A stretch of 64,000 nucleotides of DNA. Source: Sabellastarte sp. h YS-2021 (Eukaryota; Annelida; Polychaeta; Sabellida; Sabellidae). Position numbers and translations under genes: made by a program. The notes beneath the pieces were generated by a model, which saw only the letters and a list, made by a program, of their open reading frames with translations, was not told where the DNA came from and made no database searches. The first letter of the stretch is position 1. Each line of letters starts with the position of its first letter. Location: the NCBI GenBank assembly GCA_964017235.1, contig OZ024927.1, positions 24,013,160-24,077,159 of the forward strand. The letters are read 5' to 3'. Shown one piece after another: positions 1 through 64,000 of the stretch.

Positions 1-257
1 CCTCTTGTTCTAAAACACATAAAAACAGACTTCACAGTTTTAGTGTTATTTCTTCAACTTATTTTTTTAAATGTTTGTTTTTATTTTGTTGTTTAGTTTT
101 TCAAACCTTAAAACCACTTACATTATATTTGAAGAATTGTTGTCCTGTTCATTATGTACTGATCAATCTAGAGTTATTCTGAAATATGTTATTTTAATGT
201 GGAATACTTCTGGAAATATTCAGTGTAGCTGTCTTTGGGAACTCAAACCGAAAAATA
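1..257. other. Left edge, probable LINE 5' flank
   Basis: AT-rich sequence upstream of the LINE endonuclease. It contains no gene I recognise. It could be the 5' untranslated part of the LINE, but no ORF1 and no element boundary can be seen before the window begins. Confidence 0.4.
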
Positions 258-1402
258 ATGTCCAGTTTTGTGTCTAGCATTAAAGCGTTGTCTGCAAACT
301 GTCAAGGTTTACGCAATCAAGAAAAAAGAACTAATGTTCTTTCATATTTTAAAGAATCTGGGGCTTCCATAGTTTTCCTTCAGGACACTCACTTGACTCA
401 AAATGACACTGCTTCTGTACGACAAATTTGGCCTGATTGTTATTTACATGGCACCACTTCTAATTCACGTGGTGTAGCCATTCTTCTAAATAAAAATTTA
501 GATAAATACAAAGTACTTTGCTGCACTTTTGATAACATTGAAAACTACATCCAACTATTTATTATGGTTAACTCATTAAAGATAAACCTTATTACTCTAT
601 ATGCACCAAATCAAGATGATCCAAACTTTTTAATGAAATTGATAAATTAATAAATGAAGAGGAATCAGACTATGTAATTTTATGTGGAGACTTTAATTTG
701 GTTTTAGACTCTGGAAAGGATTGTCATAACTATGTAAATGTAAATAATCCCAAAGCTAAAGACAGGGGATCTCAACTAATTAGTGATCTTAAACTTGCTG
801 ATATATTTCGTGTAACTTTTCCTAATTCTAGATGCTATACTTGGAGACGAAAAAACCCATTGAAACAGGCAAGATTGGACTATTTTTTAATTTCAAATTC
901 AGTGAGAGATATTATAACAAAATGTTCAATTAATCCTAGCTACAGATCAGACCACTCAATTATAGAAATCCAATTTGCATTTAACAATTTGCAGACGGGA
1001 AGAGGAATTTGGAAATTTAACAATAGTCTTTTAAAACAAAATTATTATCTGAAATTAATAAATAGAATTATTCATGAAGAAAAAGTTAAATATAGTATTC
1101 CTGTCTATGACATAAAATACCTAGAAAATAATGATAAAGATATACAATTTGTGATCAGTCCAGATTTATTTTTTGAAACATTACTAATGAGAATAAGAGG
1201 GGAAATAATTAAATATGCATCTATTTTGAAAAAAGCTATTAATAGAAAAGAAATTTCATTGATAAAAGATATTGAGAATTTAGAATCAGTGGAAGAAAGT
1301 GGTGGGAACAACGCAAATCTATTGGAATCAAAGAAACAAGAGCTTCAAGATCTGCGCAAAAATAAAATGAATGGGCAAGCCCTTCGGGCAAAGGCACAAT
1401 GA
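258..1402 (+). pseudogene. LINE ORF2 endonuclease domain, broken
   Basis: This is the AP-endonuclease-like part that nicks target DNA in target-primed reverse transcription. The motifs appear in order: ALSANCQGLRN, FLQDTHL (Asp where many L1 elements have Glu), GDFN, YTWRR, ARLDYFLIS and SDHSII. The first frame starts at ATG 258 and stops at 650. The continuation (EEESDYVILCGDFN) lies one frame over from about 637, a one-base deletion. The second frame ends at a TGA at 1400-1402, followed in frame by LNNGEKPYKFFC, so this TGA is probably a mutated Trp codon. Confidence 0.85.
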
Positions 1403-1689
1403 TTAAACAATGGCGAAAAACCATATAAATTTTTTTGCATGTTAGAGAATAAAAACTATGTAGATAAAATGATAAGAAAACTAAAATTGGTTGATGGTTC
1501 TGAAATAACAGAACAAAGCAAAATTTTGAATGCGGTAAAAGATTTTTACATCAATGCAATTTATTTGAGAATAAGGATGATTTTTTGAAGAGCAAAAATT
1601 TGAAAAAATACTGAACCTAGAGAAGATTACAAGGATTTCAGTATCAGACTTAGGTAAGAAAATTACAGTTACTGAGTTAGGAAATAGCT

Positions 1690-4006
1690 TAAATAAAATG
1701 AAAATGACAAATCACCAGGGATAGATGGTTTTACGACAGAATTTTTCAAAGTCTTTTGGAAAAAATTAAAGTATTTTGTGATGAACGCTATTAATTTATG
1801 TTATGTAAAAGGTCAAATGCCCCTTTCCTGGCGACAAAGTATCATAACTTGTTTACCCAAAGGAACAAAAGATAGGACTTTTTTGAAAGACTGGAGGCCT
1901 ATTTCGCTTCTTTGTGTTCCATATAAAATCATTTCTGGTGTTATAGCAGAAAGAATTAAACCCTATCTTGACCAAATCATTTCTCAAAGTCAAAGTGGAT
2001 ATATAAAAGGTCGAAACATGGCAGAAAACACCCGTTTGATTTATGACTTGATGTATTATACGGAAAAATAAAAAATTCCAGGTCTTATAATGCTCATTGA
2101 CTTTGAGAAAGCCTTTGATTCAGTTTCGTGGAAATTTTTATATTTTTGCTTAGAATCATTTGGCTTTGATCAAAATTTTATTAAATCGATAAAACTATTC
2201 AATTGTGATATAAGTTCTTACATTCTACAATGTGGTATCCTTTCAAGTCAGGGAAACATAAAAAGAGGATGCAGACAAGGTGATCCATTGTCACCTTACT
2301 TATTCCTACTGGTTGTAGAAATTTTTAGTTTCATTATTGAAAAGGATACTATTGGATCTTAGACTTATAAACTAACACAGTTTGCAGTGACACTACAATT
2401 TTGCTTGATGGGAATACTAGTTCCTTACAGGCAGCTCTAAATATTTTAGAAGGTTTTGGTTTGTTATCATTATTGAAAGTGAATTCAGACAAAACAAAAA
2501 TGGTTTGGATTGGGAGTAAAAAATTTAGTAAAGAGCAACTAAATGTTTCAGCTAAACTAAAATGGGGTAACTCAAACTTTACCTTACTTGGCATTGAATT
2601 TTCTACAAATATGCAAGATATCCCAAATATAAACTACAATAAAGCAATGACTAGTGCAAAACAAGTTTTAAGTTCTTGGAAATATAGAAGTTGAACTCCT
2701 TTTGGCAAAGTAACCGTTCTCAAAATACTTGCCTCAATTATAAGTCCTCAAAACTTTTTGAAAGAATTAAATAAAATGGTTTTCAGATATTTGTGGGATG
2801 GAAAACCTGAAAAAATTAATCGGAAAAGGGTCTGTCAAGACTACCTACATGGTGGTATGAGAATGGTTGATGTATTTAATTTTGAGAAATCACTGAAACT
2901 AAGCTGGCTTAAGCAATTAAATATTGACAACAAAAAAACCTTGGCTTCTGCTCCTTCAAGAATCAATCAACTCAATTCAAAAGTTATATACTTTGGGGCC
3001 AGAATGGAGTTTAAATTTTATTCCAAATTTAAATCCTTTCTGGCAAACAATATTCAAATACTGGGTGGTATTTTCCAGAAACAATCATGCATACTCATTT
3101 GAGGATGAGTAGCATTTGGTATAATAAAGAGATGTCAACAGAAGTTATTTTATCCAACTTTATATAAAAGAGGAATACATATTGTAGGCGATTTGGTAGA
3201 TGAAAACTACAAAATTTTAAGCTTTGAAAATTTAAAAGTTAAATACACTCTAAATGCAAATATTCTGAATTATTACATTATCAGGTTACTGACTAAATTC
3301 TTACCTAAGGCAAACCGATATGTATATTCAACAGTAAAAAGGCCCCACATACCCTTTCACTTAAGTCCTTTGATTAATGCTGAAAGAGGCAACAAAGCTT
3401 TCTACAATATCTTGACAAGAACTAGTCTTGACCAAATGAAGGACAAACATGAAGTTAAATGGTCTTTCATTTTCAAAAATAAACTCAGTGAAGACATTTG
3501 GAGAAATATATATAAATCCTGTTTTAAAGCAATGACAACTTTTTTATATGGTTCCAATATCGAACCATTTACAGAATTCTTGAAACAAATGGCTATTTAA
3601 AAAAACTAAATGTAAAAATTTCATCTGTTTGTGGGATATGTACTGAGGAAAGTGAAACTATTATTCATCTGTTTGTAACATGTAGACAAGTTGATGAGCT
3701 ATGGCAAAACATAATTACATGGATTGAGCAAAAGCTGAAACTAAAAGTGAAGCTTGATGATAAATCAAAGGTTCTGGGGTATTATGTAAAAGATCAGTTT
3801 TGGTGGCCAATAAATTTGATATTAACTGTTACAAGAGAATATATTTTTCGATGTTCAAAAAATAATAAAAAACTTAACATATGTTATCTTCAAACCAGAA
3901 TAAAAGAAATATTCCTGGAACAACAAAATTTATTTAGAGAGAGATCTTCCGAAAATATTTTCAGTAAAAGATGGTGTGGATGGGAACAGCTGTTTTATGA
4001 AATATA
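1690..4006 (+). pseudogene. LINE ORF2 reverse transcriptase and C-terminus, broken
   Basis: RT blocks are seen in at least four frames or stop-separated pieces: DWRPISLLCVPYKI with GYIKGRN (about 1890-2010), LIDFEKAFDSVSW (about 2093) and RGCRQGDPLSPYLF (about 2262). The catalytic F/YADD site lies at 2381-2392 and has lost one base: TTTGCAGTGAC reads through only if a nucleotide is restored. Further blocks are TKMVWIG and LLGIEF. Downstream, near 3610-3715, is a CxxC...H...C motif typical of LINE C-termini. Stops at about 2070 and 2690 and shifts near 2362 and 3600 break the frame. An RT without its Asp-Asp core cannot work. Confidence 0.87.
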
Positions 4007-4240
4007 ATGAACATGCAAAACTATTATATGAAACCTGTAAATTTATTTACTAAGAGCTGTAGTTTTGTGTTCTTTATTTATCTCTTCATATATATGTTAT
4101 CTATATATATTCAAGATATTAAAAGTATTGTGTTTATTTTTCTCTCCTGTATGCTACTTTCCTTTTGTGTTTGTATATTATGTAAATTTAATGTAGGTGA
4201 AAAAATAAAAATAAATTTAAAAAAAACAAAAAAAACATTA

Positions 4241-6092
4241 TAATTGTATTAGTTATCCTGATTCAATTTGCTCATTTTTGATCAATGTTAAAAGTTAATA
4301 TTCACTTTGTCATCAAAGTAAACCTCTGTAAAAAGTAGCATCTTAAAGGTATATTCGTCCAAAATAGTGTAAATGCTGTCATTTCGGAGTAAAAAGCACT
4401 TTATTCTGTGTTGTTACTCACTTAGCTATGGACCTAGGTAGGCAAAAACAGAACTAGAGTCATTTTGTGGAGCTCAGTAAAATTAGACAGAATATTAGAC
4501 AAATGTTACAACCATTAACGTATCAATAACCAATAATGTATCAGCGAACCAATAATGTAGCAAAAATTGACAAATAATGTATCATCAACCAATAATGTAT
4601 CAAAATTAACCATTAATTTATCAATTCTCTAACCAATAACGTAAAAATCACTTGCTCCAATAACATATCAACAAGTAAGCTGCAATAATGTATCAACCAT
4701 TAATGTACTAGGAAATATTTCATATGCTAAGGTTTTCAATAGAACACAATTAAGGGTGTTAGCATTAAAAAGTAATGAAACTTGCCAACCAGTAGCTTTT
4801 TGCAAGTACAGCTTTTTTTTTTGCAAGTACAGCTTTTTGGTTCTAGGTTCTTCTTATGTTTACATTCTCACTTTGCATTCTTTCTATTGAATAACTTGGT
4901 TATGAATAACAGCTTTTCATTTTCTTTGCTGATTTTATTTAATTTCAAAAATATACTTTACGGGTTACATTTTAGGGTCTACTATAAACAGCTTAGAAAT
5001 TACTGTATCATACATTAGTTATCTCTACATGTAATTTCCTTCAGGATTAATTGCGAATTAGTTCTTCAACTCTTGTGACCTTCAGAGGTCATATACTCAC
5101 ATTCCATGTGTTAACATAATTTCCACCCTTGGCCCATTTAATTATACTTATTTGCTTATCTTTTATTATTTTTTTATGTTCTTATAATGTCTTGTATGAT
5201 TCTAGTTGGGGGAACCACACCTCCATAACGTCCTTAGTATATTACTAGTCATTTGTAGGGGTTCATTACTAGCCTGTAAATAATTAATTATAATGATCAT
5301 GCATGCCAATTAATTATTTTAACATATCTGTATCTATTAAATACAAATCTGTTAGTAGCCAAATTTTATCTATGTTACTTTTGAGGAAAAAAATTAACTC
5401 CTTTGCTGCTTATTATCGGGTTTCGGGGGAATGTGGGACTCCAATTTTATCCAATGGTATTTTCAACACACTCTAGGAAACATCATTGCCACAATGATGC
5501 CCTAGCATGTTATGTATGCCCCATGTACAGTACATGGGTTGTACACCGTGGTTAGAAGTTTTATTCAGCAGCTGAACAGCCTCCCAGGAAACCTCATATC
5601 TTTCTGAGGTTTGGTGTATCCATAGGATATGATGCGCACAGTCACTGATTGGACCTGGTGTGTAACTGTAAATAAAAACCCAGACGGGTGACCCTTCCAT
5701 TGTCTCCACTCTCCATTATTTTTGCATAATGGAGAGTTAACACCACATTATTTTCTAACAGTGGATTGTGGTTTAGTTCAATGGCCAGTCTGCCAAGAAT
5801 AAAAGAGTATTTGTCAGTCATCCTCAGCACAATGCATTCAATATATTGAAATGTTTTCACAACTTCTTTCATACTAATTAGTTCAGTGGGTACATTTACA
5901 AAGTCTTTCTAATTCTGAATGACATTCATAGTTCATAGAAAAATGCCTCATGGAAAATGCTACCTTGAAAAAAATACCTCCTGACAAATACATAAGCAAT
6001 TTAATTTATAAAGTTGGATATTTTTTAAAACTTTGCATTTTCTTTACAATCTGGCTTTACAATAATCTTCTGTGAACTTAATCAAAGGATCA
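4241..6092. other. Non-coding stretch with repeat scraps
   Basis: No gene seen. Around 4360-4450, in reverse orientation, is one fragment matching the roughly 155-bp satellite of 30.1-31.5 kb (the shared core reads CCATAGCTAAGTGAGTAA on the minus strand). A degenerate short-repeat cluster follows (own entry). Minus-strand open frames at 5473-5709 and 5642-5872 overlap, resemble nothing I know and lack convincing splice sites. Confidence 0.5.
4505..4712 (+). repeat. Degenerate AACCAATAATGTATCA repeat cluster
   Basis: About ten variants of a 15-20-base phrase, AACCAATAATGTATCA, occur in 200 bases, with drift in the spacers and in the last bases (ATTAACGTATCA, ATTAATTTATCA). The spacing is irregular, so this is an old or imperfect tandem repeat. 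No coding potential. Confidence 0.7.
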
Positions 6093-6230
6093 GCTACCTT
6101 TCAAACAAACTCACTGTTAGAATCTAACCCAGCATACTATATTAAAAGGAGTGTTTTTGAGCCACTAAAACACTCCTTTTAATATAGTATGCTGGGTTAG
6201 AAATTTACAGTTAATTTTTTGAAAGGTAGC
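6093..6230. repeat. 138-bp foldback hairpin
   Basis: The left half 6093-6158 and right half 6167-6230 are reverse complements. The inner arms, from TAACCCAGCATACTATATTA to the loop, are perfect over about 32 bases with an 8-base loop. The outer arms (GCTACCTTTC / GAAAGGTAGC) match after a few mismatches. The size and symmetry are those of a small foldback MITE. There is no coding capacity, and target-site duplications are unclear. Confidence 0.85.
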
Positions 6231-6460
6231 TTTATCGAGCTTTATCCAAAATTATATTTTCCCATAAAGGAAAACCAGAGGTACACATGGTGAAACAATG
6301 TTAATTGTGTATTGAAATAAAAAACCATAGAACTAATTCAGTGAAAGTCCCATATGGTATTCACACCAAAGGAAACATTGCAAAGATTGTCTACGTTGAT
6401 TATTTGGTATAAGGTGTTAAATTATTGAATTAATAAATTGGTTTTAATTTACAGGGGTTT

Positions 6461-6580
6461 TATAATAGATAATTGCCTCTTGGTGCATCCATTATATAAA
6501 CTCAATGACCCTTCGGCCCTTTGGGCCTCAGGCCATTAAGTTTACATAATGGATCGCCACTTGGCAATTATCTATATAAT
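6461..6580. repeat. 120-bp imperfect inverted repeat
   Basis: TATAATAGATAATTGCC at the left pairs with GGCAATTATCTATATAAT at the right. Matching continues inward through CATCCATTAT / ATAATGGAT to a GC-rich centre (GGCCCTTTGGGCC). It is probably a small MITE unrelated to the neighbouring hairpin, because the arm sequences differ. Confidence 0.75.
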
Positions 6581-7189
6581 AACAGCAGGATGGCAGCAGG
6601 ACGAGAGTAGTATAAACATGTGTCACTGAGAGACAAGTTATACTGAAACACGACCTAGTCACAAGCTTATATGAAAAATTCTTCTGGGCATGCTCTCGGT
6701 TCCAAATTCAGAGGCTGAAATTTTAAACATTATAAAATTTCCGTAGGATGCTCAAGGAATTAGACGATTTGCCACTGTGTCACGAGTTTGTATATGGATG
6801 TCAGAAGGACAGTTGAAGGAGAGGGGTGTTTCACCCAATGCTTACTACGTATAGGTTAATGGCCAAGTAAGTATCCAATATTGGAAAATAATGGACTGTT
6901 TATGAGGTCCCGAAGCTTCTTCAACACTTTTTCAGTTTGTAAGTCTAATTCCACTGAATATTAAATTTATGGGATCAGAAAAGAAAATAGATTTTTTTTA
7001 CAAAAATACCATAATTATTGGGACAAAGAGATACATTTTTATATGTTCTAGACTGTCCAAATCAAATGTCAATTGTTTTGGTTTTTATGTAATTATTTGG
7101 ATTTAAAAACACCGTGTAGGCTATATACACATTTGGTAGTGCAAACCACTACATACTAGCTTGTCAAGATTACTCTCTTTAAACTACTG

Positions 7190-7303
7190 GGCATCGGTAA
7201 GCAACTACCAACTTTCCCACATAGGGCCGGGTCCTAGCTTCAAACCCGCCCACATTAGATGTGGGAGTCAAGTGTGTTGACAACTGCACCACTGAGTCCC
7301 TGT
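7190..7303 (-). mobile_element. SINE family 1, tRNA-like head fragment
   Basis: Read on the minus strand, this begins GGGACTCAGTGGTGCAG, carries a diverged internal promoter B-box (GGGTTTGAAGCT), and continues GTGGGAAAGTTGGTAGTTGC. That body sequence is shared with the SINE copies at 7751, 22863 and 35641. The 3' part is missing. Confidence 0.7.
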
Positions 7304-7750
7304 TAATCAAATAGAAATTTAAGTGTGGAGCATGCCCACTGCATTTGCGATTCTGGATTTCTCTGTTGATATTTTGATATTGCTCTTTAAAAAATATGAT
7401 ACTGCTGTTAATAGTGGTATGCAGTTTTCCTAGATAATAAGCTAGAATGTAGGGATCAATACAGTTTGATCACTTTTATTTAAAGCCCAAAGTCGAGAGG
7501 TCATTCATTCCTTAGTCAACTGTGATGCTAAATTAAATATCTTACCATATACATGGCAAGTTCCAGACAATTAATGTACATATCAAACACTGCTGTGAAT
7601 ATAGTGTTTTTGAGAGGATTTCCCTGTCAGGCAGATGTTATGCAATACATCAGCAGCTAATTGGGTCTGTTTGTACATCTAGATAACACCTATAAATATG
7701 CCAAGAGTGAAATTTAATGAGATTTTCGTCCTGGGATGAAAACTTTCCAC

Positions 7751-7980
7751 TTTATTTATTTATTTACCCATTTATTTATTTGAGAATTTACGTCGCTTCC
7801 AACACTGTACATGTCATATCATGACAGGGAATTGGGAGGGCAGAGGAAACCAGTACATGCAGTTGGTTAAGCTTCTGTACTGTAAACTGCCGACCAACGA
7901 CAAGCAACTACCAACTTTCCCACTTGAGGTCAGGCTGTAAACCAAACCCCAATCTCAGAGGTGGGAGGCAAGAGTGAACT
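7751..7980 (-). mobile_element. SINE family 1, near full-length copy
   Basis: Reverse-strand copy of the tRNA-derived SINE best seen at 22863-23094. It has the A/T-rich (AAAT)n tail at 7751-7785, the body GTTGGTAGTTGCTTGTCGTT and a partial tRNA-like head ending near 7980. The first part of the head is lost. The copy lies just downstream of gene B's stop codon. Confidence 0.8.
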
Positions 7981-8440
7981 TTCCCCTTGAACATGACTCT
8001 TAACAAATAGAAAGACCCGAATAAAGAGAAAAAAATGCGAATGTTTGTGTTTTCAACTGCCTTATGAGCTGTACGGGCTGCTGCTTTACCAATACATCTA
8101 GGTGTCCGTGGCATGTAGCCTGTCAACATTTTGGGTCATAAAAGTCTTGGATTAAGAAGGCAAGACCAAAAGACTGGTTGCAAGTATGCTCTACTGTCTT
8201 GTGCCATTAACATCACGAAGGGGGGAATTTCCACAATACAAACAGGCTATTTTTCATCTCAAAAAATATACAAGTTACGTTCTTTGAGTGAAATTTTACA
8301 AACTTAGTCCTTTTGGTGGATTGCCTTTCTATTTGTTAGTTTAACCTCTAACTCCAATACTTCTATCTTATGAGAATAGATAAGCTTGTTACACCCGTGT
8401 TGCTTCACTCTGACTACCCAGTAGATTTAATCTTAATTAC
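7981..8440. other. Presumed 3' UTR/flank of gene B
   Basis: No gene seen. A minus-strand ATTAAA-type poly(A) signal (TTTAAT on plus, about 8426) lies within 20 bases of the gene B stop, and there is no clear AATAAA on the minus strand before the SINE. The true 3' end cannot be placed from sequence. Confidence 0.35.
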
Positions 8441-8997
8441 TTAATGTAATTTGTTTTTGCCTTTTTGAATGAAAGAAAGTTTGTCACTAGTTTTTGTTTG
8501 TGAAACGGAATAGATATCAGAGTTTATTGGTGACATTGTTGGTATAAATGGTCCAACAGCATCACCTGAAGCCTTTCTGAAACTGGCAGTTCCCACATTA
8601 AGTTCATTCACTGATCCATTTTTAGAAAGTACATCATCATTTGAAGAGGACATTGAAAGACGACTGGTACTTCTGGACATACTAGTATCTGCAGTACCCA
8701 CAGAAGAATTTGAACCCTTCCACTTGTGAAAAGAAATGTCTGCTAGGGATAAAGAATTTCTTTGATTTCTATCAGTGGAGGATGATCTCTGTCTGAAACC
8801 GCTTCTTCTTGGTCTCCGTATAGATGATATGGCCATGGGATGGCCTGCCCACTGACTGCAAGATTCGCAATCCGTGTCATCACAATAGATCTCTGGTGTT
8901 AAAGGACGTGAAGACATGGAACATCTTGGTGATGAAGGCATACTAGCAACACCTTGGGGATGGATGACTTTTTGCCACCAGTCAGAGGTTTTCTTTT
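8441..8997 (-). CDS. Gene B terminal coding exon, Ser-rich protein
   Basis: On the minus strand a good acceptor (TTATGTTCCAG) precedes 557 nt that stay open to TAA at 8443-8441. The codon split with the exon at 11569-11774 (G + AA) is exact. The encoded part begins KKTSDWWQKVIHPQGVAS, then becomes serine/arginine-rich and probably disordered (SSIRRPRRSGFRQRSS, SMSRSTSRLSMSSS), with a short cysteine patch DDTDCESC. It contains no enzyme motif. Low-complexity Ser-rich tails like this are often phosphorylated scaffold regions, but that is inference. I do not recognise the protein. Confidence 0.75.
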
Positions 8998-9732
8998 CTG
9001 GAACATAAGTGGCTTTGAATTAATATTTAATAAGTAATAGGTAAAGGTTCAAATGTTAGGGCTGCCACCGGTGACACCTAATATACTGTAGAATATTGAT
9101 TCTTAGGTTCTTAAGTATATACTATAAACAAAAGTGTATATATGTAACACGCAATCTATGTAGCCAGGCATGTTATGAATAAATATTTCAGTCACTTTGC
9201 ACAAAATGAAGCAGTTTGTGTTGTCATCTTTTTTAAAGTATCTTATTCGTAAGACATGATAATTTCTTGTTTATAGAAATGATTCAATATGTTGTTTTAA
9301 TTGTATGACACTCAATGAAGGTACTGTATCATTTGAGATTTTCACCAGGCATTAATATATTTTAGCTAATAAATTTGGATATTGAAAATAAATTCCTGGC
9401 GAAATTTTAAGTCTAAATTCTAGTGAATTTCTTAAAAATGAAGAAATAGTGATATTTTCTACCAGTTAAAATTTCTGCTTCTATATTTTGATATCTTATT
9501 TTATTGCACGTCATTCACACATATAGCAGATCAATTATCATAGACAGAATACACAGAATGTCTTCATAAAATTCATAAATTTGCACATTACTTGCACTAT
9601 GTCAAATATTGCAAATGATTTACACATACTCTTATTTTTCTTAAATGATACAGGATATGGGTTGCAGGTGATCATCTCATCATACCCATCTCTTGGAGTT
9701 TCTTCTGAAATAATGCATACATTAAACACTTA

Positions 9733-9965
9733 CTGCCTTGTGACCAATTATCGCCGGGTACCAATTACCGCGACTTGTAAATAAAATGTTCATATTTCTG
9801 GAATGGCTACATATATTCATGTCGTTTTGGCGTGTATTTATCACATGCAGTTTGGAAACAGTTCTACCCAAGAACAAGTTTCAGGCATGACTATTTTCCA
9901 AGTTATGTGTATTTTAATTTTGCCTGGCGATAATTAGTACCCGGCAATAAATGGTAGCAAGGCAG
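9733..9965. mobile_element. 233-bp MITE with TA target site
   Basis: The ends are inverted repeats: CTGCCTTGTGACCAATTATC at the left, and the reverse complement of the right end begins CTGCCTTGCTACCATTTATT. The CGCCGGGTACYAATTA block is also mirrored. Both ends are flanked by TA, the usual target duplication of Tc1/mariner-type elements. There is no coding capacity, so it is non-autonomous. Confidence 0.8.
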
Positions 9966-10051
9966 TACAGCATATTTCAGATCATAGAACAAACAGATAA
10001 GAAACATTCAGTATTAATTGAAACTCAATATATCACATTTATAATTGTTTG

Positions 10052-10235
10052 ATGGGGCCATAGTATCGCAGTGGTAGCAAACTTGCCTCCCACCTCTAAT
10101 ATCAGAGTTCAAATTAAGGCCTTACAGTACAGAACCTTGACTAACTGTATATACTGGTTTCCCCTGCTGTTCCTACTACCCGTCACAATATAACTGATAA
10201 GGTACTAAGTGTGACATAAAATTCTAAATTCTAAG
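10052..10235 (+). mobile_element. SINE family 1, diverged copy
   Basis: Plus-strand copy beginning GGGGCCATAGTATCGCAGTG, with GCCTCCCACCTCT, CAGTACAGAACCTTGACTAA and CTGGTTTCCCCTGC as in the 22863 copy. The part between tRNA-like head and body is shortened. It lies inside the gene B intron. Confidence 0.75.
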
Positions 10236-10742
10236 TGTTTTTAAAGGTTTTATTTTTCTATGGGGTAACAATAATAATATACTTACTGAAGTTTGCACTG
10301 CTATTTTTCACATATAAATTAACGCTAGAAGTGTCCAGATGCAAAAACTTGCTTTATATTAGTCAACGAAAGTGAGTCTCGCAGTATGGTGAACTAAAAG
10401 GTGCTCTATGATGGGGACCATACAGCTTAAAAATGTCATAATTGAAGTCCATTGTTTTAACTTGTTTAAACATTGAACTTGCCTTGAAAAAATTAACTAG
10501 ACATCTAGAGCAGTATTTTGATTAGCAGTAAAGAATCTGTCAACAGTATCATCAGCATAATGTCACTTAAAGCCTGTGTCGTTGCTCTGTTCTACAATAC
10601 CGACAGCCTCATGTTTGGACCGGGTTGCTGTTGCTACAATAGCTAATGTTTATACTAATGTGTAACTAGGACGTTATAACAAGAGAAACTCAATCAGAAT
10701 ATGTGAGATCTTACCTAAACTTAGCATAAATTCTATAAACCT

Positions 10743-10765
10743 GGGGGGGGGGGGGGGGGGGGGGG
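10743..10765 (+). repeat. G23 homopolymer
   Basis: Uninterrupted run of 23 G. A second run of about 24 G lies at 16199-16222. The lengths may be inaccurate because long homopolymers are prone to sequencing error. Confidence 0.9.
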
Positions 10766-11568
10766 CTGTTTCTTAAAAAGGTTTTAGACTTAGTCTGCCA
10801 TAGGCTAAACCATGGAGTTAAATCTGAGCCTTTTGTCCTAGCTAAGTAGAATTTAAGGATGAATAAATAAGGTAAGACCAAGCTGAGACTATATTATCAA
10901 AAAACAAAGTTGGTTACTATGCTATGCGACACTTTATTTCTACTCAAAATATACCATTGATGACGTATATCCTTTGTTTGATGCATTTTATGTTAGGCAA
11001 AACGCTGTTTTGCAATGGAAAACCTTGTATCAACATAAAAACTATCAAAGACTACATTAGGTGGTGTTCCATATATTTATATTTTTAGGCCATTTATTTG
11101 CTGCCATATAAAAGAATTCGTTTTCAGAAGTTAAGTAAGCCCATATCCAAGTGTACTCAATTTTAAGCCAAAGCTTAAACTTGACTTCTTTATAAATCCA
11201 CCAAATTCTAAGAGCAAGTCTTGGTCTAAATCTAAGACAAAAACCTTAACTTTAAGTTCAGTCTATGTCCATAAATGTTACTAGCCCTTTGTTTAAATGC
11301 ATCAGTGTTGGAGGCCACTGCATTCATTTTACATTCAGTAAAACCAATGGGGATGCAAACCTGAATCGGGGGTCAAGGGTTGATTCTGGGAGTGAATCTT
11401 ATAATGTTTTGCTTTTAACCACATAGTATCTATTCTAACATGTTACAACTGCATCAACCTTAGTATCCATTGTAATGGCACAACTTAAAATCTAAAGAAT
11501 GTTAGAATGTAAAGATGCAAACAATTTTCCACCCCATAACAAACTTACAGCAATGTTTTTTTAATTAC

Positions 11569-11774
11569 CTTCAACATAAGTAACCGCAATGGCTGGCAAC
11601 ACCAAATCATCCATGGGTACATCAAGTGTGTCTTTCCTATTCAGAGAAGTCATGGAACCGTGTAATGGTCTTCCCAGGTTATTCTTGGTAACTTGCAGTT
11701 TGTCTAGTTCTACCACCACTTCACTTATGGTATGGTCCAATTTTTGTAGAGCACTCTTTTCTTCTTGTGCACAG
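11569..11774 (-). CDS. Gene B internal exon, coiled coil
   Basis: A 206-nt exon between acceptor CTTTTTAG and donor GAAG|GTAATT on the minus strand, entering in phase 2 and leaving in phase 1. It encodes CAQEEKSALQKLDHTISEVV followed by VELDKLQ, with hydrophobics in a regular a/d heptad (L, L, I, V, L, L), hence a short coiled coil likely to mediate self-association or partner binding. The tail LDVPMDDLVLPAIAVTYVE then joins the serine-rich terminal exon. No known domain recognised. Confidence 0.75.
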
Positions 11775-12688
11775 CTAAAAAGTAGAATCAACATTATCCA
11801 CTAAAATAATGCACATGTGTGGTTAAGGTGTTAATATCAATTGAGACATATTGATCTCAAACTACCTCGTTTGTGGTTATGCTGGGGATCTCAGTCGCAG
11901 TTTGCAACTTTTTAAACAAATTCACCAATCCAAAATTTGGGGAGGTTTTTTTTTTGTATCAGGAATAGGAATTGGATCTCTCCCCAAATGTAATCACTTT
12001 ATATTTTGGCCAGGCATCACCCACATAAATTTCCATTGAAGATCTGATCATTACTTTGGGACTAACATCAACCAGCAAGCCCAAATCGTTGAAAATACAT
12101 TAGAAATAAAACCTTCAAAAATTTGAATTTTCTTTGTGTCCCACATGTGATCCAGATCGGTCCAAAAATTTATAAAATTCTTGCTTTCGCCATACCCAAT
12201 CAACACAAACCAAAAATAATAAAGTTATCGCAAACTCAAACAGGCAGACAAATGAAACTTAGCCTCCATGCAGTTACTACCATAAGTAGTATCTTTAAGT
12301 TTATAACTCTAAGTTACCTGTAGTAATGTAATAATATCTAGAGGTTAAATGATCTTTTTACTGCTTTACCCTCGTGTTTTAATGGCCTTAGAGATTGACG
12401 TATTGCAAAACTTGAAAGTCTTTAGATAAAATTCGAAACGTTGTATATTCAAGTTAATATATAGCTTATATAATCAAGTTATATTTTGAAGTCAATAGTT
12501 TACTAATATGTCTTATATTTAGTTAATGTACACCACACACAAGCTTGTATCTATGAGACAGTAATTGAATTAAGTCAATAATTTGATACAAGTAAATTGC
12601 TACAATACATGTTTTAATAACTGTTTTTAACACAAATAAGTAAACCAAAAATGGAAACACAGAACAACCATGTTAGTATCAAACATGA

Positions 12689-12737
12689 GATTACCTCTTG
12701 TTTTTTTTTGTTTTTTTTGTTTTTTTGATTACCTCTT
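12689..12737 (-). mobile_element. A-tail insertion duplicating a splice donor
   Basis: Two identical 11-base copies of GATTACCTCTT (12689-12699 and 12727-12737) flank a 27-base G-punctuated T tract. On the minus strand the insert is A-rich with C interruptions, like the tail of the LINE at 4200-4240. The repeated 11-mer contains the gene B splice donor (AAGAG|GTAATC), so the insertion created two identical donors 38 bp apart. The structure is that of a target-site duplication around a retroposed tail. Confidence 0.8.
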
Positions 12738-12814
12738 TAGCTTTGACCTGAGGCGAGTATTCTCCACCTTGTTTCTCCGCAGACAAAGTTTCCGGTCCAT
12801 TGTAGCAGTTGCTC
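12733..12814 (-). CDS. Gene B first recognised coding exon
   Basis: Acceptor TTTTCATTCAG at 12815, donor AAGAG|GTAATC at 12733. The frame that fits the next exon (ending in phase 2) contains ATG at 12800 and encodes MDRKLCLRRNKVENTRLRSK and then LKS, a basic lead into the coiled coil. Read this way, gene B is 276 aa (68+206+557 nt including the stop). The acceptor shows there is at least one more exon upstream, which could be 5' UTR or coding, since the frame stays open above the ATG. An identical second donor lies at 12695. Confidence 0.6.
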
Positions 12815-13303
12815 CTGAATGAAAAGTTGAATGAAATGTAGAAACTTCAGGTACGAAAACCATTTCAGATGATGCAAATTTTCTACAAGTCAATCTGATT
12901 GAAGTCTTATTCTCTCTGTAAAAATGTTGGAAATGTACAATGTCTTAAAGATGAGTTCTTGAACTCTAATCCAATGTGTTATTTCTTTCAGTGCTGTAAG
13001 TGTATAAGATTTATGTAAAGCATTTCAATTAAATATACCCATGAGTTATATATAATAGATTTCCACCCCATCAGTTATATACCTGTTTTGATCCGTATAT
13101 ATTGTGTTTGGTTTACATCTCATTATGTTACTGTTATGTTTATTAGCGGAGAGCTTCTCAAATAAGTTATACAATTTGAACCTTGGAAAAATCACAAAGC
13201 ATAGACAAATGACTAACACCCCATTCACACTTTTCTCATAAAGCATCCAGAGTACCCCTGTTTGAAGGCGGATTTTCAAGTCTGACAATGTGTCACATCC
13301 TTC

Positions 13304-13382
<79 letters not shown>
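13304..13382 (+). repeat. (CTGT)n microsatellite
   Basis: About 20 perfect copies of the tetranucleotide CTGT. They create spurious open frames reading TDRQ repeats on the minus strand. Confidence 0.97.
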
Positions 13383-13739
13383 AGCCACGGTATCTCCAAA
13401 AGTAATAAACAGATCTTTCTGATTTTGTCGTGAGTGAGGCCTGGTCATAAAGAACAAGAGATTGAATATTAAGAATGATCTAGACAATTTTGGGGATACC
13501 AAAAAATCTCCAATTTTCGATAATGTCCCCCTGATCAGATTATTGTCGGATCTGTGACTAAAGCAGTCCTGAATGTTTTAAATAGTACTGTGAGGTCCAG
13601 TGAGCATCAAGTTAATTTCACCACTTATTTACCTATTTGCCTATTTATTTACCTATTGATTGATTGATTGAATGAATGATTGATTGAGGGGAGGGATCTG
13701 CAACTGGTGTGGTGTTCCAATTAGACTTAGGCAGCATCA

Positions 13740-14170
13740 TACAACTGCTGGTAAGGGTTATGCTTAAAATGATAGATATCTGCCACTTTCTCCGCAAATC
13801 CCAGCTTAGCCATCTCTTTTCCTTTGTGAATCGTTTTATTCCTTCTTTATTCTTCTATTCCCTCTGGTATAGGCAGTATGAAGGTCTGTATTTCTATATG
13901 CTGTATCATTTCTCAGGCTCTTCCACCGCTTTTCTCCCCATTCTGTGCCATTCTGTCTGTTTCTGGGTCTCCGGTCAAGTTGTATCTATGCCGCAAGATA
14001 AGCGTATCTTGATCGTTATTTTTCGGTGTAAACCATGGTCAAGCTTATCTCTGTCAGTGCACTGTCCTCTCCAATTCTCTTTTCCCTTCTGCAGCAAAAA
14101 AATTGTTGCTAAAAGATCAGAACAGGTTTTCACAGGTGGTACAGAATTTGACCTCATTTTTGCCTGTTGC
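13740..14170 (+). repeat. Dispersed repeat, copy 1
   Basis: Shares a diverged series of words with 20760-21165: GGTAT...GTATGAAGGTCTGTA / GGTATCAAGTTCTGTAGGAT, CTCCCCATTCTGTG / CTTCCTGATTCTGTG, TTTCTGGGTCTCC / TTTCTGTGTCTCC, then CTGCAGCAAAAA / CTGTAGCAAAAC and GGTACAGAATTTG / GGTACAGCAATCC. The family is unidentified. Confidence 0.5.
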
Positions 14171-15423
14171 CAATAAATGCTGGAAATACCAGCTGTAGAG
14201 TGACCAGGGAATTAATTACAAGTATATTCTATTACATTGTGACGTCACAAATTATAATTTAAAGATACATATGGACAAGTTCAGCTTCCTCATATTGTGT
14301 ACCCCTTCAGGCAGATACAAGCTAAAACAGATCCTATAATCATCCGGTTTAGTGTGAACCTACCATAGTACCATAGAATAACCAATTACCAACACAAGAG
14401 GATTGTAAAGAATTTGAAAAATCGAGAAAAGTTTCAGGGTATGAAACTTTGAACAATTCAGTTAAAACTATTAGGCTAGTAATACATGAAATTCATACAA
14501 ATTTACATGTCTTCAGCTTATAAAATGATGTTTCTGTTTTATCGTTATTAATACCCTAATCTATAAAATAAATTGCAGAAAATTTGTCGATGGGTGTACT
14601 TCAACACATTGGGACATATACATCAGTGCATAACATGACTTCTGTTGGACCGGAAGTTGCTGGTAGTTTGTAAATAATGAATCTCGGTCTAGACAAACAT
14701 TTAGTGTAATATTATCTTGTTTCATAATATTAGTGTGTTGACGAACCTCTTACAGGTATACATATTCAAGCAAATAACTCACTTTGATCACACTCTAAAA
14801 CCTAATTTTTGACTTTAATTGTCAAATTGCTTATTAGTCATTATTTCTCTTTCACACTATATCTATAAGGTCCTGATGTATCTCCACCAGAAAACAGGTG
14901 TTTTAAGTCCTGCTTCAAGTGGGAACTTCACCTGTCATTTTTTCATCACCCGTATCCGTGACCTTTATTGCCTCTACCCGTGATACCCTAGATATTTTGG
15001 TATAAAAATATATTTTAAAAACTTCTCTGTCCACTCCAAAGGTCAGAAGCATATATTCATGGCAAATGAAGATCACAAATATTTCACCAAATTCTAAAGA
15101 AAAGAGAAGATAGTTATATGATGAAATGAATCCTGATTACTGCACAAGAGAAAGAGAATTGTTCCACAACCACAATCGTAATCCCCGATAAATTTGCGAA
15201 GCTGAAAATTTGCTGTTCCATCAGCTTTCAGGAAGCGTGCAGAAGGTTGATCTTTCATTTAGGAAGTTGACAAACCAATATCTAAACATTCAGTTTGTAT
15301 TCAGTGATATTCAGGAGCAAATAATATGCATATGTCCTTCCAATAGGTTCCAACTGTTAGAAATTTTGGTAAACGATTATTTACGATTCTTATCAGATTT
15401 GGTATCAGGGAGCTCAATCCTAA

Positions 15424-16114
15424 AGCCCTTGTTCCACCAAAGGATTAAGCCCCGATCCTGTCGGCGACCCTTAATCGTGGACAGTCAGTGGGAAAAAAAC
15501 AAAAATGGGCGGGAATACTGGATCGGTTTCAAAGTCTGGGATTAAGTACAGATCGTCCTCAGGAAGCCTCAGGACGCCTCAGGCGGCCCCAGACAGTCTC
15601 TAACTGGTCTGGGACTAAGAACCGACTAAGCCATTTTTCTGTTCGGTTTGAACCACAATCCTGTTGTAGACAAACTGACTGGGTCCCACTTGAAGCCCCG
15701 ACTAACCCATGATTAAGTCCCGACCCCACAAGGTGTCCTGAGGCGTCCCCAGGCGTCCCCAGACCGAGATAGCCGATTCTTGTTTTGCAATGGGACTAAG
15801 GGTCGCAGGAGGCCTGGGACTAAGGTACTAAGGGTCGGGGAGTAAGGGTCAGCAACTAAGGGTCGCAGGCGGCCTGGGACAACATACGACTGTGTAAATT
15901 TGGTCTGAGGAGGCCTGAGAATGGACATTTTGTTTATGGGCGGGAAAAAATAATCGGTTGGGGTCAGGAGAAATATCAAACATGTTTGATTTTTCACACG
16001 GCCTTAACCGACCACAACCGACCCTTACAGGACGCCTGGGACTAAGCAAATTTTTTAAACTGACCCTCAAAAACCCTTAATCGGGAGCCTTAGTCGTGTG
16101 GTGGGACACCCACA
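15424..16114. mobile_element. Harbinger-type MITE, 691 bp
   Basis: Non-autonomous relative of the element at 37.5-45.3 kb. It begins with the same terminal words (TTGTTCCACCAAAGGATTAAG), carries GGGCGGGAATACTGGATCGG and many copies of the subterminal phrase CCTGGGACTAAG in both orientations, and ends CTTAGTCGTGTGGTGGGACA. It is flanked on both sides by TAA (15421-15423 and 16115-16117), the TWA target duplication known for PIF/Harbinger. Its internal block GGCGGCCTGGGACAACATAC also occurs in the central loop of the large palindrome. No ORF. Confidence 0.85.
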
Positions 16115-16198
16115 TAAAGCTATCTTCACTTTGGTAAATTGCAATCTTAACTCAGTTGTAGCAATGTTATATGTGCCCATGGGATTCATAAACCACTT

Positions 16199-16222
16199 GG
16201 GGGGGGGGGGGGGGGGGGGGGG
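16199..16222 (+). repeat. G24 homopolymer
   Basis: Run of about 24 G just outside the Harbinger MITE. The two are probably unrelated. Confidence 0.9.
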
Positions 16223-17688
16223 CAGGAGTAAATTCCACTCCTCTTCAGCCATAGATTGAAAGATACAAGTCCGAATTATTGCCAGTTCAAGTGCCAGTTA
16301 CTGAAGAAGTCCGATTCGCAGTCAATTCAAGCTTTCCCAATTGGGGAGAAGATTTCTGTATTACCATAGTGAAATAGCTGCCTTATCTCATGGGTCATAG
16401 TAGTCAGAAGAAGGTTTAAAACTAATATTTCCATTGTGGAACTGAATCTTTGTATCTTAAATTGTTTAATTCTATCAATAAATAATGGTCCATAAATGGA
16501 ATAGTGGTAACACTACTATGCAACCAACATTTGACCTATGACAGTGATTCATTCATGTTACAGTTAAAATATTTTTTCCAAAATGACAAAATTAGAACAA
16601 TAATGTTTTGTATACTTTTGCACTACACCTTGTTGAACTATGTTAGAGTTACATCCGACACTGTCGACTGATGCAGTGTAAACTTTTTGTGTAAGCATTT
16701 TAAAATCAAAAATGTTGAAAACTCATTTACCAATTCATCACGGAAAATTCAAATCACGTTCCTACACATACAAAAATACATTTTTTGCTCAAACTTACTG
16801 GCATCAACATAAAAAGGAGTGTCTTGAAAATACCATAACAAGCCTTAAACAGTAGTCTGTGAATACAGAAAATATTAGCTCAATGTCAAAAGTTAATGTT
16901 TTCTTGACGTGGTTTTGTGTTTACTTAGCCTTGCTTAAGGCTCAAATTTGCATGATATCTTTTCAAACATGCACACAGATATTTGGTATTCATAAAGCAC
17001 TCATACATGCTAAGAGATAGAACCTAATCAGACAGAGAGTCTTTCTCTTAGCTGTTTGTTTCTTTAAAAGTCAGTACATGAGTACATTATAGAAACTGAA
17101 ACTCCATTATCTGAACTGAAACCTTTCCCGAACTGCAAAGGAACTTGAGCCTTCAGCAAGGCTAGTGTTTACTGTTCATTGGTTCTATATATTGGATATT
17201 GGTATGCATAGACTTGAGACAACCGAGCATTTCTCCAGCTACATATAGGATGATTGTATTCTGGCTTTCACCATTCCTCATTATTTGCGGAATAGCATTA
17301 TGTAGGTTGAATGTTAACATATTAATATACTGAACCCATGGCCTGATTTTCTAGTCTAGAAATGTATCTATATCCTCTCTTGCATCATTTTAAACAATAT
17401 TTTAATTGTAATGTTTGCCCTCAAGGTTGATCACTAATGAGTATTCAGAATTACCCATTCCTCTGTCAAATATGATGATAAACATCCTATCACATATACA
17501 TGGCAAGTGCAAAATAATATGCATACCAAAGCAATGCTTGTCCTGAGAATATAAAGGTTTTTACAGGATACAATGTCAAACAGATAGTATACAATAAACA
17601 GTCGAGTTTTTTTATGATTATAGATAATAGCTATAACAATAATAGGACTATTTTTCTTAAAGAGGAAGATAACTCAGTAAATATCTAC

Positions 17689-17789
17689 CTCTTTAGGTTA
17701 GCATATTCCCGGCAGAGCCATCCCTTAGTTATTGTTCCCTGTTCTGGTGTAACTTTGGCCCAGACAATCCCTTTTTCGGATATCACAGC
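17689..17789 (-). CDS. Possible exon, C-terminal half of an SH3-like domain
   Basis: On the minus strand, acceptor CATCCTTTCAG and donor AAAGAG|GTAGAT bracket 101 nt with only one open frame, encoding GIVWAKVTPEQGTITKGWLC then REYANLK. The W-A-K-V ... K-G-W-L ... Y-A-N-L spacing resembles the second half of an SH3 domain, which binds proline-rich peptides. It leaves in phase 2, which does not fit the ATG frame of the 12733-12814 exon directly, so an intermediate exon is needed or it belongs elsewhere. The upstream half of the domain was not found. Confidence 0.4.
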
Positions 17790-17831
17790 CTGAAAGGATG
17801 GTTACATCAACTGGGTGCTTTACACATGTTT

Positions 17832-17870
17832 ATATTATTATTATTATTATTACTATTATTATTATTATTA
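17832..17870 (+). repeat. (ATT)n microsatellite
   Basis: About 13 copies of ATT with one interruption (ACT). Confidence 0.95.
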
Positions 17871-19744
17871 GGAGACCTATATACATCCCATAAGTCAGGA
17901 GCACAACGTATGAGCAACAGTGACTAATTTGAAAAGTGGTAGTACCAAAGTTGGAAAACTATGGAAACTGTTTTCTTAAAACTCTGGAGACTCGATCCAG
18001 ATAAAGATGCGGGTCAACTTCAAGGACTAATGCACAGGCAGACACCATCTTGTATGAAAATATAGGTCAGATCTGATATAAAAATTTCAAGTTTTGTGCA
18101 CGAATGGACGGACAAACCCGGGGAGGGGTAAAACATACAGAGAATACAAAACCAATGCATTTGGTCCAGTTGGTCCAGCTGTTTGATGGGTTACAATTTA
18201 ATAAGAGGATATTACTGTGACTTATCATCCTGTCTTCTCATTTCTCCCCATTTATTTGATTTGCACCTACTGACCTTGTTTCACATCTTTTTCTTTTTTT
18301 TCTGTGTTGCCATCTTGTTAGACTTTCACCAAGTCCTTTTGTGAAATATATGAGTACTGTATGACTTTTGAAGTTTTTTCAGAGACTATCCCCCTAACTC
18401 CAGAATGTTAGTGGTATAATGAACTCCTGTAAGTTTCAAATTTAAATTTAACTATTCAGGTTACTGATGGATACAAATACAAAGACTTGGAGCAAGTCTA
18501 CCATCTTGTGCATTCAATAAGTACATGTACTACATATTTGTATTAAAAAATGAAAAGACTCGATCTGGACCCAAATCCAGTTAAAGTTTATTACAATACA
18601 ATTACAATATCCTGTGGGAGGGGAGTTCAAGGGTAATTAGCTTGTACCAGATATATTTTTGGCTTCTCCAAAATTTTAGCTTGATGGGACTTTCACACTA
18701 GTCTAGATGAATGGAAACATTCTTGGAACGTTTGTTGAATGGGTCAGACGAAATATGGTGTGACACTGTGAGGTCACAATTCACTGCAGTTCTAACGGAG
18801 GTTGTAACTAAGAATCGTTCACAACTGCCGGGTGTCACAACTTGGCACACTCCACAAATTGGCACAAAACACAACATTTATAATTGAACATATACAATCA
18901 GACTTTGATTGTCATCAGTATCACTCTCGTACATTTTGGTGGTGTATGTAATACCACATTCTTAAGGGAATGGTAGCTGGACTGCAGTGGTCAAGTGAAA
19001 GTATTGATATGAAGTACCCTTTAATACACTGCAAAAGTCATATTTGTTTGAATATCACTGGGTAGAGTATATTCATCACTTGTATTTATGTCAATGGATA
19101 TTTTAATCAATATAAATCCAGATCATACTTCGGATAAAAAAAATCCTGAAGCTTCATCAGTCCTATTTTAATGAGTATATGGGTGAAATTACAATACAAG
19201 GATACAAGACTGTCCTGGCGGAGGTCTGCTCTCTAGGAGTCCTTTCTAGTCACACATAATTAAACACACAATAAGATTTTGAGTTTCAACTGTTCCAAGT
19301 TATGGCACGGAGCATACACAGTACAAGTATGGATAACATAGCAGTAATGTTATGTTAATGTGACAGGTGATGAAACCCCTCCCTTGTTGAACCAAAACTG
19401 CCTCACTGTATCCAAATGCATCACTTTATATAGATGCCAGGTTTTCAAATTGCAAGTTATTGGAGTGTTAGAATGGAGAAGTGAGACAGGAGTTTAAAGA
19501 AGAATAAGTTATTAAAATGTTAACACATACATACCAAATAGGGTACTATTGACAAATCGTTGACAATGACAGGCAAGCAGAGATATATTAGCATATGCAA
19601 ATGTTATTCTTCCGGTTAAAATGACAACACTATATTGGGAGCTGCCTGCACAGCTAATGAACCAACCACTCCCACTGCTCTTTTTCACTCTTCTGGCCTA
19701 CATATGAACTGGATACTATAAATATTTTGCCTTATGAAGTGTTT

Positions 19745-19895
19745 ATTTCTTAAACCCAGACTCAGTAAGTATAATGCTCGCAGAAGTCAGGCGGATGGCG
19801 TTTTCCATGAAGTTCAACAGTTTGTTCTATAAGTGTTTGATTATGTGCCTTAGTGCCTGTCTTCATGACAGAGATTAAGCGCTATAAAATTAGAT
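19745..19895 (+). mobile_element. CR1/L2-like LINE 3' fragment
   Basis: A short conceptual translation, FLKPRLSKYNARRSQADGVF, matches the C-terminal region of the LINE fragment at 33440-33888 (FLKPRHSV...RRSQSDGML). It is followed by GAGATTAAGCGCTATAAAAT, the 3' terminal sequence also seen at 45755-45800 on the other strand. Confidence 0.7.
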
Positions 19896-20392
19896 TACAC
19901 AGAACTTTTTATATGGTCTGACACTTACCTTACTTAAAATGTCATATATCCTACACATGCCTTACATATTCACTTCTTTCTTGTGCTCTAAAATGTCCCC
20001 ACCATATTCTGTCCTTTACCAGAGCTTTTTTATTAGATTTGGCAAAAACTCATTGTCTTGTATCCTTTCGATCAAGGGAGACTTTACTGATTTATTCATA
20101 TCTTTCTCCATTTAATAGAACGCTCATATAGATTTATGTATCGAAGATAACCTGTTACCATAGATGTATGTTTGAATGGGGATATTGGTAATTAATTCAT
20201 GCGTGCTTAACCTGGATTAATCTGCAAATCAGACTGACATCGAGGAGTTGTTGTTCTTTGTCTGTCATTTAAAGTCATTAATCTGAATAATCTGAACAGA
20301 CCTGGGTAATATTAGCATATATTAAAACATATAATTCACCAGAGTGTATCAACAAAAAGACATTGGGCAAAGAGGAATGGCATATTTTTTCC

Positions 20393-20541
20393 TTATTTGA
20401 AGTCAAAGTTGATGTTTTATATACATCAACCAGGGACATTTTGGGACACGTTGTCAACAATTGACACTTGTGGGAGCCCAACGCACACAGAGGTAATAGC
20501 CTCAAGTTGGGTGTCAAACCTGCTAACCACCAGGTCACTTA
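20393..20541 (-). mobile_element. SINE family 2 copy
   Basis: On the minus strand: GTGACCTGGTGGTTAGCAGG followed by a head with weak tRNA-like character, then AAGTGTCAATTGTTGACAAC and GTCCCAAAATGTCCCTGG. The same order of words appears at 35795-35915. Unlike family 1, no clean B box is visible. Confidence 0.55.
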
Positions 20542-21479
20542 AGCCCTTTGTTTATTCATAGAGAGTTATTTTACGTCATCCTGTACAATCAGTTTGACTT
20601 TTATCATCATTTTACAGTCAAAGTTGCAATATATGATAAATTCTCCATAAGATCTCTGCCTCACTCCTTAGTTACTGTGCTTCATGAGACCAAAGTTCAT
20701 AACAAATGACAGATTAAATCTCATTATAGTACTTCTACAATTGTGTCTTATTAATGAACCAGTCACACTAGAGATTGCATTGCCTACATTGAGAGAGGTT
20801 TTAGGTATCTCCTCATTCATCTATGTTCTATCTTTGCATAAAACAGAATTTTCAAAATGTTTTAATTTTCTGCTTGCCATAGATGGTATCAAGTTCTGTA
20901 GGATGTCATCATTTTTGCAGTTATTCTGCCGCATTTCTTCCTGATTCTGTGTTAATTTGTCTTTTTCTGTGTCTCCCATAAATATACACATTTTAAATAA
21001 CAGAACTGCATATTTACAATACCCTTTTATCTTTTCTGTATTTTTAAACCATGGCTATTGTCTTCCGCAATTATGATTCTTTTCTGTAGCAAAACTGTAA
21101 GGAGAGGTATGTAGATGGATTTCATAGGAGGTACAGCAATCCCCCTCTCTTTTTCCTGTCATCTATAACCGACACAAATAATGCCTGTGGTATGACATTG
21201 TAAGTTATGTAAAATTGTATTAGAAAATGCATGTAAAGACAAAATATCAAAAGAAGACAATTTAAACAGCAAGATGATAGCATTAATTTTTAAACCAAAA
21301 GTTGTTAAGCTGTAAAATTTATTACTTGATCTATTTATTAACTGAAGTATAGCTGTCAATGGGGATAGCATATTTAAGTAAACTAAATATAATACTCAGT
21401 TGCAGCAATCCTTTTAGTGGTGTGATAGGAGAAAAATGTCTCAAATCTAACAGTAAAAAACATTCTGACAGGGCCAACA

Positions 21480-22170
21480 TCAAAGGTCACACAAAGTTCA
21501 CACCATAATGCTGCACACCTTCTTCCTTCAACCACTTTCTACATCTTACAGTTTCTGAGATATAGCCAGGACAAGACTTAAAAGTTCATGGTCAGTGTGG
21601 AAAGGTCAAAAGTCAAATCAAGATAACACCATGTCATTGTGCTGCTACATTCCTCAAACCACTATCCATAGCAAGTATTGACTTCCTACACCTTACAGTT
21701 TCCAAGGTATAGCACAGACAACATTTTAAGTTCAGGGTCAGTACCACAAGGTCTAAGGTCAAATTAAGGTCAGACCACCTAACATTTTCCTAGATACTAC
21801 CCAGAAAAAAATTTAAAGGTTGGGAGCATAACACCAAGATCCAAAATAAAATTAAGGTCACACCATACCACTGCACAGCTACATCCTCAACGAATGTCCC
21901 TACCAAGCACCAACTTGCTATACCTTACAATTTCTAAGATATAGCTCAGACAAAATTTTAAAGGTAGGGGGCACTACTGCAAGGTCAAATGTCTTAATCA
22001 AGGTCACATCTTGATGATGCATACTTACACCCTCTAACCAGTGTCCCTACTAAGTAACAACTTCTTAACCATACATTTACCGGGATATAGCCTAGAAAGA
22101 TTTTAAAGTTTGGAGTCATTATGGCAATGCCAAAGCTCAAATTAAGGTTGAACCATGATGTTGCATATCT
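21480..22170 (+). repeat. Diverged tandem repeat, AAGGTCA-rich, copy set 1
   Basis: About five units of 120-150 bases sharing the order: AAGGTCA(CA), CATGATGATGCACACCT, a chain like GTCCCTACCAAGTA-CAACTTCCTACACCTTA, then TTTCYGAGATATAGCC and CAAGATTTTAAAGGT. The same family recurs at 54160-54810. It is non-coding and too diverged to align cleanly by eye. Confidence 0.7.
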
Positions 22171-22314
22171 TTCCTAGCGATAAAATTTAAAGATATATGT
22201 TTTTATATATACCAGACAATGCTAAATTAAATACTTCTCCAAAACTATATTAATGTGTGTATCACGTAACATCTATGCCATGCAACTGCACAATGGTTTT
22301 CAGTGCAGAGTGTG

Positions 22315-22395
22315 AATAACCAGTACACACTGCTTTCCTCCATCCTCTCAACTACCCGTCCTGTTATGACTTATACAATGAGCTGAAAGAAATGA
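22315..22395 (+). mobile_element. SINE family 1, 3' scrap
   Basis: AACCAGTACACACTGCTTTC and CCATCCTCTCAACTACCCGT then TGTTATGACTTATACA match the 3' half of the SINE at 22863. Head absent. Confidence 0.6.
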
Positions 22396-22862
22396 TATAA
22401 TGAAAAAAACTCAAGGACATTATGACATCTATCAAAATACGTGGAGTAGCATAAGTGGGTCAATTATTTATCTTTTTATAGTTCAGTGTATAATCTAAAT
22501 AACATAGAAACATTCATTATATTATTAAGTTGATAGAAAATGTTTATAAGAACGAAAATATAAATATATTGATGAAAAATACATATCTTTGTGAATGTAT
22601 CATGATGTCATTGCAAATTTAATGAGATAAGTAAAATATTATATTTAACAGTTACTAAAACATAAAAATGGGTTGTTGTAGTGTACCTTTGTATTGTCAA
22701 TCATTTCCAAAACTTTTAAGATACAGCTAAAATATAAGCCAATTTCATGAATTGATCCACTGCATACAAACCATGAAATATTTCTGCAAAGAATGCAAGT
22801 GTGAATTAAGGGCAAGGTAGCCAAATCTGAATCATAATATTACTGCATATGATAGTTTTACA

Positions 22863-23094
22863 GGGGCCACAGTGGCAGAGTGGTAACACTCTCGCCTCCC
22901 ACCTCTGAGATCGGGGTTCGGTTCTCGGCCTGACCTCAAGTGGGAAAGTTGGTAGTTGCTTGCTGTTGGTCAGCAGTTTACAGTACAGAACCTTGACCAA
23001 CTGTATGTACTGGTTTCCTCTGCCCTCCCAACTCCCTGTTATGATATGACCTGTACAGTGTTGAAAGTGATGTAAAACCCTAAATAAATAAATT
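22863..23094 (+). mobile_element. Full-length tRNA-derived SINE (family 1 reference)
   Basis: The best copy. It starts GGGGCCACAGTGGCAGAGTG (box A TGGCAGAGTGG), has a box B GGTTCGGTTCT about 50 bases on, then the family body (AAGTTGGTAGTTGCTTGC, CAGTACAGAACC, GTGTTGAAAGTGATGTAAAA) and an (AAAT)n tail. It is flanked by a perfect 11-base target duplication, ATAGTTTTACA, at 22852-22862 and 23095-23105. RNA polymerase III promoter boxes and the tail show LINE-mobilised origin. The partner LINE is not identified. Confidence 0.92.
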
Positions 23095-24240
23095 ATAGTT
23101 TTACAAGTTAACTGTATTCAAATTAAAGAAGATTCAACACAAATAACTTTTAAAGTACAGTGATAAAAATGCATTTTAGGGGCCAGCAATGCATACACAT
23201 TAGTTTCAATTTGTTCTGCAAACTTATGGCAGATTTCATCTGAAAGAGATCAAGAAGGTTTTTCAGAAAAAAGATTCTTTCATGTGGACATTATGATTTA
23301 CAGAGTATCAGAGTGTAAATCAGAATTAGACATAATAAATAGCAGGAAAGTTTTCACTGGTTTCTTTTATTTCTTAAAATATAATTATACTTCACATTTT
23401 CAACAATGATTATATATAGATATACATAAAACATAGTGATAAATCAAAGAGTTATCATTATGATAAAGTTTTATATACATTTATCTTCTTCAAATGATTT
23501 CTGTACAAAAGTGAGTCAATGTTATGCAACAGTATACAGATGATGAAACACAGTAAACATGACACGATTATTCTTCATGGGATGGTTCATTGGTTAAACA
23601 TTTAATGCTATCACTTCAAAACATGGAATACAGAGTTAGAATAAAATGACAATGCGCCTTTAAAGTAAGACTTAGTCCAACCAACATTCCTGACTTGTCT
23701 ATATCCGGTATTAATCTAGCCTTGCTTAAATTTACGCATTATTAGGAGATATAACCTCATTAGGCATATGTCTTAGCAAAAAGTAAAAGCCAGTATATAT
23801 AAGAGTTCATCATAAAAACCGAAAGTTTACGTTAACTGAAAGTTTTCACTCATCAGGAGAGAAGCTTAGATTTTTTATTTGGTACACGCTAATTTTTCAG
23901 AAAGTTGTGGTTATATGCAATATTTGTTAGCGGATAGGATATAGCATATCTGATTAATGAGTGTACTAATTAATTATTAATTAATTATTAATAAGTCTGC
24001 CTTGACATACTGACTGATAAATAAGATACGCCCCTGCTGTATGTTACCAAAAAAAATTCAAGCCTTTAGAAAGACTAGTGTTAATCCTGCAGTAACCTTT
24101 TAACTTTATATCTGAATGAAGTACAGCACTGAAGGGTGTTCATTCAATCTTCATTCTTCTAATAGATGATGTCCCTTGGTCACCTTTTTCACTGGTACAT
24201 GGCACAACCACAGAATATCATGGAAATATGTGAAAGTAAA

Positions 24241-24356
24241 CTTGGGCTTTTGTGTATATTTAACGTAAGGCATAATTTTGCTGTAGGCCATCAACTATTG
24301 GCTTTTGTGTATATTTAACATAAGGCATAATTTTGTTGTAGGACATCAACTACTGG
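24241..24356 (+). repeat. 57-bp tandem duplication
   Basis: Two adjacent copies of a unit containing GGCTTTTGTGTATATTTAAC and TAAGGCATAATTTTG, differing at a few positions. Confidence 0.85.
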
Positions 24357-25154
24357 ATTTTAACTCACAATATCAGAGTGGTTAGCCAAGTAATGGTTCT
24401 CAAAACATGATAAAAATGGATAAGGTCCATGCAAGCCTCATTTGAAAATTTGTCATGAAGATGTTAAAATTTCATAAAAAAAAATTTTTTATAAAAATTA
24501 CAAATCTTGTCACAAAAAAGTTTTTTTTTTATAAAAAATTTTGTTCATATGATATTTTATTTATTTCATTTTGTTTGATTTTATAGTTTGCTGTTGAGAA
24601 TGTCTGAAAGATTGATAAAAGGATATCTTTATTCACAAAAATGTAAGCAAATTTCAAGGCAGTGACTCACATAAGTCAAGTACTATCAGTACACTATCCA
24701 TACATAGAATTTATTAAAAAAATTCCCTCAACCAGATGAAAATAAAATATATTTTTGTGTTTCTTACACAAAGGACCTTGTGTGGGGATGCAACTCATAA
24801 AACATAATTCAGGTGTAGTTGTTTTAACTAGCAACTACAACAAAAATATTCTCCATTCTTTATTCACTGGCATTTAGGTAAAATTTGGTTCATTTTAGAT
24901 AATAAAGACAAAATATATACATAAAATTATGAGTTATTCTTATTGCTTTTCTCTTTATAAATTGCTATGTTACCACATCTTGTAATAAAAGTATTATGTC
25001 ATTAAGTGTTTACTATAAAACGTTTGTCAATAAAGGTTTCAAACAGTTTTAATTTTACACAATTTTAAGAAAAAATCTATGCCAATAAATATTTCAGAAA
25101 TTTTACTGAAAAACTATTCGCAAAACACTGTTCTGTTATTATTTAGCAGCCTCT

Positions 25155-25894
25155 CTAAGTAGTTGAGGGTGTTGTCCTCTTACTGGAGCCTCCTCTTGAC
25201 CTATGACAGATGCAAGTGCCATATCTGAAGATCTTGAGACAGTGTGGACCATTGATGGAACTCTCAGTTACCACTAGATGTCCTTCTGGTCCCATAGCAC
25301 AACCTTGTACACTGCCAAGTTCATCGGTAGGTCGCAAAACCTCTGATATAAATTCTCCTGTGTCGCTATAGAGATTCACTGTGTGATTCAGAGCATCGGC
25401 CACAAGAATCTGTCCCATGGGATTTAGACAGGCGGAAGACATTTGACAGGCTAGACCTTCCTGACTTCCTTGTGGCTCAAACTGATGCATGAGCTTGCCA
25501 TCAAATGAATATGTCTTGATTTTATTGTCAGATATGTCGCATACTATGATATTGCTATCTTCATTTATTGCTATTGGTAATGGTGAAGTCCCCTGAGAGT
25601 TACCATCTACGTGAAACTCATCCACTAATGTCCTTGATTGATCATATATCTCCACTGTTCTCTTATCGGTGGATATGTACATGTTATATTCGTGGTCACA
25701 GGCGACGTAAAGCGGCTTGGCCTTGGTGTTAAACACATGCTTCAGTCGACCGTGTGGGCGGAAAATTTGTAAGCGGAAGTTCCCAGAATCAGCAACAATG
25801 ATGTCATCATTCTCCAAGATGGCAATATCAGTAGGATTATGTAACTCTCCCCGAGATTCTCCTTTCAAGCCAAATTCATCTTTGTAAATACCAC
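25155..25894 (-). CDS. Gene A exon 4, NHL propeller blades 2-6
   Basis: Terminal exon: acceptor CACTTTGCAG at 25895, open for 740 nt to TAG at 25157-25155. It encodes residues 143-388 of gene A. Repeated blade signatures are visible: NPTDIAI...DIIVADSGNFRLQIF; PLYVACD...NMYISTDKRTVEIY; PLPIAIN...NIIVCDISDNKIKTYS; CLNPMGQILVADALNHTVNLYS; and GCAMGPEGHLVVTESS ending CLKIFRY. NHL propellers bind RNA or protein partners in TRIM-NHL and Brat-like proteins. The tail after the last blade is short and basic. The split Gly codon with exon 3 (G + GT) is exact. Confidence 0.9.
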
Positions 25895-26773
25895 CTGCAA
25901 AGTGAACATACTCTGACTGCAGTACCTACTTAAAAATTTTTGATGAAACCTTACAAGACAGTTTGTTATTCATATTCTAATTAAGTAAGCACTTCACTTA
26001 TAAACTGAGTACTATGGCAGCACAAATCAGATATAATGCTCTTAAAAATGTTTACATTTTCTTCAAAAGAGTTATATCTTTTCTGTCAGATATAATAAAC
26101 ATTTTGCATAACAAAAGCTTATTTGTATAAATATTCCTGTTTAAGGCATTCCTTTATACATTTAACACAATCCTTTATACATTTAACACAATCAAACTTG
26201 ATCTTAGTCATCCTAGTATCTGTGTAGCCAGATAAGATTCAAACATGGTTTTTTATCCACACTGTAATATTTTCGTCTTAACTAAACCTTTGTACTGGTA
26301 CATCCTCTTGTTTATTAATACACAATGTTCTACTAATACCTAGAGTTGAAGGGAATTTCCTTTCGGGGTCATGGATTTAAGCATTTCACTTGATCAGAAG
26401 ACTACGAAAGCCTGGAACCGCCATCCAAATTCAAAATTCAAAATATGAAATATGCTATTTGGAATTCCAAATACGTATTTGGAATTCCAAATACGTATTT
26501 GGAATTCTGAATAAGGTATTTGGAATTCTAAATATGTATTTGGAATTCCAAATACGTATTTGGAATTCCGAATAGGGTATTTGGAATTCCAAATACGTAT
26601 TTGGAATTCCGAATAGCGTATTTGGAATTCCAAATACTGTATTTGGAATTCCAAATACGTATTTGGAATTCCAAATAACATATTTCATATTTTGAATTTG
26701 GATGGCAGTTCCAGGCTTTCGTAGAAGACACTATAACAAAATCTCAGTAGGGTCATACTATGCTGCCACTCAC
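25895..26773. other. Gene A intron 3, 879 bp
   Basis: The intron contains a foldback element of palindromic 20-mers (26403-26722) only about 50 bases from the exon 3 donor. The rest is plain AT-rich sequence. Confidence 0.85.
26403..26722. mobile_element. Foldback element with tandem palindromic 20-mers
   Basis: Terminal inverted repeats of about 55 bases (left TACGAAAGCCTGGAACCGCC; the right end is its reverse complement with one or two changes, continuing CATCCAAATTCAAAATATG) enclose about 11 tandem copies of a 20-bp unit at 26453-26672. The consensus unit, ATTTGGAATTCCAAATACGT, is itself two perfect palindromes. Variants keep the GGAATTCC core. A target duplication, AGAAGAC, lies at 26396-26402 and 26723-26729. 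No real coding capacity. It can fold into a near-complete hairpin or many small cruciforms. Confidence 0.93.
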
Positions 26774-26916
26774 CTGAATTGTACCTCTGGACTCTGTGGT
26801 TTTTTGTGTCAGCCAATAGAATGTCTCCTTCTGAGTCAGTGTCAAGGCCACGAGGAAAGGAAAACTGGTTCTTACCACTCCCTCTTGTACCCACACTGTA
26901 CAGGAGTTTGTCCTTC
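26774..26916 (-). CDS. Gene A exon 3, NHL blade 1
   Basis: 143-nt exon with acceptor TTGTTTTTACAG and donor AATTCAG|GTGAGT. It carries residues 95-143, including SVGTRGSGKNQFSFPRGLD and GDILLADTKNHRVQRY, a canonical NHL blade (N-H-x-V-Q-x-Y/F). Phase 2 in and phase 1 out both match the neighbouring exons. Confidence 0.9.
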
Positions 26917-27429
26917 CTGTAAAAACAAGACACTGAAGTTGTAATTTATTCAGTTTTCACTAAGACTTCATCCCAATACTTTTGGATACTAAGGAGCAGT
27001 AAATCATGTTTAAAAAAGTGTTAACAAGTTACAAAAGTTGACTTACACTTAGTCTTTTTAAAAAATGACTTATAGCCCATACACACAGATCTGTGCAGCT
27101 GTAACCACTGGTATTTTTAATATCGCTTCACGACCTTGTTCTTATAACTCTGAAAAGAGACTTTGTTTCTTGGTAATGCACATTTTAACAAGACCACTGC
27201 CACAGTGTTTATCACCCGCCAGATATTAAGGAGAAATGGAGGTAGTCTGACCACAAAAAGGGTTCAAAGCCCAAGAAGCAAAAACATTTGCAAGACATGA
27301 TTTCTTCTAGGTTGTTTTTACATACGGCATTCTACCATAGAACCACCTAGAATTTGACGTAGTGCATTCCCGGATGGGACATGGTACAATCTAAATATAG
27401 AGAATTCAGCCATTCATACATAAGGCATT

Positions 27430-28560
27430 TTTGATTTCTGCCAAAATTTAAGATGGTGGCCAGAATTCAGAAAAGTAAAAATTTCTCAGAGGCATTGTAT
27501 CCAGGGTCTCTAGTACCCATAGGTTCCAGAATCTGCTCCAAATCACCCTATCTCTAACAGTTTTCAAAATAATAAAAACATTGATTTCCGCCCAAATTCA
27601 AGATGGCGGCTGGAATTTGGAAAATTAAACATTTTTCATAGGTATTACATCCAGAGTCTATAGTATCCTATGGGTTCAACATTTGCTTGAAATTGCTCTA
27701 TTTCTAACAACTTTTGAGATAATTAACATTTTCCATTTCTGCCAAAATCCAAGATGGTGGCATAAATTCAAAATATTAAATTTTTCAGGGGCCGTATTCA
27801 CAAAAGGGATCAAGCTCAACTTAAGCTGATTTTTGGCTCAAGTTAAGCTAAAAAATAGATCAGGATCAAGTTAGTATTCACAAAGAAGTTGAGCTGATTT
27901 TTGGCTCAAATTTTGGCTTAACTTTGATCCAGCTAGGTTGGTGGATTAAGTTTTGGATCAAAGTTTGTAGCTTTATAATTAACTAAAATAGCAAACATAC
28001 AAGAAATAAATCATTGGTTAATAATCTTCAATCCTTAATTGTATTGTTAATTAATAAGTTTCAATACTTTTTTCCTGTTTTAAGTATGCTTATATTGATG
28101 TGTAAAATAGGTCATATTTTGATGTTTTTTTCTGGATCAAAAGTGGGCGGAGCCTAAATTTTTGGATTAAACATCAAATATTTAAAAGTTCTTCAGTGAA
28201 AAAAATAATTGTCCAAATTTATATCAATGTATATTTTGTGGAAATTCAGGCATAAAAATACTGTTTACAATGTATAAAAGTAATTAACTTATGCGTTGCT
28301 ATGTGAAATTTTTCAAAATTTTTGGCTCAGCTGATCCTTCCTTTGTGAATACAGACTTGAGCCAAAGATCAGCTGAGCCATTTTCCTTGATCTTGATCTG
28401 ATCTTGAGCTGATTTTTCGCTCAGCTTGATCCATGTTAGTGAATACGGGCCCAGAGGCATTATATCCAGGGTCTATAGTACCCAAAGTTCCAAAATTTGC
28501 TCGTAATTATACTATCTTCCATTGTGTAAATATAATTGACATTTTTAATTCAAACTGGCA
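27430..28560 (+). repeat. ~125-bp tandem repeat, split by a MITE
   Basis: About four units share CAAGATGGYGGC-AATTC, AAAATTTCTCAGAGGCATT, TATCCAGGGTCTATAGTACC, GGTTCCAAAATTTGCTC and CTATCTCTAACA-TTTT. The last unit is cut at CAG by the element at 27789-28451 and resumes with CAGAGGCATTATATCCAGGG. Confidence 0.8.
27789..28451. mobile_element. 663-bp MITE, GGGCCGTATTCAC ends, CAG duplication
   Basis: The left end GGGCCGTATTCACAAA and right end GTGAATACGGGCC are inverted. Just inside, both carry clusters of GATCAAGCT / AGCTGATC and GGCTCAGCTGATC words in both orientations. A 3-base CAG flanks both sides (27786-27788, 28452-28454), confirmed because the interrupted tandem unit reads TTTTTCAGAGGCATT elsewhere. 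There is no transposase. The superfamily is undecided: the ends are not those of the Harbinger family in this window. Confidence 0.85.
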
Positions 28561-28619
28561 GCAACATTTTTAAAATTAAGGGAATATAAGACATTTTTAG
28601 AATGATGACCCCACTTGAC

Positions 28620-29110
28620 AAGTTCTAGGACCACTAATAAGGGAAATACAAGTGATTTATTCAACAGTGAGCATTTCAAAATAGCAATTGCTAAGTTATG
28701 CAATGACCTCAAGGTCTACAATCTTACAATTCAAGTTACAAGTGATTTACTCAACAGTGTGAATCTCAAAATAGCTATTACTCAACTATACAATGAGCTA
28801 CAGGTCTTCAATTTAACTATGTTATACATGTAGTTGATTCAAAAGTAGGTGCACAACATATTTTAACAAAATAATCTAAATACAATAGTTTACAAGTTAC
28901 AAGTAATTTACTCAACAGTGAGAATCTCAAAATAGCTATTACTCAACTATGCAATGAGTTACAACTCTACAATCTTACTATGTTATAGCTCATGTAAGAC
29001 TAGCTCAATGGCATATTTCAACAAAATATTATTAAATGCAATAGGTTTCCAGTTACAAGTGATAGAAGGCCTTTTTAATATGATAACCCCATTTGACATT
29101 AAATATGTGA
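28620..29110 (+). repeat. Tandem repeat, ACAAGTGATTTACTCAACAG units
   Basis: Three units of roughly 125-150 bases containing TTACAAGTGATTTACTCAAC, CTCAAAATAGCTATTACTCA, ACTATGCAATGAG and CTACAATCTTACTATGTTA. Related single units occur at 46990-47080 and 52110-52370. Small open frames here are repeat artefacts. Confidence 0.75.
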
Positions 29111-29985
29111 TATGACAGCCATTTTGTTTTGGAAACTAGGCCAAAATTAGTATCAGGCTACCTTTCCTAGCCATGTATCTGTTGTGAAAATCTGATGAAG
29201 CTAGTGCATTATTTCAAGATTTAGAGCATCTTAATGATTATCAAACAATCAGCTATGGTGGTCAATTTTTTTTTCAAAATGAGAACAAAATTTTTCCCAG
29301 TCAAAACATTTGCAGGCCAGGACTTCTCATGGGCTGTTTTTACATTCTGAAGCCCTAGGAGCAATATAATATAGATTTTTAAGTATGATACTCCACTTTG
29401 CTTTGAAGCAAACGTCAAAGGTCAAATTCCACACTGTTATAAGGTTCTCATGCCATGACTTCCAATAAGTTGTTTTCACATTGCAAACCCCTAGGAGCTA
29501 TAATAAGGGAAATATAAGGCCATTTTAATAGGATAACCCCATTTGACATTAAGCATGTGACATATGGCAGGTTGGTTGCCACGAGTTGGAAGCACCATCT
29601 GTGTTGTGGCGAATCCATTCCACCTTTACATGAACCTTCTTATGTACACTTACAAAGCCTTATGAATACAATCAAAACATGGAACGCATCAAGCCACAAA
29701 CAATCCACAATGACTTAAATATTTGTGCCTGCATGTTGCTCATGAGAACAGCACAGAACTGTGTCAACTAGATGTTATTGATTGTTTATTAACATGTTAT
29801 TCAGGCAAGAGATCATACATCAATATTTAAATATTGATTGACATAGATTCCTCAATTGGTATGAAAGTGTCTGTTTATGATCAAGTTTAGTCATAGCTTT
29901 GACAAAACTTTGTCTTTTGTAATTATCTCGTGCCCGGCGGGTATCTCCCGCCGGCCCACCGGGTGGGAGATTATAAAATGCATTC

Positions 29986-30026
29986 CGTGCGTGTGTGTGT
30001 GTGTGTGTGTGCATGAGTGTGTGTGT
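29986..30026 (+). repeat. (GT)n microsatellite
   Basis: CGTGCGTGTGTG... about 20 GT steps with interruptions, immediately after a GC-rich inverted sequence (CCGGCGGGTATCTCCCGCCGG) at about 29934-29955. Confidence 0.93.
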
Positions 30027-30129
30027 CACGTTTTTAAAAAGGGCTGTACATCACACTGGTTGTTTCTCCTTGGCCTTTTCAATGTTTTATGACCTTATTG
30101 CTTATGTCTTTTCATTTGATGCTGTTTTT

Positions 30130-31460
30130 TCAGACCTAGGTCCATAGCTAAGTGAGCAATAGCAATGGTGGCTACTTTCAGTAAAGTACTCATAACTACA
30201 AAATGACTGCATTTAGAGCATTTCTGTAAAATACCTTGTTCAGCTACTTTCTCCATGCCTACAAGATGGTATCATTTTTAGGGGTCTATCTTGATAGCTA
30301 AGTGAGTAATAGCTATTTTCTGTTTGTAACAATGACCAAAATAAGTAAGTTGCTTTTATCTTAGTAACTGTTACTTACAATATTGGTCTCAAATATGTTT
30401 TGAACAACTCCTTCATGTACTATATCATGGTGGGGTTTCCAAGGTGTAGCACCATAGCTAGCTGAGTAATAGTTTCACTAAGTTTAACATTTGACCATTG
30501 AGCAAGTCACTTATAACTCAAAAACTATTGAATATTGAGGATTTTTGTCAAATATGTTGTTCACCTACTTTTTGATGTACTGTGTAATGGCAAATTTTGA
30601 GAGCTGTAGGTCCATAGCTAACCGAGTAATAGCTACTGTAATGGTTCCCCATTGAGGAAATCACTTATAACAGCAAAAATGTTGAATTTAAAGGATTTTT
30701 CTCAAATATGTTGTTTAGCTACTTCTTTATGTACTGTGTAATGGCACATTTTGAGAGCTGTAAGTCCATAACTAACTGAGCAATAGCTACTTTGATGGTT
30801 CTCCATTGAGTAAATCATTTATCACAGCAAAACTGTTGAATTTAAAGGATTTTTGTGAAATATGTTGTTCACCTACTTTTTGATGTATTGTGTAATGGCA
30901 AATTTTGAGACCTGTAGGTCCATAGGTAACTGAGTAATAGCTACTTTGATGGTTCTCCATTGCGTAAATCATTTATAACTGCAAAACTATTACATTTAGA
31001 GGAATTTTGTCAATATGTTGTTCACCTACTTTTTAATGTTCTGTATCGTGGCAAAGTTTCACAGCTATAAGTCCATAGCTAACTGAGTAATAGCTACTTT
31101 GATTGTTGTCCTTTCAGTAAGTCACTTTTAGCTGCAAAACTTTTAAATTTAGAGGATTCTTGTCAAGTATGTTCTTCACCTACTTTTTGATGTCCTAGTT
31201 CCAATATGTTGTTCAGCTACTTTCTCCACAGCTACAACATGGTCAGTAGTTTGGAAGTGTATCTCCATAGCTAAGTGTGTAATAGCTACTTTGTCAATTT
31301 TTAATGTTAACCATAATGAATAAATGGCTTATATGTTCAAAAGTATTGCAGCTACACAATTTCTCTCAAATATGTTGTTCATCTATTTTTTGTGAAGTGT
31401 AACATATTTAAGTTTCACAACTGTTGCTCAATGTACAAGTGAGTAATGACTACTTTATCG
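30130..31460 (+). repeat. ~155-bp satellite array, about nine units
   Basis: Each unit has CCATAGCTAACTGAGTAATA followed by GCTACTTTGATGGTTCTCCA, GTAAATCATTTATAACAGCA, TTTAAAGGATTTTTGTCAAA, TATGTTGTTCACCTACTTTT and TGATGTACTGTGTAATGGC. Units diverge by roughly 10-25% by eye. It lies in gene A intron 2, directly followed by the second array. Confidence 0.9.
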
Positions 31461-32360
31461 CTACTTTTAGTGAAAATGTGAAAAATGACAAATATCTCGC
31501 AAACCGCAAGAGATAGAGCAATTTCGAACGAATTTTTTACCCACAGGGTAGTACAAGAGTGTCCTATGCAAAAGGGGAAAATTTTCAATTTTCGCTACTT
31601 TTGGTGGCCATCTTGGATTTTAGCGGAAAATGAAAAAGTGTGAATATTTTGAAAACCGTAAGAGATAGAGCGATTTCGAGCGAATTTTTGACCCACAGGG
31701 TAGTACAGGAGTGTCGTATGGAAAAGGGAAAAATTTCAACTTTTGTCACTTTTGGTGGCCATCTTGGATTTTAGCAAAAAATGAAAAAGTGTGAATATCT
31801 CAAAAACCATAAGAGATAGAGCGATTTCGAGTGAATTTTTGACCCACAGGGTTGTACAGGAGCATACTATGGAAAGGGGAAAAATTTCAATTTTCGCCAC
31901 TTTTGGTGGCCATCTTGGATTTTAGTGGAAAATGAAAAAGTGTGAATATCTCAAAAACCGTAAGAGATAGAGCGATTTCGAGTGAAATTTTGACCCACAG
32001 GGTAGTACAGGACTGTCCTATGGAAAAGGGAAAAAGTTCAACTTTCGCCACTTTTGGCGGCCATCTTGGATTTTAGTGGAAAATGAAAAATTGTAAATAT
32101 CTCGGAAAAGGTATTTTTTCCCCTGTAATGTTCAATTTTCGCCACTTTTGGCGGCCATCTTGGATTTTAGCGGAAAATAAACATTGAAAATATCTTTGAA
32201 ATGGTAAGAGATACAGTGATTTTGAGCGAATATTTGACCCACAGGGTAGTACAACAGTATTCTGTGCCTAGGGGAAAAATTTCAGTTTTCACCACTTTTG
32301 GCGGCCATCTTGGATTTTAGCGGAAAATGAAAAATTGTGAATATCTCGGAAATGGTATTT
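31461..32360 (+). repeat. ~150-bp satellite array with GGCGGCCATCTTGGAT
   Basis: About six units: GAAAATGAAAAAGTGTGAAT, ATCTCAAAAACCGTAAGAGA, TAGAGCGATTTCGAG, TTTTTGACCCACAGGGTAGT, ACAGGAGTGTCCTATGG, TTCAATTTTCGCCACTTTTG, then GCGGCCATCTTGGATTTTAG. The last two units are internally shortened. The GCCGCCATCTT core matches the well-known YY1-type site (AAGATGGCGGC on the other strand), most exactly in the last three units. Confidence 0.9.
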
Positions 32361-32555
32361 CTTCCCCTGTAATGCTCCGTGGGAGATACATACCACGGCA
32401 GTGGTCTTGTTATTATATAAGTCATTCGTAACCAGAACAAAATTCTGAAAGTTTTAGAGGTACAGAAAGTTTTAGTTGTACAGGCTTTATTGTATATCAA
32501 AGGCAAAATAAAGTAGCATGCTGAAACTTATGGCGAAACAGTAACTTTAACTTAC

Positions 32556-32703
32556 GGCCTGAGTAATGGATCACTCTCTAGTTTCTTATAATGAAGCTGA
32601 TCCAAGCTTTCGTAAGTATTGTCCAGCCCAAACTTGAACATCTTAGCTTCCCAGAACTTTGGATCCACAGATTCTTTTCTACTCTCTGAGCGACAGTCAT
32701 GGG
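32556..32703 (-). CDS. Gene A exon 2
   Basis: 148-nt exon, acceptor TGATTTTAG, donor CAGGCC|GTAAGT. It encodes residues 46-95 (HDCRSESRKESVDPKFWEAK, MFKFGLDNTYESLDQLHYKK), a charged linker before the propeller with no recognised domain and no zinc-ligand cysteine pattern. Phase 1 in and phase 2 out both match. Confidence 0.85.
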
Positions 32704-34267
32704 CTAAAATCACACCAAGAGCAAGAGATTTGTAATCAACTGTCCTTTTGGGGGAACTAGTACATTGTCACTTTACCAGTATTACAGCTACTATTATTAC
32801 TGACAAATGAAATAAGTCACAAGCAAATACAAAACTGGTGTAAAAAATATTTAGTACACATATTAGTTTAAATTTTGTAATTGCTGCTTTGTTATAAGTA
32901 TAAATTGTGACATATGTAATACCAGAATTCTTGAGATAAAGGTCACCATACCCAATACAAAGGTTTGATTGTGATCAAGTAAAACAGTACACCACTCAAA
33001 CCTAAAGGAGTAGTGCATGCAAAATAAAACTTCCTTTGAAAGCAAGAACTCATATTGTCAGCTGTCAAGTCAAAAGGTAACAAGGGCAAAACTCACATGC
33101 AACACAGTCTTTCCATTATGTTTTACCCTTGGAATACAGCGGCACTTAGCTTAATACTTACAGTAATACTTTGACATGTAAACTACATTACGACTAAGTG
33201 GGTCAGTTTGCATTTCTTACTGTACTGTAGGGGTAACACGGTTAAGGAATTTAGGTACACCATGGGTTTATACCTGTGGGCATGTTCTCTGAGTGAAAGC
33301 AACTGTAACATAGAGGAAGTGAGTAAGTTTTTGTAACTTACTTTATCCTCTAGAAAATGATTAAGTATATGACTTTAGAGATTTGGGTATGATTTAACAA
33401 GTAAGTTGGTTTTGCATTATGGACTACTGTAATGACTTGTTAAGAAGTCTCTCTGCTCTTGACCTTTGCAGGCTCCAATGTGTTTAAAACAGCCTTTCTA
33501 GAATTGTGGCTAATACCACCAAGTACTCATGTATCACTCCTGTAAGAAGGAGTCTTCATTGGCTGCCTATCATGCAATGCTCTGTCTTCAAGATGGCCCA
33601 ATAGGTGTACAAGTTTCTACATAGTGGTTATCCAAACTACTTTGATTCTTTCCTTAAACCCAGACACAGTGTGTAAAGAATTTGTAGAAGTCAATCTGAT
33701 GGCATGCTGCTAGAGGTTCCACATTTTGCATCAATATTTCAGTCTAAAAGCAGTTTGGCCTCAACTTGGCTTATGATACTCCAAGGATCTGGAATGATCT
33801 ACCTGATGAGGTACGCTCAGCCAAATCTCTCTCTTCATTCCAAAAGAAGTTGAAAACTTATCTCTTTGCAAAAGCTTACCCACCCTAGTTTTTCTGGTCT
33901 TGTTTCCGTCTTTCTCTGTGGTCCCCACCCCTACAATGTTTCTGAATTTACGATTACAATCTTCTATTTCTGGCATTATGCGTCTTTTAGAATTATAACT
34001 CATGGTGAATAGTTACTTCTTGTATTCATACTTAAGGGAGTCAGGGAATTGTAAGCATTAGTCTGAATTAGTAAGTTATGTCTGCAGAGTTTGGCAATAT
34101 TATTAATTTTCATTACTCTTAGCAATGAGAAGACTAAGAGTTATTTGTGCAGTAAAGAGGTATTTTGTCCAAAGAAATAACCTATAATTCAGAATACATG
34201 CATATGAGTAAGAGTTGCTGCTGATGATTATCAGCAAGTGAGTCAGTTAGATTTTAGAACTACTTAC
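32704..34267. other. Gene A intron 1, 1.56 kb
   Basis: Contains a plus-strand LINE 3' fragment (33440-33888). The rest is unremarkable. Confidence 0.75.
33440..33888 (+). pseudogene. CR1/L2-like LINE RT C-terminus, broken
   Basis: Conceptual reading in mixed frames gives LSRIVANTTKYSCITPVRRS, LHWLPIMQCSVFK, VYKFLHSGYPNYFDSFLKPR, RRSQSDGMLLEVPHFASIFQ and the hallmark end IWNDLPDEVRSAKSLSSFQK then KLKTYLFAKAYPP with a TAG stop at 33886-33888. This LHWLP...IWN-LP...FK-LK order is characteristic of the C-terminus of CR1/L2/Rex-type LINEs. In-frame stops and shifts make it a pseudogene. It is inserted antisense in gene A intron 1. Confidence 0.85.
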
Positions 34268-34403
34268 GCTCTACTCTGGGTGCTGAGAAGAGCAATGGTT
34301 CATTTCTGCGGTACTGTTCTTTGAAGGAATGAAGGGAGATGGTTTTCTCTGCAACAGAGTAGTGAAAACTGTTCACTCGTGTCTGTGTGCTGAAGTCTGC
34401 CAT
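34268..34403 (-). CDS. Gene A first coding exon (ATG 34403)
   Basis: Acceptor CCCTACAG at 34409 precedes CCAGG-ATG-G, a good initiation context (purine at -3, G at +4), so a 5' UTR exon lies upstream. It encodes residues 1-45: MADFSTQTRVNSFHYSVAEK then TISLHSFKEQYRR, ending VE with donor AGAGC|GTAAGT in phase 1. With exons at 32556-32703, 26774-26916 and 25155-25894 it makes a 388-aa NHL-propeller protein. It lacks the RING, B-box and coiled coil usual in TRIM-NHL proteins, which may be family character or may mean an alternative upstream start. Confidence 0.8.
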
Positions 34404-35009
34404 CCTGGCTGTAGGGAAAACTGGAAAATATTACATGTAATCAGTCTATTGCTGGTGTTTTATCTCTTAAAAATAGTGACTTTTTAGAGAGAAACCAGTT
34501 TTTTATTTCAAAATTATGTTACCAGAACAAATTTGGAATTTAAGCAGAATTTGTCGATGCTTAATGACTTCAATTGATTTCTCAGTATGGAGCAACTTAT
34601 TTAAAGGAATATCTGCATGAAAGTTGTATAAAAACTTTAGTACTCAGTCTGATGTGTCTTGAAAACAGATGCATGTTTATTTTTAGTTAACCAAATACAC
34701 CTTCTTAGTATAAAAAAGAATAATTACTCCAAATGTCATAGATCAAGTAAGATATATACAGTTGGTCACAATTAAGATCAAAAGACTATTTAAAACTTCT
34801 TATTCAAATCAGAATTTAAATTTACTTATCACTGCGAGCAGTGCTTCATTAGTAGATGAGAAAATTGTCTACCAGATTTTCAAGATTTTGCAATGTAAAC
34901 AAGCAAGTAGAGACTCAAGCCCAGGATGTCAGGATGTTAATGTTAGAAGGCAATCCTGATATACCTGCATTACTATTTGTATTGGAATATTTAATAAACC
35001 TTTTTAATA

Positions 35010-35184
35010 CAGTACAACCTCTATTATCCAAACTTCTGTTATCCGAATTTTCAATTATCTGACCTCAAACCCACTCTCCCAACTCCATTTAAACCTATTA
35101 TTTTAGCTCTTGTATTATCCAACCCTTCTATTATCTGAACCAACTGTTCCTCCCCAAGAGGGTCGGATAATAGAGGTTCTACTG
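35010..35184. mobile_element. Pogo/Tigger-like MITE, 175 bp
   Basis: Ends CAGTACAACCTCTATTATCC and, reverse-complemented, CAGTAGAACCTCTATTATCC, flanked by TA on both sides (35008-35009, 35185-35186). The CAGTA...CTCTATTATCC end is typical of pogo/Tigger-group elements. Interior non-coding. A relative lies at 61491-61651. Confidence 0.85.
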
Positions 35185-35640
35185 TATTTCTTAATCTTAT
35201 AAAATAAAACTTAAAATCATAGACAAAAAAAATTGACACATTAAGAATGAAGTTTAATGCACATTTTCACTGGATGTGTAGAACCTGTGTACATCTATTC
35301 AATGTATATGTAAAACAAGTTTTGATATCTTGGAATCTGAATATGATACATACTTTTTATAAATGGCAGTTTGCCTCAAGTAAAACAGAATCCTTTGGAT
35401 ATGGGAGTTTCTAGTTGCACAAAGTGAACTTTATATAGTGAAAATTTACCACAAAAAGATTCAAACCCTGGGGATATTGAAAGCTTGAGTTATACAGAGT
35501 CAACTCTATGTAGTGGAAGTTTGCCATAACTAGAACTAAATCCTTAGAATATCGCAGGTTCTGATTGTATAATGTCAACTGTATGCTGTAAAAGTTTGTC
35601 ATAACTAGAGCCAAATTCTATGGATATGCAAGGTGTTGGT

Positions 35641-35770
35641 TTTGCAGTTGGTCAGCAGTTTACAGTACAGAACCCTGACGAACTGTAGGTACTGGTTTCC
35701 TCTGCCCTTCCAACTACTTGTCGTGATATGACCTGTACAGTGTTGAAAGTGATGTAAAACCCCAAATGAA
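35641..35770 (+). mobile_element. SINE family 1, 5'-truncated
   Basis: Begins TTGGTCAGCAGTTTACAGTA and runs through CTGGTTTCCTCTGCC and TGTACAGTGTTGAAAGTGAT into AAAACCCCAAATGAAAACAA. No tRNA-like head, as expected of incomplete reverse transcription. Confidence 0.8.
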
Positions 35771-35794
35771 AACAAAAAACAAAAAAGAACAGCC

Positions 35795-35915
35795 AGGGTC
35801 ATATTGGGACACTGGCCCTTAGCAATTGACACTTGTCAAAGTCTTATATATCACACACTTGAGGTGACACCTTGAGATTAGATGCCAAATTTGCTATTAG
35901 GCCACCAAGGACCCA
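35795..35915 (-). mobile_element. SINE family 2, second copy
   Basis: On the minus strand: GGGTCCTTGGTGGCCTAATA, then AAGTGTCAATTGCTAAGGGC and GTCCCAATATGACCCTGG, parallel to 20393-20541. The head is weakly tRNA-like. Confidence 0.5.
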
Positions 35916-37864
35916 AAACAGAGTCAACTGTAATATCATTCAGTACATTACTAAAATGAGAAACTTTATTGAACATTTCTCGTTCATGAGAGTATTCATT
36001 AATAACAGTATGTAAAACATACAGTGAACATTTTACAGATATTGTTACAGAAGCTAGAAATTTGTTTAACCGGTGTATACATGTATATAAAACTACTTAC
36101 AATTTGAGTCTATATATTCCTGTATTTATCAATACATACCCTACTGTGTTATAAATACAAGATATCCAATTGACAACCAAACACAGACAGAGGCAGTACA
36201 CACACTCCACTCCTCACATGCTTTGTATTGATCTTCTCTGTATAAATAAGACGCAAAAATTGACACTTTCTATAAGATCAACATAATCTCCAATACGTTT
36301 GTCACCTCAGACTCCCTTGGCTTTTAACCAGCAAATGTATATGTAAAATAAGTAAAAGCCAACATGCAATATGTCCTCACAAGTTTTGACACAAGCTTCA
36401 AGGATGATTTATTTATTGTCCATTTTTCAAGTACTTTACAGAAACTTAAACTGAAAAATATAAAAGACATACTAACTCAGCTGTGACAAGGAGAAAAAAA
36501 TATTTCGTAACTCTGAGAAATTTATGAATTGGATTTCTTTGAAAAGTTTCAGTCAATTTAATATAAAGTAAAACATGAGTAAATTAAAACACATAAAATA
36601 ATTTCATAGATAAGAAATTAATTTCCTTACAAAAAGGTTTTGGTGCTCTTAGTTTATTATCCAAACATAATGCACATTAATTTGTATCATTCAGACAAGT
36701 CTTTGAGGCTACCTTAGGTATAACATTACCATAAACTTGGTAAACAAAATTAAAGATCCAGTGCATTAAATAATCGTGTCAATACACACACCAATAATAG
36801 AACATTTTATAGAACTTGTAATTTATGGATCACACACTTGGAAGTCGATTTGAGTTAAAGAACAAAAATCAGCAGCCAGAAATGAAGAAAATCCTTTTAA
36901 TTTAATCCTCAGAGCTGACTTAATGTATCAGTAATCTTAAAAAGCCAAAGAAAAGAAGGACCATAAACTTATTCTTATTGTTGATAAGAAGCTATTAATT
37001 CAAGCTTTGAGGATGAAGAGGTGTGCATTATCAGATATCAGTCAAAAAGACTAATGTGCTTTATCTTATTACTGGAGTATTACCACCCATTGCATGCAGA
37101 GTGAACCGTCAATCAAAAACTGTATACAAGTGTCATGTAATGGAAGGTTTAATCAGTTTAATCCTCCAAGTGCCATCTCAACAGGTCTTTTGTTTTTCAG
37201 AAGAGTTATTATGGATAATAGTTACTAGAATAACAGCATAAGGATATTACTTGGGGTATTAATTATTCCTATATGGTTTCTCTATAATGCATTAATTAGT
37301 GAATCACAAAATAAAGAACAATAGTACCTGTTATATCCAATGTCCTGTTATCCTATTATAAATTTTTATACAACAATGAGCACTCTTCCTAAATTACACC
37401 TTGGTTCTATTTTATTCTATAATTTTCCTATTTTTAGAACCTTTTGTTACTTATCTAATGCCCCTGTTCCACCAAAGGATTAAGCCCCAATCCTGTCTGG
37501 GACCCCTAATCATGGACAGTCGGTGAAGAAAAAGCAAAAATGGGCGGGAATACTGGGTCGGTAGTGAAGTCTGGGATTAAGAACAGATCGTCCCCAGGAG
37601 GCCTCAGGACGCCTCAGGCAGCCCCAGACAGTCCCCGATTGGTCTGGGACTAAGCACCGACTAAGCCGCATTTCTGGTCGGTTTCAACCGCGATCCTGTC
37701 GCAGACAAACCGACCGGGTCCCAGGACGCCTCAGGCCTCCTGGGACTAAGCCCCGACTAACACACGATTAAGTCCCGGCGTCCTCAGGCGTCCTCAGGCC
37801 TCCTCAGTCTTCCCCAGACCAGGATCGCCGATTCTTGTTTTGTAAAGTTGCTTGATTTTCTGGG

Positions 37865-37878
37865 TATATATATATAAA
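37865..37878 (+). promoter_or_regulatory. TATA-type promoter of the Harbinger transposase
   Basis: TATATATATATAAAA about 50 bases before the leader ATG at 37922. The mirrored copy in the right arm (44870-44892) has an expanded TA tract. Confidence 0.6.
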
Positions 37879-37921
37879 ATCCGCGATCTAATCACCATTG
37901 CTTTTCTAGGAACACAGCAGG

Positions 37922-39171
37922 ATGCCACCTTTTAATGGAAGACAGATTCAACAACAACTTAGGGCTTTTTTGGTTTTTATTCAGTTACAAATAATCATGT
38001 ATTTCCTATTTCTACGTCGACCACAGCAACCACCACCAGCACCCATACAGAGACCTAGAAGAAGGCACAACATGTGAGTCAGGCCATGGCTACTGCAGAG
38101 AGAGGAGAGGGGGGGCCTACCACAACATTATGGCCGATCTGTATGCCACAGATATTCCAGGATTCACCACCTACATGAGGATGACCCCAGAATTTTTTGA
38201 AATGATAAAGACCAGACTGGAACCACACCTTGCCAGGCAGGCCACCAACTACAGAGCACCAATCAGTGTTGGGGAGAAGTTAGCCCTCACCATCAGATAT
38301 CTGGCCACCGAAGAGTCCTACAAATCATTATCCTGTCAGTTCAGGGTTGGAAGATCCACCATTTCCAAGTTCTTACCAGAGGTCTGCAGGGCCATCCAGG
38401 ATGAGTTCACCAGAGAGTACCTCAAATGTCCTACTACCCCAGATGAGTGGAAAGAACTGGAGAGGGAATTCAGGATCAGGTGGAATGTTCCACATGCCCT
38501 GGCAGCCCTGGATGGGAAGCATGTGGCGCCGAAGAAATCCAAGAACACTGGAGCCCTCTACCACAACTACAAGGGCTTCTTCTCCATTGTCATGTTGGCC
38601 CTGGTAGATGGACAGTATAAGTTTAGATGGGTGGATGCAGGTACAGAAGGATCTTGCTCAGATGGCCAGATATTTAATGCCTCTCAGCTGAAGAGGAGGA
38701 TTGAAGATGGCAGACCTGACCCAGCTCCTATAATGCAGGGTGGTCCAGATGTACCCTACTTTATCCTGGCAGATGATGCTTTTGCCCTGAAGACCTGGCT
38801 CATGAAACCCTATGGCAGAAGGATGTTAACCAGAGAGGAAAGGATTGCCAACTATAGAATTTCAAGGGGCAGGAGAGTTGTGGAGAACGCTTTTGGTATC
38901 CTGGTGTCAAGATTCAGGGTGATGAGGACCACCATTGAACTACCCCCAGCAACAGTCAGGGAAGTGGTCTTCACCTGTGTGGTTCTGCACAACATACTGA
39001 GAAGCCAGTATCAATGATGATGATGTGCCTGGTGATTGTGGATTGATTGGTGGTGCTGCTGGTGGTGGCCAAGACAGAAACCCTGCTAGAGAAGCCAAGA
39101 GCCAGAGGGATTACCTGAAGGACTACTTCAACAATGAGGGAGCAGTGGCCTGGCAAGATGGAAGAATATAA
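37922..39171 (+). pseudogene. PIF/Harbinger transposase, almost intact
   Basis: DDE transposase that cuts and joins transposon ends. The longest open piece, 38130-39017 (295 aa), has a helix-turn-helix-like region (SYKSLSCQFRVGRSTISKFL) and all three catalytic blocks: D in ALDGKHVA, D in EGSCSDGQIF, E in RVVENAFGIL. The N-terminus starts at ATG 37922 (MPPFNGRQIQQQLRAF...) and is cut off by TGA at 38075-38077, where VRPWLLQREERG continues in frame. A seventh G at 38109-38115 then shifts the frame. The C-terminus (SQRDYLKDYFNNEGAVAWQD) is also one frame off after 39014. These lesions disable it unless GTGAGT at the TGA is a splice donor. Confidence 0.88.
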
Positions 39172-39279
39172 CTCCTGCTGCAGTAATCAGTCCTTTTCAG
39201 GACTAAGAAACTACTAGTCCTTTTCAGGACTACCAAATATTCCAAAAACAATTAATGAGCTATGCTTGCTACAGACAAA

Positions 39280-39570
39280 CCCCATGCCAAACATAACTTG
39301 TACAGACGGACAAACAGACAAACCCCATGCCAAACATAACTTGTTCAGACGGACAAACAGACAAACCCCATGCCAAACATAAGTTGTTCAGATGGACAAA
39401 CAGACAAACCCCATGCCAAACATAATTTGTTCAGACGGACAAACAGACAAACCCCATGCCAAACATAACTTGTTCAGATGGACAAACAGACAAACCCCAT
39501 GACAAACATAACTTGTTCAGATGGACAAACAGACAAACCCCATGACAAACAGAAGTCACCCAACTGACAA
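39280..39570 (+). repeat. ~43-bp tandem repeat in Harbinger left arm
   Basis: About six units of CAGACGGACAAACAGACAAA followed by CCCCATGCCAAACATAACTT and GTT. Two to three inverted units survive in the right arm at 44580-44690. This is internal repeat of the transposon, not a CRISPR array: there are no unique spacers. Confidence 0.9.
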
Positions 39571-39894
39571 ACAGACAGAACCAGTGCTAAACAATATTCT
39601 CAAAAACAGGACCCAAACCCAAAGATGAATTGCTAAATAGAATAAATATTGCATATAATAAGAAAGCTAAATCCTCATTTCACTCAATTTGGGATTTATT
39701 TTGGAAATATATTTGAAACAGAAATGTTTTCCTGGAAATCTTAAAAATAAATTCTTCTACTCCACTTGACAAATAATTATTCGATATAACTAGTAAACTG
39801 ATTTTAATAATGGGAGATTATGTTTGCAAAACACTTTATCAGTTTTTTGGTTTAGGTTTTGTTTTCTATTGGGTTTGGCAGTTTTTCGGTTGGT

Positions 39895-40095
39895 GGTTAT
39901 GTTTGTCAGTGGGTTTGTCTGTCAGTTGGGAGTTATGTTTGTCAGTGGGTTTGTCTGTCAGTTGGGAGTTATGTTTGTCAGTGGGTTTGTCTGTCAGTTG
40001 GGAGTTATGTTTGTCAGTGGGTTTGTCTGTCAGTTGGGAGTTATGTTTGTCAGTGGGTTTGTCTGTCAGTTGGGAGTTATGTTCGTTATTGGGTT
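39895..40095 (+). repeat. 36-bp tandem repeat in Harbinger left arm
   Basis: Five near-perfect units of TATGTTTGTCAGTGGGTTTG then TCTGTCAGTTGGGAGT. They create spurious hydrophobic open frames in all three plus frames. A heavily decayed counterpart lies at 44200-44330. Confidence 0.92.
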
Positions 40096-40482
40096 TGTGT
40101 GTTTATGGGTTGGTATGTGATAATGCCTTGTAACTCTAGGGAAGGTGCAAGTATTGAACTTTTCAATTACAGATTTTAAACTATCCCATGGATTTTCATC
40201 TAAAAATGGGCTGATTAATGGCCATATTGGGAGTTTTTTTTTATATTTGTTTTATGTGGCCTTTTTGGTTATGTGTGGTACAATGGGTTTTTTATTTCAT
40301 GTTTGGGGTGGTGTAAGTGTTGGGCTTTTTTTTGTGTGATAAGTATTTGTACTGTTTTGTTTTTTTTTTGTTTTTTTTTTGGGAGGGGAATTGGAATAAC
40401 TTGCAGCTGAATAATTGTTTTTGGAAGATTTGGTGGCCCTGAAAAGGGCCTGGCAGGTCAAAGACCCGCCCTGACTGGATGG

Positions 40483-41681
40483 CTACTGAGGAGGCTGCTG
40501 CTGCTGTTGAGGCAGTGCTGAAGTGGTGATAGTAAAGAGCTGCTGCTGCGGTTGTTGCAGCTGTGGCTGCTTGACGATCTGTGTTGATGTCAGATCAGGT
40601 AGCTGGCTTAAAATTCCACTCAGGTTATGTCTGCTCCCTTCGTCCTGTACAGTTAGGACAGATGTAGGGTTGCTGAAGCCAATGGGGCTTGGTGTATAGT
40701 AGACAAAACTGCTGCCAGCTGCTGCTTGAGTGGAACTAGACGCCTGTTGAGTGGTTGGTGGCAGTGTCCCGACCCTCTGTGACTCCGTGGTAATAGTGGC
40801 TGATCTTCTGGGCAATTGCTGACGTCTACGGTTGCTCTTAATACTTTCGATGTCTCTGAATATCTTGCCCTTTAATTCTTCAAATTCTTCTTGAGTCATC
40901 TTTTCGGCCTCTGATGCCACGTAGTCGAAGAAGGGCTGCCTGTCAGACTTCTGCTGCAGAAAACCTGAGATAAGTGTCCTCATCTGCTCAAAATGTTCGA
41001 GAATCTTGGAGTCTGTTGTTGAAACGGGTGTAGATGTAATGACGGACTGACTCCTCTCCCTCAGGACACTGGACTCGAGGTGTTCTGTGTCAGTAGTCGA
41101 CCCATGTGATTCGTCCTGCCTGCTGGTATTCGGACTGGCCTCAAAACCTCAACTTCTGTTGGCCCCCTCTCTTCTGATGTGGGTTTTAAGAAAACCCATC
41201 TGTTGGTAGACCCAGGACTGTCTCTTGGTCATCTCCCTCGGGGCTTGGCCAGATTGGAGCTTAGACAGCTTGCCATAACGCGTTCGCTGGGACTCGAACC
41301 AACGTCTCACATCAAAGGGCTGGAGCTTGAGTTCTGCAGATATTTCTGCCCAGAGAGCTTCTCTGCTGGTCCTGTCGTAGAAACGTGAATGTTCCTTGGC
41401 ATACAGTTCAGGGTGCTGCTTTACAAATTCCACAATGGAAACTTCCTGACTGTCTGTAAAAGTGGCACACACCCTGGCTCTCTTGGCTGAAGAATGGCAC
41501 TCCGGATCTTCTTCACACTTCTCTTCTTCTTCTGCCACAGCTTCCCCAATAGCTGGACCTTCCTCAATCTCCTCTCAGTTCCTTCTTCTGTAATAACTTC
41601 ACTCCTCTCCTCTACCTCACTTTCCTTCTCTCTCTCATCCATCTTTTTCCTTCCTCTCTTCCCTCCTTTCTCTTTCCTCAT
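40483..41681 (-). pseudogene. Harbinger MADF/BESS-like protein, left copy
   Basis: Accessory DNA-binding protein of the element, equivalent to the Myb/SANT-like second ORF that PIF/Harbinger elements need for transposition. Order: acidic/basic leader (MRKEKGGKRGRKKMDE), a MADF-type three-helix domain (VCATFTDSQEVSIVEFVKQH ... ALWAEISAEL ... VRRWFESQRTRYGKL), linker, a BESS-like segment (QPFFDYVASEAEKMTQEEFE) and a Gln/Ser-rich tail. Compared with the right copy it has a 13-base deletion in the leader (frameshift). Both share TGA after GANRS. The frame after that stop stays open to 40483. Confidence 0.8.
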
Positions 41682-41852
41682 AATCCAGTTGACAAAATAA
41701 TAAAAAAATAGTAAAATGTGTCTCCTAACTGTGAAATTTGCCCTAAGCTCAAGTATATAATATATAAAATAAAAACTGAAAACCTCTACAAATCAGTGAC
41801 ACACGTCTCTCAGCCAAACAGTCAGTAACAACGAGAATGTGTGCGCGGTCAC

Positions 41853-41859
41853 TTATATA
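41853..41859 (-). promoter_or_regulatory. TATA box, left MADF gene
   Basis: Minus-strand CTATATAAGTGACCGCGCAC, about 170 bases upstream of the ATG at 41681, mirrored at 42459-42465. Confidence 0.65.
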
Positions 41860-41959
41860 GTGTCAGACCCCCTCATTGCCTCGATTTCATTTCAGACGCG
41901 CGGAAAAGAGTCGGTTCTTAATCGGTTGTTAGTCCCAGGCCTCCTGGGGTGTCCTCAGA

Positions 41960-42370
41960 CCATCGCAGACTAAAAATGTGTGGTCCCAGGCGTCCTGGGG
42001 AGGCCGGTTTGGATCGGTTAGGGTCGGTTACCCTTAGTCGGGGCTTAGTCCCAGACCTAGATTTTTGGGTCCCAGGACACCGCAGACGGTCTGAGGCTTC
42101 CGGGGACTAATGCAACAGACTAACTTTCAGACGCATGAAATTCAAACGCATCATATTTGAGTCTGGGATTAACAACCGGCCTCCTGGGACTAAGCTACGG
42201 AGGTCTGGGACTAATGGTCGCAGGTGGCCTGGGACAACACACGACTGTGTAAATTTGGGTCTGAGGAGGCCTGAGGACTCCTGGGACTGAACATTTTGTT
42301 GAGGGCGGGAAATATGAATCGGTTGTGCCTGGGACAGCACAAATTTAGTCTGCGACGGTCTGAGGACACC
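41960..42370. other. Central loop of the Harbinger palindrome
   Basis: This is where the arms stop matching. It consists of subterminal Harbinger sequence with many CCTGGGACTAA-type words, including a block shared with the MITE at 15424-16114 (CCTGGGACAACACACGACTG). Neither canonical outer end (GTTCCACCAAAGG) is present, so the junction has lost the inner termini. Confidence 0.7.
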
Positions 42371-42458
42371 TCAGGAGGCCTGGGACTAACAACCGATTAA
42401 GAACCGGCTGTTTTCCGCGCGTCGGAAATTAAAACGAGGCAATGAGGGGGTCTGGGAC

Positions 42459-42465
42459 TATATAA
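42459..42465 (+). promoter_or_regulatory. TATA box, right MADF gene
   Basis: CTATATAAGCGACCGCGCAC, then CATTCTCGTTGTTACT, about 175 bases before ATG 42640. Together with the mirrored box it forms a divergent promoter pair across the loop. Confidence 0.65.
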
Positions 42466-42639
42466 GCGACCGCGCACACATTCTCGTTGTTACTGGCCAT
42501 TTGGCTACTGAGAGACGTGTGTCACTGATTTTTAGGGGTTTTCAGTTTTTATTTTATATATATTATACTTGAGCTTAAGGCAAATTTCACAGTTAGGAGA
42601 CACATTTTACTATTTTTTTAGTATTTTGTTGACTGGATT

Positions 42640-43832
42640 ATGAGGAAAGAAAAAGGAGGGAAGAGAGGAAGGAAAAAGATGGATGAGAGAGAGAAGAAAA
42701 GTGAACAACAGGAAAGGACAGAAGTTACAGAGGAAGGGATTGAGAGGAGAGAGCAGGAGGAGATTGAGGAACGTCCAGCTATTGAGGAAGCTGTGGAAGA
42801 AGAAGAGAGGTGTGAAGATGATCCAAAGTGCCATTCTTCAGCCAAGAGAGCCAGGGTGTGTGCCACTTTTACAGACAGTCAGGAAATTTCCATTGTGGAA
42901 TTTGTAAAGCTGCACCCAGAACTGTATGATAAAAAGGAACATCCACGTTTCCACGACAGGACCAGAAGAGAGGCTCTCTGGGCAGAAATATCTGCAGAAC
43001 TCAAGCTCCAGCCCTTTGATGTGAGACGTTGGTTCGAGTCCCAGCGAACGCGTTATGGCAAGCTGTCTAAGCTCCAATCTGGCCAAGCCCCGAGGGAGAT
43101 GACCAAGAGACAGTCCTGGGTCTACCAACAGATGGGTTTTCTTAAAACCCACATCAGAAGAAAGGGGGCCAACAGAAGTTGAGGTTTTGAGGCCAGTCCA
43201 AATACCAGCAGGCAGGACGAATCACGTGGGTCGACTACTGACACAGAACACCTTGAGTCCAGTGTCCTGAGGGAGAGGAGTCAGTCCGTCATTACATCTA
43301 TACCCATTTCAACAACAGACTCCAAGATTCTCGAACATTTTGAGCAGATGAGGACACTTATCTCAGGTTTTCTGCAGCAGAAGTCTGACAGGCAGCCCTT
43401 CTTCGACTTCGTGGCATCAGAGGCCGAAAAGATGACTCAAGAAGAATTTGAAGAATTAAAGGGCAAGATATTCTGAGACATCGAAAGTATTAAGAGCAAC
43501 TGTAGATGTCAGCAATTGCCCAGAAGATCAGCCACTATTACCACGGAGTCGCAGAGGGTCGGGATACTACCATCAACCACTCAACAGGCGTCTAGTTCCA
43601 CTCAAGCAGCAGCTGGCAGCAGTTTTGTGTACTATACACCAAGCCCCATTGGCTTCAGCAACCCTACATCTGTCCTAACTGTACAGGACGAAGGGAGCAG
43701 ACACAATCTGAGTGGAATCTGACATCAACACAGATCATAGAGCAGCCTCAGCAGCAGCAGCAACCACAGCAGCAGCTCTTTACTATCACCACTTCAGCAC
43801 CGCCTCAACAGCAGCAACAGCCTCCTCAGTAG
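42640..43832 (+). pseudogene. Harbinger MADF/BESS-like protein, right copy
   Basis: Inverted duplicate of 40483-41681. The MADF part is intact from ATG 42640 to TGA 43180-43182 (180 aa). Beyond the shared TGA, the frame continues into the BESS-like segment but meets an extra TGA (about 43474, AGA in the left copy) and a 17-base deletion near 43718 before the Gln-rich end at 43832. The 180-aa product alone could still be a DNA-binding MADF protein. Confidence 0.8.
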
Positions 43833-44559
43833 CCATCCAGTCAGGGCAGGTCTTTGACCTGCCAGGCCCTTTTCAGGGCCACCAAATCTTCCAAAAACAA
43901 TTATTCAGCTGCAAGTTATTCCAATTCCCCTTCCCCCCCAAAAAAACTTCAGTACAAATACTTATCACAAGAAAAAAACAAAACAAGCCCAACACTTACA
44001 CCACCCCAAACATGGAATAAATAACCAATGGTACCACACATAACAAAAAAGACCACATAAAAAAAAATTAAAAATAACTCCCAATATGGCCATTAATCAG
44101 TCCATTTTTAGATTAAAATCCATGGGATAGTTTAAAATCTGTAATTGAAAAGTCCAACACTTACACCTTCCCTAGAGTTAAAAGGCATTATCACATACTT
44201 ACCAACCCACAAGCAGATAAACCCAACACCAAACATAACCCCCAACTACCAAAAAAAACCCAATACAAATAAACACCAACCAAGAAACAGACAAACCCAA
44301 AAGTAAACAGAACCCATGCCGAAGAACTGACAAACTATTTTGCAAACACAATCCCCCATTATTGAAAAGAAAACTAGCTCCATGGTTATATTTACCATAT
44401 ATTTGTGAACAGAAGTGAAGATTTCAGATTTCAGATTTCCCTGCAAACATTTCCTTTAGCAATAATTTTAAAACCCAATGAAAAAAAAGAATTGGTGATA
44501 TTAGGATGTGAATTTTCAAAATATATACAAAAATCATTTCATTTAGGATATTATGTGTG

Positions 44560-44822
44560 GCTTTGTGTGTGGCTTTTGGTTGGCACTGGGTTTGTCTGTC
44601 CGTCTGTACAAGTTATGTTTGGCATGGGATTTGTCTGTTTGTCCGCCTGTACAAGTTATGTTTGGCACGGGGTTTGTCTGTTTGTCCGTCTGTGGTGGTG
44701 CTGGTGGTGGTGGTTGCTGTGGTCGACATAAAAATTGGAAAATACATGATTATTTGTAACTGAATAAAAACCAAAAAAGCCCTAAACTGTTGTTGCATCT
44801 GTCTTCCATTAAAAGGTGGCAT
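44560..44822 (-). pseudogene. Transposase remnant, internally deleted right arm
   Basis: The minus strand from ATG 44822 reads MPPFNGRQMQQQFRAFLVFI, matching the left-arm leader at 37922. After the CCACCACCAGCACC tract it jumps straight into the 43-bp tandem repeat, so the entire catalytic domain is gone. It cannot encode a transposase. Confidence 0.85.
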
Positions 44823-45281
44823 CCTGCTGTGTTCCTAGAAAAGCAATGGTGATTAGATCGCGGATTGTATATATATATATATATATATATACCAAGAAAA
44901 TCAAGCAACTTTGCAAAACAAGAATCGGCGATCCTGGTCTGGGGAAGACTGAGGAGGCCTGAGGACGCCGGGAGTTAATCGGGGGTTAGTCGGGTCTTAG
45001 TCCCAGGAGGCCTGAGGCATCCTGGGACCCAGTCGGTATGTGTACGACAGGATCGTGGTTGAAACCGACCACAAACGGGGCTTAGTCGGTTCTTAGTCCC
45101 AGACCAGTCGGGGTCTGTCTGCGGCCACCTGAGGCTTCCTGAGGACGATCGGTACTTAATCCCAGACTTCAAGACCGACTCAGTATTCCCGCCCATTTTC
45201 CCTTTTTTTTCACCGACTGTCCACGATTAAGGGTCCCAGACAGGATCGGGCCTTAGTCCTTTGGTGGAACAGGGGCATTAG

Positions 45282-45750
45282 GTCAAAATGAAATACTTGT
45301 GAACCATCTCATCAATATCATTAAGAGACATATATATATGTAGTTAAGTGCAATGGCAGTAATCCCTGTGTAGAAGGAGCCTTGGGGAAAGTTAAAGAAA
45401 CCTTTAAAATAGAGCAGAACATAGTTAGGCAACAAAATAAAGAAAATAATAGAATAGACACAAAGTGCCTTTTGAATCTCATAAAACTAGTTCTGTAGAC
45501 AGTTGCCAACACCACCAATATGCACCATCACTTGTCCTGTCTTTTGTGATATGTGTTCCTGTGTCTTCGTGTTTTTGTGATCTGGTGTTTTTGTCATTTT
45601 CTTTGTGTACTCAAATAATACATAAAAAGCAGCTAAAATTGATTTAAATTCATAGCTTACAGTTAATTAATATAAATATTAAAAATAATAATAATAATAT
45701 TAACAGTCATTCATGTTTGTGGTACCCGAATTTGGTTTTGTGTGTTTTTA
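45282..45750. other. Non-coding flank
   Basis: AT-rich; nothing recognised. Confidence 0.4.
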
Positions 45751-45754
45751 CTTC

Positions 45755-46130
45755 ATACTGTGTATCTAATCTAATCTAATGTGGACTTTTATAGCGCTTA
45801 ATCTCCATCGCTGATGGACTCTAAGACGCAACTGAACATAAATCAAGGCAGTTAACATTAATCCGAGGACATAGCCAGGTCATACCAAGGAGACACAGGG
45901 TGACAGGAGAGGCTATGGGGGATATGCTTTTGCAAACAGGTTTTAGGCTTCTTTCTGAAGGAGGCAACTGAAGTTGCACTGCGCACATCATGAGGGAGTT
46001 CGTTCCAGATCTTAGGAGCATCAAAGGCAAAGCTGTGATCAAAATGTTTGACTGACTTGAAGACTGATGAGCGGAAAGGAGGAACAGTAAGGTATTGATG
46101 ATCTGGGTGACTACGCCTGGTGCTCTAGGA
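45755..46130 (-). pseudogene. CR1/L2-like LINE C-terminus, minus strand
   Basis: On the minus strand: SVFKSVKHFDHSFAFDAPKI then WNELPHDVRSATSVASFRKK, followed by a stop at the position of the usual KTYLF...PP end, then GAGATTAAGCGCTATAAAAG and an (ATTAG)n tail at 45757-45785. Same family as 33440-33888 and 19745-19895. The frame is shifted in places. Confidence 0.8.
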
Positions 46131-47093
46131 ACAACTGCTGAGTGACAAGAATGGTTGAAAATAGGAAAGAGAACCACTATGTGTATGAATGTATTTGTTG
46201 GGCCCTGATGGGGGGTTGGCCACCCTTGCCTCCCCAGGGCATCAGAAGTTATTTGAAAAAAGGGTGAATAAAAGCTGAAAAAAAAATTACCAGAATTAGT
46301 TTTCACTGATTACCAGTTTCTACAAAAGAGATAGAATAAAGTTTTGAAATTTCACAAAGAATTAATTTCACTGTGGAACTTTATTAGCTAAGATAGTTAA
46401 AACAGCAAGATCTAGGATGAACTTTAGCCCGATGCAAGAAACATAGGATCAGAACTGCAGTACTGTTTTATGAAAGAAAGAATTGCTTTTGCAAAGCCAA
46501 AACAAAGCATAACAAGATAAATGTGTTTTGTGTATTATACATAAATTCAAGGTGGATATGATTTGCAGCACATAATTTCATACAGGCTGTTTTTACATAT
46601 TGTAGTTGTAGAACCAATAATAGGGAGGTATAAGGCCATTTTAGTATGTTGACCCAACTTGACCTTGAAACAGGGGTGAAAGGTCAAATTTAGTATTGAC
46701 AGGCTATGATTTCTATAGGCTTTCAAATTTCGTAAATAATAAGATATAAAGCCTTTCGAGTATTTTGACCCCACTTGACCTTGAAGCAAGAGTCATAGGT
46801 CAGATTTGTAGGCCATGATTTCCTCTAGGTTGTTTTCACATGTCGAAGTTCTAGAACCAATAATTATGGAGATACAAGGCCTTTTTAGTACCCCACTTGA
46901 CCTTGAAGCGGGGGCCAAAGGTCAAATTCGACACTTGCAAAAGCTTCGCAATACATGATTTCTTGTAGGTTTTCACATTTCCAAGCTCTAGAGATACAAA
47001 TGATTAGTTTTTGCTCAGCTATGCAATGAGTTGCAGGTCTGCCAATTTACTATGTAACATATTAACATATTTTAACAAAATACTAAATTAGAA
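46131..47093. other. Spacer with degenerate AAGGTCA repeat units
   Basis: 46131-46550 holds nothing recognised. 46560-46970 carries three worn units of the family that is tandemly arrayed at 52660-53770 (ACTTGACCTTGAAGC...AAAGGTCAAAT, CATGATTTC-TAGGTTGTTTTCACAT, CTAGAACCAATAAT), and 46990-47080 a unit like 28620-29110. Confidence 0.65.
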
Positions 47094-47703
47094 AATTTTA
47101 GTTAAATGTAGCTTTTATAAGCTACAAGCTTACCATGTATGTCTAAGTACTATCTTGGGTGGCTGGCTGTAGCTTGACCAACTCAACAAACATGAGCATA
47201 TCATGGCCAAATCACTGATTTGAGTGATAGACTACACACCTTCCGCCTTCAAGTTTGAATTTTGCCCATACACTTCTTTTGTAATGCAGCAGGCAGGCAT
47301 CTGCCACTGTAGCCTAGTGGGTAACACACTCACCTAGGAACACAGAGGACATGGGTTCAAACCCAGGAACAGGCAGATACATAGTGACTCGACCACTTAT
47401 AATGGCAGTCATCTGTCATTGGGTCCTATCTCCAGTGGCAGATTAAAGAACCTCAAGGACATTGATAATTGGTCATCCTTGAGTCTCTGTCTGTCAGTTA
47501 AGGGAATGTCAGTAATTTGAGAGTTGGACTGTACTTGTACAGTCAGATGGGTCATATAGCGCTTTGAGTCTTGTAGTACATGGAGATATTGCGCAGAGTA
47601 TAAATACAAATATAAAATACAGGCAGGGTGGGACTCTTTTAGTCCCACATGGTAAGCTTGTAGCTTATAAAGGCTATATTTAACTCATTAAAAATTTTCA
47701 ATT
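47094..47703. mobile_element. Hairpin unit abutting DIRS remnant, with SINE inside
   Basis: The left arm TTAAATGTAGCTTTTATAAG-CTACAAGCTTACCATGT (47100-47136) pairs with CACATGGTAAGCTTGTAGCT-TATAAAGGC (47649 onward). This is a decayed version of the unit at 54980-55276 and occupies the same position next to a DIRS end. The interior is enlarged by a SINE (47296-47632). Confidence 0.75.
47296..47632 (+). mobile_element. tRNA-derived SINE, family 3
   Basis: The head CACTGTAGCCTAGTGGGTAA has box A TAGCCTAGTGGG, and 40 bases later box B GGTTCAAACCC. The body has CTATCTCCAGTGGCAGATTA, and the 3' end has TATAGCGCTTTGAGTCTTGT-AGTACATGGAGATATTGCGC-AGAGTATAAATAC. A matching tail lies at 63903-63962. 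The tail is LINE-like. Confidence 0.82.
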
Positions 47704-48450
47704 TTATTACGCTACAGTAGCTTCTCATGTGGCATCAAGTACTGAATCCAACTGCTAGACTGAGGGATTACATGTGAGACTGGACGTATTTTACAAATTT
47801 TTCTTGTCATTTTTATGTATATAGAACCAATCGGAGTCCCAATTACAGTACACAAGTCAAAACCAGGCCCTGTAAAAGCCAGAACCCTGAATGATAGTCA
47901 CAAACAGAAGACTGTACAAATACTGTCTGAATATCTGGACTTATGAAGGAAGTAGGCAAGATTTAAGGTCACCTTATAAGTAGCCCAACAGGGCTTCACT
48001 ATGTATAAATACAAGCCCTCAAACTTGAAGAATATCTGATGGGATTTATTTTGCCAATCATGGTTAAACATGAAATATATAACTTATTACTGATATTATA
48101 TGTGTGTCACCTCGAGAGATAAATATTATTAAATTTACACTTAATAAAAAAAGAGAAAATGACACTCTTAAAAGATATCCTTTCATGGTATCTATGGTAC
48201 CTGATGTTCCTGGGTTGTTAGACTCTGGAAGACTTGGTTGCCGATGCTGTACCCTCCCTTTCTTTTTTCCAATTTCTGAGGGGAAGCATCTAGGATTTGC
48301 TGAGCTGCTACTGGTGGACCCAGATACATACTGTTGTTATTATCTGATCAAGTTAGGTCTTTTAGATAAAAATTTGTGACGATGCTGTGTGCCCTCCAGT
48401 GACAAGCTTGCAGGATTTGGTTGATGCATTATTGATACTGCATTTGTTGA
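47704..48450 (-). pseudogene. DIRS-like remnant, recombinase C-terminus
   Basis: Follows the sequence of the intact-order element at 55284-55960 (TACGCTACAGTAGCTT, AGACTTGGTTGCCGATG, GATACATACTGTTGTTATTA, AAGTTAGGTCTTTTAGATAA) at perhaps 75-80% identity by eye, on the same strand. No open frame survives. It is broken off near 48450 by the next element. Confidence 0.8.
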
Positions 48451-48474
48451 AAAGAATTGTTTCATTATGCGACA

Positions 48475-49020
48475 CTCTGAACATGGGCCAGGTGTATAAG
48501 GCAGCTTACTTGATGGCCTACTTTTCTTTTCTTTGAATCTCTAACCTAGTGCCTCACAAAATTTCAGCATATTCCCCTCTGAAATGATTGGCAAGAGCAG
48601 ACATCATTCTTGGGCCACCTGGCCTTCATATCATTCTGAAATGGTGTAAGACCATGCAGACCAAAGAGACAGTCAAAATTATCAACTTGCCTGCACTGCA
48701 TGATTCCATATTGTTTCCTGTCAAAGCAATACGCCACCTACTCAGAACCACTCCAGGTCACTCTGACTCTCCCTTGTTTCAACTTAGGTCCCTGGCCTTA
48801 TGGTTAGCCCTAACTGATTCAAGATTGTGGAAAAATTTGAAATGGATCTTGTAAACATTAAACATGTCTCATGCAGGCATAACTTTCCATAGCTTCAGAA
48901 GATTAGGAGCCACCTTTGCATTCAATGTCAATGTACCTATGCAAAATATCAAAAGTCATGGCATGTGGACCTCCAATGCAGTCTGGAGGTATAAAACTCA
49001 AGACCAGACCAGAATACTTT
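48475..49020 (+). pseudogene. Second tyrosine recombinase, plus strand
   Basis: Reads KAAYLMAYFSFL-stop-ISNLVPHKISAYSP, LARADIILGPPGLHIILKWC, LPALHDSILFPVKAIRHLLR, then MSHAGITFHSFRRLGATFAF and IKSHGMWTSNAVWRY. HSFRRLGATFA is the HxxR box of tyrosine recombinases, and SHGMW...WRY the following His/Trp-Tyr region. The first Arg box is TGA (ISNLVPH preceded by a stop where LRISNL is expected). Related recombinases are found in Ngaro/DIRS-type retrotransposons. It is unlike the recombinase at 55749-56860 and has opposite orientation. Confidence 0.8.
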
Positions 49021-49060
49021 GGAACAGGTGGTCATGGCATTCAAAGCAGCTCTATCAAAA

Positions 49061-49268
49061 CTTGGGTCAATAAAAATCGTATTTTAAACAAAACATCTAA
49101 TCTTAAAATGGATTTCTTTAGACCTTGGGTTAAGGTCAACTTTGGACTAGTGTATTTGCATGTGAGATGACCCCAAAATGTTTTACAATATGTGCATAAT
49201 TTGGAATAAAGTAATAGATATTCCCAATTTGGATTTTTACTTGAAATGTCAACCAAGTAGGGCACTGT
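49061..49268 (+). repeat. 208-bp direct repeat, copy 1
   Basis: Begins CTTGGGTCAATAAAAATCGT right after the recombinase pseudogene and ends AACCAAGTAGGGCACTGT. The second copy is at 50115-50322, same length, about 90% identical by eye. Confidence 0.92.
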
Positions 49269-50114
49269 AGGGGTAGCAGGTGCTACCTTATTCAGTGCTA
49301 AGAGGGACAACTATTCTGGTCATCTAGGTCAGCCCTTCTCATTGCCTAACCCCTCTCAGTGACCCTGTATTGACGCCAAACTGTGGTAGCCATCATTAAT
49401 GTTTTGATGGTCAAACAGGCAACTTGCTGTTTTATAAAATATTGAATTTTTTTTCTCCTTCCTCCCACCCATCTCATCTCACTCATGGCGTCGTCCAGGA
49501 GCAAGTTTCAGGAGGAAGTTATCCTCAGAACCTAACTTAACACCCCCTTTAGCGCAGGGGGGTGGGTTTCCTGGCTGTGCGCCAAGGCTTTTTAACAATG
49601 ATGTTCACAATTTATTGTATTTGCATGGGAATATATGCTGTATCAATTGTGAATGGCATGAGATAGGCAACATACGGGACATTGAGGTCAGATGGGACTA
49701 CGCAATTTTGAGTTTAGTCAATGAGTGAGGGGTGTACATTCACCATATTTTTATCTTATTTGTAATTTTATATCATACACAAGGGAATATCACTACAAAC
49801 TGCAGTCACAATATCTTATTTTGTAATTTTATAATATACAAGCTTCACTGGGATCACCTCCCCTTTTTCACATGAAAAAATTAACCAAAAACACTTTTCA
49901 CATTGTGCATTACTACATTACATTGTGCGTCACCTTAACCCCCTTCTTTTATGGCCTTAGGCTGAAATTGAGCAAAGGCTCACAAATTTGTAAACATAAC
50001 TGCTATAAGCCTACCTATAAATTTTGGGCTGAAAAAGAAACACATGTAAATGTCCTGGCCTTATACTGAAATTTTGACATTCCTGAATAACATCTGCTAG
50101 GTCAAAAATCATAC
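49269..50114. other. Sequence between the direct repeats
   Basis: 846 bases with no coding frame of note. Contains CACCCCCTTTAGCGCAGGGG near 49545 and an AT-rich second half. Could be the inner repeat segment of a split-direct-repeat retroelement. Confidence 0.45.
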
Positions 50115-50322
50115 CTTGGGTCAATAAAAGTCCTATTTTAAAAAAAACATCTAATCTTAAAATGGATTTCTTTAGACCTTAGGTGAAGGTCACCTTAGGA
50201 CTACTGTATTTGCATGTGAGGTGACCTCAAAATGTTATACAATATGTGCATAATTTAGAATAAAGTAGTATATATTCCCAATTGGAATTTTTACTTGAAA
50301 TATCAACCAAGTAGGGCACTGT
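50115..50322 (+). repeat. 208-bp direct repeat, copy 2
   Basis: Matches 49061-49268. Immediately after GGGCACTGT the DIRS remnant resumes, so this marks the right edge of the inserted recombinase element. Confidence 0.92.
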
Positions 50323-50465
50323 CTGGAACTTTTGGGTCTATCCCTATGAAAGCTGGAGAACAATCTGTTGAGCTGGGAGGTTTGCGAGATATTAAGCCCA
50401 GGTGGGCCCCACGAGTCAAAAATAGCAGTCCTGTAACCAATAATTGGTGATGCCATCTATACATA
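50323..50465 (-). pseudogene. DIRS-like remnant, recombinase N-terminal part
   Basis: The minus strand shows LNRLFSSFHRDRPKSSRQCP, matching LHRLLSSFHRDRPKSSRNLP in the element at 55-60 kb. A break, with unrelated repeat, follows to 51360. Confidence 0.8.
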
Positions 50466-51360
50466 CATAAAAGTAGCCAGCCTTGGCAGGCAAGAACTCC
50501 AGCCCGCAGGTACAACTAAATGGGCAACAATTTGGAAAAATATTTGAAACAACTTCAGTTATAAGAGGTATACAGAATCCATGAAATGTTGTCAGAAGTA
50601 AGATTCACAGGCTATGATTTCTTACAAGTTGTTTTCATATTTTAAAAGCATAGAACCAACTATAACGGAGATATAAGGTCCTTTTAGCATGATGACCCTA
50701 ACTGATTTTAAGTAAGGGTCAGAGGTCAAATTTGATAAGTTGATTTCCAATAAGTTTTCTTATTCCAAACCCTGAGGCCCAATCGTACGGGAGATAATAA
50801 TGCTTTTTAATATGCCCCCCCCCCCATTTGACATTACAAATGTGATATGGTGGCCATTTTGTTTTTTAAACAGGGCCAAAATTACTCTCATGCAAACTTT
50901 CCTAGACTTTTACATTTTGTGCACATCTGACTCAGGTAGCTGCTACATTTTAAACTTTAGAACATATCAATGATTTTTGAACAAGTGGCTATGGCAGCAA
51001 CATTGTTTTTTAGAATGAGTACAAATTTTTTTACAGACATGTTTTCACAGCCATAAACATTCTCTACAAACTTAGTGAAGATATCTTTACAAATGAATGA
51101 AACTTAAAGGTTGATGTAAAAATGTGACGCAAACAATACCCCAAAATAGTCAAAATGTTGCAATGGCAACAGTTGTTGCCAGATACCCCCAAAGTCTAAT
51201 CACTTCTAGATCCTCTTGGGATAAACATATCCTTAAAATTAGGTGAAAATCCATGCATGAGTTTAGGTTGTGGAACATCCACAAGCTTTATGCCCGCCGC
51301 CGCTCAGTCAGTGCAGGGAATGATTATAACCCCACCCTTTATGGGCTGGGGTTAAAAAAA
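50466..51360. other. Repeat-bearing insertion in the DIRS remnant
   Basis: 50580-50900 has worn units of the 52.7-53.8-kb repeat (AGAGGTCAAATTTGATAAG, GGTGGCCATTTTG) and a C9 run near 50817. 50900-51360 holds nothing recognised except GC-rich CGCCGCCGCTCAG at about 51295. Confidence 0.5.
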
Positions 51361-52100
51361 GTACGAAATTTGTTTCACAGAGGGGGTGGAGGGATTTGCC
51401 TAATTCTCTCTGCACCATTTCTCAAATAGCGCCACTTTGGCTTATAGATAGTATTTGTTGATGACCTTTGAGAGACAACAATTTTCTCTGCCACTTCCAC
51501 AGAGAAGCCTTGCCCTTGGAGATGACTGGTCCTAGACACCAGGCATGAACGTTCAGATGTTGTAGATTGATGTGAAACACTTGCTTGAAAAGTGTTGTTG
51601 ACACTGGCAATTGGAGTGGGATCTCCGTTTAGAGCTGCACTAGGTTCCAAAACCAGGGCATTCCTGGTCAGCCTGAGGCTATTAGTATTATAAGGCAATT
51701 GCATTGACATACTTTCCAGATCACCCTGTGAAGGAGAGCCGTGGGAGGGTAAGCGTATGCTGTAAGACCCGACAAGTCAAAGTTCAAAGCATCTATTATC
51801 CATGCTTGTTGCTTTGGAACTGGGATACATGGAAGTTTGTGGTTCAGACAAGTGGCAAATAGGTCTATATGAGGAGTGAACCACATTTGACACGAGTTGC
51901 CCTGGATGAGTCAGACATCACATTCAGGCAGGCAACTGTAAAATCCAAGAGGCTTCATTTTCTCTAACTTTTCCATTGCATTTTTGGTCAGGAGAGACTG
52001 GGTATAAGGTGCCAGGGCTAGGTCCTTTCGATGATAGTTGTATCCTGAGATGATCAGGGGACGTCTGACTAATTTTGTTTTCTTGATGAATGGAAGAACA
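51361..52100 (-). pseudogene. DIRS-like remnant, RNase H to recombinase overlap
   Basis: Minus-strand pieces NALVLEPSAALNGDPTPIAS, HLQGQGFSVEVAEKIVVSQR, and in another frame TPHIDLFATCLNHKLPCIPV, GLTAYAYPPTALLHRVI, parallel the element at 56.7-57.3 kb. The region then skips to words matching about 58500-58650 (GCATTTTTGGTCAGGAGAGA) and stops near 52100. Multiple frameshifts. Confidence 0.82.
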
Positions 52101-52109
52101 CAAATCTAA

Positions 52110-52370
52110 AATTTTACTATGTTATAGCTGACCCAAAAGTAGCTGAATAACATATTTTAACAAAATGCTCTAAATGCAATACTTTTCAAGTTATAAATGA
52201 TTTAGTGTTGAGTAAGAACCTCAAAATAGTTATTACTCAGCTATGCAATGAGCCACAGGTCTGGAATTTTACTATGTTATAGCTGACCCCAAAATAGGTG
52301 AATAACATATGAAACTAAATACTATAAATGCAATACTTTTCAAGTTATAAGTGGCTGAAGCCCAGAGGGA
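52110..52370 (+). repeat. Two units of the 28.6-kb type repeat
   Basis: ACTATGTTATAGCTGACCC, TAGTTATTACTCAGCTATGC, AATGAGCCACAGGTCTGGAA, AATACTTTTCAAGTTATAA, repeated twice. Confidence 0.7.
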
Positions 52371-52659
52371 GATTAAATAAAAAATAGCATCAGAGATGTA
52401 CATAGTAGTAGTGCAACAATACAAAGATCGAGAGGCTTTCAGAGCAGTGTCAACTATATAAAGCTCAAAATAATGTTTAAGTAGAGAAGTAACATCTAAG
52501 ATTAAGAAAATGAATGTTTAGTATTAAAACAATAAAATTCAATAGCACGATGGCAGCATTAATCAGTAAACTAAAAATTATGAAGTAGCACAATCAAGTA
52601 AAAGTACATATAACTAGACCTATCGCATCGGAGAACCGATGCAAATTGTATCCACCAGA

Positions 52660-53770
52660 AGAAAACTCACCAAAGCCATTCTAACATCGCTTAACCTTGA
52701 AGGAGAAGCCCAAGGTGAAATCTGACCATATCAAAAGATTCTTAGCCCATGATTTCCTATAGGTTGGTGTGACACTGCAAACCTCTAGGAATACGAATAA
52801 GCAAGATATAAACACTAATTTTGGCAATCCTCATTTGACCTTGAAAGAGGGGCCAAAGGTCAAATCCGATCACACCAAAAGATTCCCAGCCCATGATTTC
52901 CTAGATTTTGGTTTACCATTCCAAAGCTCTAGGACCAATAATAAGCGAGTTATAAGCACTTTTAAGTTTGGCTATCCTCGTTTGACCTTGATGGAGGGTC
53001 CAAGGTCAAATCCCACCACAGCAACAGATTCCCAGCACATGATTTTGTGTACTATCCTCGTTTGACCTTGAAGGAGGGGGTCCAAGGTAAAATCCGACCG
53101 CAGCAATAGATTCCCAGCCCATGATTTCCTATAGTTTGGTTTACCATCCCAAACCTCTAGGACCGATAATAAGTGAGTTATAAGCACTTTTAAGTTTGGC
53201 CATCCTCATTTGACCTTGAAGGAGGGGTCCAAGGTCAAATCCAACCACACCAAAAGACTCCCAGCCCATGATTTCCTGTAGGTTGGTTTACCATCCTAAA
53301 CCTCTACGACCAATAATAAGCGAGTTATAAGCACTTTTAAGTTTGGCTATCCTCGTTTGACCTTGAAGGAGGGGTCCAAGGTCAAATCCGACCACACCAA
53401 AAGATTCCCAGGCCATGATTTCCTATAGGTTGGTTTACCATCCCAAACCTCTAGGACCAATAATAAGCGAGTTATAAGCACTTTTAAGTTTGGCTATGCT
53501 CGTTTGACTTTAAAGGAGGGGTCCAAGGTCAAATCTGACCACACCAAAAGATTCCCAGCCCATGATTTCCTATAGGTTGGTTTACCATCGCAAACCTCTA
53601 CGACCAATAATAAGCGAGTTATAAGCACTTTTAAGTTTGGCTATGCTCGTTTGACCTTGAAGGAGGGGTCCAAGGTCAAATCCGACCACACATAAAGATT
53701 CCCAGCCCATGATTTCCTATAGGTTGGTTTACCATCCCAAACCTCTAGGACCAATAATAAGGGAGATATA
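52660..53770 (+). repeat. ~146-bp tandem array with everted AGGTCA sites
   Basis: About eight head-to-tail units: TTTGACCTTGAAGGAGGGGT, CCAAGGTCAAATCCGACCAC, ACCAAAAGATTCCCAGCCCA, TGATTTCCTATAGGTTGGTT, TACCATCCCAAACCTCTAGG, ACCAATAATAAGCGAGTTAT, AAGCACTTTTAAGTTTGGCT. One unit (52972-53050) is truncated. Identity between middle units is high (a few changes each), so this is a younger array than its scattered relatives. Open frames inside are artefacts. Confidence 0.93.
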
Positions 53771-53784
53771 AGCACTTTTCATGA

Positions 53785-54015
53785 CTGCAAAGAAACGCCT
53801 GTGGCGGCCATCTTGTTTTTCAAAATGAGGCCAAAAATATTCCCAGTCAAGATTTTATAATGAGGAACATATCCTGCAAATTTGAGATCTCTACCATTAA
53901 TACCCTTTGCTCTAGAGGGCCACCAAAAGTCCTTGTTTAAAGTCGAAAAACGCCCGTGGCGGCCATCTTGTTTTTCAAAATGAGGCCAAAAATATTCCCA
54001 GGCAAGATTTTATGG
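53785..54015 (+). repeat. Two copies of a GGCGGCCATCTTG-containing unit
   Basis: AACGCCYGTGGCGGCCATCT and TGTTTTTCAAAATGAGGCCA, AAAATATTCCCAG-CAAGATTTTAT occur at 53795-53870 and 53945-54015. Followed at 54100 by a CGG-rich patch (GCGGCGGCGGCGTAACG). Confidence 0.8.
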
Positions 54016-54159
54016 CTATGAATATATCCTGCAAATTTAAGAAGGCTAGCTATAATATTTTTTTCGTTAGAGCGGTAACGGTGAAATCTCTCTACACACT
54101 GCGGCGGCGGCGGCGTAACGAAGTCAAATCCATAGTCATAAGTGAAATATGGCAGGTGT

Positions 54160-54810
54160 ACATACTTTGGCAGAGCCAAGGTTAAAGGTCAAACCATGAT
54201 GATGCACACCTACACCACCTACCTACTGTCCCTGCCAAGTATCAACTTCCTACACCTTATGGTTTCCGAGATAATACCTGGACAAGATTTCAAAGGTCAC
54301 TATGGCAAGGTCAAACCAAGGCCATATCATAACATTGCACACCTTCACCCCTATCCAATGTCCCGACCAAATATAAACTTCTTCCATTTTATGGTTTACG
54401 AGATATAGCAGACCAGATGTGTACTAAACAATGTCCCTACCAAGTATCAACCTTAAATTTCCCAGAAATAGCCCGGCCAAAATTTTAAAAGTGAAGGTCC
54501 GGACAGCAAAGTCATAAGTCAAATCAATGTCATACCATGACGTTGCACATCCACACCCCCAATCAATGACCCTACCAAGTATCAACTTCCTACACCTTAT
54601 GGTTGTATATCCCGAACAAAATTTTAAAGGTTAAGGTTACTAGAGCAAGGTCAAAACAAGGTCACACTATGACATTGCACTTATACCCCTACCAATGTCC
54701 CTACCAAGTATTAACTTCCTATACCTTATAGTTTCCGACATATAGCCTGATGCACACCTACACTATCCAACCAATGTCCCTACCAAGTATCAACTTCCTA
54801 CACCTTTTCC
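54160..54810 (+). repeat. Diverged tandem repeat, AAGGTCA-rich, copy set 2
   Basis: Four to five units of the 21.5-22.2-kb family: AAGGTCAAACCATGATGATG, CACACCTACACC, GTCCCTACCAAGTATCAACT, TCCTACACCTTATGGTTTCC, GAGATATAGCC, CAAGATTTTAAAGGT. Confidence 0.8.
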
Positions 54811-54979
54811 TGCCACCCACCCACCCAAACACCACAAGTAAAAACAATACCATGACAGTGACAGCCCAGGGCTGTGGGGTAAAAAAACACATTTTTTGTC
54901 ATGTGACATCTCTGATTCCTCAAAATGTCAGGACACAATATACAGAAAATTTTCCCAGAGCTACTGCATAGATTTGAAA

Positions 54980-55276
54980 ATTTTAATTACTTAAATGTAG
55001 CTTATAAAAGCTACAAGCTTACCATGTGGGACTCAATGCTGTACTCGGATGGCCACAAGGCATCATGGCCAACGTCTAAGAAAAATAGACATTTATAGTT
55101 GGCCGTAGCCTCTCGGTGTCGTCACATGATAACTTCTGACCAATCGCCCTACTTTCTCGTTGAAATTTCCTAAAACCTACCCATCAGCTGTAAACAGCGG
55201 GGAGGCAGGGTGGGACTCTTCTGAGTCCCACATGGTAAGCTTGTAGCTTATAAAAGCTACATTTAAGTAATTAAAA
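54980..55276. repeat. 297-bp near-perfect hairpin beside DIRS end
   Basis: The arms 54980-55034 and 55222-55276 are 55-base inverted repeats, differing only in an inner TATAAAA/TTTTATA. The inner arm GCTTACCATGTGGGACTCA is the same as the DIRS terminal repeat. The loop (55035-55170) matches the reverse complement of the other DIRS end (60440-60583): GTACTCGGATGGCCACAAGG and AGACATTTATAGTTGGCCGT. So the unit is made of DIRS terminal sequence and is probably part of, or a by-product of, the element. Confidence 0.9.
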
Positions 55277-55748
55277 GTTTCAATTTTATTACGCTACAAT
55301 AGCTTACCATGTGGGACTCAATGCTGAATCCAACCGCCCGGTGGCGGGGTTACAGCTGAGACTGGAAGGAATGTCAATTTTTCTTAGATTTGAAGTAATA
55401 TATATTAGAGTAGTGTTAGAAATACCAGTCCGAGTCCCATTTACAGTGCCCCAATCCCGAAGACTGGGCCCACAAGGAGCCAAAAACCTATATAGAATAG
55501 AAGACAGTGCTAAAACTGTCAAGATGTTTTGATTGTAGGACGGAAGTGCAGCAGTGCTCACTTAGAGGTCTAAGGGTCCCTAGGGGCCCGTCACGAGTGA
55601 CATACCACCCCAATGGTTGGAATTCTCATAAAATTTTTGCCACCTGAATATGAGATTAATGACAACTTAATAAGTTTTCGATAAACTAAAAACAAAAATG
55701 ACCTTACCCGTAACATCTTGAAGGTAAAAGAATACCTAGATCCTGGGA

Positions 55749-56860
55749 TTAGACTCCTGAAGACTTGGTTGTAGCGGATGTGCGCCCCCCCCCCCCCCCT
55801 TTTTTTTCTTTCCGAGGACAACTGGTCTGAGGGGAAGGATCTAGGACTTGTTGTGCCGCCACTACGGGTCCCAGATACATATTGTTGTCGTTGTCTGACC
55901 AAGTAAGGTCTTTTAGGTAAAAATTTGTAAATGTGTTGTGACCTTTCCAGTGACAGGCCTGCATTATTTGGTCCACCGATACCCCACCGTAAAAGGCCTT
56001 AGAGGCCGCGAAGGCCCGGATGTCATGCACTTTAACTTGGACCAAGTCCAAGGCTTGTTGGTCTGCTTGTTTATAACAAAGTAGGATGGTTTGTTTCAAC
56101 CAGGAAGAGAGAGTAGCGGGTCTGATGTCTGAGGTATGTCCTTTCTTGAAGGAGATGAAAAGGAGGGACCGAGACCCTCTCAGGTCTTTGGTTCGATCCA
56201 AATAGTACCTCAGGGCCCGCACCGGACACAGGGTCCTGTCTTCTTTGAATTGTCTATTTACAATGGTAGTCAAAGCAGGAATAGTCACTGGAGACACACT
56301 TTGAGAACCTTCTCTTGCTAGTTGGTTTTTGGCTATAAAATCAGAAGAAGGGAACAAGGCGACCTTTTCCCATTGGCCTAGATTAGATACTATGTTTGCG
56401 ACTAGGCATGGATTTCGCTGCGGCATTTGCCGGAGGCCAAAGCTAGCAAGAAAGCAGTTTTGAGGGTAACATGTTTGAGGTCGGTGTCTTTCATAGGCTC
56501 AAAGGGTGCTTTTGTGAGCTCATTGAGAACAACAGAAAGGTTCCACTTAGGAAGATTTCTAGAACTTTTTGGACGATCCCTGTGAAAACTGGAGAGTAAC
56601 CTATGAAGGTCTGCATTGTGTGCAATATGGTGGGCTGTTGGGCCCAAAGTGTCAATGATTGCAGTCCTGTAACCATCAATGGTCGAGGGGCGCCTGTTTA
56701 GGTCTTGGTACAGGTACATGAAAAAATCTGAGATTTGTTTCACAGATGGAGTGGAGAAATCCACCGAATTTTCTCTGCACCATTTTTCAAATAGGGCCCA
56801 CTTTGACTTGTAGATGGTCCTTGTTGATGACCGCTGAGGAGCAGCAATTCTCTCTGCCAC
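55749..56860 (-). pseudogene. DIRS tyrosine recombinase, frameshifted
   Basis: Integrates the element by site-specific recombination. The N-terminal SAM-like part reads VAERIAAPQRSSTRTIYKSK, WALFEKWCRENSVDFSTPSV, PSTIDGYRTAIIDTLG. The first Arg box is LASGKCRSEIHA, just before TAG at 56402. The second half is one frame over from about 56426: NLGQWEKVALFPSSDF, CPVRALRYYLDRTKD, VKVHDIRAFAAS (HxxR), ACHWKGHNTFTNFYLKDLTW (His/Trp and the Tyr nucleophile). All catalytic residues R-H-R-H-Y are present. Only the frameshift at the Arg box breaks it. The C-terminal Gly run comes from a C/T homopolymer near 55785. Confidence 0.87.
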
Positions 56861-58500
56861 CTCCACAGAGAAGACTTGTTCTTGGAGTTGTCCGCTCCTA
56901 GACACCAGGGGTGGAGGTTGAGCTGTTGTGGGTTGTTGTGGAACACATACCTGTGGGACTGTTTGAGTAGGGTCGTTAACACTGGAAGTTGTAGTGGGAT
57001 CTCTGTTGAGAGCTGCACTAGGTCCCAAAACCAGGGCATCCCTGGCCAGCCTGGGGCTATTACAATGATCAGGCAATGGCATTGCTTGACCTTTTGGATC
57101 ACCTTGTGAAGGACAGCCGTAGGAGGGTAAGCATAGGCAGTGAGACCCGTCCAGTTTATGTTCAGAGCATTTATGTCCCAAGCCTTTGGGTCTGGGACAG
57201 GAGATACGTACAGTGGAAGTTTGTGGTTCAGATGAGTGGCAAATAAGTCTACATGAGGTGTGAACCACCTTTGGCAGATCTGTTTGAACACCTGCGGATG
57301 CAGTGACCATTCTGTTGACTGCACTTGGTTTGACCTGGACAGGAGGTCGGCCATCACATTCAGGCACCCTGGAATGTGTCTGGCTTTCAATGTTATGTGA
57401 AAGTGATGGCACCAGGTCATAATCTTCCACAGGAGAGCACACATCTCTGCTGAGTGAGTTCCTCCTTGTTTGTTGATGTAGGCTACCACTGTTGAGGTGT
57501 CCGTCGCAACTAGAACTGTTTGGTTCTGGCACTAGTCCTTGAAGTCTCGAAGGGCCAGTGAGACCGCCTTCAATTCTAGGACGTTTATGTGTAGCCTTTT
57601 TTCCCGATCTGACCACAGACCCTTTGTAGAGTTTTGATCTAAGTGAGCGCCCCAACCTTCGTTTGAGGCGTCGGTAAAGAGTTGGACACTGTGATCTTTG
57701 GGATGAAGGTCTGCACCTTTCATCACGTTTGAGGGATTTTGCCACCAGTCTAGGTGGGTTGCAATGGCTTCTGTTCAAGGAAGGAGGCTGTCCAGCGACT
57801 GAGGATATCTCCAGTGCTCCTTGAGATGAAACTGAAAGGGTCTCATGTGAAGGCGTCCCTCCGGGACCATTTTCTCCGTTGAGGCAAGCAACCCAATCAG
57901 TGACATCAAACATCTTGCAGTCAAAACGTGTTTTGACTTGAGTCTTAGGATCAAATCCTGAAGTTTGAGCCATCTCTCTTGAGTGGGTTTTACAAGGGCT
58001 GAATCTAAATGGTATTCGTAGCCCACGAGTTCTGATTTTTCCTGATTTATTATCCAACCCAAGGACTGAGTTAGGTCTACCACCGCCTGAGTGTTCACTT
58101 GGGCTTCCTCCTGAGACTGGGACCTGATCAGCCAGTCGTTCAGGTATTGGTGAACTTCGAGTCCTCTGGAGAGGGCCATTAGTTTCACTTCCTTTACAAT
58201 TATTGTAAAGACCTGGGGGGCTGTGGCTAGTCCGAATGGGAGGGAGGTGAACTGGAATACCTGTGACTTGTAGCAACACCTTAGGTATTTCCTTGAGTTT
58301 GGATGGATGGGGATGTGTAGGTAAGCGTCCCGACAGATCTATCGACGATACCCACTCCCCTGGAATCAGGGAGGTCCTGATGGACTCTGGAGTTTCCATT
58401 TTGAACTTTTCTACGTGTAGAAAAGTGTTGAGCCTGCTTAGGTCTATGACTGGCCTCCACCTTTGGTGAGGCTTAGGTACTAGGAACAGGCAACTGTAAA
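56740..58500 (-). pseudogene. DIRS RT/RNase H, broken
   Basis: RT: WRPVIDLSRLNTFLHVEKFK and WVSSIDLS up to about 58340, where one extra G shifts the frame. Then DAYLHIPIHPNSRKYLRCCY, SLPFGLATAPQVF and the catalytic box YLNDWL at about 58135. DIRS elements normally have Asp-Asp here, so the first Asp is Asn. RNase H: VQLFTDASNEGWGAHLD, INVLELKAVSLAL, VLVATDTSTVVAYIN, CLNVMADLLSR, with in-frame stops TGA at 57775 and TAG at 57532. After DLFATHLNHKLP the frame overlaps the recombinase ORF. The 908-aa open frame at 56402-59128 mixes the RT frame with out-of-frame sequence and is not one protein. Confidence 0.85.
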
Positions 58501-59445
58501 ACCCGAGAGATTTTACATTTTCCACCCTCTCAATTGCGTTCTTTGACAGAAGAGACTGGATACAAGTGGCCAGGGCTTGGTCTTTTTGATGGGCCTTGTA
58601 CTCTGACAGGATCAGAGGGAATCTGACCAAATTTGGTTTTGAAAGGAATGGCAGTACGTAGCCATTGGTGATAATGTTTAACACGTTGGGAGAACATTTG
58701 TTTGTTTGCCAGTCTCTTCTGAAAGAACGGAGGCGACCTCCTACTGGTGGACTGAGTGAGGCTTTGGAGGAGTCATTGGGAAGAGGGGTTTCCACGCCCT
58801 CTTCCCTATTATGGGGTCGAAAACGATCCCTGGAGCCTCTGAAGTTCGGTTTCCCCCTTCCTGAGGAAAACGATTGGTTACTGCTTTGTGAGGAGTTGCC
58901 CCCATAGGGGCGTTTCCTGTAGGAGCCTCTTCTCTTGTTGTGGGGACCACGAAAGGGCTTATTTTGATAGGGTGCGAAAGCCTGAGAGTCTTTAGAGGTG
59001 TCTTTTTTGAGGAGGAAGTCTACAGCTTCCTTCACAAGTTGAGACTGGAACAAGGAAGGGTCCCAAAAGGACGAGTTCCTGAGTTCTTGGCATCTCGTTT
59101 CCCCCAACTGTGGATGTAAGAGGGTCATTTAGGCTTCGCGCCTAAGCAAGCCGGTATTAGCCATAGAATATAATTCCCTCTGGAGTATATGGGCTAGGAA
59201 TTTGCTGAGGCATGTCAGGGCCCTGTGTTGAATAAGAACTGTCTTATTCCAAAAATCCATGTACTCACAGACTTCCTCATATCCACGCTTTGCTGCTTTT
59301 TCAGGATTGGCACCTTTTTGGATCTGTGACTTAATCTTCTTGACAGTTGACTTAATGCTATGTTGGCACTTCTCAAGGGAAACATTGCAAGAAGAAGAAG
59401 TTTTAGCAAAGGCAGCGGTGAAATTGAGGGTTGAAATATTTTGCC
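58500..59445 (-). pseudogene. DIRS pol leader and gag C-terminal region
   Basis: From about 59430 one frame reads CNVSLEKCQHSIKSTVKKIK, KGANPEKAAKRGYEEVCEYM, DFWNKTVLIQHRALTCLSKF down to a stop near 59129, then the pol ORF begins (MTLLHPQLGETRCQELRNSS) and a basic, Gly/Arg/Ser-rich stretch (RGSYRKRPYGGNSSQSSNQS) leads to the RT. The first part is probably the gag C-terminus after a frameshift near 59445. Confidence 0.65.
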
Positions 59446-60191
59446 TAGCCTGATGCTAGGGGGACCTTGCCCATAGGGGCCCCAGAAGGTTTAGGAGTAA
59501 TACAGATTTTGGCGAAATCCGTATTCAACTCCTGATATTTGTCCTGATAACAGGGCTGTCCCACCCTGTACCACTTAGAAGTGGATGGAGGAGGCTTGAC
59601 ATATTTACCCTCGGGTAAATTAGCAGCCTTAAAGTCATGTTGAAATTTATCAAAGGCATCCTTGATAACTGAGCTAAATGGAAGAATAGAGGAAGGACCT
59701 CTAGGTCTGAGCTCTTGACGGCCTTTCTCATCGTCCAGACCCATGACTGAAGTTGAGGACCTAGGCATAGACTCCCTGGGGTCAGGGAGGGAAAGAATGC
59801 GCCTAAAAGTGTCGACCTCTTCAGCGTACTGTGAGGGAATGTCAGACAGAGCTACTTCCCTATAATAAGGGGGGTCTGGATCATGTTGAGGGAGGTCTTG
59901 ATCAGAAACAGCCCCTGAGGGCTGAGCCCCAGAGGGCTTAGAAGACCTGTGTCTGGCTACAGGGGACTGATCCTCCCCTGAGGAAGATGACACATATCTG
60001 GACCTTGATTTGTGTTTACTCTTATCAGAGTGCTTTTTAGGTTTAGTAGATGGGATCCGAGGTTCATCGGATTCCTCATTAGATTGATCCGAGGCAGACC
60101 TGGATTCAATTTCATGCCTACTGCGAGAGTGGCTATGCTTTTTGGGTTTATCCGAGACCTTCTTCGGAGGTAGTTCAGATAGGTAGGGCAA
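59445..60191 (-). CDS. DIRS gag-like ORF
   Basis: 248 codons open on the minus strand. The N-terminal half is charged and Ser-rich (KVSDKPKKHSHSRSRHEIES), then a more ordered part (YREVALSDIPSQYAEEVDTF, SSVIKDAFDKFQHDFKAANL, STSKWYRVGQPCYQDKYQEL). Its position before pol and its composition fit the structural gag-like protein of DIRS elements. The open frame starts at a TTG (60191), a TGA lies just upstream in frame, and no ATG starts this frame, so the true start is lost or the frame was shifted. Confidence 0.7.
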   Translation of the reverse strand: MPYLSELPPKKVSDKPKKHSHSRSRHEIESRSASDQSNEESDEPRIPSTKPKKHSDKSKHKSRSRYVSSSSGEDQSPVARHRSSKPSGAQPSGAVSDQDLPQHDPDPPYYREVALSDIPSQYAEEVDTFRRILSLPDPRESMPRSSTSVMGLDDEKGRQELRPRGPSSILPFSSVIKDAFDKFQHDFKAANLPEGKYVKPPPSTSKWYRVGQPCYQDKYQELNTDFAKICITPKPSGAPMGKVPLASG

Positions 60192-60625
60192 TAGTTGTGT
60201 AAATCAAAGAAGAAACAAAAATGGCGGCATTCTGTGCTCTCTGTTTGTCTTTATTCGTTTGGTGGATGGATAAAGGGCCTGAACCGAGGAAAACTCAAAA
60301 CACGCAAAACAGAAATATACTTAACCTGTGAAAATGAAAATTTTGCAGAATGATCTATGTTATATAATAAAAGAAATAGTGAAAAAAGAACCTCCAACAA
60401 GTAAAAGCTGAGAAATAAATAAAAATGTCTGTATGTTTACAAACAGCTACCAGTTCAACGTGGCCAACGAGAAAGTAGGGCGAATGGTCAGAAGTTATCA
60501 CGTGACGACGAGAGGCTACGGCCAACTATAAATGTCTATTTTTCTTAGACGTTGGCAATGATACCTTGTGGCCATCCGAGTACAGCATTGAGTCCCACAT
60601 GGTAAGCTATTGTAGCGTAATAAAA

Positions 60626-61490
60626 GTGCCAAATTAACAATTTATTGCGAAGGTTTCACTTTGAAATTCCTGAAGCAAAGGATAACTTGCAGCAATGCTG
60701 TTTACCATATAAGTTTTAATAAGAATTTGATTCAAGTTCAAAGTTGGGGGTTTATCCTTACCTGACAGCTACTGGGTTTGGTATACATCCAGCTTCAGAC
60801 AACAAACTGACTGGTTGCCACTTGATACATGTCAAATTTTGGTTACTTTACAGAATGGAATGTTTGCTGTACAATTCACAGGGGAAAATTGTCAATTTTG
60901 ACCACTGCGCAGTGATTTGTGGGGGAATGTGGAGTAAAATCAAACGCATTGGTAAAGTAGTTTCTGGTTTTGTGTTTTTATTTCTTATAATACAAATATT
61001 ATGTGACAAAAGGAGAGGAAGCTGTCTTCTTAACAAGTAGAAAGCAGCAGAAACGTTATGTACACACAAAGAGAAATCTAAGATTGCCCACATAGGTGAG
61101 TGCAAATCTGTTCTGTGATATTCCCCTCTTTTCAGCAAAAACATTCTACATTTTACCAGTACATTTATCCATTAATTAGTTTTACCAAGAATATGAGATT
61201 CTGTTTTCACCAGTGTTTGTCTGAATATCTGCTAGCACGATTAGTGAAATGGAACAATTTACACATAAATGTATTTTGACAACTATGACTCAGACTGGAG
61301 AATATTTTCGGGAATATAAGTCACTTTTTTCTTATTTTTCATCATCAATGGCAAGTAACATACCTTGGTCAAGGAAAATTATGTACTAACATTCTAACAA
61401 TATACTCAAGTTTTGTTTTTTGCCTTTTGCAAATAGTGAATACAATGGATTAGGCAAAAGTTGATTTCTCTTCCTATTAATACCCAACTA
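60626..61490. other. Non-coding flank
   Basis: Open frames of 98 codons on both strands at 60744-61144 overlap each other and show no motif. Considered chance. Confidence 0.4.
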
Positions 61491-61651
61491 CAGCAGAAAC
61501 TCCATTATCCAACCTTCTGTTATCTAAATGTTCCAAAATGTCATTCATTTTTACATTCCCAATGCTTCAGTTTTTGACATTTTATTACATATTCTGCCAT
61601 CCAAATGACATTTTACTCTCATAATATGTCTGGATAACAGAGGTTCCACTT
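61491..61651. mobile_element. Pogo/Tigger-like MITE, second copy
   Basis: Left end CAGCAGAAACTCCATTATCC, right end reverse complement AAGTGGAACCTCTGTTATCC, flanked by TA. More diverged than 35010-35184. Confidence 0.75.
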
Positions 61652-62508
61652 TATATGAGTAAGTCACATGCTGAAACAAGTCCCTCACTAATGAGGTGCG
61701 CATGTATAAATACACAATTATGGCATGCTCCCTATCCATCGACAAACATAAAATACAACAATACTCTAATTACATAAGTTAAACTTTAATTAGTCAATTA
61801 GTAATAACATACTCTTTATACATGCTTACAAAGACCTCTAGAGTGCTTGTACCTACGAATCTTAAAATGGAAGAAATAAAAATGGTATGTACATCAAGTT
61901 GACAACACACTTAATGGAAGTTTCCTAACAACAACCACTGATATCCAGTATTCCAGGCTATGGCTGTCATACATGGCAGATGATCCTACTTATATGTGGT
62001 GCTGTGAAATTACTCGTGTTTAATAAATTCCTTGTGAACCACTAGGTTCAATCATCTAAACACTTTCAAAACTGAATAAAGGTACAGAAACCCCCAATAA
62101 AATCTTAGGACTATACCGAGACAATAATAAAAACACAATAACCATACATATTTTAGATGATGCTGCGTGCTTGCCAGTCATACATACCAGTTCACGGCCT
62201 GTAAATTTATCAAGAATGGTGTCACCCGTCGTATTTACCAATCATGAGTAGGGTAGCTCCAGAAACTTTTCCAATTTGTGACCTTGACCTTTGATGACAA
62301 CAAAATGGAGAATACATGTACTTTCATTATAAAAAACATGTCAAGTGTTTTAATGCTCTTGATTTTGTACATAAACCTCAGGAAGTGAATAACTAACGAA
62401 ATATACATCTTTTACATTGTGGAGAGTGAAATATTCTGATTGCTTTTATTTCTTTCTTTTCTGTCATTTGTGATTGTTTACATCCATATATAATCAATCG
62501 AATTTCAG
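61652..62508. other. Non-coding stretch
   Basis: AT-rich; nothing recognised. Confidence 0.4.
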
Positions 62509-62841
62509 TTGATGTCAAGAGCAATGAAATTTCTGGTTAAAGTAGGAAATCATGAAAATAAAGTGCTGCAGTTATGCTATAGGTTTGCCTTAAATGGATC
62601 AATGTCTAAAATCAGTAACACTGTGAATCATGTGTCTTGTTTACTAAAAGTAAGTAAGCACCTATTACTGCAAAGTTCTGTTCAACAAAAATTAATCAGA
62701 TGCGGTAATCAAATTCCTGAAAATGTCATGAGTAAAGCTGGTAATATTTGTGATTTACTTTTACTTAGAGAAAATAGTGTTATCTCATTATTCACATATG
62801 ATGAATTAACTTCAATGATAAACTATTTATGTACAGATTGA
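62509..62841 (+). CDS. Unrecognised 110-codon ORF or exon
   Basis: Open frame from TTG at 62509 (ATG at 62512) to TGA at 62841, in codons without runs or repeats: MSRAMKFLVKVGNHENKVLQ, LCYRFALNGSMSKISNTVNH, LQSSVQQKLIRCGNQIPENV, NICDLLLLRENSVISLFTYD. The upstream ATTTCAG just before TTGATG would serve as a splice acceptor, making this a possible terminal exon. Alternatively it could be a LINE C-terminus, since an A-rich AATAAATAAATAAA tract follows at 62955-62980 after a T-rich stretch. No domain recognised. Function unknown. Confidence 0.4.
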   Translation: MMSRAMKFLVKVGNHENKVLQLCYRFALNGSMSKISNTVNHVSCLLKVSKHLLLQSSVQQKLIRCGNQIPENVMSKAGNICDLLLLRENSVISLFTYDELTSMINYLCTD

Positions 62842-63902
62842 TCAGCATATTTCCTTGTATATATAACTGTATGCATTTATTTTTTTTATTTTATTTTTTT
62901 TTTTTTTGTATGTTTTTTTTTTAATAATTGTTGTACTCTGTGTACGAAACTGAAATAAAATAAATAAATAAAAAATAAACACACAGGCCGTGAATAACTT
63001 AAGAACAGTCAAATCTTCCCAATGGTACATTTGAACTCACAAGTGGTGTGTATCACTCGTGAATTTCCGCCTGAACACAGCATAAATTTCAACATACTTT
63101 TACATATGTGTTATCATTTTCACAGAAGGGCAAAAGTAGCATCTCTTGTACCATGTTACTGATTTCTAAATGTTTTATGTAGTCTGAATCTGAGACATTA
63201 GAACTGAACTTCATCTTCGACCAGGTTGGAGCAAATGATCAAACTTGTTCAAGCATCACCGCAGCACTACTTACTGCCATATTCGAAAATCTGCCATTGA
63301 CAAATAAATAACAGACAAATTTCTAGAAAGAAACAGGAGTCTATAAAAGAGATAAATGCAAGAATCATTAAAATAATACATAAATAGGAACGTTGGAACG
63401 TTAAGACTGAAACACAAAGCCATTATGAATGAAAAATATGTAGAAAACATAATTAAGTTTATACTGATATATCTGTGACAGCGACCAGCAATTTGTAATC
63501 TGTTGTCAATATTGAGGAAAACACATGCATATCAATATAATAAGTACAGGTCTATGATCAACCAAATAACCAAAGGTATGATTATCAGACATCAGGTGTC
63601 TCACAGTGCAATATTTTACAAAACACCAAAAAAAAAATGTCTTAATTCTCAACCCTTTGACCATGATGGCCATTTGTAATATACATATTGTGAATGGTAT
63701 TTGGTTGAAACCTTTTTCAATTAATGTAAACTGTTTCCAAGGCCTTACAATTACCCAGGGCTTTTGTTAGCTTATAACTAATATGATGAAAATATAAGTG
63801 CCTGTGTACATGAGCCACAATTCAAAATGGGAAATATCTTGGCCAGACATATTAAAGTAAGAAACCACATTTTTATCCTTTACAAAAAAAAAAACACCAT
63901 GT
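62842..63902. other. Non-coding stretch
   Basis: T-rich then AT-rich. A (AAAT)n tract at 62955-62980 may be a poly(A) signal region for the preceding ORF or a retroelement tail. Nothing else seen. Confidence 0.4.
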
Positions 63903-63962
63903 GAGATATTTTGAGTCCTGTAGTATATGGAGATATTCCGCTGACTATAAATACACATTACA
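63903..63962 (+). mobile_element. SINE family 3, 3' tail only
   Basis: TTTTGAGTCCTGTAGTATAT-GGAGATATTCCGCTGACTAT-AAATACACATTAC matches the 3' end of the SINE at 47296-47632. Confidence 0.75.
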
Positions 63963-64000
63963 TTTTACCAACTTTGTATAACTTTTTTCTTAGTTACATA

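Follow-up and report, generated by a model that had tools for sequence, protein, structure and literature searches.

PIF/Harbinger elements, in the definitions offered by portions of PMC4482050 and PMC9179366, are the closest described relatives of the locus reported here, with which it shares a DDE_Tnp_4 transposase, a Myb/SANT-like (MADF) accessory gene, terminal inverted repeats (TIRs), and TWA flanks. It differs from them in consisting of two truncated copies, hereafter copy A (left) and copy B (right, inverted), and not of one element, and long copies of its family often have TWA flanks that disagree. A second point of reference is Mu killer of maize, an internally deleted and partly duplicated DNA transposon that silences its family, MuDR. 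By the account in part of PMC3440606, the outside of Mu killer is formed by two TIRs that both derive from one end of the element and the inversion point lies inside, and the data in that paper weaken a simple hairpin model. The plan of the A/B locus is similar, but Mu killer duplicates transposase sequence, whereas the inverted sequence common to A and B consists chiefly of the MADF gene with its neighboring DNA. The A/B arms also come from two subfamilies. Galileo and the Foldback elements of Drosophila, of the P-element superfamily, have long TIRs and are on record as a source of chromosomal inversions (part of PMC3688188); compared by description only, they resemble the A/B locus in their long TIRs and differ in superfamily. 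A literature search for Harbinger inverted dimers, palindromes, or head-to-head arrangements returned no paper on such a structure, as judged by title.

The window is the whole stretch of 64,000 nucleotides that was analyzed (C1:24013160-24077159), and the entire assembly to which it belongs (1.786 Gb, 647 contigs) was searched. An earlier note on this DNA had described positions 37455-45281 as a palindrome made from one Harbinger family. Self-comparison of the sequence bore this out, with arms 87-90% alike and Pfam domains identified in them. Positions 37455-38041 pair in inverted orientation with 44702-45281 (outer arms, 87.3% match), and 40018-41991 with 42327-44299 (inner arms, 90.2% over 2012 columns), a similarity far above chance (BLAST E = 0.0). 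The arms terminate precisely at TAA (37455) and TTA (45281), and outside these TWA triplets self-comparison revealed no similarity between the flanking sequences of the two sides. Several details of the note were also confirmed: left TIRs occupy both outer ends, the left half carries tandem repeats of 43 and 36 bp in addition to the DDE_Tnp_4 transposase and a MADF gene on the opposite strand, and the right half retains the MADF gene and lacks the transposase, DDE_Tnp_4 being detected in arm A alone. Both MADF genes read outward from the center, and the transposase of A reads toward it. The features are as follows.

37455..37457, no strand: TAA, left flank of copy A (target-site copy, its partner lost)
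37458..42326, + strand: copy A, PIF/Harbinger, entire apart from its final 153 bp; collinear with copy L011 (92.8%)
37921..39171, + strand: transposase pseudogene of A (Pfam DDE_Tnp_4)
39271..39551, + strand: 43-bp tandem array of A, 6.5 copies
39889..40102, + strand: 36-bp tandem array of A, 5.9 copies
40483..41681, - strand: MADF accessory-protein pseudogene of A (Pfam MADF, 6.9e-12)
41992..42326, + strand: the "loop", subterminal sequence of the usual right end of A
42326..42327, no strand: fusion point of A and B, both sides compared with other copies
42327..45278, - strand: copy B, inverted, without its final 488 bp (335 + 153) and without transposase
42640..43832, + strand: MADF pseudogene of B (Pfam MADF, 2.2e-11)
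44693..44702, no strand: deletion point private to B, transposase removed
44702..45278, - strand: left TIR, subterminal repeats, and leader of B
45279..45281, no strand: TTA, outer flank of copy B

Every gene of the A/B pair in the window is broken. The DDE_Tnp_4 match in arm A is strong (2.6e-31; 108.8 bits, cut-off 24.8), and the longest open frame left in this gene is 38130-39014. Compared with copies L009 and L024, where the frame is open over 432 and 433 aa, the gene has a premature stop and frameshifts. MADF_DNA_bdg scored 46.0 and 44.4 bits in the two arms (cut-off 22). Relative to the frames of 403 and 402 aa in L009 and L027, the MADF gene of A has a frameshift and a stop, and that of B has two stops and one frameshift.

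The locus belongs to a PIF/Harbinger family with thousands of genomic copies. The search for end motifs, with up to 2 mismatches, gave 6246 left ends (3082 + 3164) and 5029 right ends (2500 + 2529), and the control matches numbered 0 and 1. An ordinary copy is ~4.94 kb long and comprises a transposase gene, the tandem arrays, and a convergent MADF gene between TWA flanks; L011, for example, spans TGCCCCTGTTCCACC to GTGTGGTGGAACACCCACA. The termini form inverted repeats (left, TGCCCCTGTTCCACC...; right end read inward, TGTGGGTGTTCCACC...), and both PIF/Harbinger genes are represented at the A/B locus, the DDE transposase in arm A and the Myb/SANT-like second gene in both arms. Counted from the usual start in the family, the longest open frames are 437 aa (transposase) and 403 aa (MADF), and in several copies neither frame is open. 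A first comparison set was composed of 20 of the 39 other listed transposase-bearing places.

Other arrangements of family members were seen along the way. Positions 15424-16114 of the window hold a short, internally deleted member that has kept both ends and has TAA on each side. Members lie inside or adjoin other members in three of the 20 compared copies (L011, L019, and L023) and in L030. Small members would make up only ~0.24% of the genome if each were 700 bp, so new insertions may be drawn to the TTA-rich subterminal repeats. In L019 (three ends 38 bp apart) and L023 (~313 bp), tandem copies of the right terminus follow one another, in most cases with TWA at the joint, as if ends had been joined to an internal TWA. 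At C1:14665202-14683191 four left ends in one orientation follow each other at ~6 kb, probably a tandem duplication of a stretch with one copy. Two pairs of closely similar copies, L010/L014 (C7:9.90 Mb and 9.57 Mb) and L020/L021 (C3:175.6 and 181.4 Mb), each on one contig and with flank bases in common on at least the right side, are likely segmental duplications.

The center of the palindrome had been regarded in the note as a loop without either inner terminus. Both inner termini are indeed gone, but the loop is not anonymous sequence; it is the normal right end of the left copy. Of 2210 candidate places 40 were scored, and each of the 39 outside this locus matched the loop at 96-97% over 332-335 bases, the matches ending at 42326 or 2 bases short of it. 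The anchor preceding 42326 was present in 16 of the 20 compared copies and was not found in the other four, and all 16 continue from it into the right end of the family. Because other copies run on in this way, the loop can be assigned to A in its normal orientation, and its identity as ordinary right-end sequence elsewhere rules out a separate element or a hairpin product. In L011, 153 bp separate the point equivalent to the break in A from the right terminus. Copy B starts at the position equivalent to 41991. The junction is blunt or nearly so, with no base shared when compared with most copies and at most one given the variation in a few, and there is no host DNA between A and B. A 36-base pattern across 42326/42327 occurred, with up to 3 mismatches, at one place in 1.79 Gb. 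A 200-bp junction probe matched the window at full length and none of 41 other listed places spanned the joint (40 of 3148 candidates were scored).

The absence of the transposase from the right arm is due to a deletion private to B. A 131-bp probe over the deletion point was spanned in the window only, the other 39 places matching the leader side alone (40 places scored), and the subfamily of B includes transposase carriers: C11:99541394 lies beside C11:99542692, and L056, from there, groups with B.

Whether the arms are one duplicated copy or two insertions was examined with trees. A first set of 16 other copies was picked by likeness to the transposase of A and is therefore biased toward A. 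In it, A was closer to each of the 16 than to B, A ranked second among 17 in nearness to B, and sister arms were rejected only mildly (AU p 0.022; 0.036 in the TIR). When the tree was built from the MADF coding part, A and B came together with weak support (51/72). Given how this set had been chosen, 10 copies picked by likeness to B were added, of which 9 were usable. The final tree has 27 rows and leaves out L012, L024, L025, L026, and L058 (overlap too short or none). In it, B groups with the 9 B-like copies and A with the 16 others, across a branch supported at 100/100; among the 26 other rows in each case, B is the 17th nearest to A and A the 12th nearest to B. Holding A and B as sisters costs 135 log-likelihood units (AU p 6.6e-48). 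A and B thus belong to two different subfamilies. Their end branches of 0.013 and 0.017 suggest roughly similar ages; an estimate that B is about three times older than A (52 versus 17 differences from the majority) was dropped, as it came from the set biased toward A and the wider tree gave near-equal branches.

Two single-base states are exclusive to the two arms among the copies compared. The same stop change in the MADF gene is present at 41150 in A and at its partner near 43180 in B, and in 0 of 36 other copies compared. A change at 37853, in the leader region, is common to A and B and occurs in 0 of 17 other copies. In the first set 41071, 41098, and 41150 were all exclusive to A and B, within ~370 bp without a B-only change. 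In the wider 20 copies two of the three proved common (12 of 20 and 5 of 20), leaving 41150 alone exclusive, so gene conversion between the arms was dropped as unsupported. The stop at 41150 possibly reflects a short conversion between the arms. The two exclusive states are too few to save a duplication; chance or a minor conversion event could account for them.

For the TWA flanks, the perfect left (84) and right (100) ends listed for the first 40 Mb of C1 were paired, giving 46 copies. The TWA was identical on both sides in 33 of these and differed in 13. The agreement identifies TWA as the target duplication of the family, with 13 exceptions; at the A/B locus both inner ends are gone. The outer flanks of the pair are TAA on the left and TTA on the right and not the identical TWA of a single mobile dimer, a mismatch that argues only weakly against such a dimer because 13 of 46 ordinary copies are mismatched too. 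The note had read the mirror-image flanks as a sign of inverted duplication. They carry no weight in this respect, since independent ends would agree only about half the time and 13 of the 46 paired copies have unlike flanks on their own two sides. Agreement varied with length (C1:0.99-39.9 Mb), at 24 of 29 copies under 4.5 kb and 9 of 17 longer ones (Fisher p 0.044). Adding to the longer class 13 transposase-bearing copies from the L009-L028 loci, read by eye and some of them under 4.5 kb (5 of 13 agree), lowered p to 0.006; L014 (a near-duplicate of L010) and L027 (whose flanks disagree) were left out. The two ends of long copies look as if they often came from different events, such as inter-copy recombination. 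A literature search on mismatched target-site duplications returned no paper.

The structure most probably arose as two separate insertions from two subfamilies that were fused after losing their inner ends, and the subfamily split, the rejection of sister arms, and the unrelated flanks beyond the TWA all point to this origin. A fusion product had been among the options named in the note, whose preferred reading was a snapback, in which one chromosomal copy and its flank are duplicated in inverted orientation and the right arm then loses its transposase. Long inverted arms of one family with mirror TAA/TTA flanks would fit a snapback, as would the two states at 41150 and 37853, which no other compared copy has, and the tree of one sub-region in which the arms are weakly joined. 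Yet the arms fall in different subfamilies (AU p 6.6e-48) and the flanks are unrelated beyond 3 bp; homology also stops exactly at both element ends, which is unexpected for a chromosomal duplication, and the snapback is very unlikely. An artefact of assembly, either a folded-back read or a chimeric join, deserves mention because palindromes are a classic product of this kind. Fold-backs give near-identical arms that run into the same flank, though, whereas the arms here differ by ~10% overall, represent two subfamilies, and have unrelated flanks, and the contig is 194 Mb long; we consider an artefact extremely improbable.

A dimer fused elsewhere that later transposed to this site as a whole, by means of its outer left TIRs, is a form of the mobile inverted dimer raised in the note. 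It fits the intact look of both outer termini, and the TAA/TTA disagreement is compatible with it, since 13 of the 46 paired copies disagree. The junction, which a mobile dimer should carry to more than one genomic copy, is nevertheless found in one place only, there is no sign of an original site, and nothing requires the move, making it unlikely. Fusion in place has evidence counted against it as well: the exclusive changes at 41150 and 37853, which would be consistent with a common origin or with local conversion between the arms, the rank of A as second nearest to B in the A-biased set, and the weak joining in the MADF part (51/72). The junction retains nothing of the lost ends, and no host DNA, that would prove a deletion. 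Nesting of A inside B was also considered; it would put the missing right end of B to the left of A, and no such sequence was found there.

For the two-insertion origin, we infer the following order of events. Two family copies would have inserted separately and close to each other, oppositely oriented so that their right ends faced. The facing ends (153 bp of A and 488 bp of B) would then have been lost together with anything between them, and the broken ends would have been rejoined with at most one base in common. This may have been end joining after a double-strand break, perhaps following a failed excision or the instability of a long inverted repeat. By random placement, ~43 pairs of left ends should lie in this way within 7.8 kb of each other, and the first 40 Mb of C1 contain two outward-facing pairs within 12 kb among 84 perfect ends, versus 0.5 expected. 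At the second such pair, L030, a copy in inverted orientation has inserted into another close to its right end, and no inner right terminus was found. The A/B pair looks like an ordinary genomic accident, and is now presumably an inert fossil.

A role resembling that of Mu killer can also be imagined. Read-through of the fused right ends would yield a hairpin with ~2-kb arms, and small RNAs from it would target the MADF gene that the two subfamilies have in common and so silence thousands of copies in trans. From the gene order, such a transcript would need to read through past two convergent genes, and we regard this role as highly improbable. An eye-catching palindrome of 7.8 kb can be a by-product of copy number, as inverted neighbors are expected among thousands of copies and one such pair can lose its inner ends, and it is easily taken for a duplication unless genomic copies are at hand for comparison. 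Fused pairs of this kind would matter more only if they make double-stranded RNA.
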